Source: Trematomus loennbergii (Eukaryota; Chordata; Actinopteri; Perciformes; Nototheniidae). Taken from it: a stretch of 64,000 nt of DNA. Below, in pieces: positions 1 through 64,000 of the stretch (the stretch's first letter is position 1; each line of letters opens with the position of its first letter). The notes beneath the pieces were generated by a model. That model did not search any database and was not told where the DNA came from. It saw nothing but the letters and a program-made list of their open reading frames with translations. The DNA lies in NCBI GenBank assembly GCA_012861695.1, contig JAAOOA010000399.1, positions 12,320,731 through 12,384,730 of the forward strand, read 5' to 3'. The position numbers and the translations under genes were made by a program.

Positions 1-623
1 ACCCCTTTTAACTTAAAAAAACCCTGCCAAATGTTGCAATGCATTCATTGTAATAAATACCAACCGTAATTGTATTTACATACCATTACACCTCTAAGGC
101 ACATAAGCAGCCAACACAAAACTCATGCATGAATTGAATAGCCACTACCAAAAGAGTTTATGGAAAAAACATATCCATATTAGGGGTAAAGGCAATCACT
201 ATCCCACTGTCTTTCACAGGTTATCCATTAACTCAAAGTACAGGCACCAAGAAAAACACAGTATATTCAAGCAGAAGCATGTGAAAATCATCATTTTGCA
301 AAATATTCAATCAACACTGACAAACTAACAAAATTAAAGAAAATGGGTAATGCGTTTATTGAAAAAAAACATGATGCGGAATAAGCGCCATGCACCTATT
401 ATCTGCTTTACCGGTTCTGGGGGTGCTTTATAGCCCTTTAACTACATCCAGAGAAGGCAAAGAGATATTGAAGTAGTAACAGTTATTGCAGCTTTAAAAT
501 GTACATTATAGGGTTAGAGATTTACAAAAGCTAAAGATATTACTCAAAACAGAGAGAAAGGGTCAGAGGAAAACTTTATTAGCAGTACTGGTAACAGGTA
601 GCCCATGATTGTATTCATCTTAC
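1..623. other. arfgap1 intron or downstream part; no exon recognised
   Basis: This AT-rich stretch lies 3' of the last arfgap1 exon I can place (624-656). The gene should continue past the left window edge, because the C-terminal half of the protein is missing. I looked on the minus strand for the next expected exon and saw no convincing one. The short open frames here have no recognisable features. Confidence 0.5.
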
Positions 624-3600
624 CTTTAAGGTTGCTTGGTTTGCCAGTTTAGATGTCTGTAAGAGGGGGAAAAGACAGATATATGAATTGATTTATTCTG
701 ACACCAATTCATTACAGCATAAAAACAAAACAGTATTTATTGCTCGACTCAACTCACATTATCTTTAGCGATAGTAGCAATCTTGCTAGCTCCAACAGCG
801 AAACTGCTCCAACCCTGCAAAAGAATAAACACATTTCCAAAGAGGGAAAAATACAAGGAAGGAAAAATCTGACAAAAGATATACAGCATGACCCACTGAA
901 TAAATAGAAGTCATGGCATTGTTGATGAAGTCATCCTCCTTCTTCTCTGGGGTCACGGTGTTGCCAAAGCCAACATACCGATTCTCTTGGTTGCCACTGT
1001 AGCCCCCTCCGCTGAAGAGGCATACGAATATATATTTAAAAAACAGATAATTGAAATCAAACATTATAATAATGAAGTGAAGGCTCTCACCTCTGATATG
1101 AGTTAACATCATCACTCAGCCAGTCTTCAAAAGCTTTGTCGCCGGGTTTCGCTGAGCTTTGTCCCGGTCCTCCAGAGCTGTATGAAACATGAAATCACTG
1201 CTTTAAAACCTGTCCTGTAGTGAGAGCGTGTAAAAAAAAAAAATCCATCACTCTTACCGATGAGAGGATGAAAGGCCGGCATTGGGTTGAGGAGATGTCC
1301 AGTTTCTGGCAGAGGATGTCTCAATGGACCACTCCTTACCCTCTGCTATGGTTGCAACCTGTCATACAGAGTGTGTACATTTAAAATCAAGTTCCTACAA
1401 ACAAGCAACCTCAGGGTCTGAACGTGATACGTAAAAATACTGAAGTGCTTTACACTTGCATTCTTTCTCATAGCCAGCAGGGGGCAATTCCTCAGTTTGC
1501 ACAAAACATCTTCAGTCAATGAGAGTTTATGGTCTCAATAGCTCATTTTGAATCTTGTACATATAGTATGAGGTTCATTTTGTAAATGATGGTCCCATTT
1601 AGAATAATACAGATGACCGTGATCGAGGTCAATACCAATGTGTTTACCTTTTAGTAATTTAACCCTTTCACAGTGTGTCAGTTAATGACACCTCATTTAA
1701 TTTGGTCACTTAAAAATGCTTTGTTCACTTTCCTAGTGTGCTTAGTAAAGAGCAAGCATCCTCCAGTTGGTGTACACAGTGAACAAACAAATAAATAGCA
1801 CAAATAGATAATAAAAAAAGACTGGGGGCGATGCTAGTCTATCATCAGCATTGAGAACAATTTGTTGGTTAAACTCTGTGGAACTGGTCAAAGTGGTGCA
1901 CACCTCACCTTGTCTCTAAAGAGTGCAGCAGGTTTGCTGTTGTATTTCTCCTGTAAATTCCAGGTGGGATCATAATCATCTTGAAGCTCGAGAAATTTGC
2001 GGAATTCCCCATTTCCTCCCACTTTCATCTTCTCAAGCTCAATATCTTTCCACTTGTCCATGGTGACAGAGCGCACGAAACTGCAGATAAGACAGAAGGG
2101 ATTGATCATTATCAGACCTGGCAGGAACTCCACTATCATCAAAACCATAATACAAATCACTTGTCTTACCTCAGATGTACTCCCAGGCCCCTGTGCTTGC
2201 CAGAGCACTCAAGACAAATCCAGATCCCATAAGTCACACTAACCCATTGAGGGTTAAAACCCCCACACTCATAACATAGCTGAAAAAAACAAAGAACAGT
2301 GAATGAATTTAGACATCTGCTCAGAAAAAACTAAAAAGATGAATTCAAAGAAGTGAATATGTAGCCTGAGCCTACATTTAAAAGAAAATATGTGTCCTTG
2401 TATGCCAAGCAAACTCTGGTGTTAAAGCAAATTAACCAACCACAGGATGATATGATATCAGATATCTGATCTTTGCATTTTGGTTCAAGATAAACTACTA
2501 ATATAATGAAAACTATAATGAAATATTTGTAGGAATCATACTTGATCTGTTTCAGGGCATGTATATAACCTATTTATGCTAATCATTTGGTTACAAGCTG
2601 TTAAAACGGCTGTGCATGTTCCCGACTTTGTCAGTTGAATAACCCATTATAAAATGATAACCGTAATCCCACAGCAACAATTTTATTTTATAGAATGTCC
2701 AGGTATTGAGGCTAAATAAAATTTTAAAAATTTTATTTTTCAGTTAAACAGAACAGAACAAAAATATGTTTACTTATATATATAGTTTATTTTTAGGTTT
2801 AGTAGACGAATTTGTCTGGAGTTATTGCCAGAGATGCATGCCAACAAGATGTCCACTGGCAGTGAAACTCCCGTCTAAAATTACTCCCAGCATTTATCTG
2901 AACATGGATGAGAGGAGAACGTTGATCGTGGAAAGGTGCTTCTTTCAGGGTTCTTACACCTTTTCCAAAGTCAAATTCAAGCACTTTTCAAGCATTTTCA
3001 AGGTGCATTTTCAAGCTTTTCAAGCATCTTACAGCTGTTGTAAATTACATATTTATATACACATACTTATACTCAAATGATTATTTCCCTACCTCACATT
3101 AAATCAGATGTTCTTTATGCTATAAACAACCAAATGTGTTTCAAATCAAATCAGGTTTTATTTATAAAGCACATTTAAAAGCGATTTTTGGTCGAGCCAA
3201 AGTGCTGTACATGTAATAAAAACACATTACTACAAAACACAATAAATTACAACAGATATAACTTAAAAAACAAAATAAGAATAAAACACACGGAAAAGTC
3301 AGGAGTCATGCTCCACTCTAACTAGAAAGCCAGAGAGAAGAAGTGTGTTTTTAGTTTTGATTTAAAAACCCCTAGGGTCTGGGCCGACCTCACATGGAGG
3401 GGCAGAGTGTTTCATAATAGCATTCTACATGAGGATGAAAAATTAAAAATGTTAGAAAAGAAAACTAAGTTTAATATTTCAAAATGAGTGACCCATCTGT
3501 ACGTAGACTGGGCATCCCATATAACCTGGCTGAGCCAATATAAAACAATCAGCCAAATAACTTTTCAATATATTATTGATTACTATTTTTGAGGTACTTT

Positions 3601-4979
3601 TTGGTTGGCAGTAAACACAAGTCAGAGGTAAATGGTGTACTTTGACTCCACTACATGTATTTAATACCTTTAGTTACTTTACAGATGTGGATGAATGATG
3701 TGAAATATAATCAAGTGTTAAATCAGACTTTAGTTCCACCTGGAGTAAATTCACAAGCTACTCTGTAGTATACAAAGTCATTCAAACTAGCTGCAACTTT
3801 ACCAGCTTTGAGAACACTTTCATGATCAATCATTATAAAACATATCATATACAATTATTAGGGATGCTCCGATCGCCAATTTTGGAGCCGATCGCCGGAA
3901 TCAGTATCGGCCGATACCGATATCGCTCTCTTTTCCTCTCTCCCCCTCTCTCTCCTGACAGCCCGTCAGTATCTCCTGCAGCTCACTGATCCAGTAATGA
4001 GCGACCCGACAGTGAAGAATAAATATATTTATAACTAGTTTAGCTTGTTCCAGAGGTAGATAAAATAGCTAAGTGTGTTAGGTCTAACTCTTAATGTGTG
4101 TTCTGCTCCGCTCACCGGTCCGTCACAGCCATAGACTGTATATATAAAGGTCACAGCGGGTGGAGCTGCAGGATTTCTGCTTCACACACACGTTGCATAC
4201 CGCTATTTTATTGTCATTTTCGGACACTTAAAATACTGCCAGACTAGTGAAGCCATTTTGGCGGGCTTGTTTTGCTGCGCACAGAGAAAAGTGTCATGTA
4301 TTTTACATGCAACAATAGCCTAATCTAAAATGCTATACTATGGCGTACCTTTCGTATGGTGTGTGGCTCGTCAGCGCAGACTCTCGCATCGTTATTGTTG
4401 CACACTTTGCAGGAGGCTACTCTTGGGCTTCGCTTGACCCTCGTCTTAGCCATGGCTTGTATTTGTCTTCTGCTAGCCAACGCTCGTTGAAACGGCAACC
4501 TCCTGGCATACTGTCATCTATCACTCTCATCAGAATGCCCAGGTCACACAAGTAACAAAAACACTTTCCGGTCACGCGCATAGCGCGGGAAGGCCGGGGC
4601 GGAGCTGTTTTATGTAAAAGCGAAGCAATTAAGCGCGCTCTGACTTCTTTATTTTCTTTTAATCTAAAAAGCGAAGTAAAGCATTTACAATTTCAAGCAC
4701 TTTATCCCAAATTCAAGCACCATTCCCAAAATTCAAGCACTTTTCAAACCTTGAAAACACCTCGTACCATTTCAAGCATTTTCAAGGATTTCCAGCACCC
4801 GTACGCACCCTGTTCTTTGCAAGACTCCCAAACACCTGCTACCTGAATTATAAGATGCCAGAGAGGTGAAACTATTCTGAATAAGAAATGAAAACTAGCC
4901 ACACGAGTAACTAACTTACATTATTCTCTTCTTGGGTTCTCACTTCCTTCAGAACTCGTCTGGTCCTTGGACTCGCCAT
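624..4979 (-). CDS. arfgap1: ADP-ribosylation factor GTPase-activating protein 1, 5' part (partial)
   Basis: ArfGAP1 stimulates GTP hydrolysis on Arf1 at the Golgi and drives COPI coat release. Coding exons on the minus strand, in order: 4979-4920, 2279-2170, 2080-1909, 1358-1258, 1177-1091, 1011-897, 814-758 and 656-624. All have GT-AG borders and keep frame, giving residues 1-245. The start MASPRTRR matches the family N-terminus. The ArfGAP zinc finger is seen as CYEC (Cys22, Cys25) and CLEC (Cys42, Cys45). The arginine finger is Arg50 in [12 protein letters not shown]. After the catalytic domain come the conserved EGKEWSIE and [15 protein letters not shown] blocks. Then comes the lipid-packing sensor (ALPS-like) stretch [16 protein letters not shown], split between two exons. 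The 33-bp exon [11 protein letters not shown] is unusually small. The rest of the C-terminus is beyond position 1. Two DNA transposons sit in its introns. Identification is secure; the 33-bp exon is less certain. Confidence 0.93.
2946..4812. mobile_element. DNA transposon with CAGGG ends and subterminal TTCAAGCA repeats (arfgap1 intron)
   Basis: The left end reads CAGGGTTCTTACACC and the right end, inverted, CAGGGTGCGTACGGG. Both ends then carry many copies of TTCAAGCA/TTGAAAAT-type words, so the ends are inverted relative to each other. A 6-bp direct repeat ttcttt flanks it (2940-2945 and 4813-4818). CAGGG ends and clustered subterminal repeats suggest a hAT-like element, but hAT duplications are normally 8 bp. 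The interior looks composite. A dispersed fish repeat containing ttttatttataaagcac starts near 3145, and a sequence rich in GATCGCC/CGGCCGATAC words starts near 3860. No transposase frame was seen, so it is non-autonomous. Confidence 0.6.
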
Positions 4980-4990
4980 GTTGAACCCCA

Positions 4991-7724
4991 CTGAAAGAGA
5001 AAGGTAAAGTGTATTTTGAACATTTGTTTAAACTTGATCAAAAGACACAAAATACTCCTGTAAATGAATACTCCTAAACACAACTTTAAGGTAACAATCT
5101 AATAATTGCCTATAATTGTAAAACAACCGTATCAACACCAGAGCACTATTTCAAATACTGAGATCACAGATTTTTTTTTGTATCGTCTCAACAGAAAATT
5201 CTCCTTTAATAGAAGTGTTACATTTTCTATTATTTAATGAGGTCGGTTGTCATTTCACGGTTGAATTTGAACTTTAAATCTCTGTTTCAAAGTAGTGAGG
5301 GAAACTTCTTTGATGGTGTCATCTAAAACAAACATGGCCCAGCTCCAAAGACAGCAGGCTAGATTAAGGTGCACTGCGCCTCGCCTGGCAGGTGGATGAT
5401 AGCAGCAGGAAGCCTGCAGCCAAGAGAAAGGGCAAAGGCTGCAAGAAGACCTTCCCAGAATGATACAGAAAGCAATCTCAATATTCATCAGAGTATTACT
5501 GCAACTTTTAGAGGTCACATATAACGCATGTCACTAATGTAGATGAATGGAAAGTCATATATGATTATATGTTTTGACTCTGAAATAATTGTTAGCACAG
5601 AAAATGCAGTTGTTTTTGTACACCACAAAGACATTGCTGTACATTTCAGATCAATTTCATAACGTGTTCTGTTGTCCGTGGCACTGGGACACACAGAGTT
5701 AATGATTAATAAAGCAATTACCAGAACATTCAGACAGCCGTGATTGTGATATAGTTTCACATTCACTGCTTTAAATCCTACACAGTCTGATGCTATGTAA
5801 TGTCAACATATGTCGTAAAAAGACAAAGACCAACAATAAATGGGTCCTACTTAGAAGAATAAGGAGCCAAAGCATGATATATTGTTTTCCTTTGTGTTAT
5901 AAACCTCTGTTTAGTCATCCTGAGAATATGAAAACATCAGGGAGCCACAACGTTAATCTGTATGCCGTCCCTTCCATGCAAAGAAAATTGGCACTGCGGT
6001 TTATATAGGCAGATCATACATAAAATGTCCTTCTGCTGTAAATACTTGTACATATTAGGGCTGTGCAATTAATCGTATTTTAAATCGCAATTACGATTTT
6101 GGCCTGCCACAATTACGAAAACAATTTTGCTAGGTTGTGACAGTGCACTAGAACATATTTGATCAAATGTATTTGTATTTATCATATTTATATATGTTTA
6201 GTAGCTTGTTGAAGTGCGCTCCAAAATATTTGTTGATCTTGTTTATTGGTATTTATTATTATTTATTTAAATGTAGATATAAATGTATAATTTAATTTAT
6301 TTTGTATTGGTTTGGCAACAGTTAAAAAGATACTGTTCAAATTATTATTTGTATTTAAAAGTTCAATAAATGGATGTTTTCAAAGTCAATGAATAATCGT
6401 ATTTAATAATCGTAATATCAATTATTGACCAAAATAATCGTGATTATGATTTTTGCCATAATCGCACAGCCCTAGTACATATTATGTAAGAATGCATGGG
6501 CCTGGGACTTAGAGCCACAGCCAGGGCAATAAGGTCAGAAAGGATTAGAGAACACACTGGGGGTATTGGTATTTGTTATGTAACTTTAATCACAATACCA
6601 GCAGATAACGCCAGCCTTATCATTTATACTGATGGGTATGTTTCAAGTGAAAGTTATTGAGTTGGGGAAGGTTTTCCCCTCAGTTTTTGCTAAGCCCAAT
6701 ATGACCCAAAGATATTTAATCTACAATGGTATTAGGATCGCCTTATTCTTTTACCAACTAAGTTAGTCAGTACTACCGATGTTTAAAGATACTGTTGTTA
6801 CTATAAAAAGAAAAATCAGGAACAGTATAAAGTATAAAACACAACTGTATTAGGTTGGACATGAAATGTATGATCTCATACAGGTGTAATGTTTTCACAG
6901 TGAGGCACTCTTTACAAATCTATGTAGACATTCAGGTGAAAAATCTTTAGCAAATAAAACGACAGGTAGGATTACATTTCTCCAACCAGCCTCGCTTTGA
7001 GAAAAACATTAAGAGGAAATGTTACTTGCCTCCAGTGGTGTAAGGTAACTAAGTAAATGTACTCAAGTACTGTAATTAAATGCACTTTTCAGATACTAGT
7101 ACGTATCTTTTGCCACTTTGTACTTCTACTCTACTACAATGTAGAGGTTATAAATAAGACTTTAGTTACACCTGGAGTAAATGCACTAGCTACCCTGCAG
7201 CATACAAAGTAAATCAAATTAGCTCCACGTTTACCAGTTGTGATAAATATGATCAAAACATATATATTACTAGAAAATTGATCTGCATAACAAGTACTTT
7301 TTATGATGGTACTTTAGGTATTTTGATGCTAATACTTTTGTACTTTTACTTGAGTAATATTTGCAATGAAGTGATTTTGCTTCCAACAGAGTATTCATAG
7401 ACTCTGGTAATTCTCCTTTTACTTTAGTGCAAGATCCGAGTACTTCTTCCACCTCTGGATATGATACTGAGAGATTTCCATACAGAACTGCAGTCGTGTC
7501 AAAGCTCCTAGACTCGTTAGCAAACACTAGAGATGTTAATCTTCGTGTATATTAACAACATACAACTAAAATAGAACAACACTGTTACGGTGTCTTATTC
7601 CTGGTCATGATGAAAGGGTTGTTTCTACATGGACATCACACCAAAAGGTTACATTTTAATGGATTGATATGGTAACTAGCGATGATGCTAACGTTAGCTG
7701 TGGACCGAGACAACTGACCGTTAC
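4991..7724 (-). other. arfgap1: arfgap1 intron 1
   Basis: This spans from the acceptor before the first coding exon (at about 4990) to the donor of the noncoding first exon (GACAG|GTAAC at 7725). It contains a hAT MITE (6056-6474). The rest is AT-rich; I see no further exon. Some blocks around 7030-7480 ('tactcaagtactgtaat', 'cttgagtaatatttgca') resemble dispersed fish repeats. Confidence 0.6.
6056..6474. mobile_element. hAT-type MITE with perfect 8-bp target duplication
   Basis: A 419-bp element with inverted ends: TAGGGCTGTGCAATTAATCG at the left, and TAGGGCTGTGCGATTATGG read inward from the right. It is flanked by a perfect 8-bp direct repeat gtacatat (6048-6055 and 6475-6482), the size expected of hAT transposition. 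The interior is AT-rich with no coding potential. It lies inside arfgap1 intron 1. The intact duplication points to a fairly recent insertion. Confidence 0.9.
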
Positions 7725-7890
7725 CTGTCTGTGATGATGAACAGCGGTGTTTTCTGAGCCTCAGCTGGAAACTCTACGAAGGCTTTTCCTCTCTGACGGA
7801 GAACCAGCAAATATTACACTGTGACAGACTGTGTCAGACCCTCATAAGTGTTTTGTAACGATGGATTGCTGCTGTTAGGCACCGGTAGCC
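7725..7890 (-). other. arfgap1: predicted noncoding first exon and promoter area of arfgap1
   Basis: On the minus strand a good donor (GACAG|GTAACGG) ends at 7725 after a stretch of moderate GC, and the next acceptor in that direction is at about 4990, just before the ATG. This fits a 5' untranslated first exon. The upstream border is a guess. A decayed LINE begins within about 60-100 bp upstream, so the promoter is squeezed between the exon and the LINE tail. No TATA box was recognised. Confidence 0.5.
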
Positions 7891-7952
7891 ATGTTCCTGG
7901 TTTGCATACGTTGGCAGTGCAATGCATCATGGGAGCCTGCCTTTCCTTCTGT

Positions 7953-10900
7953 TTTCTTCTTCTTCTTCTTCTTCTCGTTTTTGGCGGATTGCAAACAACT
8001 TAAAGGTGCATACCGCCACCTACTGTACATGAGTGTGAATCATTATATCATTCCATCTCTTAACTCATGACGATCTAATCAACAACAACAAAAAATCAAC
8101 AAAAAATAAATAAAACAAACGAAATAAAAATCTATGATCTTTCCTGACCTAATGTTAAATATTTTTCCTACCCCAGTTTCACTCAGAAGTAAACAGTGCC
8201 TTTCTGGTAGCTCTTACTCCCTCTCCTTTTGTTCCCAAAATACCAACCACACTCCATTCCCTCTCTGCCTCTAAAACTTTAGCCTTTAGTTTTTCTCTTT
8301 CAGCTTTATAGATGTCACAATGTAACAAGATATGTTCTACATCTTCTTTACTCCACAGTTCCCACACTTGTCACTGTCACTTTTCCCCATGATACAGCGT
8401 ACCATTCAATGCTGTGTGATTTATTCTGAGTCTAGCGATCGTGATTTCCTCCCTTCTGTTTCTTTCTTTATAATATGAATTGTAATTGTCTTTTGTACTT
8501 TGTGATAGTCTTTGCCTTTCTGGTCTTTCTCCCACCTTTTCTGCCAGATCTCCATCCCTTTTTCTTAATTACTGCTTTTCCTTCTCCTTTCCAAGTTGAA
8601 CTGGTAATGTATTTCCTTTTGTAGTGCACTTTTTGCTAATTTATCAGCACACTCGTTCCCTTTCACCCCCTCATGTGCAGGCACCCAGCAGAACTGCAGA
8701 TCTATACCGCCTCTGTGAGTCTTAACAGGCTATGATTCAGTTCTATGAGAATGTCTTCTCTGGCAGTTGTTGTTGACTGTATGCTTTGTAATATGGATAA
8801 TGAATCTGTGCATATCACCACCCTATCTGGTCTGACCTCTTCAACCCACTGTAATCCTATTATTACAGCCAGCATTTCTGCTACACTGATAATTGATCAG
8901 ACGCTCTTTTTGAATAGATATTTTAAAGTCTGGGATGTATATACCAACTCCAACACACTCTTCCTTGTTCTTAGAACCATCTGTGTACATTTGTAGGTAA
9001 TTGTAGTACTTTTCATTCAGATACATACTTGTTTTAATTCCCACTTCATTTATTTGCCACTCTTTTTTCCTTTCTACAATACTCATATCTATTTTAGCTT
9101 CTGGGAAAAGCCATGGGGAACACTGCTAAATGGGGTTGCTTTGCAAACGTGATGGTCTCCACTCCATATGCCCTCGTTCTTCCTTACTTCCAGCCAAACC
9201 CACGTCCCTGGAACTTTGCATATTCCCAGCAATCCTGTAATATTCTGTTTGTAATATTTTCTCTCCACTTCCTTGTAGCCTGACCCAGTATGACAGAGCA
9301 AGTTTCTCTCTTCTGATCTCCAGAGGTGTCTCTCCTGCTTCTATCAGAACTGCATTGATAGGGGATGACTTTATCGCTCCAATACACAACCGCAATGCTT
9401 TATATTGTATTCTATCAATTTTTAAAAGCGATGTTTTTGCTGCTGCTCCATACACTATACAACCATAGTCTATTGTGGACCTCATAATTGATCTGTAAAT
9501 GTCTATTAATGCTTGTTTGTCTGCGCCCCAGTTGCATCCAGCTACAGCTCGCAATAAATTAATACTTTTTTGCATTTTGTTTCCACTTGATTAATATGCA
9601 TTTTCCATGTATATTTGCTATCAAACCACAGTCCTAGGTATTTGAACTCATTCACCTTTGTCATTGGACGATCATAGCTGTTGGCGCTAAAGCCTCATGT
9701 AGCATGACTTGCTTTCTGACATTTTGAATCCCCAGTTATATGACCACCTCTCCACTTTTTTAATCGCTCTAGCTATATTCTCCATTACGTATGGGGCATT
9801 TCTTCCCCTCATCCAAATAGCCCCATCATCTGCGTATAGAGCCGATTGATGCATGTGTCTAAACATGTAAATATGTCATTAATCATGATGTTAAATAATA
9901 TTGGACTGACTGCACTCCCTTGGGGAATACCATTTTCTATTTCAAAATAATTGGAAATATCTGCTCCAACCTTACTCTAAATGTCCTGTCTGTTAAAAAG
10001 GCCCTTACCCAATTGTACATTCTCCCTCCAATACCCATTCTACTCAATTTGATCAGTAACCATCCCTCCACATAGAGTCATACGCCTTTTCAATGTCAAA
10101 GTACACTATTGCCATTATCTCTTTCATTTTCAATGTTTTTTCCACATCATTACTCACTCTTACTAAAGCATCTATTGTGGACCGCCCTTTACGAAATCCG
10201 CTCTGAAAACTACTCAGCAGCCCTTTCTGTCCAGTACATGTGAGAGCCTACGGACAATGATCTTTCCATCCATTTACATAGGTGTGATGTAAGAGCTATT
10301 GGTCTGTAGTTACGGTTAGCTGTATCTTTCCCTGGCTTATTGAATGGTAGCACGACTGCTGTTTTCCACAAACTTGGCATATCTCCTTCTCTCCAGATTT
10401 TATTGAAAAGACTCAGCACCATTGTCATAGTTTCCATAGGCAACTGTCTAAACATAGCATAACATAGCTGGTCTTGTCCTGGGGCTGTATATCCTGTACC
10501 TTGTAAGGCTATTTTGAGTTCTGACATTGTAAATTCCACATCAAGAGCTGACCTATTATCCTGTCTCTTCTCCTTCACGTTTTCATTCTCTGCTAGTAAC
10601 TGCTGTTTTTGCTGCCTATGAATATCACTGAGATGTTCCCCACTATGTACTGCTGCAAGTGTCCTTCCTAACATATCTGCCTTCTCTTTATCTGTCACTG
10701 CCAGCCTCTCCCCATCAACCAAAGCTGGAATTTTAATGATTTCCTTTTCCCACTCATCCGCTTAAACATGGACCAGACATCACCTAATTGTACTCCTCTG
10801 CCAATGGTAGAACAAAATTCTCTCCATGTTCTCTTTTTTGTGTATTTTATTGTCCTTCGAGCAGCTGCCCTTTTCCTTTGAACTCTATAAACATTATTTT

Positions 10901-11860
10901 GTGTCATGTTTTTCTTAATTCTCTAAATGCATTATTTCGCTCTTTAATAGCCCTGCTGCATTCCTCATTCCACCATGGCACCACTTTCTTCCTACCCTTG
11001 GTTGTTGTTTTGGGTATACTGTTCTCTGCTGCATTTAGTATATGCATTTAGATAATGGTCACTTCCTACTGTGGAGTTATTCAAAACAAACCATTCGCAT
11101 GTATGAACCAAACAGTTTGACACTAATGTCAGATCCAGGCATGAAACTTTCCCCCTATGCACATCTACTCTTGTGCCATGTCCATCATTAAGGCATACTA
11201 GTGTTCTTTCCTCCAGCATTTCTTCCACTATATTTCCGTTACTGTCTGTATGGTTGCTGCCCCATAGACTGTTGTGTGCATTGAAATCACCACACCAAAC
11301 TTCCTTCCTATGTTTATTGCCTGCTTTTTCTTTAAATATATCAGTAGTTAGATTTTTACATGGGTTGTATAAATTGATTATCCTAATGTTATCTTGTTTT
11401 CCAGGGTTGTAGATTTCCACTATAATACACTCTATAACATCAGGAGATTGCACCTCCCTATATGCCACACCATCTTTGAGAAACGTGGCACACCCTCCAC
11501 CATTTTGATTATTATCTCTATCATGCCTTATACAGCTAAATCCCGGAATGACAAAGTCTAATTGAGGTCGTACACATATTACCTCAGGGACTACTGTACC
11601 TCTAGATCATATATATATTTCTTGAATTCTTGACCATTAGCTATGAGGCTTCTTGCGTTCCACTGTAGTATGTGCAGCACCATGATTAAGGATCTAACCC
11701 TCATCCTGATTTTCATTTTCCCCAACTCCATTTATAGCTGCATGTATCTGGTCTGCTTTAATATCTTTCATGTCAAGGAATTTTCCAGCTCTGTTTTCTT
11801 CTTCTTCTTCTTCTCTGTTTTATTTGCTGCCTCCACTGCTCTGGAGGGAGAAGGTTAGCA
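7953..11860 (-). mobile_element. decayed non-LTR retrotransposon (I-superfamily-like LINE with RNase H)
   Basis: Read on the minus strand, the order is: remnant of the first frame (near 11860-11700), AP-endonuclease domain (about 11690-10990, with CGDFNAHNSLWGS and VGSDHY), and reverse transcriptase (about 10720-9650). The RT shows GYTAPGQDQLCYAMF, the FDIEKAYDSMW block near 10100 and the catalytic YADD near 9835. Next come RNase H (YTDGS near 8965) and a C-terminal HILLHCDIY Cys/His segment near 8330. The 3' end carries the CCGCCAAAAACG word followed by a (GAA)n tail (7954-7976 on the plus strand), as in fish I-type LINEs. Stops and shifts break every domain, so it is dead. The 5' end is truncated and its exact limit unknown. 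Confidence 0.88.
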
Positions 11861-12850
11861 CACTAGACCGAGATTGATGTATCATAAAGGTAATACCGAA
11901 CCAAAATGCACAAGCTATAACCTCTCTACAGAAGCCCAGAGAGGTGAGAGAGAGACAATCATTCATGTGATCCATCCATTTGATATCAAGTCATTCCAAA
12001 ATGTTTCATCCTGTATTTACGAGTTAAAAACATGCCAGAATATTCTTTCTAAATTTCTTTGTGAAAAGCTGTGGTGAAACAAGGGCAAGAGTTTTACCTG
12101 ATGAAGAAGTTTCAGTTTTTCTTTCTTTTATTTGTTTCAGTATGTGTCTTCCCTATGTTCTGGAGATAGAACTAAAAACATTATGCTATCTTCAAGGTAA
12201 ATGAGAGTATGGGGTGGTGGTGCACTTATTATGGCTGAAATAAGTAATACAACAACAAACACACATATTTAACTTATTCTTATTTATCTATCTTAAATAT
12301 ATATTTTTTAAACTAAGCTATCGGCAACTCCAAATAGACTTGTGTGCAGCAGCCGTCTGACTTGTTCTGACTTGTTAATAAATACAAAGAACAAATGTGA
12401 ACTGAGGTTAAAGTTCACCTTTAATTTCATTATGTTGTTGGTGAGTTTTCATCTTAGATCAGCTGTCATTACGTGAACCCAAAAAACTAAAGTAATGATC
12501 TGCATGGTCGATGGTGTAAATGTATCAGTTAAGCTATGCAATTGTTTTTACTGTATTTCCAAATTGCTAAATAAATGAACATGAGAAAACTCAAGGTAAT
12601 TGTGAATAAAACTGAAATTAAACCATTACCACATGGCACAGTGATTAGTGTCAGAATGCAGCCTTAATTCTGGTTGTGTTTTCAAATCAATTCAAGCATT
12701 TATTTTATAGCACCCTTGTTAATATTTTACATTGTATTTACTTATCATGTTCTTAAAAATCATCCTTCACCTTTAGACAGTGCTACAGTGACCTGTTATT
12801 AATCACTGGGTTATGGCAACGCCGTTAGCCGCTGTTATCTGATTAAGAAG
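11861..12850. other. intergenic, upstream of the Rh glycoprotein gene
   Basis: AT-rich sequence between the LINE and the TATA box of the next gene. No exon, tRNA or clear repeat was recognised. Close to the gene there are tgttattaatcactgg (about 12794) and ctgttatctgattaa (about 12831), the second containing an inverted GATA core. These are possible regulatory words only. Confidence 0.5.
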
Positions 12851-12853
12851 AGG

Positions 12854-12859
12854 TATAAA
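12854..12859 (+). promoter_or_regulatory. TATA box of the Rhcg-type gene
   Basis: TATAAA lies 47 bp upstream of the ATG at 12901. A start site about 30 bp downstream of the box would give a 5' leader of only about 15-20 bases and leave no room for a 5' intron. This fits a compact, intronless transcription unit. Confidence 0.65.
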
Positions 12860-12900
12860 GGAGATGTTTCTGCAGTTGGAGCAGCAACTACTGCATCATC

Positions 12901-14355
12901 ATGAATTCGTCTACAAGTTTAAAAGTGCGCCTGCCGGTGCTTGTTCTGGTGTTTGAGGTTGTTATGATCATTCTTTTTTCTCTTTTTGTAACGTATGATG
13001 ACAATGCCAATGCAAGGCTGCAGAACAATGAGACTAACCCAATGGACAACTCTTTGTATCGAGACTATCCCTACTTTGCTGACGTACAAGTAATGATCTT
13101 TGTAGGCTTCGGCTGTCTGCTCGCCTTCTTCCGATTTTACGGCTTCAGTGGAATGATCTTCAATTTTCTTACAGCTACATTCGCAATCCAGTGGGCGATC
13201 GTGATACAAGGTTTTTTCCAGTTTTACTATGATGGTAAAATTCACCTGGGAGTTGTCAACCTGCTGAATGCAGAGTTTGCCTGTGCCGTTGTGCTCATCT
13301 CTTTCGGAGCCGTTATTGGAAAAACAAGTCCTGTTCAGCTGCTGGTTATGGCTCTGCTGGAAATCCCTATGTTTTCTGTGGTAGAGTGGGCTGTATTGAA
13401 GTACATAAGGATCAATGACGCAGGCGGCTCTATACTTATTCACCTGTTTGCCTGCTACTTTGGTCTAGGCGTGACATTTGTGCTGTACCGCCCGAGCCTG
13501 AATAAGGGACATTCAAAAGAGATCACCAGTTATCAATCGGACATCCTCTCTGTGATGGGGACCTTGTTCCTCTGGGTGTTCTGGCCTTCTTTTAACTCTG
13601 CTCTGACCCTGAAGGGTGACGATCAACACAGAGCAGTACTCCACACTTTTATAGGTCTGACCTCCTCCACTATCACTGCCTTTGCTCTCTCTGCGGTGTT
13701 CAACAAGAGAGGCAAGCTCACAATGGCGGACATTCAGAATGTGACTCTGGCAGGGGGTGTGACTGTTGGGGCTACTGTGGACATGATGATTTCCCCTGTA
13801 GCCGCATACGTCCTGGGCATCATGGGCTGCACCGCCTGTTTCTTTGGATACAGGTACCTGACCCCCTTTATGGCTCGACGCATGAGGATCCAAGACCAGT
13901 GTGGCATTCACAACCTGCACGGACTCACTGGCCTCATTTCATCCACAGCAGGGATCTGTGCCATCCTCCTCGCTACAGAGGAAACCTACGGGCCCAGCAT
14001 GTACCAGATCTTTTCCCATCGTGCTCCACCAGCGGGAGACCCAAAGCTCCTGGAGCTGCAGAAGCTGATTCCCGGGCTGAAGCCGGGCTTGGGACGTACT
14101 GCGCAGGAACAAGCCCTCTACCAGGTGGCAGCTATTTTCGCCACCATCGCAGCATCTGCTGTCGGTGGGCTGCTCACTGGTATGGTCATAAAGCTGCCCT
14201 TCATGGCTTCCCCTTCCGACAAGGACTGCTTTGATGATGATCTCTTCTTTGACGTGCCGTCTGACTTTGACAGCGGACAACAGGGCCTCATAAGCTATGA
14301 TGAAAAGTTACAAATGAGCTCTATTGACACCAAAGAAGTCTCAAAGTCAGTCTAA
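12901..14355 (+). CDS. rhcg: Rh family glycoprotein, C type (ammonia channel), intronless
   Basis: Rh glycoproteins conduct NH3/NH4+ across plasma membranes; Rhcg types serve ammonia excretion in gill and kidney epithelia. The 484-residue protein is one uninterrupted frame with about 11-12 hydrophobic segments, the family's usual size. The twin pore histidines are present (His181 in ILIHLFACYFG, His340 in HNLHG, spaced 159 residues as in human RhCG). So are the two gate phenylalanines (Phe126 in NAEF, Phe231 in WPSFNSA) and the conserved Asp173 in NDAGGS. The loop after the first segment has a glycosylation sequon Asn43-Glu-Thr. The PSDKDCFDDD tail is Rhcg-like rather than Rhbg-like. Vertebrate Rh genes usually have about ten exons, so an intact single exon suggests an old, functional retrocopy; it may correspond to the teleost Rhcg2 or rhcgl1 type. 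The start is supported by the TATA spacing and the family N-terminus. Confidence 0.93.
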   Translation: MNSSTSLKVRLPVLVLVFEVVMIILFSLFVTYDDNANARLQNNETNPMDNSLYRDYPYFADVQVMIFVGFGCLLAFFRFYGFSGMIFNFLTATFAIQWAIVIQGFFQFYYDGKIHLGVVNLLNAEFACAVVLISFGAVIGKTSPVQLLVMALLEIPMFSVVEWAVLKYIRINDAGGSILIHLFACYFGLGVTFVLYRPSLNKGHSKEITSYQSDILSVMGTLFLWVFWPSFNSALTLKGDDQHRAVLHTFIGLTSSTITAFALSAVFNKRGKLTMADIQNVTLAGGVTVGATVDMMISPVAAYVLGIMGCTACFFGYRYLTPFMARRMRIQDQCGIHNLHGLTGLISSTAGICAILLATEETYGPSMYQIFSHRAPPAGDPKLLELQKLIPGLKPGLGRTAQEQALYQVAAIFATIAASAVGGLLTGMVIKLPFMASPSDKDCFDDDLFFDVPSDFDSGQQGLISYDEKLQMSSIDTKEVSKSV

Positions 14356-14546
14356 ATCATTGCATTTTTTTAAATGTGTCACTATGTGAAAATGTTGAAA
14401 TTTGTCACTTTCACAATTCTTAGGCTGTTTACTGTTGTAAGGAAAGTTTTAGTTTTTTTTTCATGAAATTACAAAAGGCAAGTAAAAGTGTAAAATATAA
14501 CCAGGAAAGAAATCTGATTTCAAATTATGTTTTGTATTTCCTTTCA

Positions 14547-14552
14547 AATAAA
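14547..14552 (+). terminator. poly(A) signal of the Rhcg-type gene (second one at 14623-14628)
   Basis: AATAAA lies about 190 bp after the stop codon and is followed by a second AATAAA 76 bp further on. Both fit a short 3' untranslated region. Which one is used cannot be told from sequence. Confidence 0.55.
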
Positions 14553-14628
14553 CGAGTTTAGAAAGTCAATGATGTGTATGTTGTTTTTGAAAACGTCTTG
14601 TTTAAATGTTGTAGCATGATTGAATAAA

Positions 14629-16951
14629 AGCATCTGCCTCATTTAATTTTGTTGTATCTTATCTTACATTTATAACTAATGGTAACTCAATGCTTACTAC
14701 TGCCTCACTGCATTGTTCAACATTGCACTTTGGTATGAACAGCTTTTAGTGACATAACACCAAAAATAATGAAAATGAGCATAAAGAGGGGTGCTTGAAA
14801 GATAGTTAACACATTGAATACCCTTTGTAACAGAAATGGGAGCAGAAGAAAAGTATAAAACGTGAAATTATGAATGACATTTGATATTGCAACATTTCAA
14901 TTTCATATCTGAAACCGCTTTTCAATTTGTAGACCCGATTGAGAAGTCCAGAAACTGTACACCATGACAACAAGCATAGTCAGATAATAATCCTGTAACG
15001 GTTCATTTGATAAAAGAGATATCTTCCTTTTTATCTGTTTTCCTTATTGTTTGTGTGTAAGGTCTGTCGTTTAGATAAGATACCTTTCTTTGTTTCGTAT
15101 CAGTTTTATTATATTTTGATTGTGCATTCAAAGGAGTATCATCAAACGTATGTTGATTTATCAACTCAAAGGAATCTCCTGCTCAATTGAGAACTTTCTC
15201 AGCATTGAACCGTTGGGATTGAATTCAATACCTCCCATGAGATGTCTACTCATCATCAGTACAGGAACAGCACATGTGAATGTATGAGCTAAGATATAAA
15301 CACATTCATTAACACATTTTATCTGGAGGTTTACAAGCCAACGAGAGTGAGTATATTTTATTGACTGTATTTTACGGTGTCCATTACTTCTTTTTTTATG
15401 GCATAGTTTATTTTAAAAGATATCACAATCTTGATACCTGCCACTAATAATAAAGTATATTAGTGACCAACTCATACACTCCTGATAATGACAGGCCTCC
15501 AACCAACCTTTCCAGTGATAAAGCCAGGCTCATGAACTCTTCTTCATCACAAAGGTTATTGATTTACTCTGTAAGCAATTAAGTATTTTACTTTCTACTT
15601 AGTGTATCAATAGATTATTGGGACAGTTTAGCTTTTATATTGCACCTCACTAAAGTAAATCATGTGTTTCTGTTCACAAATGTCCTTAGAAAAGTAATGT
15701 CATTAGTTACAAAGCTTGCACTGTATCTTATGTTAACTGATCTAATATTCCTTATCTAATCAGCGGCATTGGCTAAGCAAAGTTCTATCTAATTTATACG
15801 TAAAATGCATTATATTTAAAGTTCATAAGTCCCAGAGAGCTGATATACTTTGAAGTTGACCGTCATTATCTTTACGTGAAAGTCATTTTATGGAAAATGT
15901 ATTTACTGCTGATAAGTAATAATTGGGCGTAATAAATGAGCACACACATCACTTTTTCAAGAGGATATATCACGTAATATTTCATTGTTATTTTATAGAG
16001 AAAGTGAAGAAAAAGATATGGAAACATAACTGTGTAATTGTAAAATCAGGAGTCATAATGTGGTGTCCAGTGTCTTCAATGCATGACCTCATTTTCTGGA
16101 ACACAATGTATCAATAATAATCATTATAGAAGATTATTATGCTTCCTTAACTGATTTCACTGTCATCATAAATAAGATGTATGATGTCAAATACAAAGTA
16201 CAGACTAAGATAATAGTTTTTCCCAAGAATAGTTTTTCGGCCTTATTGAATGAACAATATGTGTTAAAAGCAATAAGTAAGGTGCGAGTTGAAGTCACTC
16301 TTGTTGTTGTTGAGTTAGATCTGAGTGGTTTAAACATTAATCATCTTATCAAAAAAGGATAACAAAAGGACAAAGAGCTGACATTTGCAGTCTAACACTT
16401 CCTCAGTAATCAGAGGGTCAGCTAAACACTCGTATGATCTTGGTAACTGCAGTTGGTTGTCTGAGCTTCACCGTGCAGATTGATTATGTGTTTTATTTTA
16501 CATTCATCCCATGAAGGGGGAAAGTTTCCACGTGCTCACATTAAATCTCAGTCTCACATGTACATATGAGCATGATTTGGTGACACCACAACTGTTTTGA
16601 AGAGGAAACCTAAAACATAAGGCTGCTACTTTTGGTGGAGAAAAAATATGGGGAACATTATTATTCAAATCAAAGTATTTTAATCATTTAAACATGTGTA
16701 ATAATCCATGTTTGTCATATGCATACTGGTAAACAATTATATGTTTATATGTAGCTTAGAAAGAAAGTAAGTAGGAAATTTACAATCAAATGCTTCATCA
16801 ACACTAGAGCAAGGCAAGTCCAAAAAATGTATTAAACATTTTCTTGGAAAACTGGATACATTTTATTATTGTGCCTGGGCCTTCACTACTTCACCGCAGA
16901 AAGGCTGTCATATTTGATGTAATGACAGACAACAAACAGTGCCCTCCAGTG
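14629..16951. other. intergenic between the Rhcg-type gene and sit1
   Basis: AT-rich DNA without a convincing exon, RNA gene or complete transposon. The open frames here are short and lack domain features. Confidence 0.5.
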
Positions 16952-16959
16952 GTGGGGGG

Positions 16960-17546
16960 CAGGGACGTGCACAGACATTTTGGGGGGCAGGTGCTCAAGT
17001 GAGAAAAAGGGTATTTCCCATAATCATTTATAAAGAAATGTTTTAAAACAAAAAGTTAAATATAGTTGCACATCTCTGACTTACTGACCAATTTATTTTT
17101 AATACCCTCACACTCACGCAATTGTTTAATACTCAACAGAATTCTACAAAATAATCAGCTAACACAGAGACAATGGTCTTCTTTAGTATTCACAATGCAC
17201 AAGAGCAGACAACAAACTAGTACAATTAATAGTTATTACATGAGCAGGGAGGGGGGCAGTCCGCCCCTGGTCTGAAGTGACTGCCGATGACTGTCCGCAC
17301 CGCTGTGCAGGAGACGTGGAGGGAGGGAGGGTAGAGAGAGCATCGGAACTTCACAGTCTAATCTCCCGACCTGATATTTTAATCTTGTATTCAATCAATA
17401 TATTTTTGGAAAGGGAAACTGTGCGCAAACAGCAGTAGATTCATTTATAAAAAATAAAAAAAATGGGGGGAAAGGGCACTTTCTCTGGAGGAAGAAAAAG
17501 GGCAGGGGCTCAAGCCCACTTTGATGTCTATGTGTGCACGTGCCTG
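16960..17546. mobile_element. non-autonomous hAT element with 8-bp target duplication
   Basis: The left end CAGGGACGTGCACAGACAT is mirrored at the right, read inward, by CAGGCACGTGCACACATAGA. The next inner block is shared too (gtgctcaagtgagaaaaaggg against ggcttgagcccctgccctttttc inverted). The 8 bases gtgggggg flank it on both sides (16952-16959 and 17547-17554). Length is 587 bp with no transposase. Its right edge is only 38 bp beyond the sit1 stop codon, so it forms most of that gene's likely 3' untranslated region. Confidence 0.85.
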
Positions 17547-17584
17547 GTGGGGGGTCAGCCTGCACAAAGAGCATTGATGGCCTC

Positions 17585-20500
17585 TCAGAGATGGTTGGCG
17601 TAATCTTCTCTGCTGTCTGCAGGGTTGACGGTTTTGGTGCGTTGGTTTTGCACAGAGGCATACAGATCAGACACGTTGGAAACAAAGTCAGGTTTGCCTT
17701 CATCTTCCTTCTCTGACTCTGAGGGCTGCTCTAAATGAACTACATCTGAGTACTGTATCTGTGGAGAGCTGCGGCCCGACTGCTGCCTGGGAGGCTTCAG
17801 GGTCAGGTTAGCATAGCAGTCCTGAGTACTGGACTGGAGGGAGAAGCAAAACACAGTTATATTATGTCTTCACCAAATAATTATATTCCTAGGTTTATAG
17901 TTTTGCAAATAACAATCATTTGTACAACTTTTTCAAAGACTTCTACCTAAATAATTAAAATTCAAACACTCTACCTGTGAGGTAGGATCAACTCCTGTGA
18001 ACAAAGCTGTGCCTGTTGAAAACAACATCACACTGTAATGGGACTCAGTTGAAGGCGTTGTATGGAAATAGACACATGTGAAATGCACTTACTTGTTGCG
18101 ATGAGGCCAATGTTTCCATAAATAGGATTATCTTCCATCTGTCTTGAGCTCAGCCTTAATTTGGAGAAAGTAAAAGGATATTTTGTTTTTATTATATATT
18201 TTCACTTTTGGCAATGACATCTGACAATGCAGACCGTTATAGGAGATGATGTTGCCTTTTCTTTAATATATAAGCCACATACCTTCTTCTTGTCCTTTGT
18301 TTACATAATCCTTTTCCTGTCGCAGTATAAAAAAACGACACTCACCATCAGATACAGAAAATACATTTTCTTTCATTGGATTATGAACTAGCAAATAATG
18401 AAATGACTGTACCTGAGCAACATTTTGACACCCAGCAAAAAATATTCAAAGCTATTGAGAGGACCAGCATCGCGCTGATAACATAAAACAGCAGCTGAAA
18501 CTGCATGCACCTCCAGTCTACAGAAACTGAGAAAATGAATGATATTTATTATGGATTAATACAAATAACTGAATACACACTCCTAATGATTATAATCTTC
18601 TTCTTTTTTATATAATTGGTGTTGGATTTGTTTCTCCACCAAAAAGTTATGCTACTTGATTTATAAAATCATCAATTTAGATTGAAAAATCCAGAATCTA
18701 AAATGTGGATGTCCAAATATTTACTTTTTAAAGTTTAAAGGTGGGGTAGGTAAGTTTGAGAAACCGGCTCGAGATCGCTAGAATTTGAAAATACACAACC
18801 GGAGAAAATCTGCCACTTCCTTATAGAGCCCCTCCTCCAACACACACGAACGCGCACATGACCAATGAGGGCACGAGATAAGTTTGTGCACAGATGGAAG
18901 GCTGACAGGCAGGTAGGCCATCCAGTTATTTTAGCCGGGCCGGCTAAAATGATTGGTCGTGCTTTTTACAGTACTACGGCTTCCACAGATGACATTTTTT
19001 TATGGATTTTTTGTCAAAGCACTTAAGATATTCATTGCTATCGGGATGTTAAGAGCATTCCATGGAATATAACAAAAAGTGTATCTCGAGCCGGTTTCTC
19101 AAACTTACCTACCCCACCTTTAACTGACCAATCTCTAGAGGCCCCAAGTTTCCATAACCTTACCACATTTAAATTGTGTGAGGAAACCAAATGATTTGAG
19201 ATAACCTCTGCAGATATGAAAACGGGGTGGGGGTGCCAAGGCAAGTTTATTTTCAGGCCACATTTCCATCACTAAGACAGTTGAAGGATCATAATGATAA
19301 CAATAACACACCAAAGACATTACAGTATAAAATACTTTTAAAGGAACAAAACATCTTGATAATGCTGTGAAATATGTGTCCAATCTCAAAGTCAGTATAC
19401 AAAAAATGAATCAGACACAATCCATGTCAAAGCCGATGCCCATTCTCATTATAAGGGTAGGTACCGTGTTGCAAATTGAGCACAGTGCATCTTCTTGTTC
19501 ACAAATCTCTCCCTGAGTCATATGGCTGGGTTTGTCATATGGAGTGCAATGGTAACTAAAAAAGGTTTGATAGAAAGATAACACAGAAGTGGTTCCCTTG
19601 AGCAACAGATTTACACCACCTGTGTGCATTCATTGCATGTATCTGCTCAGTCGCCTGCTGCGGAAAATGTGGTTTGTACCGAGACGCTTGCACAATGCAG
19701 TAGGTTTATTTTTGCAAGAAGACATGCTGAGCAAAACACACTGGATGCGTTTCCTACTTCGAAAAAACATTTGCAACGCTTTGTTTCGGTCCAACATACC
19801 CAAGATTAACATTTCACTGAACATATCTTGCATATCTTGTCACTACACTTTCTTCATCCTCCCCACAACATTTATAAATAAGATTCCCATTCAAAATAAT
19901 TTGTCCCTTGCAATCACTTTTTCCATCACAAAAGTCTCTCTCTGACAAAGACCATAAATCCATATGAGAGATGAAGAAATTGGTGAAAATGTTAATGCAC
20001 TTATTTTCTCAAATGTAACTTTTCTGCTCTGCATAAAACCTCTAAATCTACATGCATGCTTCCCTGCAGTACCTTGTAGTTATTTTTGACAAACAAACAA
20101 ACAAAGACTCACCATGTCAGTCTATAGCCAAAAATAACACAACTGAAATCAAACTAATCAAAACATCCTTAAATGTAAACAATTAATGTACAGAATATAT
20201 AAATCAAATAAGTATTTAAAATCCCAAGCAAAGCATCCTGGAAGGAGAGTATTATTTCTATTTGGGTGCCTATCATTTGTTTCAGTTTAAGTGTTTTTTT
20301 TTAATCCACATTTGTTTCTAGTTTATTTAAACAGGCTGTTGACTGTGTTTCACTAACCACCTTCACTTAGTTGCAGGTCATTTAGAGAGTTTCTGAAAGG
20401 AGTAATGAGACCACATTGTTCGGGTGAGACTTTACTGCTAATACCATGTAAATATATGTCACAAGTAAAAGCCGTACATTTAAATGTAAGTTAAGTTATC

Positions 20501-20719
20501 CAAGTATAATCAACATGTGTACTTATTATTTCCTGGCAATAAACTCAAAAATAAAGAGGATTGCTCAAGTCTCCAAAATCGAAATATATCATGTGGACAA
20601 AGTCATACCTGTACTTCTATCTCACATCAACCTCATCGTCATTCAAATTTAGATGATCCTTTCTAAAGCTTCTATCAAGACTTACCAGATCCAAATGTGC
20701 AATTGCAATAATCAGCCAT
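17585..20719 (-). CDS. sit1: signaling threshold-regulating transmembrane adaptor 1 (SIT)
   Basis: SIT is a small lymphocyte membrane adaptor whose tyrosine motifs recruit SHP2 and Grb2 and tune antigen-receptor signals. Coding exons on the minus strand: 20719-20686, 18526-18413, 18316-18283, 18154-18093, 18012-17975 and 17833-17585. All are GT-AG and frame-consistent, giving 176 residues (human about 196). The tiny ectodomain MADYCNCTFGS has a glycosylation sequon Asn6-Cys-Thr, where human SIT also has DNCT. One transmembrane helix (about residues 21-43) is followed by basic and Cys residues. The tail carries NPIYGNI (Tyr73, Grb2-type YxN), CYANLTLKPP (Tyr101), the ITIM IQYSDVV (Tyr122), DLYASV (Tyr152) and EDYANHL (Tyr172), in the same order and spacing style as human SIT. 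The start sits in a good GCCATGG context. Exon 1 is inferred from phase and the sequon. A TTAA-flanked MITE lies in intron 1. Confidence 0.85.
18739..19119 (+). mobile_element. TTAA-flanked MITE, copy 1 (sit1 intron 1)
   Basis: A 381-bp element beginning AGGTGGGGTAGGTAAGTTTG and ending in its inverse, with TIRs of nearly 40 bp that include GAAACCGGCTCGAGA. TTAA lies immediately outside both ends (18735-18738 and 19120-19123), as in piggyBac-type insertion. It has no coding capacity. The same family recurs as a fragment at about 25619-25783 and as a full copy at 52130-52508 in the opposite orientation. Confidence 0.85.
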
Positions 20720-22430
20720 GGCATTGAAGCTTTAATCAGGAACAATTCACTCACGATGTTTGTCTCTCCTCTATTATAAATGTGAAAAAGACTACAGCAT
20801 CTGTTGCATGTTTATCCTCTGGGTGTGATGTCGCTCGAGAAGGTTTTTTTTTTTTTCACGTTGCAGGATGTGTGCTTCTGCAGAAAACCACAAACTGTTT
20901 TTAGATTGAGAATAACATCAAGGTAACACAGAGAGAGAGACTGGAATGAATATTATTGAATCAACCTATTTTTACTGAAATGTCAAGGGGGAAATTCCTT
21001 GTATGTAATGTCAAAGTTAAAAGTTGACGTACTATATTGTACCATTAAACTTAATATGTATTATTTAGTAAGAAACACCATTTATTGGGTTAATTAACCC
21101 TCCATCTTCAATTAAACAGGATATACATATGTCAAATAAAATGATGCATTAACTCAGGGGTGGCCAAACCTTTTTTGTGCTGGGCTATAGACAGGCCAGT
21201 GACCGGCCAAAAAACAGAAAATGCAGAGTTTCTAAAGATTCACACTGCCATAGAAAATCTGTGTCTCCATACCAGTAACCCATGTGCCCATAGAGAAATT
21301 ATTATCTTTCAAAATAACTACCCAACACTACCGCAGTTTAGTGTTGCCATTACATTGTTTTTTTAGTGTGCTGCTCTTAAATTTAGACTGTGAGCAGCTA
21401 GGACAAAAATAAACTAATTACAATCACTGAGACAAGCCAAGTGTGAAGGAAAAATGATGTTATCGCCTTCAAATGCAGCACAAGAGTGAGATAATGTTGA
21501 TTTGTTTAACTTTTATTATGGTTACCTTCATGAAACGGAAGTAAACCTCTTTTTATAGGTTGACTTGCTAAACCTGGGCTGCAGCAGGCCAATATATTAG
21601 CCTCTGTAAAACAATATGGAGGTAGATGTCCCCATGGAGTATAGATCTATTCAAAACCTGTGAACTAGTATCCTGGATTGAAGTCCTGTTCTGGTTTAAA
21701 CATATTTAAGAAATATTGTTTACATGGACCACAGTTAAAGGATCTCCATTATGCTCATTTTCAGGTTCATATTTGTATTTTGTGCCTCTACTGTGACATG
21801 TTTGCTGTTCAAAAAGCTCTTTATTTCTCTCATACGGCCTGTGCTGCAGCACCTCTTTTCACCCTCTGTCTGAAACCAGAGCCCAGTCTGCTCTGATTGG
21901 TTAGCTGGCCGGCTCTGTTGTGATTAGTAAACCTCTTAGAGATGTTTGTCATCTATGCATTTATCAGATCGTTTAGATATTTGAGTGCTCTTAACAATCT
22001 AATCATTTGAATATAAAGCCAAGGGAGATAACAGTCTAGCCTCTGCTATTTTGATTACTTCACTGTAGTTTTCTCATAGTAAAATGTTCTTACATGCACA
22101 CTGCACACCTTATTTTTTAATCATTTGCGATGAATATCCTTTCAGTGAAGTGGCAGCTCGGACCTGACACGTCCTCCAGCTGCTTCTCAGGTCTGTTTTA
22201 ACACATCCCACCCACCAACACTGGATGAGTGGCTTCCTGCGTGGCGTGTGGGCTCCTATAGGTCAAGTCATGTCCTCCTTCACATGATGATGCACAGTTA
22301 TTTAAAGAGATCGATCTGTAGACAAGGATCTGGGAGTTTTAGGCTTTACCAGAGGAAGCTGTGCACATATGACACTCAATGGTTTAACATGATGGGTTTA
22401 AAAAAACTGCTCATCTTGGTAACAGCTTGT
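20720..22430. other. upstream of sit1; intergenic with dispersed repeats
   Basis: This includes the probable sit1 promoter side (20720-21100, no TATA recognised). A sequence starting TTAAAGGATCTCCATTATGC at 21735 belongs to a repeat type found again at 54993. A CAGGGGTGGCCAAAC start near 21156 looks like a hAT end, but its partner was not found. No gene was recognised. Confidence 0.45.
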
Positions 22431-22439
22431 TATATCTCT

Positions 22440-23880
<1,441 letters not shown>

Positions 23881-23894
23881 AAAGGACTCTCTTA

Positions 23895-25036
23895 CCCCAT
23901 TCACACCAACGGTGTTTCGGGGCCGGTTCGGTGCTGGTGCTTGAAAAGCACCGGGTTTTCCTGTTCACACCGCAGCGGAGCAGCCTCTAAGCTCCGGAAT
24001 CCGGTTCGTTTCGAGCACCAAAAAGTTGTCCGTCTAGAAGCAAGAACCGCATACGTCACGCTTACGTCGGAGGGGGGCGAGATTAACCTGAGCTAACAGT
24101 TAAGGCGAGTACGGCAAATAAAAGTTGTAACAAGCAGTAGTGCTGAGCAAAGTGACTAGAACGCAACCACACACTTGTAAAAAAAAACACGCTTTATAAA
24201 GTCAGGCAACACTAACCAGGCTTCGTGTGATTCTGTTTATTTGTACCTTACTTTGACCATCCGTTCGCTGTTATTGGTCATTGTGGAGAGCAGGCAGACG
24301 TTTTGTTTGTTATTATAGCAGCTATCGGATGGAATCAATACATGGGCTGCACAGGTTGTCATGTCCGACTATCACAAGTAGAATCATAATGAAAAATACG
24401 TCGGTAAAAAGTGCCTGTAGAAATCGGCTTAGCAAGTAGTCAGTTTAGCTTCGGTTGCTATGCTAACATCACCCATGTTATACCAGAGAAACTTTCATAA
24501 CAGCGTTGTGATGCCAAACAGCGTCAATTCAGACTGACACCAAACAGCGTCAATTCAGACTGACACACATTCACTTAAGGGGAACTGGGGATATGTATCA
24601 GCTGCTTGTGTGACAGTCAGACAGTGAATACTTTAGAGCCGTGTGAGCTAACCCGGAGCTAACGGGAGAATACACTCGTGGAAGAGCAGCCAGCCAGCAC
24701 TGCAGCGGTCGGTAAATGCCGCTGAAACACATTAATAAACAATGAACCACGGCACTCTGGAGAAAAGTATAAGGTTGGAGAAGTCGTTATTTAATTTAAT
24801 CTGGCTTCGTATGATTAAAAGCAACGCAGTCCCCGGCCCGTTGTTGTTGTGAGGTGAGCTCCGTTGGGGAGAAAATCAGCGACGTAAACTGTGACGTCAT
24901 GACGCAGCAGCGGCAGCACCAGTCGGTCTCTGAGCGGTGTGAAAAGAGCCGGAGCTAAACCGAAGTACCGGTTCCGAACCTGAAAAGCTCTAGCACGGAG
25001 CTTGAACCGGAGTTGCGTTGGTGTGAAAGGGGTATC
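23895..25036. mobile_element. large MITE with CCCC(A/T)TTCACACCAACG ends
   Basis: The left end CCCCATTCACACCAACG and the right end, inverted, CCCCTTTCACACCAACG match at 16 of 17 bases. They are followed on both sides by related GGTTCGG/CCGGTTC words. TA lies just outside each end (23893-23894 and 25037-25038). The element is about 1.14 kb. It contains a perfect 26-bp tandem duplication at 24514-24539 and 24540-24565 (unit starting ccaaacagcgtcaattc). No transposase was seen. Confidence 0.75.
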
Positions 25037-25073
25037 TGAGTGTTTAGATAGTTAACTTTAGTCTAAGTTATCT

Positions 25074-25783
25074 CAGTGGGTCTCAAACGGTTTGGTCACA
25101 AATTATTCAAAAGATTATTTCCGCGGCACACCTTCATATGATCATTATAGTTATTAAAAAAAAGAGAATAAAGGAAAAACAGTTATGAAATACTATATGG
25201 CAGTAAAACAAGAATAGAGTTTAAAAGGGGAGTGATTAGTAAAATATCCATAAAGAAAAAAAAGTACATCTGTTTACAGTTCTGCTTCATATGGGTGTTG
25301 AGAGAGGTATCCATAGATCTCTTCATTTTGCTCTCAAAGTGCACCAGATTGATGCATTTAACTTCAATATTTAAAAAAAAATCTTCCCGGGGGAGCATCC
25401 CCCCCGGACCCCCCTCGAGGAGGTGAGCCCCCCCACTCATAAAAAATACCACTTTACCCCTGCCTATATGCCGTGAGCTGATTATCGAGCCTTCATTGTA
25501 ACAGTCGCGGGTGTATTGTGTGTGTGCGTGTGGGGAGTGTTGCAGTAAAAAATGCCACTGTAGTGCCGCCGCCACTGTGGGCTAAGCCCCGAATGTTTTC
25601 AGGTCCAGGCGACGCCCCTGGTCGTGCTTTTTACAGTAGGCTATTACTGCTTCCACAGATTACATTTTTGTATGGATTTTTTGTCAAAGCACTTAAGATA
25701 TTCATTGCTATCGGGATGTTAAGAGCATTCCATGGAATATAACAAAAAGTGTATCTCGAGCCGGTTTCTCAAACGTACCTTTA
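25074..25783. mobile_element. composite: hAT-like fragment inserted in TTAA-MITE copy 2
   Basis: It begins with CAGTGGGTCTCAAACGG, a hAT-like end, and has a CAGGGGCGTCGCC-type end (inverted) at 25620. From 25619 to 25783 it is the 3' half of the MITE seen at 18739, including the run ggatgttaagagcattcc and the end TTTAA. The left half of that MITE is missing. The precise nesting is unclear. Confidence 0.55.
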
Positions 25784-26112
25784 ATAATAAAACCGATTAT
25801 ATAAACACCTCGTGTAAATTATAATGTTTGCTCTATTAACCTTTATCCAATGCATTTGTCTAGCTCATTGTCTATATGGTGGTACACATCCCCAGGAGAC
25901 TTGTGATATAAAATGTATTGTAAAAAAGGTTATTCACAAAACTTTAAAACACATACTCAACCAACCAACCCACTGAAGCTCTGGTAGTGAGCCCTCCCTC
26001 CTGCCCACAGCAGGCGGGTCTTCGCTCCCCTTGTCCCGCCTCTTCCCCGCAGCTATCCTCTCCTCTCCTGAACGCTGATGTGTTACTAACTTCAGCCTAC
26101 AACTCTGCAAAA

Positions 26113-29100
26113 ATGTTTAATTTCGGGTCAAAAATGCTGCTGGTCTTCCTCCTGGCCTTCCCCTGTGGATTAATGTCCATCGGTAAGTCACATTTCTCGT
26201 TTAAAGCAGGAAGTGTATAACTTCGCTTTACTACGGCAACAGTTACAAAAGTTGTAAGATAGCCTCACATATTGACGTGGCATAGTCACACAGCTCTCCA
26301 CCAGGAGCTATACGTCCTCACCGCCGCTTTCCTACCTGCAATGTATGGATCTTTTACTTATAAGTTTATTCATGATTATAAGAGAGTTGTACTCGTCTCT
26401 TTTGCTCTAAAAAGGATCGTCTCGTAACAGCTGCTGGCGTCGAAGCTTTAGAAAAAGTAACGTCAGCCATTAAAAGTGAAGTTGCATTACACTTTGTGCT
26501 CTTTAGAGGTGATTTTAGACAAAGTCTAAAAGTCGTTGTTGATGCAGCAACAGTTAACGCTCCGTCCTGCTGGGACACGTCACCATAGATAAGATGGTGA
26601 CTTACTGTATACAAGTTTGTGTTTCTAAGTTTCTCATTGCTTCTCCCAAACACTTACATTAAAATGGGGGCTTTTTATTGTCCTGGTATTTTTCATTTTT
26701 TCAACTGGCAACAAAGTGGCCAGTTTGTCCACAGACAGGGAAATATGGCAATAATAAAAATGTTACAATGTGATACAACATGTAGGACATCATCCATTCA
26801 TTTGACTTTGAAATATTGTAGAAACTGCTTAAATCTAGCAAAATATCACTTTTGAAAACATGTAATTCATTGGTTGTTTTGGTGAATGGTCTAACTAGTG
26901 CCAAATATTCCATCTTTTCCACCAACAAAGGTTATTACGTTTTTGTAACCCTAACTACATAACCAACCAATAAGGACGGTGTGAAATCGACAAAAATGCC
27001 TTATTACTGATATATTGTGATTTATTTGGTGGTTACTTGGGAGATCTATAGGCATTTGTACAAGCTATACACACAACAAAAGTTATATGATAAGTAAAAC
27101 CGTAGTAAATTATTTTATGATATAATAAGGTAGTTTATTGTTCATTATGCTCACCAAAGACTGTTATAAAAATGGTAGCGGGAAATACACAGAACAGGAA
27201 AACACAATGCATTAGTATAAGATCAGACAATAATCAACATCCTTGACAGTATAATCAATATCTTTTTGTCTTCTCTCCTGCAGGCCATGTCTCTGCAGAC
27301 TCGGACTCTGCTGAGGACCTTGCTGAGGACCTTGCTGAGGACACAGAAGCTGCAGTAGATGAGGAGGAAGATGAGGAAGAGGTGCTCGTTGAGGAAGATC
27401 AGATCCAACCATCGGTATGTTTTAATCATACAGCAGCAAGGCAAGCCATTGGATTTACATGCAGATGATCAAGTAACAATGTCATGTGATGTTCCTCCTC
27501 AGGAAGCAGAGGAAGAGGACTCTGATGACGGAGCGGATAAACAGATAGGGTCTCACCCTGATGCCGACACCACCATCCTCTTCGTGACTGGAGAAGGTAG
27601 GCTTTCATTTAACCATCATCATTCGAGCTATTCTTTCAAGAGACGAAGACATTTTGCATGTTTGTTATGACATCTAATAACTCATACTTTATCTGTATTC
27701 GTGTTTTTAACATTATATTTATTTGTTGTTTTCATTAATTTAGAGTTCCCTGCCAATGAAATTGTAAGGTTCCTGGTGGGTTTCACCAACAAGGGCAGTC
27801 AGGATTTCACCGTTCAGTCGTTGGAGGCTTCCTTCCGTTACCCACAAGACTTCCAGTTCTACATCCAGAACGTAAGTTTGATCTGAAGTACATAAATAAA
27901 TATTATTACACACACATGTGCTCCACCTTTAATACAAATCCGATAGAAAATACTTTAAGAATGCAATTCTCTGTTGACGTGTTTTAAATCACTCAATGCC
28001 TATGCGTTTCAAAGTTTTTGGAATGTAGGTGTATAAGAGTATGTTAAAATATAAATCGGGTTAGAATACATATCTGTATGTGGTAAAAGAAACATAGAAT
28101 AGAGGCATAATTCTGCTAAGTTAAGACCATGAAAATATAGAAATTACAATATAAAAAACACAATTATGTACACTGCCAGTTTAATGCAGGTACAAAGTAC
28201 TCATAATATTGAAAAATATTGATATTATTCAATATGATTTTCCGGCCCTGCATGGATTTCATGATTTCTTTTTTGACATTCAGAATAAAAATTCACATTT
28301 GTTTTTAATGACAAAACTATTTCCCATTTCAGGATCATTAAAGTATATCTAATCCGATCTAGTTATCTTCTGCATGTGTTTTAACGTTAAATGTTTTGTG
28401 TAGTTCACAGCGTTGCCTCTGAGCACCGTGGTGCCGCCCCAGGCTCAGGCCTCCTTCGAGTACTCCTTCATCCCAGCACAGCCCATGGCGGGCCGTCCTT
28501 TTGGTCTTGTTATCCTCCTCAACTATCTAGACACCGAGGTAAAAAGGATTTTCATTATTTATTTATGAATAGCATTTATTATTAGTGGTGGTGCTTGAGG
28601 TCTGTTAAGGTTGCTTTGAGAACAGAAGTAGAGTGATGGGAGGAAGTATTCTCACAGCCCGACTTCAATTTGAATGACTAATGAAAGCGCATACCTGACG
28701 AAAACAATGTCAGCAAAGCAGTTAGTCTTCATATTCGTATATTTGTTTCCATTTTTACATAATTAGGATGACTGGTGGCTCCTCACTGTCATTATGTTCT
28801 GCTCGCTGCTGAGCTTTGACTGTTGTTTTGTCATAATGACATTCAGATTTTTAAAGAGTCGCTCTTCTAAAAAAAATCCATTAAGTTATTCCAAGGTACC
28901 TATTTGCTTTGATTCTTTGCTTACTAGTTTTTTTTTTACATTTATTCAGGGCAACACGTTCCAGGCGGCCATCTACAACCAGACTGTCACCATCACTGAG
29001 CTGGAAGAGGGAATTGACGGAGAAACGTGAGGCTCTCTTTTACTGATCTCTAACCCTGCACACTTAGTAGGAAAATATAAATCGGGTTCAGATTATTTTA

Positions 29101-30591
29101 GTTGTTCTTGTAGGTAGATTTGGTTTGCAGTTAAAAGACATCGGATCCATTATGACACATGTTTTAAAACAAGACAGGCAACAGGTAAATAAATAAAGCT
29201 TTTCCATACTATTTCACTGCAGAAATGAAAGGGACTTAGCAAACAATAGGGTGGCAACAAAATGATTGAATCAGTAATGGATGAATTAAAAGGATTTCTG
29301 CTTCTCAGTTTTATGTAAATCATGTGTAAATCTAATTATTTTACCCCATTATTTCTTATTTGAATCATCCTTTCAGGCTAAATACAGCTCTCTAAAGCTT
29401 CACAGTTACAATCTTCACAGACTATTGCAGCGCATGTAGGAACCTGTAAAAAAGGAGGTGTGAAATTGGCACAAAGAGATTAGTTGTCAGAATTGTGCTG
29501 CTGGTGCAAGATGCAGAAACTGTCACCAGTGAATTATTAAAGAAATACAAAATGTTTTCCATCCTAAAATCTCAAAACCAATCAAATCCTCATTTCAGAT
29601 ACTAGATTAGTTAAAGGTTATTTTTAAATGGCTCTAGGGGGCAGATTTGGTTAGACTGGTCTTGATAACAATGTGCAGTTGATGATAAAGGTATCTGTTT
29701 GCTTGAATATTGTTTTTTTGCTATCATTCTTTAATAAGCAAACCGCAGAATATTAAGAAGAGGGAAACATTTATTTCATATCTTCAACTAGCTTGGTTGC
29801 TACAGGTATTTAACTAAAATGCATTGCATAAAAATGATTTTATACCTAGATAACCAGGACATTTGACCTTGCATTGCATAGTGTCTATGTATGTACAGTC
29901 AATTATGTCTTCAGTTATCCACAAGCATTGCACCGCTCCCAGAGCATGGTATGGAAAAACACCATGTTACACTGGAAATCTTTTTATTGATTTAACATTT
30001 TCTTTTGTTCTGCAGAATGTTCTTGTACATCTTCCTGGGTGGACTGGCGGCTCTGGCGCTCTTTGGGGTGTACCAGGTCCTGGAGACGAGGACGGTATGT
30101 GTTAGTCTTCAATCAGCTGTTTTATTTGGCATACTGGTGTACCAATGCAAATGTAATAAAGTGTGGTCATATCTACAGCAGCAAATGGATTAAAGTGCAC
30201 ATTAGCAAGCAGTGGCATGCATCCTACTCCCTCTAAAACCTTCTCAAAAAGGGATACGTGGATGTTGAAGCAATGGTTTTAAAATTATTCATGTTGTCTT
30301 TTTCAGAAAAAGAGAGTCCCAGTGAAAATAGAGAAGGGCACTGGTGGGATGAGCGACGTGGACATCAGCTGGATTCCTCAGGAGACTCTCAATGTCATGA
30401 GTATGTTCATTTTTTATCCCCAACCGTTACAAATAATTACAGTTTAAACAGAGAAGTGATTCATTTGGTCATATTACTGTTAATTGCCATGAAAATAAAA
30501 TCTGATCTTCACATCCTGTCTTACAGACAAGGCTTCCCCTAAAGCATCTCCACGAAAACGGACCAAGAGGGCAGCTGGTACAGATCAATAA
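26113..30591 (+). CDS. ssr1: signal sequence receptor subunit 1 (translocon-associated protein alpha)
   Basis: TRAP-alpha is a single-pass ER membrane protein beside the Sec61 channel that assists translocation of some secretory proteins. Exons: 26113-26182, 27284-27414, 27503-27596, 27744-27871, 28404-28538, 28950-29026, 30016-30094, 30307-30400 and 30527-30591. All are GT-AG and phase-consistent, giving 290 residues (human 286). Domains: signal peptide ([12 protein letters not shown]), a luminal acidic stretch with a short AEDL repeat and Glu/Asp runs, then the conserved luminal domain ([48 protein letters not shown], sequon Asn-Gln-Thr in IYNQTVT). One membrane helix ([17 protein letters not shown]) is followed by the basic cytosolic tail ending [14 protein letters not shown]. 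The start fits the signal peptide; an in-frame upstream ATG exists at 25987 but precedes unrelated sequence. No breaks were seen. Confidence 0.97.
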
Positions 30592-31369
30592 AACCATCCG
30601 TTTCCATCCGTCATCATACAGTCCAGCAGGCTTTCAAAGCTAATTTCATCACCACAGTAACCCGATTCCCATTTACAATGGAGCAACATTTCCAGTCTGA
30701 GCCAAGTGCTAAAGATGTTTGTTTGGATCTCATCCTGCTGCTCTGCTGGAGCCTTGACCGGAGAGCATCCTGGACTGGAAGGCCATTTAGACACTAACAG
30801 GACTGAACTACAGCTCATTTTTAAAGGGACTTTTTTTATCGGTATGTGTGTGTGTGAAAGATGAACCAATAAGTCATTAACCTTTTTGCATTGCGGTACA
30901 AACTACAAAAAAACGCTACAAATATCTGACACTGCCTGTATGAATGTTGTCCAGTCAAAATGGTTCATTTGGATATTTGTTTCTGCATTTTTAAGCTTCA
31001 AAACATTGCTATTTCATCTGTTGAATGAGATGAATCCCCCTCCTCGTAAACACCATTGTGCCTTATCTGCAGTGTTTTGCCAAGCATTAATGCTAAGAAA
31101 AACAGTAGATGCAATTGATTCTAAAAGTGTTCCTCACTTCTGCTTTTAACATCAAGACAAATATAGCCTGGGGTTTATGAAAATAAAAACTTTTGCATTT
31201 CAGTGGGGCAATGCAGCTGCATTTACAACCAATGTTAAAACAGTGTTCTCTGGAGGTTTCTGCGGGTTGGTTTACCTTTTTTCTTCTTTTTTTTTTACTA
31301 TGTGCTGGTGATGCCGTCTGTTAGATTGCATACCATTACTTTTGGGGGAAAAAAGTGTATTTTAAAAAC

Positions 31370-31375
31370 AATAAA
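31370..31375 (+). terminator. ssr1: poly(A) signal of ssr1
   Basis: AATAAA about 780 bp after the stop, the best-placed signal for a short ssr1 3' untranslated region. An earlier AATAAA overlaps the stop codon itself (30587-30592) and is unlikely to be used. Confidence 0.45.
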
Positions 31376-32422
31376 AAGGTGAACAAAGTGTATTTTTCAA
31401 TAATGATTATTTTCAATAATATTACTAATTACTATTCAGTTATCTGTATTCTATGACAATTGGTGGTTTATGCTACTTATGTTTATGCAGTCTTCAGTTT
31501 CAGTGGATAATGTAACTCAAGGAAACTTAAAATGAAATTACATAGGTTTCCAACTACAATTATTTATCAATCGAAGGAATGTTTGGGCTACACAACCTCA
31601 GAAAATAGTGAAAATGCAAAATGTGCAAAATGAACAGATCAGTCTATTCTACTTTATCTCCAATCAGTTGATACTCACATATTACTTTTTAGATTCTTTA
31701 AATATTTTTCAGATCCTAATTTTATTTCATTTTGCAATTGAACACGTTGAATACTGGCATCAATTTTTTCCCAATTGACAATCTATATCATTTTAATAAC
31801 ACAGGACTATTTACTACGATAATAATTAGTAGGCCTACCAAATTACATTGTCATTCCCAGGAAATAATTAGGAGACAATGCAACTGTAAAATATGGCATG
31901 CACCCAATATTTTCATTGTGGACAGGACTGATAACATATTTGCAGCCTTTTATGATATGCTACAGCATTAAGCATCTGTAGTGGAATAGGGTGAAGCTCC
32001 TACATTGAGATAACATAAGATACAAATCTACAAAGTATGAGAAAGTGGATGATAACAACACGCAGGAGCATCCTGAGAGTCCTGCCGGTGTTGCGTGAGT
32101 GTTGCAGGAGGGTTGTACGGAGGTTCCTCCTCCTCGGGGAGGTGAGAGCTGTCCGGTGCTGAGAGGGAAGAAGATGAGCTCAGCGCGCGCCGGGGGGCAG
32201 GTAACGTCAGCACTCGGCCGGAGCAGAAAAAGACTACACACACACACACACACAGGCTCACACCAAGTGTTTATCTCCGCTTCATCTCTGATACACACCG
32301 ACACACGTTAATGATGGGCGGATAAGCAGCTCCGTGAGACTGAGCTCCGCTTTTTTTAAATTGCTTTTCACGAGTGCCTCGGCAGCATCCCGCGCCCACC
32401 GCTTGGCTTGAGATGGGATGAT
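31376..32422. other. intergenic and 5' region of the neuritin gene
   Basis: AT-rich to about 32000. After that comes a GC-richer block with a (CA)n run at about 32236-32254. It probably holds the nrn1 promoter and 5' leader, as its composition changes towards the start codon. No other exon was recognised. Confidence 0.45.
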
Positions 32423-34332
32423 ATGGGATTTTTCATGTCGACGAAGATCGGAGGGATACTCGCGTTTGCCCTGGGTAAGATATCTCAAGCTGCTTCGTGG
32501 GTATTATTTAAACTATGAGCCACTTTGGATGTAAGAAAACAAAAAACTGCCTCTTTTTATCTTCACACATCAGAAATGTATCTTATCTTTTATCTCCATC
32601 AGTGTTGCATGGGGGTTGTGAGACCTGCACCGTAGCAGGTTGTAGTAGGCTACACCCATCGATGGTATAGTGGGGTCTCTTTAGTGTGCAGTCCTATGGA
32701 CATGCAATATCCAAAAATAATACGATTTATGTCCCGCAAGTGCTACTTTTATATTTACAGTATACTTAATAATTTGTCTGTAAGTGTTGCTTGCCTTGCG
32801 TTATCCTCTTGCATACGGTTGTATTGACATGTTTTATATCATTTAAATTAGAAAAAGAGCATTACACACCCATGTGAAAGTAAAACACTGTGTGGAGTGC
32901 AGTGGTGAAAACTATTGTCTGATAACATCTGCTTCACAGCCCAACGCCCACTGACATTTGTATAAAGTGAATACTAAATTACAGGAAGGGAAAATATTTA
33001 AATTCCCATACTAAAGGCAATGAAAAACATGTGCATGTACTCATGAAACAACTAAAACAAACATTACATTAATATTGTGGTTATTGTAGCAGAAGTTGCA
33101 TGATTGTTAGCTGTAATAATGTGGGGAACATGGTAGGGAAAAATGAACCAGAATGAGGAAATAACAATAAATTAATTATCATGAATAACTAATAAAGCCG
33201 TTCACTGTGTCTGTTTTGCAGTATTTCTGTCCCTGATGGTGTCAGGAGACTTGGATGCTGACGCTAAGTGTGAGAACATTTATAAGGACTTTTCTGATTG
33301 TGTCCTGGAGCTGGGAGACAGCATGGATAACTATCAGGAGAACGTGACGAGCGAGACGGGAGTGGCAGCCGTGTGCAGGTGATGATAACTTCATTAGTGA
33401 GGCAGTGTGTGAACAGCATGCAGCATTTACACACATGGCACATCCCCTGTATGTGTTGTAATTAAACTGATGAAGTCATTAAACCATAAACCAGAGAAGG
33501 CAAAACTGTAAGCTGAATGTGATGTGTTAGAATAAAAAGTGAAAACCACTAATCTTCCGCCCTGAACACAAAACTTTATTCCTGTTCAATTTGTTGGAGG
33601 TAGGGCATGATTTAGTGGATTAATATAGACAGACACAGTTTGAAGAAGCTGTCTCACAAAATGCTGGAGAGAAAAAGAGCAGATGCCACAATCACAGAGG
33701 GAGAATAGAGAAATGGTGCTGAGACACTGAGCCACTGTACTAAATAATTTATGACTTTGCTGCAGCAGTAATGAAATTCTGGGGACGTTTTTTATCATTG
33801 TTACTGCACGCACTCTACAACCCCAGCACTGTATATTGAAGACAAAGATTTACACATGAGCCTTCTGTCGGAAATTGCCCTCTTGCAATATCATCTGCGA
33901 TATTGTTTCACTCTCGGATGCAGTTGCCATGGTAATTAAAGCTCAGTTTGACTTACGTGAAGCCATCGTGGCCGTCTGACTGATAGATTACTGGCAAGCG
34001 AATTAATCCACGACAGACAGTGCAGGTTTGCATGCTGGAGCCGGGATAAACACTTGACAGACGCCAGTGTTGATCTGATGATCTTTTTGTTTGCCACAGC
34101 CACTGGGAAGCTTTCCACACGTGTGTCCTCACAGCGCTGTCTGACTGTCAGGAGGAGGTGAGCTCCATCTGGGACTCTGAGGCAGGACTCCACCAAGATG
34201 CGCTTCCAGGGAAGTCTGTTCGACCTGTGCAGCCCCAGCTCCTCGCCCAGCATCAGCTCGCCTCTGGCGGCCCTCACACTGCCTCTGATGGGTGCGATGA
34301 TCATGGCCGGGCCCAACTGGTATCCTGTATAG
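32423..34332 (+). CDS. nrn1: neuritin-like GPI-anchored neurotrophic protein, with apparent frameshift
   Basis: Neuritin is a small secreted or GPI-anchored protein promoting neurite growth. Exons: 32423-32474, 33222-33378 and 34100-34332. Signal peptide MGFFMSTKIGGILAFALVFLS; a second in-frame ATG lies at 32435. The mature part has the six-Cys neuritin pattern: KCENIYKDFSDCVLELGDSM, VCSHWEAFHTC, ALSDCQEE. In exon 3, near 34170-34178, the frame slips. As read it continues with unrelated residues to a TGA at 34344-34346. The neighbouring frame instead gives LRQDSTKMRFQGSLFDLC and a hydrophobic GPI-signal-like tail to a TAG at 34330-34332, exactly what the family needs. Two bases seem missing (or one extra) after the Trp-Asp codons. 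This could be sequence error or a true null. NRN1 fits better than NRN1L by residue pattern. Candidate poly(A) signal at 35509. Confidence 0.82.
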
Positions 34333-37300
34333 ATGGTGGGGATTGAGGGTGAGGGCCTCACATTCCCCTGGGTCAGTCCTTTGAGTTCAAAACTAAAGCC
34401 AAGGATTTAAGAGGATAAGGATTATTATCACACAGAGCCATCAATATTTGCTGTGATGAATAATACTTCAGCTTGATCCCCCCTTATGTCGAGAAACTAG
34501 AGTAGAGTAGTTGAGAAAATTACATTTCAGCCAACTTATCAACCGAGACAGACTTGAGTATTCAAAGGATTTCAGATACAATGTAAGCAGGTCAGTCACA
34601 CACCTGTTGCTCTGGGTTACTGATATTCAAGAAGTGGACACAAAAGCATGAACACCCTTGCAATCTAATTTAATGAAGATTATATATTTATTATTATTAT
34701 TATTATCATGTTTGGTTCTTGTCGGTTCTAAAGTGTAGTTTTGATTAGGTTTCACTGGATTCAATTATAAACAATTAGTTTATTAGTTATATTATATTAG
34801 AGACTATATTATAGTAATTTAGATGAAATTAGATAAGATTAAATTACATTAAATAAGAATTGACGGATAGTTTGACTTTTTGCAGGTACAAGACAGTGCA
34901 GGTACATTCTTTCATATCTCTCAGAAGCAATTTTGTAAAATAAGTAAGAAAAAAAACATCAAAGTAAATACATACTACATGCAATATGAATTGTAAAAAT
35001 ACAGACTATGAACAATTATACTTAAATGTATTGCACCAAAGAGTGGACTGTTGAGAGACACACAGGTAAAGGACGCAGTATTTGTGGTTTTCATTAAGGT
35101 GTTCATGTTTTTGTACCCTCTTCCTGTATATTGTGTTTTATAGGATAGTTCAACATTTTGGGACTTAGCCGATGCTATACTTACCTCATGTCTGTATTCT
35201 AAATATATAAGTTTGCTAGTGCCATCAGCCAGTTAGCTTAGCTTAGCACTAAGCAGCTCCTCTAACTGCCCATAGCCAAGAAATTGTTTGAAACATCCCT
35301 GTAAAACCACAGCTTTTTACAACTTTGTACAGATTTAACAATAAAATCTATAATAGCAGCTTTAGTCTACAGACAACTAGGTGGTATCCATTGTCACACA
35401 AAAGCACATTTAAGTGTATTTCTGAAAAAGTGGAACTATTCCTTTAAACAAGAGCTAGTGTATGTTAAACACCAGAATACAGATTTTAATCCCCAGTGAG
35501 TTTGTATAAATAAAAACAATCCATCATACAATAATTACCTGTCACATAACAAGGACACATTTAAAGCAGCATTTCAGCAAAAATATAGCAATATCCCCAC
35601 ACATATGTCACTATCAGTCATTAAAACAGCAGGATGAAAAACCATGAAAAAGATGGAACCAGACATTAATCTGACTGGATTCCATCTTTATTACACTAAA
35701 GCTAGCGAATAAACACCATCCAGATAAAGGTGAAATGCCCCTTTAATCTGTTGTCAAGCGTGCTGAATGTTTGTGTTTGTGACAATCAAGCCACTTTAGC
35801 CCTCCAACACTTTGGCCCAATGTGGCTGATGTTGCATGGCTGCTATAAAGACACCAAAAACATCCTGACACTAAACACCACCAAAACATCACTTTAAACG
35901 ACTTCATAAACACAGTATGGCCTACAGACTACACATGGGTGGATATATTGCAGAGATTGTTAAGGAAGAATCGATATATTATGAAAACTCTCCAAATAAT
36001 CATATTTATGAGTACTAAAACACATCATTTATTTCAATTGAAACACTCTCCAATTGAGTAGAATATTATGCAACAGCAAAACAATTGCTTATTTTTGTAA
36101 GATATCTATACAATCACTTTTGTATCAATTGTATTTCAATTACAGATTTACCCATTAATGAATTGCATATTTACAATATCAAACAAAATACATTACCAAC
36201 TGTGCTGCTCACGTTATGCTTTAAATCTATATTCCTTTGAGAAACGTTGGCATGATTTTAAACTTCAGAAGCAGCCAAGAACGACTGAATCTCGACAGAA
36301 AAAAAGCATCTTTGTTACAGCTTAAAACAAAACGAACTGGCAAGATCTCCACTCATGTAACACTGGTAGCCAATAGGCTGTGTGATGTATCACAAATTGT
36401 AATGGTGAATACGAAATCAATGTTCAGGTTAAAATCACCTCACAGAAATATGATGTTTTATTGCAGTGCTCATCATAGATTCTGAGATACAGATACACTG
36501 AAAATGAATGAGCGAAAGTATCAATTAGTTTTATTTGTTTGTTCTTCAAAAACTGTGTCACCATTTGCATAATTTATTTTTAATCTTGACGGTCCTCATA
36601 GGCCTTTTCAAAAATATGGATGATTTCCTGAATATTTTATACCTTTGATCCAAAATGCATGATACTTTTAGTGACTTCATAATAATAAACAGTCTGTTGA
36701 TGATAACTTGGACTACATGTGCAGTGGTATTGCTCTGCACATGCAGTTATAGCATCCTTTGTATGCAGATCCTGAATCCACCCACCTCCACCTCTTCCAG
36801 CATGTTTGTTCTAGTCGTTTCTAGTTATTTCATGTTTCACGAGTGATGGCATAATGTCAACCATTGTGTGTGTCTGGTGCTGAGAATTACAAAAACAGTC
36901 CTCAAAGCATGAGCAATATGTACGGTCACGGTAAAAAGAGGACTCTCATCCCTTTGTGTGCAGAAAGCATGAAAACAACTGTGTTATCATTAGCATTATA
37001 CCAATATGGAGAGAACTTCTGAATGTAAAAACAAGCATCCATGTTTTTTTCAGTTTACTGATAGAAAAGCACACTATTTACAACTGTATAAAGCAATATA
37101 TGGCAAAGTAATGTGTTTGTAATAATAAAGCACCGTGTTTAAAACATACAGTGTGGGTGTGTGTATGCATCACCTTAAGCAAAACGATGGAAAGATATAG
37201 AAAGTGGTAAAACAGTGGAGCCTTTAATCGATGCAGCCAGTCCTCGCTGCTGTGCACTCACTTACTAGAGTTTCTGTTTTTAGCCCCCCCTGAAGCAAAG

Positions 37301-39766
37301 TGTTGGTAATGAGGATCGGGACCAGTGTTTTTCAACTCGTTAGCAAGCTCCCATCTGCTTCTCTCCACCTGGACACTTCCAGAAGAGGGGAAAGGGATGG
37401 ATCGGGGTGGAAACCTTTCAGAGATCTAAAGACACGCTTGTGGTGTGCCCCTCATTAGAGGACCTGTCTCTGACATCTAAAGCAGAATGGCCAATTATTT
37501 TTTCACCTTCAGTTTCCTGACTTAGATTTCCATATTTCCATACCGACTGGTGATCTTTTGTTAAACAGCTTCTACGCAAAAGTAATTGTACTTTACCATA
37601 ATTCTACATGTATTTATATCTTTCCAGAACGTAAAAATGCAGACATTACAAGATTGTAACTTTGTGTGAAAATACAAAAGGTAGCATTGCACTTCTTCTG
37701 AAGACATATCCAAATAGTAGGTGGGACTGGACTGGAAAGAATAACTGTTTCTTGACAAGAGTTAAATGAGAGGATTGATATCATTCGTGATTGTGTGAAT
37801 ACCGAGCAATACAGCTAGCAGCCGATTAGCTTAGCCTACCATTAAGAAACAGCTAGCCTGTCTTTCTTTTAAAAGCTACCAGTTCATAAATTACAATGGT
37901 ATATCTCAGTTTATTCGCAAGAAAACCTAAGAAAAGACTCACATAAAAGCATATTATTACCAAACCCATCAAAGAAATAATTTAACCCAGGTAACACCAC
38001 AGCATTTTAACACTTTCGTTTAAATCGAAAAAGATACAATGTGTTAATTAGTAAGCTTAAGAGGTAGTGGGTGTAACAGGCTAGCTTTTTCTAAATGTTA
38101 TTTGATCTTCTCATTTAAAAGTGTATTTCCCCAAATGTCTAAATATTATACAACTTTAAAATATCAATCCCTGCAGCTTTTACTGTATACTACACTTTAG
38201 AAACCCAATTGCAGACACTGCCTTTGGCCACCCTTTCAGTCACCACACAGAATAAAAATATAAGCGTTACAGAACCTGTAAATCTCAAGTAAAAGGCAGT
38301 TCATTTGGACAGGTTTTTAAAAGCCAATGATGAATTAGAAAGCTGTTCCAGAAACCACCCGTGCTGCACATTTCTGTTCTTTTCTCGTCACAAACAGACA
38401 CAGTCTGCTGTCAGAGCACAGCTGGTGGTGGCTGACAAACTGTCCCCGAAGTGGGCACTATGTCTGCATAATACATCATAACGTAAAGAGACGGAAACAA
38501 ACAGCACCCACTGTGCAACATGCTCTACAGACTTGACAATGACTAAATCGAGCATTGAGCAATACTAAATGTACAAACTTAATCCAGGAAGTGAAAAATA
38601 AACCATTTAGAAAAAACGAAAGTATATTTGTTTGAACAAAGCACTGGTTTCCTAACATTTAACTTTTAAAAAAGCGGCAAAATACAGCATGCTTGCTTTA
38701 ATGTATTATTATTATTATTAGGTAAATGTTGATTATGGCTGTAAAAAAACAACACAACCATCTTCATTTACAAAGGTTATCTGAAGCTTCCCTTTAGAAA
38801 GCAATTCTTTCTGCCGTCAGATCATGATTTCCCGTTCACAATAAAAGCCTTTCATATCCACTCCACCACTGCCTCTCAGAGAGCGTTTGGCCAAGTCAAG
38901 CTCAACAAATAACTTAAACTTAACAAAATAGCTACATTATCTAGCCCCAGGAAGCAACAAAAAGCGCATCACTTGTTCAAATTAGAATCAGCAGACAGAT
39001 AATATGTTATCAATATCTCCAACCACGCAGTTTATTAGCAAATAAATGCAGTGTGTCCTGTGTTTTTGGCAGCTCTGAGGAAACAGAAAGCAATCCAGCA
39101 GCACCTTAAATAACTAGAATGGGGAAATGTATCAGTTTCTGCTTATAAATACAGCTGTAAGAAAACATAATACATGCTGTTGGAGGTAACTTTGCACACA
39201 TTCATCTCTAAATTGCAGTGAGATTCGACTGGAACTATTTAATTTTAAAACCACAGTATCCTTGAACACGATGGTCAAGTTTGTATACCCAACAGGCAAG
39301 TTATCACACCAACACAAAGAGAGAGGATCATTTCTGTTGTTGTTGCTATTCAGTTGCATTTTTGTCACTTGTTTAAGTTTGTCAGATTTCACAATGTGCA
39401 CATAAATGGAAAAAATAATATCGCAAATCTTAAAATGAGCAGATTAGATGCTCATGCTGATGTACTTAAAATGAAAACAAAAAAAGGAATTACTAAGAAT
39501 AAAATGTAGTCATTAGGTTCAGAGAAAGGTGTAAACTGATGTCTGCTTTTATAAGCAATAAAACATGTATCTTAATATGCTACAGAGTTAATACTGTCCA
39601 ACATTGAGCAGACAGCCATGAATAAATAGATCAGTTTATCTGGTGAATCACTTGAAGAGATGACAATCCAACATCTTGATGATGAAGGTGCTCCTTGTGT
39701 GAAAAACTTTTTCCGAGCAAGTTCCTCAGGGGTTAAACGTCCACAAAGCGTGGTGTCCAGAAAAGT
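34333..39766. other. long intergenic stretch between nrn1 and sys1
   Basis: No exon recognised. It contains (TTA)n runs near 34690 and 38706, a MITE (35143-35442), and a slightly GC-richer patch at about 37230-37470. Parts are probably the 3' untranslated regions of nrn1 (from the left) and sys1 (from the right). Confidence 0.5.
35143..35442. mobile_element. short MITE with GGATAGTTC/GGAATAGTTC ends
   Basis: The left end GGATAGTTCAACATTTTGGG and the right end, inverted, GGAATAGTTCCACTTTTTC are similar. The interior (gacttagccgatgc, gttagcttagcttagcac) is of a type common in fish genomes. It is about 300 bp and non-coding. No clear target duplication was seen. Confidence 0.55.
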
Positions 39767-40647
39767 TCACAGGTTAGATTTGGGTCCAGTGTTGACTGGG
39801 ATGGCCCTGAGCTCAGTCCGCATGCACAGGTACTCTCCGAGGACAGCCATCAGCGCCATGCAGGCTATATTGACGAGCCACCAGGACAGGGCTGCTGGAA
39901 GGTGTGCGTTATAGATCCAGCAGCCAATCATATGGAAGAAGTGCACGGTGACTGTGAAGTCCAGGCACTGTTTCCCCCGACGGATGAAGAACCACAGGCC
40001 AAGGGCGCTGCAGGATTGGTTAGACAGAGAAAAGTCTTTTAATCAGTCATGCTCATTTATGTTTCAGACATGATTTGTGAGTGTACAAATAGCCTCTGCA
40101 AGTTTGTAAATGTCAAAGTCTTGCCAAATCTATAAAAATTATCTTTTATTTCAACTGCTATGTTAACTACTTTTAGCCACATAAAGTACTTCTGGCGGAA
40201 ATCCTTTAGTGGTGCAGGTGTTCATAAATCTGTTATGCCATTGTATCATGAGAACATTGTACAACAGCATTTTAGTAAAAAGGTGTCACAGCTCTAATGT
40301 TTTTGGACGTACAAAAAAAGATTTAAGAAATGACTCACCAGGTAAGAGAGTTCAAGATGAATGCCATCATTGAAAGCCTTCCCTGAATCGATGAAAAACC
40401 AAGATGCTGCCAAAGCAGAGCAAATATTAGTAACATTTTAGGAGTCAACATGTGTCCTACTGCTGGTAGAGATCTGTTTACTTACACCATAGCTGAAGAT
40501 CTGATCCAGGGACCGATTGGTGTGCACCAGACTGTCCACTCCAGCTAGCCACAGGCCCAGGAAGCTGTAGTAGATGCACTGCATCAACACAATCTGACTC
40601 ACAATGAGGACGGGGTCCCAGATGTAGCTGCGGAAGTGACTGGCCAT
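39767..40647 (-). CDS. sys1: SYS1 Golgi trafficking protein
   Basis: SYS1 is a four-helix Golgi membrane protein that recruits the GTPase ARFRP1 (the yeast Arl3 partner) and supports trans-Golgi traffic. Minus-strand coding exons: 40647-40486, 40406-40339 and 40007-39767, GT-AG and in frame, giving 156 residues, the same length as human SYS1. Landmarks: MASHFRSYIWDPVLIVSQIV, YYSFLGLWLAGVDSLV, GRLSMMAFILNSLTCALGL, FIRRGKQCLDFTVTVHFFH, GEYLCMRTELRAIPVN and the C-terminal PKSNL. The start follows the human N-terminus; an in-frame ATG ten codons upstream (40677) is less likely. The 5' leader continues to an acceptor at 40734, with a noncoding first exon ending at 41939. Intact. Confidence 0.96.
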
Positions 40648-41938
40648 TGCAAACTGATGTTTCACAATATGGCCCAACGGATGTTAACTGTTACCACCTG
40701 GGCCATCCAGGGTGTCCTGCGTGTGATCTTAAATCTGAAACACAAAAAATACATTTAATGGAACATATTTTCACATCTTAACAGCTTTTTTATGCATAAA
40801 TAGGACAATAAAAAGGAGCAGAAATGTAGGTTTAACACTGGATATATGAGCTGTAAAGCTCACATTTACCTTTACTGTTAAGAAAGCCAGTTAAAATGAA
40901 TACAAATCTATTAACTTGCAGCTATTTATTGTTTAACACTTCACACATATTTTCTAAGGGTTTTTTGTTGCGTGAAGAACAATTGATACATTTAAGCGGT
41001 ACAAACATTTGTTATTTAAGGTTTATCAAAATCAAGAAGGCTTTCTTATCAGTGTCAACAAGAAGTCAAGAATGTAATCATGCAATCTTTGAACTGACAT
41101 GACAGAAATAACTAATTAATAGCTTAAAATGAATAGCTCATTATTTTGTGTTTGTTTGTTTTCTTCACAGCTTGTTTAGGTAGACTGCAAACATTGATTA
41201 CAGCTATGAGGTCAAATCAATGATGAGGAAAACCGACAAGCTGCAAGTAATAGCTATAGCTACAACAGACAGCTATAAATAAATATTGAGCATATCAAGT
41301 AACACTTAAGGACACTGAACAAAAACTAAGCTATGCATTACATTATTCCACCTATTGTCAATCGTTTTGTTATTTGTTGTCATGTTCATCTCTCTTCATA
41401 TATTTTGCACATTTCTATATATCCCTACCTCACTGAACAGCTGCACAGCCCTCCACTTTAAAATATAATATACTAGAGTATGTCATATATTCATTGTACT
41501 AAGTTTGTTAGCTTATTCAGTTTATAAATACTTGTCTTTATTTCTTTTTAATGTTTAATCGTTTTTTTAAACGTTTTATTTGTTATGATCATTATATTTG
41601 TTACCTTCCTTTACAACCTATTTCCTTATGTTGTTCATATTTGCACCACTATACACCAAAGCAAATCCCTTGAATGTGTAAAAGCTACATAGCAATAAAC
41701 TGCATTCTGATTCTAGCTAACCACCAACACAAACTGAACGGCTGTTAGCTACAGGCTGTTAGCATCGTCACACTCTTGACTAAACTACCTTAACCCAGCT
41801 ATACATACAATTTAAGCTAACATAAAAGCCAAGTAAACAAGACATTAACGGAGGGTGAAAACAACGCTGAAGCATCTCGTCTAACGGTACAACAACACGA
41901 AACAAACGAACAAGTTACACCATGTTACCTTCATGGTT

Positions 41939-42060
41939 GTTTCTTTATGAGAAACCGTTTCAATAAAACATACAGACAGTCGATACAGACCTGAGTACTG
42001 AATTGAAGGTCTCAGTGGGCCGTATTCACGATAATCCCGTCGGTTGCTGACAGTTTAAAA
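41939..42060 (-). other. sys1: predicted noncoding first exon of sys1
   Basis: On the minus strand a donor (CATGAAG|GTAACATG) at 41939 pairs in phase-free fashion with the acceptor TTTCAG at 40735-40740. The upstream border is unknown. CGGAAGT-type ETS words lie upstream (near 42118, 42139 and 42365), as is common at housekeeping promoters. Confidence 0.5.
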
Positions 42061-44705
42061 AACTTTAAAGTTAATAAACCGGGCCTTGTAGCCGACCAGT
42101 TGTAGCTTGTTAACAACACGGAAGTCACGGCAGTGGATCCGGAAGTAAAACGTTATATCTCTTCAATGTAAAATATCTTACATGTATTGTTGAGAAAACA
42201 TGTTCTGATTTCTTTCGGAATGTACTTTTATACGAACAACCCATGGAAACAATATTCTTGTTTACTATATAATATCTACATATGCGTTGTACACGATGCA
42301 CTTGTCTGTTGTTTTCCTTTTACGCAAGCCGCGTCGTTTATTTTGAAATCTTTTCCGGTTTAGCTTCCGGAAGATGCATTAGTACTTTCCTACTACATAC
42401 AATACTTTTTTTCCCATAAATAAAAACATTAAAAGTAATCTCACGCTATTTTTCTTTCTTTTTTAAGTCATGATAGATCAGACGGAATTATATTCAAAAC
42501 TTGTATGCACATTTGGTTTTCCCTCTGGTGATCTTCTTTAACTTTTCATTTAGCGCCATCATCTGGTCACAGTTGAAACGGTCCAGTTCAAACATATCTG
42601 AAAAACTAACTAGACATTACCAACAGCTTTAGCCTGGGCTAATAATGTAAGCTTTTCAGTCTTGTTCTTCTGAGGGTGTGAGGGTCTAAAGAAAGAGTTT
42701 GGTCATATTTTACAGATTGTAAAGTCACTCTAGAATAAAGTTGTGATTTTTGACTACTTAAACTAAATTGCTCATAGTCATAGTGTTGGTTGGTATTTTC
42801 ATATGTAATCATTAAATAGTTTATTCTTCAATTCTTAAAATGTAATAACCAAAGTTGGGGTAAAACGAAAAAAATATATTTTTTATTTATTTCTGCAGGA
42901 ATGGTGGGTTTTAGACCACATACAAGTAATGTACACATAATGTCAGAGTAGTATCAATGACAATTATTTTTGCAAGGGGAAAAACAGATGGAATCAGTGT
43001 ACATCTCTGCTGGTTTGTCTTTCATTATGAACACTAAGGATATAGTCCACATACAAATACAAACAACCCTATTAAAGTACTCTTAAAGAATCAACACTAG
43101 GCAAATGACTGAAATCACAGGCAGGACACATTTATAAAGGAAGATTTCACACAAAAGGCAAGCCCACAATGTAATACACAGACAAATGTGTGATCAATGT
43201 AAGTAACACATGCTCATTCTTCATGGACTAACTGTTTTGCAAATAGCAAACAACTTTTGCAAATATACAAGGACATTAGGCACCAATAATTGACTGGCAT
43301 GTCTCATATGTAAGTTTGTAAAACCAAAACAGCCACAGCATAGATGTGACTGATGGTCGTTCTGATACCTGTACCTGTGACACTCACTTATAATGAAACA
43401 TTGAATTGGACTATTGGTACTAGTTCTTTGACCACGACTAAAGTCTAAAGAGAGGAAGTAGAAAAGTCACGGTGGCTCAAAAGACCAAATGCTCTCATCA
43501 CATGAGCTGTGACTGTACTTCTCCAGGTTCAGCTGGGTCACAAGAAAAAAGGTCATTTCAAGTCATTCCAGAAAGCAGAAGTTAAGCAAGAAAGGCATAT
43601 TTGTTTTTGTATAAAACAAGACTACTAATTTATCCCTTACTTCTATGCTGGTGCAGTCTTTGAAAAGACAAGGCAAGTAACACAATACTGAATAAAAAAA
43701 GTATGACCTTTAAAAGATGCATAAAATACACAGTTCAGTTAAGAAAGTTGAAAAGTTGCATGTGGCAAAAACAATGTGACAAACAAACATGAATAACTCA
43801 AACATAGTATTTGAAACAGTTGTAAATGACATGCACACCAAGTTTTGTGATACAAACATAATGTGGCTAAGAAGGCACAGTTTTCTTTCCTGCATTTTGT
43901 AAGCATAACATTTGTATTCCTGTTGATGTTTAGAAAATTAAAAAGGGGACAGAGCTCATTTGGTTATTTAATTCAAAGCTGCCGATGCAGTTGAATTCAG
44001 TAAAACATATTGTAAGATGAACAACCTGAGTAAAAAAATTAAAGAACAATTTGATGTGATGTCTCCTTTGCAACTGAAAACATAAGTAAGGCTTTTTTGT
44101 TTAATCAACTTGAGCATTCCCTTTTGCTGCAGGGTTAAAAAGCCCTGTTACCCCATTAACAATGACAGATATACTTTCCACAAGGACACCTCTAGTGACA
44201 AGTGTGACACGTTGGACCTGATTTGTTCCCAAATAACACATTAAAGCATCATAAAGTAAATGAAAAAAAGTTCAAAGGACTTGTGCCTAAAATAAAGGTA
44301 AGAAAGCAATGAGATAATAGCTGTGACCCCCATCACTGTGGATGGTGGTTGAAGAGGTCAGGCAGGTTCTGTGGGGTCGGGCCAGGATAGAGACTTAGTG
44401 GTTTTATTTGTAATTTACTAAAAATGACCAAGATTGAGTCACTAATAACTTCTTCTTCTTTTTAAAACAACAATTTTGCCACTTGTATATTGTAAGTCCA
44501 TGCAACAGGAGCCAATAACATCAACATTTTCACTTGGCAACCTTTTTACAGAACAACTACAAATGTGTCATAACATATTTTATAATCAAAACACACAGAC
44601 AAAACAATCTTTTTATCCCATTTAGATTGCACATTTCCAGGTCTGCCATGTTTGAAAAATGCTGCAGCACGTTTTAAGTGGCTGAGAGAGTATGACTGGA
44701 GCCCA
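42061..44705. other. sys1 upstream region and shisa5 3' untranslated region
   Basis: The right part, below the shisa5 stop at 44706, is probably its long 3' untranslated region. A minus-strand AATAAATAAA word near 42882-42892 could end it about 1.8 kb after the stop. The left part is the upstream side of sys1. No additional gene was recognised. Confidence 0.4.
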
Positions 44706-47700
44706 CTATCCATTGAAATCCGGGTTGTAGGCGGGCTGGGCGAGGAAGTCCTTGTTTGGGAGAGGAGCGGTGGGCTGCGGCTGGACGGGGGGCTGCAGAG
44801 GGTACGGCGGCTGGCCGGGGGAGAATGCAGCCTGGCTGTAAGGCATCGGGTTGGGAGGGTAGCTGGGACCAACTGTAAACAAAAAGAAAACATGGCATGA
44901 GGACAAAGTGCTGCAATGCTCCAACAGTAAAGTTAAACGTATGCTCTGTCAACCAAAAACGTTCAACTTTCTATTCAACAAATGTAGACATGACCCAACT
45001 TTATCCCAGCATTTATCCCACCCGCACTTCCGACTGCAGCTACATTGAAGCCCCAAAATACATCATGTGGTTTGTGTGTTTTTCGACACTACAGTCTTAT
45101 TAAAGGGGTCATTATCCTGTGTTTATGGGTACTTTTCTATAGCGGGCTGGTTGTTTTAAAAACACACACTACTTAGTCTTGTATTTCATTGTACATTTTA
45201 AGTCTTACTCTTGAAACCTTTTTGGCATGACTTGATATTTAATAGCGCAGGCATCCTCACAAAGATGTTTTGCGTATAACATCGCCTGCTCAAATGTTCT
45301 AACTTTGTCTACAGTCTGTAGTCATTCATGTGTGTGTTACATGAATATAAACTGGACTATACTAAACTTAATTTTATATCCATTGCCTAAAATGAGTCCC
45401 CTGAATTTTGTAGCCATTGCCTACAGATACAATACAAAATGCACCCCTTTTAAATTCAGTATTAAGTACACAGACAACTATACTAATTAAACAAAAAGAC
45501 ACTTAAAAGATGCTGAAATCCATTCAGAGGAAGATAACATTTCTGGAGCTTCGATGAGTAAATTCAAAGATGCATCCAGGTTGTTGAATAAGACTTTGGG
45601 TTAAAACAGTCAATTGTGCGTTGGTCCATCTTTTGCATATCCCTTTTAAAGGATACATTTAGTTTGGTTTCATTGTTTTGTGTTACAAAATGGTGATGAT
45701 AATTACACTGGGATGGTGTTTCAGAAAGGGAAGTTTGACAATAGGCTGTCATCACAGTGTTTCCTCTATATTCATTTTGGCAGCGGCACACCCTGTAACT
45801 CTTTGTCTAGGTTATTAAAAAAATCCACACTCACCGGCTTCCAAGTATGATGGTGGTGGTACGGCTGTGAACGGTTGTCCTTGGTAGGGTGGTGTTGGCA
45901 TGGTTGGAGCTCCGTAACCCTGGGGCCCGGGCTGTGCTCCGTAACCCTGGGGCCCCGGCTGTGCTCCGTAACCCTGGGGCCCCGGCTGTGCTCCGTAACC
46001 CTGGGGCCCCGGCTGTGCTCCATAGCCTTGGGGCACAGGCTGGGCACCATAACCGGGCTGCACTGGGACGTGGGTGTAGGGTTGGTACTGGCCCCCCTGG
46101 TAGGTCTGAGGATGTCCGGCTGAGGTTGGCTGCTGGGGGTACTGCTGAGGAGCGGTGTTAACCACAGTGGTGTGTGTGGTGGTAGCTATCACCGCTGTAA
46201 GCAAAAACAACACAGAAACATATTAGAAATACAGATAACAAAAGCTCAGTTAAGGGTTTAATCACAGGTTGCGGTCGAATAGTCCATTTAGCTTAGGAAC
46301 CTTCCTAACGGAGTGAAATGACCCGGAAGTCCCTCAGTGGCAGCCATGATAAGTGCCGTTCGAATTCTCTAAATTAAAGGAAAGGAGGTTTCAAACTTCC
46401 TTTATAACCTCCTTTAGCTTAGGAACCACTGGACCTCCCTAACCGAAAGGAGAGGAGAAAATGCTGCCCCACAATGCCTTGCGGCCGCGGCATTTGCCGT
46501 CACACAACAGTCGGCCGTTCACGGAAACAACCGATTATGACGAGAAATGATATCATGAAAGTTACGGTGCTTATTAAGCATTTTAAAACGTATGTGGTAA
46601 GTTGCCAAAGTGCTTTGTTTTGAACGTTCATCAGTATTATAATCAAAAAGAGAAATATGAACGTTAGTTTTTACTGAAATGATCAAATAAAGTCAACATT
46701 TCACAGTCTTTACTGAGCTGTGTGGGGTTTGTTCAACTTTTAAATATGTTTGAATGGTGATATACACAGTGATAGATGTTAAGGACTAACGTTTAGAATA
46801 AATACATTTGTATTGATTTTAAGATCTTTTCATACAATCATACGTATTGGGATCATTTGTATTAATGTGGACCGGAGGGAGAGGGTGATGAGCATAAGTT
46901 TCACTTTCCTTTTTTATTTCAATTCCAACTTTGGTCATGAAGAATATGTTTCTCTGTTGTCCCCGTTCACAAAGCATAAAACAACAGCATCAGAGCACGG
47001 TGCAGAGTCTCTAGATGAGTTTACAGTAGTCCCTCGTTCTTATTAAACATCCATGTTGTAGTCCGCTGTATAGAAAACTGTAGTTTCCATAGTTTCCCCA
47101 CAGCAGCAGGCGCACATTTATGACCTCCGCTGGCGCATCATAAACACGTCGATAGTGAAAGTGCAGTCGGATTCTCTAAAGTACCGCAGTCTCTTCTCCT
47201 AAGTCCTTTTGAATTCTCCTATCCACTATCCCTTAACCCCGTGACGTTTCACTCAGAGGTCAAGGAATAGACGATAGGGTTAGAATTTAGGAGCTGATTT
47301 TTTGACTATTCGACCGCAACCACAGTCTCAGTTGAAGTGATGGGAGGAGTTGCTGAGCAAGAAGGCTAAATTAAAACTAATGTATACCAATTTAAGTTAG
47401 TCTGGTCTTATCTGCAAGTTTTTGGTTGGCTGACATAAACCTAACAGTGGCATAAAAAAGTCCTAAAATAAGCAGCCTCAGTCACAAGGTTAACCAGCAG
47501 TCGTGGTCAAAGCATGATCACTACCACCAACACAAAGAATAATACAAAGAACCAAGTATTACAACATCTAAACAAAAGAGAAGTTCAGATTTCATAATCA
47601 GTTTGTTCAACAAAAATGCAGCGAGACTTTTACACACAAACATCCCTCTAAACAGTTTCCTTTGACTTTCAAAGCTACCAGAAGAGTAGAGAAGTTAAAT

Positions 47701-50700
47701 GAAGTTCTTTACAGGTTCATCTGAGTTCACAACAGTGATTATCTCGTTACACAAATTCAGCTTTATGAGCAGCTGTATGTGTTTGTTGGATTTTCTTTTC
47801 CCTGGGTGTTGCCTTTACGATAGCATACTGTTTGTCCTGTCCTTGTGTTGGAGGATGTGGAGGCTGTATGCAGTTTGAAAGGAAAGAAAAGGAAAAGCAG
47901 TAGAAAATACACTGGACTAAAACAAGTGTGTGTTTCTGAGGTTATTAATGTAATCTTGTATTTTCATAAACTGAAGCTAAAATGTAACATAAGGCAATAA
48001 AGTGCAGTGCTAGTTAAGTTTTCAATCAAGGAAGCTTAACATTGTTTTATCACAAGATTTCCATAAATCTATATCAAACAGAAACCAAACCAATGAACCA
48101 CCCTAGCTCATACTCTTGATTGTATTTCTGTTGGAAGAAAGATGCATGTGTGAGCTTGTGTGTGTGTCCGTCACTCCCCCACCATGTTTTTTTCCCCCGG
48201 CACAGAGGGAGTCATCACGACCACTTCCTGTAAATGACGTGGGATGGTCTTGAGTTTTCCCCACTGTGGTTGTCGTGGAAACAATGAGTCATAAGAGGTG
48301 GAGCTCTGACATTCCTGGATCTGATCCCAACATGCAACAGCCCAAGTAGGGAGTCTACATATCTGTCTGCGTGTTTTAGCCTAGCAATCTCTCTGCGTGA
48401 GCTTAAATGCTGAATGGCAGAAGCTGAACAAGTTGCCTGTGAAGACCAATCTGACAGGAAGAGCAAGAATGTGACGGTGTGCGCATGTGCTTCACAAACT
48501 CAAACAGTACCAAGGTGCCTTACTCCACTTTGGGGAATTTTTAAGGAATTCCTCTGGGTGAGCAAGTCAATGGCTGGACATGATGCGTGATGTCCAGTTT
48601 TAGTAGAGATACCAAAATTAATATACAAGTTCTCAGCTAATAGATTTTTTTATTTTTATTATTTTAGTATTTTTAGGTAAAGAAAAGTATATTTCCAGCT
48701 TCTTAAATGTGGATATTTTCTAATTGCTTTAATCCTCTATGGCGTAAACTGCAAAGCTTTGAGTTTTTAGGACAAAACAAGCTTCGAGCTAAATGTATTG
48801 ACATTTTTCACCATTTCCTTTAGCATTATAGAACAAAGAACTAATACATAAATCAAGAAGATAATCAACAGCATCCATAATGGAAAATGAAAGTAATTGT
48901 TGTTGCCGCCACTAAGTGGGAGCACTATAAAGACAGAAAAGGACTTTAGAGGCTGAAGATAAACTCGCATGTAAAGACTCGTTGAGCTTCACTCGGTCTT
49001 CGCTGCTCAGAGGCACACAGTTCCTGCTTAAAAAAACAGAGATGCAGACCCTAATTCTGTGTCTGGAACGTGAACGTAGAGACTCACAGCACAGCTTATA
49101 TTTACATTACTCCCTGTACCAAGCATTGTTTCCCTTGATTTTAATGGAAAACATTTAAAGAAAAGGGTTACATTAATGCAGGTGATGTAAATAAAGCTAT
49201 ACAAAGTACTTACAGAGTAACCCAATGTTATTGGTAGCGCCAACGAAAAAAGAAAAAAATAATTAAAAGGAAATTACATTCTAGAAAATGAGGGTGTTAA
49301 TATTCTGTATTTTTGTTATCGTCAAATAACTGTCTGTATGTGGTGCTCAGCTGGTAGCCCATTGGTTCCCACTGATATTTAAAAATATTAATAAAAAAAA
49401 GGGCAGCATTCTTCCAGTTATTCCTACAGCACATGAATGCAGCACAAACGCCCTATGTCACAATGTTAACAAAACTAAACAATTTGAGTTTTCCCTTCAT
49501 GATTCTGAACTGCTTCAAATAAAGTTGAATACCTTATGTTTTTTTAAGTATTTCCATAAGTTTTCTGAAAAGACAGAGATTCAAAGAGACGGCCGACAAC
49601 ATGGCCCAGCATTGTCGGGAACTATTAAAGTCACGGGTTTGGGGCAGTTAGGAGTATTTACAGCAGTAGGATGTAGGTGTAAGTTGCCCGACTCAAAATG
49701 AACTACAGTGTATAGACATGTTCCTGGTAATTAAGGAAGAGGTTCCTGTGCAATGGGTGGACACACCCATGTTTGTTTATCACCCAGGAATCAGATATCA
49801 GGCTCTGGCTACACAGACATTACTTGTTAGTATAATCAACTTTTCGTTTGTTTTGGTCATACTTTGCTTTTTATGAATTGGTTGGCAATCACAAAAATAT
49901 TGAATATCCAAAGGCTAATCGTTGAACAACAGTTTGATTAAAACAATATTTTCCAAGAACGCGTTTTTTTAAGCATCTTAAGCCGGTATTCATCACATTA
50001 ATGCCCTTATTCGAAGCATGGACAAATGAAGAGGCCCTGCCATATACAACAGCAGCATAAACGAAGTAAGGGCATGATCTTTCTGGTGATTAAACTAAAG
50101 TTAGATCTAGGTAAAGCACAAACTCCAAATAGCAATTACCACTGATGACTATACGGGTGGGTCATCATCCTGCAAGGTACATTGCTCACCACAGAAGCTC
50201 ACTAAAAAGCCAAGAGAAAACCTGTACAGTATGCAGCCTGAGAGACATAAAAACCAGGAACCCCACAGCTCTGTATAGAGAGAAGTTCAATAAATAAAGT
50301 TCCCTTTTGCAACTGTTATTAGTGTAACATTTCCTAGTGATTCTGGGAATTCTCTGCGTCTCAATGTCGATGTTATTAGTGAGACTCAGTCACTGCAGTA
50401 ATGAAAGTCATGTGGTGCGTTGGCCAGCAGACCTAAAATGAGTCCCCTGATGTTGAGTTTTCAAAACTAAGCAGACACATACTCCAACACACTGGAAACC
50501 AAGAGTCTGACTTCTTCACTAACGCAGATCCCTCCCAAAACAAATAACACATTTAATTTACCGCAAAGTAAAAAGCTGTCAAGAAGCTGTGCATGAAACC
50601 TAGATATGCATCTACATGTTGCAGAAGCAACAGAACCACATGCTGTCAACACATTACTCACAAGATGAACAACCTCTTTACCATGGTACTTGAATAAAAC

Positions 50701-53700
50701 AATACCTAACTAATTAGCAATACCCAAACTGGTTGATCAGGGCTCATGTGTTAAAGTGAAGGGACATATTGCTTTAACACCTTAAAATGCAAATCAAAAT
50801 GATTTTCTTCCTCAATCAAATTGACAACTACTTCCTTGATCTGTTTGAGAAAGTCAATTGGGCCCCTTTGCAATTTACCTGCCCAAGTTGACATATTCAT
50901 GCGAACAAATACATTTTAGATTAAAGACTGTTTGCTTGTTCAAGTCCTGTTGCGTTCAACCGGTTTTTGTTTTGGTCAGGTAGTTACAGCATGCAAAAGT
51001 ATTAAGATTTGGCTGGTGAACTAGTAAGCAAAACAAAAACTACATTGTCTTCTAGTATATCATATCATATTGCCCAATCCTTCTACCAGTAATTACCTCA
51101 TGCCACCTCATCATTCATCAAAAAGCTTCTAAGACCTTTTGTAAGATAGTAGTTACTTTAGCAGTAATGTCTTTCTACAGTTAAGAAGAATGACACCTTG
51201 CTACATGGAAAAAAAGGTTAAAAAAGGTTTCCTCAAATTCTGCCGGTTCCCTGTTGCTAAAGATATGGTTACTAAATATGGAGACGATTGAGAAAACAAC
51301 CAAATAAACGAGGCATCAGAGCCTTACATAGAGTGTTTGCATCTATGTTTGGTGCACCTGAAACATAGTTTTCTGTAAAGATGTAGGCGGTCTTTCCAGT
51401 TCTTATGAAGGTGGGAGGATTCGGTTTGTTTCCTTATATGTAACAAAAGAGGGGTAGTGCAATTTCCTGTAATAAGAAAACCAAAACCAAGAAATGTGAA
51501 AAATGGTAGTATTGTCTGTTAAATCTGCACTCCTTAATATAGAAATGAAAAAAAGATGTAGGCGTTCAACTTGTGGCCAACAAACCACATGCCACATCTT
51601 TATCCACAAAGCATCACCAACAACAATAGAGAGATTAAATTATTAGGGGAAGGTCTCTTACGTCTTGGCTTGCGGCACATCTTGTACAGGCAGCAGCAGG
51701 GACACACACAGCAGCAGATGAAGATGAGCAAAATGGTGACGAAGCCCCCAATCCCAAGCACCATGGGCATTGGTGAGGAAAGATCGTTAAAGATTTCACT
51801 GTAAAAGACAAAAAACGGTAACACTTTATATTAAGGTACACAAATTAACCATCAACTAGTTGTTAATTAACATGCATATTAGCAGTATATTGGCTCTTTA
51901 TTAGTCATTATAAAACACTTATTAATGCCTTATTCTGCTTGACCATATTCTACAAGTAATAAGCCATTAGTTGAGTTTTTCCTCAATAACCCTCTAATTA
52001 GTGCTTATTTATTGCAAGTAAGGAAGTTGTTGTACATGAGTTTTGGTCTTAATATGCTCTGCTCAATATGGGCCTAATAAGGCAGTAGTACCACAAGAAT
52101 AGTTATTCTACCATAATAACACTTATTAAAGGTGGGGTAGGTAAGTTTGAGAAACCGGCTCGAGATACACTTTTTGTTATATTCCATGGAATGCTCTTAA
52201 CATCCCGATAGCAATGAATATCTGAAGTGCTTTGACAAAAAATCCATAAAAAATGTCATCTGTGGAAGCCGTAGTACTGTAAAAAGCACGACCAATCATT
52301 TTAGCCGGCCCGGCTAAAATAACTGGATGGCCTAACTGCCTGTCAGCCTTCCATCTGTGCACAAACTTATCTCGTGCCCTCATTGGTCATGTGCGCGTTT
52401 GTGTGTGTTAGGAGGGGCTCTGTAAGGAAGTGGCAGATTTGTTCCGGCTGTGTATTTTCAAATTCCAGCGCACTCGAGCTGGTTTCTCCAAAATGACCTA
52501 CCCCACCTTTAAGTACAGGTATCAGTACAACAAAGTGAAAATACTCATGTGCCTGGCATAAGCGTTGTTTGTGTACACTAGCTACATTAGTGATTGAGCT
52601 GCTTCCTAATGGTCACCCGATTCACTTTAGGGGTTGTTAGATTATTATGGGTTTATAGTTTGTTGTTCACTGCTTGAACAACTAACATCAAGTCATTTCA
52701 GTAGTTGCGTGCTATAATGTATTTACAAAGTGTGAAGAGGGGGCAACTTTAGAATAGGGAACCTGTTCAGGTCAATTAGAGTCAAACTACTAGCTTATTG
52801 GTTATGAACAAGACTTCACTTTAAAATAGGGAACATATTCTTAGATATAAATACCTGATTTTGAGTTATTTAGACACAATTAACACTTATAGTTTCATGT
52901 CTTGTTACATAAGAGATCATATTTGTTAAGTGTTATTATTCTTGTGGTACTACTGCCTTATTAGGCCCATATTGAGCAGAGCATATTAAGACCAAAACTC
53001 ATGTACAACAACTTCCTTACTTGCAATAAATAAGCACTAATTAGAGGGTTATTGAGGAAAAACTCAACTAATGGCTTATTACTTGTAGAATATGGTCATG
53101 TAGAATAAGGCATTAATAAGTGTTTTATAATGACTAATAAAGAGCCAATATACTGCTAATATGCATGTTAATTAACAACTAGTTGATGGTTAATTTGTGT
53201 ACCTTAATATAAAGTGTTACCCATTAGGAAGACACGACATCCTGTTGCTGTACTGTGTTTTGCATAGTTTCCTAACTGTGATGACACATTTTATAAAAGG
53301 ACAAAGAGAGACTAGTTCAAGGCAATTAACAATCCATTACAAAATAACATAGAATACCAGTTATCTTGTGCATTCTCAGTCAGCCTGTCAAAAGAATTAG
53401 AACAGCAGAATCTGTGTGTGCAGGTTCCACAGCAAAATCCTGTACTGCATGTTTGGAAGGGTAGGTGATTGTATCCCTGACAGTCCTCCTCCCAGGCTGC
53501 AAGAGAGCAAACAGAAAGGTTAGCTAGCTACCCCCAAAGCTATATGGTGCTGACCTGCCAGAGATGGGTCAAATATGAGTAGTAAAGCATGAAAGTAGTT
53601 TGATGAAACACACGCATGCCTTACCCACTCAAGGAAAACAAGAACTTATTGGTTTGATGTGGTTTAGAACAACCTAATGAAACTATAACAATTAGTCCAT

Positions 53701-54766
53701 TTATCGATTTGATAATGGACAGAAAACTTTACAGGAAGTCTTTAGGATAGACTAAATGTTTCGGCAATTTTTTAAGCAAAAGTGTCAAATGTTGTCTTCT
53801 TCTATATTAAGCATTGTGAATATTTGATTTGGTTGCTCAAGAAAAGAAAAAGGATTTGCACTATTGTCTGATGCCTTTACACATAAACATCTATTAGAAA
53901 TTAGAACAGTACTAAGTTGCAGCTCTACAATCAAATGAATATGTGTATTGATATTTAATAATATCCATAGCAGTCATTATCCGGACTTTTTTAACTTTTA
54001 AATTACATTAAATAACATGCATTACCTCATTGTTCACATGCTTTCATTCTCACAGCTCTCATCGTTCTGGTGGCCACACTTTCACTTCACTGCTGTCTGT
54101 GTTTTTAATTAATTTTCTGTTTATCTATCCACCTATTGCATTAAATCCTATATTCAATTAAGGTTATAATGTTTAGTTATTGACAAATCACTCAGTATAA
54201 AGTTGATTCTACCTGAATACGTTATCAACCTTTGTTTATACAAATTGGGGTTGTTTAGCTAGAGCTGTTCATATTTTAGAAATACTGCAATAGCTTGTGT
54301 TTTTCTATGGAAAGACAGAACATTATTCCTATCTTAAAAAGATCATATTATATTGGAAAATAACTATGTTTGGGGAAACAGCAAAAACAGTTTAGTCCGT
54401 TTTTTAGCCCAAATTAGTCGGAGTTTCCTTTAAATCATGAAAACCCGATGGACCAGTTCATTTCCCATTAACATGTTGAAACAAGCTAAAGTTACAATGT
54501 GAAAACAATTTTGTAAATTAACTTAAACAGACTGGGTGGCGAGGCTAGCGTTGCTGACATCGCCCTCGATATGTTTTTTGTAAAGCCTCGATTTCTAGCC
54601 AACCAAGCTTAGGTGAAAAAAACGGTCAGTGTATAAAAACAGTTACAGAGACAAAGAAGAAAAACAACGATAGATTCGGGTTAACAAATGTATACTAACC
54701 GGAGCAAGAAGGGGCCAGAATCACACATAACGCCAACACAACAACACTGGGCAGGCCTGTCGCCAT
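44706..54766 (-). CDS. shisa5: Shisa family member 5 (Scotin-like)
   Basis: SHISA5 is an ER and nuclear-envelope membrane protein linked in mammals to p53- and interferon-induced apoptosis. Minus-strand exons: 54766-54700, 53496-53358, 51798-51662, 46194-45835 and 44872-44706, all GT-AG and phase-consistent, giving 289 residues. Order: signal peptide (MATGLPSVVVLALCVILAP), Cys-rich Shisa domain (DCQGYNHLPFQTC, GFCCGTCTHRFCC), one membrane helix (VLGIGGFVTILLIFICCCVC) with a Cys cluster, LYKMCRKPRR, and then a long Pro/Gln/Tyr-rich cytosolic tail. The tail holds a 9-residue repeat (YGAQPGPQG) and a PPSY WW-binding motif. Introns are large and carry two transposons. Intron 3 (46195-51661) shows nothing else. 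No break was seen. Confidence 0.92.
45909..46043 (-). repeat. shisa5: 27-bp coding minisatellite in shisa5, five units
   Basis: Five head-to-tail 27-bp units start at 45909, 45936, 45963, 45990 and 46017; units 2-4 are nearly identical. Each encodes nine residues of the YGAQPGPQG type. Degenerate units continue to about 46070. The near identity suggests recent expansion and possible length variation. Confidence 0.93.
46267..47321. mobile_element. DNA transposon with perfect 18-bp terminal inverted repeats (shisa5 intron 3)
   Basis: GGTTGCGGTCGAATAGTC at 46267-46284 is exactly inverted at 47304-47321, and aca flanks both ends (46264-46266 and 47322-47324). The interior shows further inverted similarity near the ends (ttaggaac, tctaaa, tcctaa words) but no transposase. 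It is 1,055 bp long; the superfamily was not decided. Confidence 0.8.
51817..53221. mobile_element. foldback-type DNA element with about 284-bp inverted arms
   Basis: The left arm (51817-52100) starts GGTAACACTTTATATTAAGG. The right arm (52938-53221) is its near-perfect inverse of equal length. The interior has the nested TTAA-MITE copy 3 and unique AT-rich DNA. The GGTAACACTTTA end is common among fish DNA transposons. No open transposase frame was seen. It lies in shisa5 intron 2 and ends just 18 bases from the splice acceptor of exon 3. Confidence 0.9.
52130..52508 (-). mobile_element. TTAA-flanked MITE, copy 3, nested in the foldback element
   Basis: A 379-bp copy of the element at 18739-19119, in opposite orientation. 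It has AGGTGGGGTAGG ends and TTAA on both sides (52126-52129 and 52509-52512). It sits between the arms of the older foldback element, so it arrived later. Confidence 0.88.
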
Positions 54767-54894
54767 GTCTAACGCTGCTTCCCGGATCCAGCTGCTAGAC
54801 CTCCGATGAACCGAGTGATCTGCGGTCGCAGCTATCGTCTGCTCCCCGGCCCGTCACACCGCAGAGACCCCGCCCATATCCACCCCTGCGTCTC

Positions 54895-54900
54895 TTTATA
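54895..54900 (-). promoter_or_regulatory. shisa5: TATA box of shisa5
   Basis: On the minus strand TATAAA lies about 130 bp upstream of the shisa5 ATG, followed by a GGGCGGGG word (about 54868-54875). The flanks are GC-rich. Transcription would start near 54870. Confidence 0.5.
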
Positions 54901-54992
54901 GAAGTGTATACACTTTACCAGTTGTGGAAAAAGTATTCAGATTCTTTAACTTGAGTAAAAGTACTAATTCCACTCTGTACTAAACACTACAT

Positions 54993-55360
54993 TTAAAGGG
55001 CACCTATTATGCAAAATCCACTTTGTCATGTCTTTTATACATAAACATGTGCCCCCTTTGTGTAAAGAGATTCTGAAAGTTTCAGGAAAAAATATTCGCT
55101 CACTTTTTGTCCTGATCCATTTATATAAAAACCTGTCTGAAAATGAGCTGATCAGATTTTGGCCGCTTTATGATGTCATAACGATTTTTGGGGTTGTGTA
55201 ACCATTAGCCAATAACCAACCAACCTAACCCCTAACCCCACTGGGAGTGGCTCCTTATTTTCATCTAAAGTAACAGACACAGAATCAGGACTTTTGAAAC
55301 AGGGCTGAAACAGAAGGGTTTATGGGATGCTACAATGGGTGGTCTGTTTGGTATTTAAAA
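54993..55360. repeat. dispersed TTAAAGG...CTATTATGC repeat
   Basis: It starts TTAAAGGGCACCTATTATGC, similar to TTAAAGGATCTCCATTATGC at 21735. Such short TTAA-starting repeats are widespread in fish. The right border is uncertain. Confidence 0.45.
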
Positions 55361-56689
55361 ACGTTAAAAAATATATATATTTTAAAGCAAAAAACGCAAA
55401 TCTTTACATTTAAGAAACTGTAAACTGGATATATTTTTGAACAAAAACAATCTTAATTCCAATAAATGTTCTGTTAACCCTCTCTATCTCAAATGTGTAC
55501 TTGACTAAATGTACTTAGTTACTTTTTATCACTGCACTTTATTGAGCATTTTTTCTTTATAGTACTGTACAGTACGGTGGTGGGATGTAACAAACTACGT
55601 TATAATTTAGGTGTGCCGGGAGTGGTTTTCCAAGGGCTGTGTTGTGGTTACATTTATTCAATTACCATACTGAAGTCACTTTACATTACTATTTTCACTT
55701 TGTGCTACTTTATACTATTTCTCTATATATTTGAGAGGTACATTTTCTATTTTAACTTCACTACATGAATGCAACAATCAAGTTAGGCTACTGTTACTCC
55801 TTTACATATAAAAACACATGGTTTGCTTAAAATGATTCAGTAGTGTTAGATAACACAGTAGGCTATATTATTAGAAATGATCCTGAATTGGTTCCATTAC
55901 AAACATTTGAATTGGTCTCACATGTATTCCTTTGTAATGTAAACAGGACAATAATATATTCAATGGATTACTGTGAAAAAATCTGCCTGTTATTTTTCTT
56001 CTGATACTTTAGCTGACACTCTTCTGTATAGGCCTATCTACTTAGATGTACTTTTATTGGAGTATTTTGAGACCATATTATTTTTCCTTTGTTTAAGTAA
56101 AGGAACTGAGTATATTTTCCACCTCTGACCAAAGGCTATATTAAGTATGATAAGGAGAAATTGTATATGTAAGCAGGGATTTGATTTCGACAATAATGAG
56201 ACTATGCCATCCCTTGGAAAAGCTTGGAAAAATACTCCACTTTAGTTCACTTGCATAATCCTGGATATTGGATCATGAATATGACTTTTTGATCACATAG
56301 CAACTCAAATATTGATCCAAGATAGGCTTATGTTGCAAATATATACCGGTAACCAAAATGTGTGTCTTCAGGCCTATATTAACTTCTGACAACAGGACAA
56401 TGGGAAAAACAGTAAACGTTCGTATCTCTGAATTAAAACACATACATAAGCAGTGTCCTGAAGCCTATATCATCCATTAATGTAACACATCAGTTTCAGT
56501 CCAAATCAGCTGTTCTGGTATATTTTTAGGCCTACTGAAAATCAAATAAAGCAGGTCCAACTTTCTAGCAACCAGTGCCAGAGAGAGCCTAAATAGATCT
56601 GCATGAGACCACACCCTGTCTGTCAGACCAAAGACTTCATTCACAGATTCAGATGAAAATTAATGGATGAACAATTCAATATATAAGTG

Positions 56690-56850
56690 TGTAAGTGCGC
56701 TGGTCTTCGGAACAGGAGGGCACAGGCTGTGTCCCTTGGCAAGACACTTCACTCGAAATTTCTCCTCTGGGGATGGTCCAGAGTATTGAGTATGTTATTA
56801 AGTCGATTTGGATAAAAGCGTCCTAACAAGTGACATGTAATGTAATGTAA
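56690..56850 (+). repeat. SINE-like fragment with a LINE-type tail
   Basis: The 3' part cgatttggataaaagcg followed by tgtaatgtaatgtaaatg closely resembles the 3' tail shared by fish SINEs and their partner LINEs. The 5' part (ggcaagacacttcactc) is also typical. The element is degraded and its borders are approximate. Confidence 0.55.
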
Positions 56851-57928
56851 ATGCCTCTGGTCATCATGATGTGAATGAAAAAAAGAATACAAAACTGAGC
56901 ATTCATAAAGCAAGGAATTATTGCAAGGCTGTTCACTGATATAGCTTTCCCCAATACGCTTGTAACCGGGTGTATATAGAGTTTAAAAATCAGTTTGTTT
57001 TCTATTGTTGTTATATTTAGGACAAAATAGGCTTAAAATTCATATGAATTCCTTAATTGTCGGCAAAAATCACACAAGCAAACATATGTTTACAAGTGTC
57101 TCATCAACCCAACTTAAAGTACAATATACAATATCATAGAAAACAACATTTTAGAATAAGCTCAGGTTCAATAACTCGGTTTCAACACCAGAGGTCACTT
57201 GTGCACAGAAAATCCCTCTCCCCAACCACGTCAGAAATCATGTCACATCAATTCAAAAACACTACTGTGTGTTAAAGTTCAGCAAACAATACTTAATGAA
57301 GCCAGAATCATTGTGTGGAATAATATCATATTTTGAATATATTCAAGATCAATAACTGAAACATATTTTGCTATGGTTGCAGATAATTTATGCTACAATA
57401 AAAGATTTAGGCAAATCATTTTAGTTGAATTACACACAAATATTAATGGTTTTAAAATACCAGCAGGCTACTGCGAAACATACTGAAACTACTAGTGTAA
57501 TTGTTTGTAGCCCAGTTTGCTACTCCTAAACATGTATATCACATACAGTATTTACATACACTTGTCTGTGTAAAGACATTTTCATAATAGTCTTGTCTAT
57601 TCCTTTGTCCTTATATGTTTATTTCTGTGTACACTGAGAGAGAAAAAAAACAAATGGAGGTAAATTCTATGTATGTGTATGTGTATAAATACTTGGACAA
57701 TAAATGGTGATACTGATTATAATAAAGTATGCATATGCATGAATGTCTTTACGAATTTGCAGTCCTTGGAATATGTAACTAATGTCCATACAGGGTAAAC
57801 ATTGATTTATATGCAATGTTTGGAACAAAACCCAAAACAAATCAAGTATATTTTTAGACAACCTTCAAACATCCACAGAGAAAATTCCCTGCTTTATGCT
57901 TGAGTAACAGAAAACTGGAATGGCCCTT

Positions 57929-57956
57929 TGACGTAAATGAATGAGATCTCGCGAGA
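57929..57956 (+). promoter_or_regulatory. alas1: alas1 proximal promoter words: TGACGTAA and TCTCGCGAGA
   Basis: A CRE-like TGACGTAA (57929-57936) and the palindrome TCTCGCGAGA (57947-57956) lie about 60-90 bp before the predicted first exon. TCTCGCGAGA is a known core motif of broadly expressed vertebrate promoters, and mammalian ALAS1 is controlled in part through CREB-type sites. A weak TATA-like TATAAG lies at 57991-57996. Confidence 0.6.
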
Positions 57957-58017
57957 CTTCCACGCGATATGAGGCATGGCGTAAGCTGGTTATAAGAACT
58001 TGCACGTCCTCGTCCTA

Positions 58018-58044
58018 TCGTTCGTCCTCAGTGCAGGATAACGA
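58018..58044 (+). promoter_or_regulatory. alas1: iron-responsive element in the predicted 5' leader of alas1
   Basis: Lower stem TCGTT (58018-58022) pairs with AACGA (58040-58044). An unpaired C is at 58023. Upper stem GTCCT (58024-58028) pairs with AGGAT (58035-58039), including one G-U pair. The loop is CAGTGC (58029-58034). This meets every rule of the canonical element: C bulge, five pairs, then CAGUGN. It lies upstream of a clear donor (GAG|GTAAGT at 58184) in the only plausible alas1 first exon. The IRP proteins bind such cap-proximal hairpins and block translation when iron is low. If transcription began at the distance expected from TATAAG (about 58020), the lower stem would be cut, so the start site matters. 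Confidence 0.8.
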
Positions 58045-59625
58045 AGCAGTCACCTCCTTCACCTTCTCTGCAAAATAAGTCATTTTTGTTAGAGTGTAAC
58101 ACAACATTGGCTCAGCTGCTGTTACCCTGTTTACTAAACGACATTTGAAGAGGACTACGCAATTAAACGTGAAGTTTTGAGGAGGTAAGTCTCTTATTTT
58201 GGTCATCTTCATCTCCTGGTTGTAGCTTCTTGGCTAATGTTAGCTACATTGCTAAGCCCGGTCAACCGGCAAAGATCACAAGCAATCCGGTAAATTTTAG
58301 TCTTAGTCTATTTTACAATAGCTTTGTTTCCGAAATAAGCTTTAACCACAACCATTGATGTAAGTAAAGCGTTATTCAACGTTGGAGACAGACAGGTCGT
58401 GACTCTTCCTCTCCTAATGTGTTACAACCATGACATGTTATGCGAGTCAATACGGAACACCACTTTAAAGGGCGAATTATTAATTGAGTACAAATGTGTG
58501 TGATTTGTATTTAATAACAGAAAGTAAACTAAATGCTTGTGTCAATGCCAGTGTTTTTGTATTTAAATTGTGAATACAGTTGTACAGTACCACTAGGGAT
58601 ACCGGGTTTCATGTTACGTAACCTGACGGAATAACACTTGTGAGGACTATGGTTTTAGCTTTTGGAGAAAGTCGACTTTTTCCCCAAAAATGTATCACGG
58701 AGACGAGATATCTTAATAGCTTAAAGTCTTGTTTTTGGTGAAATTAGTTCGACTTCACGTGTACGTTTTATAAGGGCTCGTCTCCTTTTCCTGGAACTTC
58801 AAGTGGGAAAGAAGTTGGAGCGATAACTTGTCGAGGAATGTTTAGACCTCACTATCCGGGGGAAGGCTTATGACACAGGGATAGACGTAATACAGCTGGA
58901 ATTTTTTTTCATGTTTTTTTCCCCCAATTTGATCAGTCACCTGTTGCAGTGACTTCATCAGTTCATCCAGTCAATAACATTATTGTAAAGTGATAGAAAA
59001 ACGAATAGGATTTTTAGGTTTCAGTGGAAATAGATGTTGGGTATTCATGTAATGAGACAGCCTATACTTTTAGCTTGAAGGTTTATAACTCACCTTGAAA
59101 CATTACATAATAACTTTAACCAATAGGTCCACTGACTTGGATGTTTCTTAAGACTTTGACAGCTTATTAATACCTTCATCGGTTTATCAAAGTAAGCAAA
59201 CATCTTCCAACAATTTTCAATTGCCCTCAATAATTTAATAGTTATAGCGGACACATGGCAATTGTCATATAAGCCCTTTAACTGCATATTTTCGAATGCA
59301 GCAAATACTATGTTCAAACTTCCAAAATGTCTTTATTTAATTTACTTCCCAGAAATCAAAAAATAGGTCAGCTGTAATAAAAAAACAAGAAGATGCAGTA
59401 TTTGACCCTTAGAATGAAGAAGCAAACCCAAGGGTTGGGAACCACTGCCTTAAGCAACAACTCTGTAAAACAGGTTGTTGCAGCACACAGAAAAAAGGAT
59501 CTGAACTGTCCACAGCCGTTTCAATTTGCCTTTGTCAAAGCCACGCCCTTTGTTGTTAGCCACTGATACGTTTCAACTGTCTCCCACAGATCTCTGGACA
59601 ATCGTCATCATCACCACTGCTGACC

Positions 59626-62600
59626 ATGGATGTGATCGTGCGCCGCTGCCCCTTCCTGGCTCGTGTGCCCCAGGCCTTCTTCCAGCAGCCCAAAAAGTCT
59701 ATGGTGTCGTACGCCCAGAAATGCCCCATCATGATGGAGCTGGCCGCTAAACCTATGGCTCCATCAATGGCACGGGCCCTCTGCTCCTCCTCCTCCTCCT
59801 CCCACCAGAGGACTGTGGACGCCATGTCTGCCACTGAAGGTGAGGGTGCCAAAAAAGTAGATTCATTAAAAAATATATATTTTGTGAGAAATACCAGCTA
59901 AAATAATGACTTACTTTGAAATACTGTGTGTGATATTGTTTAAAGGTTGTTAGCATAAATCTGAAGCTTATTTTGTCTGCACGCAGGCCCCAAACAGGTA
60001 CAGGAGCCCAAGCTGCCAAGTGGCCACCCCATGCCACCATCAGGTCAGGCGGCCTCCAAGTGCCCCTTCCTTGCGGCTGAGATGGGCCAGAAGAACAGCA
60101 ATGTGGTCCGCCAGGTCGGCATGGAGTACCAGGAGGACGTTCAGGAAGTCCGCACGGTCCAGAAAGGTAAGAGTTGTGTAGAAATTGATGACATTTTACT
60201 GATTGGGCCCATCCTTTTGTTCGTTATTTGATACCATTTCCTTTATTTGACCTTTTTGCAGAAGTGTCCGCCGCCCAGTTGAAGAAGCCGTCCCTGACCA
60301 GTACCATTAAGGGAAGTGGAGATCTAATGAAGACCCTCCTGAAACAGAGACCTAAAGGTGTCTCTCACTTGCTGCAGGAGAACTTGGCAGGCAGTAGTAA
60401 GTCTAAAGATGGATCCTACTTGCAACAATTTCACTCTCGTAATGTAGTTTTATAAATTATTTTGAATTCAATATGTTTTGAGTGCTCAGACTTTTATCCG
60501 TTAGGCATTGCTTCATCTGTCACAATGCAACATGGCACATTAAGCAAGCTTTGCCTTCCTGTTCTGTCGCAGTGTCCCGCTACCAGTATGATGAATTTTT
60601 CGAGAAGAAGATAGAAGAGAAGAAGAGTGACCACACATACCGTGTGTTCAAGACCGTGAATCGTCTGGCTAGCGAGTTCCCATGGCTGAGGACTTCACTG
60701 GCTCTTTAGACGACAAGAAGGAGGTTTCCGTTTGGTGCAGCAACGACTACCTGGGCATGAGTCGACATCCACGGGTTGTGCAATCAATTACGTGAGTATT
60801 GGAGGACATGTTTGTTTGTGCGTGTCGGAAAAAAAGCACACTTGACTCATTCCCTTGGGTCTGTCTGTGTTTACATGTAATGAGAATAATATTTTTCTTG
60901 GCTGTCCACGTCTCCTGTTGGCGCTTTTAGAGAGTTTGTAAAGGGAAAATAACAGATGAGACACCTCACATAATAATTAAATACAACCTAACACCTACAG
61001 GTGATCCAGTCCATTGTTTGTGTAGGTGTAGAGTGTTAGTTGTTCATAGTTCACACATAGGTAGGATGTTTTTCTTCTTCTCCTTTCAGCCTGTCTGAGC
61101 TCGCCCAGCTCTCTTACCTGTGAAAGTGTCACTTACCTCAAGCTCCCTTGCTTAATTATTCAGAATTTTCCATTTAATGATGTCTTACCGCTCTTTAGCC
61201 TCTATCTGGAACACAAATGTGTGCAATCTTTGCTGTCCAGCTTCTAAAAACCGACCTAAATATCCGTCTCTTTTTTAGGGATACTTTACGAAAGCATGGT
61301 TCAGGGGCAGGAGGCACCAGGAACATCTCTGGGACCAGTAAATTCCACGTGGAACTGGAAAGTGAACTGGCTGACCTTCACAATAAGGACGCTGCGCTGC
61401 TCTTCACCTCCTGCTTTGTCGCCAATGACTCCACCCTCTTTACCCTCGCCAAGATGCTACCTGGTATGCAAACGTTTAAAAATAAATCTACCTTTCATTT
61501 TCGTTTTGAATTGATTATTAATTGTTGTGTGATATGCATGCTATAAGTCTCTATAACTCTCCTTCTCACTTCCCCTTCAAAACTATTTTAGGTTGTGAGA
61601 TCTACTCCGATGCGGGCAACCACGCCTCAATGATCCAGGGTATCAAGAACAGCGGTGCTAAGAAGTTCATTTTCCGCCACAATGACGTCGCCCATCTTCG
61701 AGAGCTTCTACAGAAGGGAGACCCCACTAAACCGAAGATCGTTGCCTTTGAGACTGTCCATTCCATGGATGGTTAGTTTGGGATGCTCCCATTTAACCTA
61801 TTTGTACAGCATTTTATAAACTTGCTTTATACCTGGTTGCTCATTAATTGTCATGAAAATGTTAGGCAATCATTAACAGCTAAACTTTCTGCCTGTTCTT
61901 TGGCTAAACGTTACCTTTTTTTAACTCATCTTTCTGTAACACAGGTGCTGTGTGTTCGCTGGAGGAGATGTGCGATGCGTCCCATGAGTTTGGAGCCATC
62001 ACCTTCGTGGACGAGGTGCACGCTGTGGGCCTGTACGGCTCCAGGGGGGGCGGCATCGGAGACCGGGATGGCGTCATGCACAAGATGGATATCATCTCAG
62101 GGACACTAGGTCAGCATGTTATCTCTACTCAAACTAAATGATAATGATGTTCTGCCAAGCTTTCTGACATTGAAGCCAGGCTGAGATGTTCCTAAGCCTT
62201 TTTAAATGAACCTGTAATCACACTTCACAAGAATATATAGTTGTATCATTATATTTTCCTTTTATATATGGCTACATTTATATATGTTTATGAATCAAAA
62301 CAGCTGCTCCTAGCTTGTGGAAATCGGTGTTTTGTTATCAGGATCAAGCCCCATCCGTGTCAACCAATATGCCAGAGGGCTTAAAGAAGCCAGAGCAGCC
62401 CTGCTGTTGCTAGGAGACTGTGGGCTCTTGCTGCACTCTTATTGAATTATCTCTGTGTCTGTGTGTTCCTGTCAACCTAATGGGACAATTATTTCTAACT
62501 GAGAGCTCTCCAGTCCCTGTTCTCCAGCAGGGACCATTTCAAAGGGATCTAGTTTTTAGATTGCAGTGGGAGGATTTGGCATAAACCACTGAGCATAATG

Positions 62601-63591
62601 TGAATGTGTTCAAAGGATGATGGAAGAATAACCCTCTGTGTCATGTCCTCTTGCAGGAAAGGCATTCGGGTGCGTGGGCGGCTACATCGCGAGCACAGCT
62701 GCTCTGGTGGACACGGTGCGTTCCTACGCTGCTGGTTTCATCTTCACCACCTCTCTGCCGCCGATGCTGTTGCACGGAGCCAGGACCTCCATCCAGGTCC
62801 TGAAAGGGGAAGAGGGTCGCGCGCTGAGACGCAAACACCAGCGCAACGTCAAGCTGCTCCGACAGATGCTGATGGACTCGGGGCTGCCGGTGGTGCACTG
62901 CCCCAGTCACATCCTCCCCGTCCGGGTAATTTATTATTGAATTTGTTGCCCAATGACGTGAAAGTTGACACCCTTCATTAAATAAAGCATGTCCTCGTTG
63001 CACCTTCCCAAAAGCTCCATTAATCATACATGTATTTTCTTACTTTTAGGTGTCAGATGCAGAGAAGAACACAGAGGTGTGTGACCTCATGATGAGTCGC
63101 CACAACATCTACGTGCAGGCCATCAACTATCCCACTGTTGCCAGGGGAGAAGAGCTCCTGCGTATCGCCCCGACTCCTCACCACACCCCTGAGATGATGA
63201 AATACTTTGTTGGTAAGAACATCTTAAATGTAAATTCACCCTGTTATACATACAACTTTTGAATCGGAGATGTGCTTATTCCCAGATCATCTTAAATGTA
63301 TAATGTGTTTAAAGAAGCTGAAGTTGTTAATCATTTTTTGTTTTCAGTATACACCTTGTGACTCACTGCAGTTCTCTTTGAGTAGCAAAAGTTAACTTGA
63401 CCTCCACTATTTCCTGTTTCCCCCCCACAGAGAAGCTGGTGCACACATGGAAGGATGTGGGCCTGAGTCTGAAGCCCCACTCCTTAGCAGAGTGCACATT
63501 CTGCCAGCAGCCGCTGCACTTCGAGGTGATGAGCGATCGTGAAAGGTCTTACTTCAGCGGCCTCAGCCATCCCATCTCAGCCTGCGCATAA
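59626..63591 (+). CDS. alas1: 5-aminolevulinate synthase 1 (housekeeping), with apparent 1-bp frameshift
   Basis: ALAS1 is the mitochondrial PLP enzyme that condenses glycine and succinyl-CoA, the first and limiting step of haem synthesis. Coding exons: 59626-59839, 59987-60166, 60262-60396, 60573-60791, 61279-61463, 61592-61771, 61945-62109, 62657-62925, 63050-63212 and 63431-63591, all GT-AG, about 623 residues. The presequence carries three haem-regulatory Cys-Pro motifs (RRCPFLA, QKCPIM, SKCPFLA). [12 protein letters not shown] and the C-terminus [17 protein letters not shown] are ALAS1, not ALAS2. Catalytic core: [28 protein letters not shown] (Ser in place of the first Ala), [12 protein letters not shown], and the PLP lysine in [11 protein letters not shown] across an exon border. 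In exon 4 of this list (60573-60791), at GAGTTCCCATGG (60674-60685), one base is missing. The frame runs to a TAG at 60706, while the neighbouring frame continues the conserved protein. A noncoding exon ends at 58184. Confidence 0.95.
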
Positions 63592-63739
63592 CACTACTCA
63601 CAACGGCTGGCTATAGACGGCACATACACACTCAACACCCATTCCTCTATCACTGTCATAGATTGTATTAATTATCTTTGATAAGTCCTCCTACACATAT
63701 TATTTAAAATATTCTACGTCAGATGTTCTATATGCTCAG

Positions 63740-63745
63740 AATAAA
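63740..63745 (+). terminator. alas1: poly(A) signal of alas1
   Basis: AATAAA about 150 bp after the stop codon, with a GT-rich stretch (gtgtgttttgtgtgg) about 20 bases downstream, as expected of a cleavage site. The remaining 250 bases to the window end show nothing further. Confidence 0.7.
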
Positions 63746-64000
63746 ATATGAGATGAAAAAAAAACGTGTGTTTTGTGTGGTATTTCTTCGTTACATTGAT
63801 ACAGCTGATTTGATAGAGAATTGTGAAAAAGAAAAAAGGATGCATTTACATACACTAAAAAAAGTTGAGACTGCCTTTTCTTCTGCATTCTTTGTTTGGT
63901 GCAACAGTAGTCCATACTAAGAAACCTTATTAAAACGTATTATATTATTCGTTTGTCCTTTGGTTTAGTTATATTCATTACGTGAACCGACATTTGAATC

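Follow-up and report, generated by a model that had tools for sequence, protein, structure and literature searches.

The window, by which I mean the whole 64-kb stretch of DNA that was analysed, carries an alas1 gene on its forward strand, in which an intron of 1.4 kb separates the non-coding first exon from ten coding exons and which extends from about 58.0 kb to the stop codon at 63591. Within the first exon lies a hairpin with the layout of an iron-responsive element (IRE), and a short series of promoter-like motifs stands in front of it (Table 1).

The window holds several other genes and features. An Rh-type ammonium transporter gene (12901-14355, forward strand) is read as one uninterrupted frame of 484 aa, and the best named matches of its protein are teleost Rh type B-like or rh50-like. 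Single exons were recognised of a TRAP alpha (SSR1-like) gene (27671-27886, forward strand; TRAP_alpha, E 1.7e-12) and, upstream of alas1 on the opposite strand, of a Shisa-type gene (53312-53527; Shisa_N, E 3e-8). An ArfGap domain match (E 1.3e-7) occupies 1888-2208 of the reverse strand, and a long trinucleotide repeat at about 22865-23144 contains open frames that read poly-Asp or poly-Ser.

Table 1. Features of the alas1 locus and the corresponding element of the alas2 leader. Positions are those of the window unless a contig is named.
Feature	Position	Strand	Basis or remark
CRE-like TGACGTA	57929..57935	+	motif scan
TCTCGCGAGA palindrome	57947..57956	+	motif scan; about 60 bases upstream of the IRE
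TATA-like TATAAG	57991..57996	+	motif scan of 57801-58200
alas1 non-coding exon 1	58017..58184	+	5' end is a candidate; others considered, 58004 to 58024
Iron-responsive element (canonical, C-bulge, CAGUGC loop)	58018..58044	+	sequence, pattern scan, covariance model, five published features
Splice donor GTAAGT after alas1 exon 1	58185	+	read in sequence
alas1 intron 1	58185..59589	+	GTAAGT ... CCCACAG
alas1 exon 2	59590..59839	+	start codon 59626; haem-regulatory motifs RCPFL, KCPIM; translation and motif scan
alas1 coding region, exons 2-11	59626..63591	+	stop TAA 63589-63591; splice sites, translation, domains, tree
One-base frame break, alas1 exon 5, run of C (TTCCCATG)	60677..60684	+	frame change in translation
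alas2 IRE	C103:16085439-16085459 (L004 1501-1521)		pattern search, fold, covariance model

Judged by its predicted protein, the gene is ALAS1. Both the PF09029 presequence domain and the PF00155 catalytic domain are present, as they are in all 120 homologues among the matches listed, and the closest of these, at 98% identity, comes from the notothenioid Pogonophryne albipinna. Where the 120 best matches listed name an isoform it is the non-specific one and never the erythroid one, some of the proteins being unnamed. In a tree of 25 rows, consisting of the window protein together with 10 ALAS1 and 14 ALAS2 proteins picked from 240, the branch that separates ALAS1 and the window protein from the 14 ALAS2 sequences is supported at 100/100. 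The window protein also has three haem-regulatory motifs, RCPFL, KCPIM and KCPFL (pattern [NKR]CP-(hydrophobic or K)-[LM], first 220 residues). Of the 120 matches listed for the ALAS1 search, 99 have three such motifs, 19 have two and 2 have one; among the 120 listed for the ALAS2 search, partial isoforms included, none has three, 18 have two, 57 have one and 45 have none. An ALAS2 gene mis-assigned as ALAS1 is ruled out by the tree, by the motifs and by the location of alas2 elsewhere in the same genome, and the tree branch and the three motifs uphold the ALAS1-type identity proposed in the first-pass annotation.

The frame break in exon 5 raises the question of a pseudogene, which I think unlikely: alas2 in the same assembly also loses its frame by one base at a run of C (C103:16092115-16092122), and the proteins of seven relatives read through. 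Because both breaks fall at C runs, they are probably homopolymer errors of the assembly and not signs of gene death.

The hairpin in alas1 exon 1

Positions 58018-58044 read, in order, TCGTT, C, GTCCT, CAGTGC, AGGAT and AACGA, and thus form five lower pairs, a bulged C (C58023), five upper pairs, one of which is a G-U (58024-58039), and a CAGTGC loop. This is exactly the structure that the first-pass annotation had drawn. Both a clean splice donor, the GTAAGT at 58185, and the ATG at 59626 follow downstream of the hairpin, and its placement in the predicted first exon also agrees with that annotation.

The class of the element can be read from five IRE features listed in a survey of 2021 (PMC8466369). 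By the definitions given there, the C-G pair at positions 14-18 is supplied by C58029 and G58033 (feature #1), the AGU at positions 15-17 by 58030-58032 (feature #2) and the U or C at position 19 by C58034 (feature #3), while the bulged C at position 8 is C58023, unpaired in the local fold (feature #4), and the five-pair upper helix is GTCCT/AGGAT with its one G-U (feature #5). The hairpin also fits motif 1 (classical) of SIREs 3.0, defined by C8 and the loop CAGUG(A/C/G/U) (PMC12230718). When the window was scanned with a pattern of a bulged C, a five-pair upper stem (G-U allowed) and a CAGHGH loop, there was one match on the forward strand and none on the reverse. The hairpin is the sole canonical IRE of the 64 kb on either strand, and the first-pass annotation was right to call it canonical.

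A structure of this kind is rarely produced by chance. In 19.2 Mb of simulated sequence (one strand; first-order Markov, composition as in the window) the upper part was found in 58 cases, with at least four of the five lower pairs in 3 and with all five in none. A covariance model made from eight classical IREs, ALAS2 being excluded, ranks the hairpin first of 14 window matches at 21.8 bits (E 0.0018), the runner-up having 13.9 bits. When up to three mismatches are allowed, the 17-base word TTCGTCCTCAGTGCAGG has a single match in the window, at the IRE, and at least one match in 9 of 100 shuffles. The simulation, the covariance-model rank and the genome-wide pattern search described below rule out a chance hairpin, and the hairpin at 58018-58044 is confirmed as real.

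Folding energy contributes little to this. The 43-base stretch folds into the hairpin as drawn at -9.3 kcal/mol, with a z of only -1.58 and with 19 of 200 shuffles at least as stable, so that it is the sequence pattern, not the energy, that carries the argument. The first-pass annotation had also proposed an Rfam IRE search, which brought it no support: Rfam 15, run without a positive control throughout, gave no IRE match in the whole window at the gathering score, no IRE and three other weak matches in 1,201 bases at E up to 10, and no match of any kind in 66 bases under the same limit.

The alas2 leader of the same genome

An IRE pattern with 19 fixed bases has exact matches at two places in the 1.21-Gb assembly, the alas1 leader and the alas2 leader, where simple arithmetic gives about 0.01 exact matches expected by chance at even composition. 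Seven of the nine pattern matches have one or two mismatches and are taken as chance, since about 14 with up to two mismatches are expected in 2.4 billion positions at even composition. The reversed-pattern control gave one match. The genome_contigs collection, in which contaminating vertebrate DNA was looked for by means of the 20-base IRE word, gave none.

The alas2 copy lies on contig C103, in an exon that precedes exon 2 of alas2, the first coding exon, by 1.6 kb (alas2 was found by tblastn), and a GTAAGC donor follows two bases past the last base of the lower stem. When the two gene starts (2.2 and 2.3 kb) were compared by blastn, the best match was the 18-base word GTTCGTCCTCAGTGCAGG (E 3e-4) and the next had E 0.051. 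Eighteen is also the length of the longest word shared by the two leaders, against a maximum of 14 across 200 mononucleotide shuffles. From this identity, and since no further match between the gene starts has an E below 0.05, it follows that the two IREs are homologous and that nothing beyond the element has been preserved. The close resemblance to the ALAS2 element noted at first pass now has a concrete form in these 18 bases, shared by two leaders of one genome.

The two copies are not of equal quality. Where alas1 has AGGAT, alas2 has AGGTC, which leaves a U-U mismatch in the alas2 upper helix, and the alas2 hairpin reaches -3.6 kcal/mol and 13.4 bits compared with -8.5 kcal/mol and 21.8 bits for alas1. 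It folds with three lower pairs. On account of the mismatch, alas1 has the better IRE: in this assembly the alas2 element lacks feature #5 whereas alas1 has all five, and a one-base assembly error could be the reason.

An icefish with a dying alas2 was considered as an explanation and rejected as unlikely, because beta-globin exons are present. Five copies of beta-globin exon 2 lie within 22 kb (C27:12876660-12898507, L016-L020); four are open, and L017 shifts frame after the conserved motif. Most of the icefishes examined in published work have no globin genes, and truncating alas2 mutations were reported there in 6 of 10 icefishes and in none of the other notothenioids (PMC7660546). Given these losses and the beta-globin copies seen here, the host is most likely a red-blooded fish. 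It is also conceivable, if rather unlikely, that iron gating has moved in this notothenioid lineage, with the alas2 IRE decaying and the alas1 IRE perfect, so that iron would limit housekeeping and not red-cell haem. If true, the arrangement of mammals, in which the red-cell gene bears the IRE, would here be reversed, which is of interest in the group from which the icefishes, devoid of haemoglobin, arose. The two paralogous leaders in one genome, one with a perfect IRE and one with a mismatched IRE, form a direct test pair.

Function, transcription and descent

I consider it probable that teleost alas1 has here a genuine 5' iron-responsive element, which descends from an ancestral ALAS and gates haem synthesis by iron. 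The binding of an IRP to a 5' IRE blocks translation at low iron, as the established IRP/IRE mechanism has it (PMC3904948). In alas1, a shortage of iron would lead IRP1 or IRP2 to bind the hairpin near the mRNA cap and so stop ribosome loading, and a plentiful supply would release the IRPs and allow ALAS1 to be made. Housekeeping haem synthesis would in this way be tied to iron supply, in addition to the haem feedback expected from the three haem-regulatory motifs. A working element would mean that in bony fish, in contrast to mammals, the supply of iron governs housekeeping haem synthesis at its first step. The transfer to mammals of findings on fish iron physiology, in porphyria-type models and in zebrafish would then be affected.

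All of this presupposes that transcription passes through the hairpin. The palindrome TCTCGCGAGA, a core-promoter motif, and the CRE-like TGACGTA at 57929 both lie upstream of it, and the spliced alas1 leader, counting from 58004, has no upstream ATG. A point of doubt is the TATAAG at 57991, which at the usual TATA spacing predicts a start at about 58016-58022, in or beside the lower stem and right on the border of the hairpin. Three lower pairs would remain after a start at 58020, and the element would be lost with one at 58024. The hairpin might then lie at or above the transcription start, be absent or partial in the mRNA, and be a relic without function. I regard this as very unlikely. The simulation makes it hard to see how a perfect IRE could survive by chance or decay, and the three lower pairs left by a start at 58020 are as many as the alas2 copy of the same genome folds with. 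Furthermore, the other teleost ALAS1 IREs sit in 5'UTRs taken from gene models or cDNA (PMC3904948).

A transcribed element may still be hidden by its surroundings, and folding of the leader, which had also been proposed at first pass, gives a divided answer. The hairpin is recovered in the spliced leader alone when the start is at 58017 (IRE probability 0.74) and is lost when the start is at 58004 (0.003), and with 60 coding bases added the global folds give IRE pair probabilities of 0 to 0.03 for five starts from 58004 to 58020. Where the RNA ends matters in the same way: moving its 3' end from 58120 to 58130 lowers the upper-stem probability from 0.90 to 0.11 or 0.26 (starts 58004 and 58017), and with the end at 58150 it is 0.003 or 0.001 for the same starts. 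A long-range pairing of 58033-58043 with 58120-58130 competes with the IRE, and it could itself be a second, conditional structure.

These folds suggest a reading in which the IRE is transcribed with its 3' arm paired to 58120-58130, and is either mostly masked and weak or dependent on the breaking of that pairing. The competing pairs do appear in five of the six folds examined, and the drop in upper-stem probability sets in once the RNA extends past 58120. Nonetheless this reading seems to me improbable to about the same degree as a relic above the transcription start. Limiting the pairing span to 100 bases leaves the IRE at 0.70-0.90 (a limit of 150 bases gives 0.25 or 0), and forcing the IRE in the spliced leader costs nothing with a start at 58017 or 4.4 kcal/mol with a start at 58004, a price that I infer could be paid by protein binding. 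Global folds of long RNAs are unreliable in any case: among 200 leaders with the downstream part shuffled, the hairpin has a probability above 0.5 in 73.5% and is masked (below 0.05) in 10%.

As to descent, for which retention and exchange between paralogues had both been proposed at first pass, the IRE most likely comes from a single ancestral ALAS gene and would have been kept in ray-finned fish alas1 and lost in tetrapod ALAS1. An alternative is that a functional IRE passed from alas2 to alas1 through gene conversion within fish; a short conversion tract would likewise leave exactly 18 identical bases and nothing else that matches below E 0.05. I think this unlikely, if somewhat less so than either of the readings that would disable the element. 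The identity ends near the IRE borders and within the 3' arm (ATAAC against TCAAC), as expected of selection on an old element, and human ALAS2 has these bases too. Retention is favoured by the published IREs in the ALAS genes of a tunicate and a sea urchin, which indicate an ancestral IRE (PMC3904948).

That study (Tzou et al. 2014, PLoS One 9:e86718; PMC3904948) also bears on the novelty of the present case. A high-quality IRE was found there in three of four teleost ALAS1 5'UTRs, in none of five from mammals and in none of five from birds, reptiles and amphibians, and among ALAS 5'UTRs in one of two from chordates (the tunicate) and in the single one from an echinoderm (the sea urchin). The 5'UTRs were drawn from gene models or cDNA extension. 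Its authors present this as the first case shown for vertebrate ALAS1 and make the argument that the IRE was retained since the common ancestor. The first-pass interpretation is right in kind and partly supported, but the surprise that it implied is not, because both the teleost ALAS1 IREs and the argument for retention have been in print since 2014. A search of titles and abstract starts, partly among the matches listed, found no experimental test of a fish alas1 IRE, and within the same scope it found no study that compares the IREs of alas1 and alas2 base by base within a single notothenioid genome.

Comparison with known elements

With the classical IREs (ferritin, TFRC, SLC40A1, ACO2 and SDHB) the alas1 hairpin has in common the C8 bulge, the five-pair upper helix and the loop of CAGUG followed by a pyrimidine. 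Their stem sequences are unlike its own. The likeness to the vertebrate ALAS2 5' IRE is closer, both in the 18 bases identical to the alas2 leader of this genome and in the location of the element in the exon that precedes the start-codon exon, with an intervening intron of 1.4 kb in alas1 and 1.6 kb in alas2; the difference is that the present gene is ALAS1. With the teleost ALAS1 IREs described in PMC3904948 it shares the gene, the location, the element class and the argument for retention. The present hairpin is thus a further case of a published pattern, a good new example and no discovery. Unlike that computational survey, the present analysis concerns a notothenioid or a close relative and compares the alas1 leader base by base with that of alas2 from one and the same genome.
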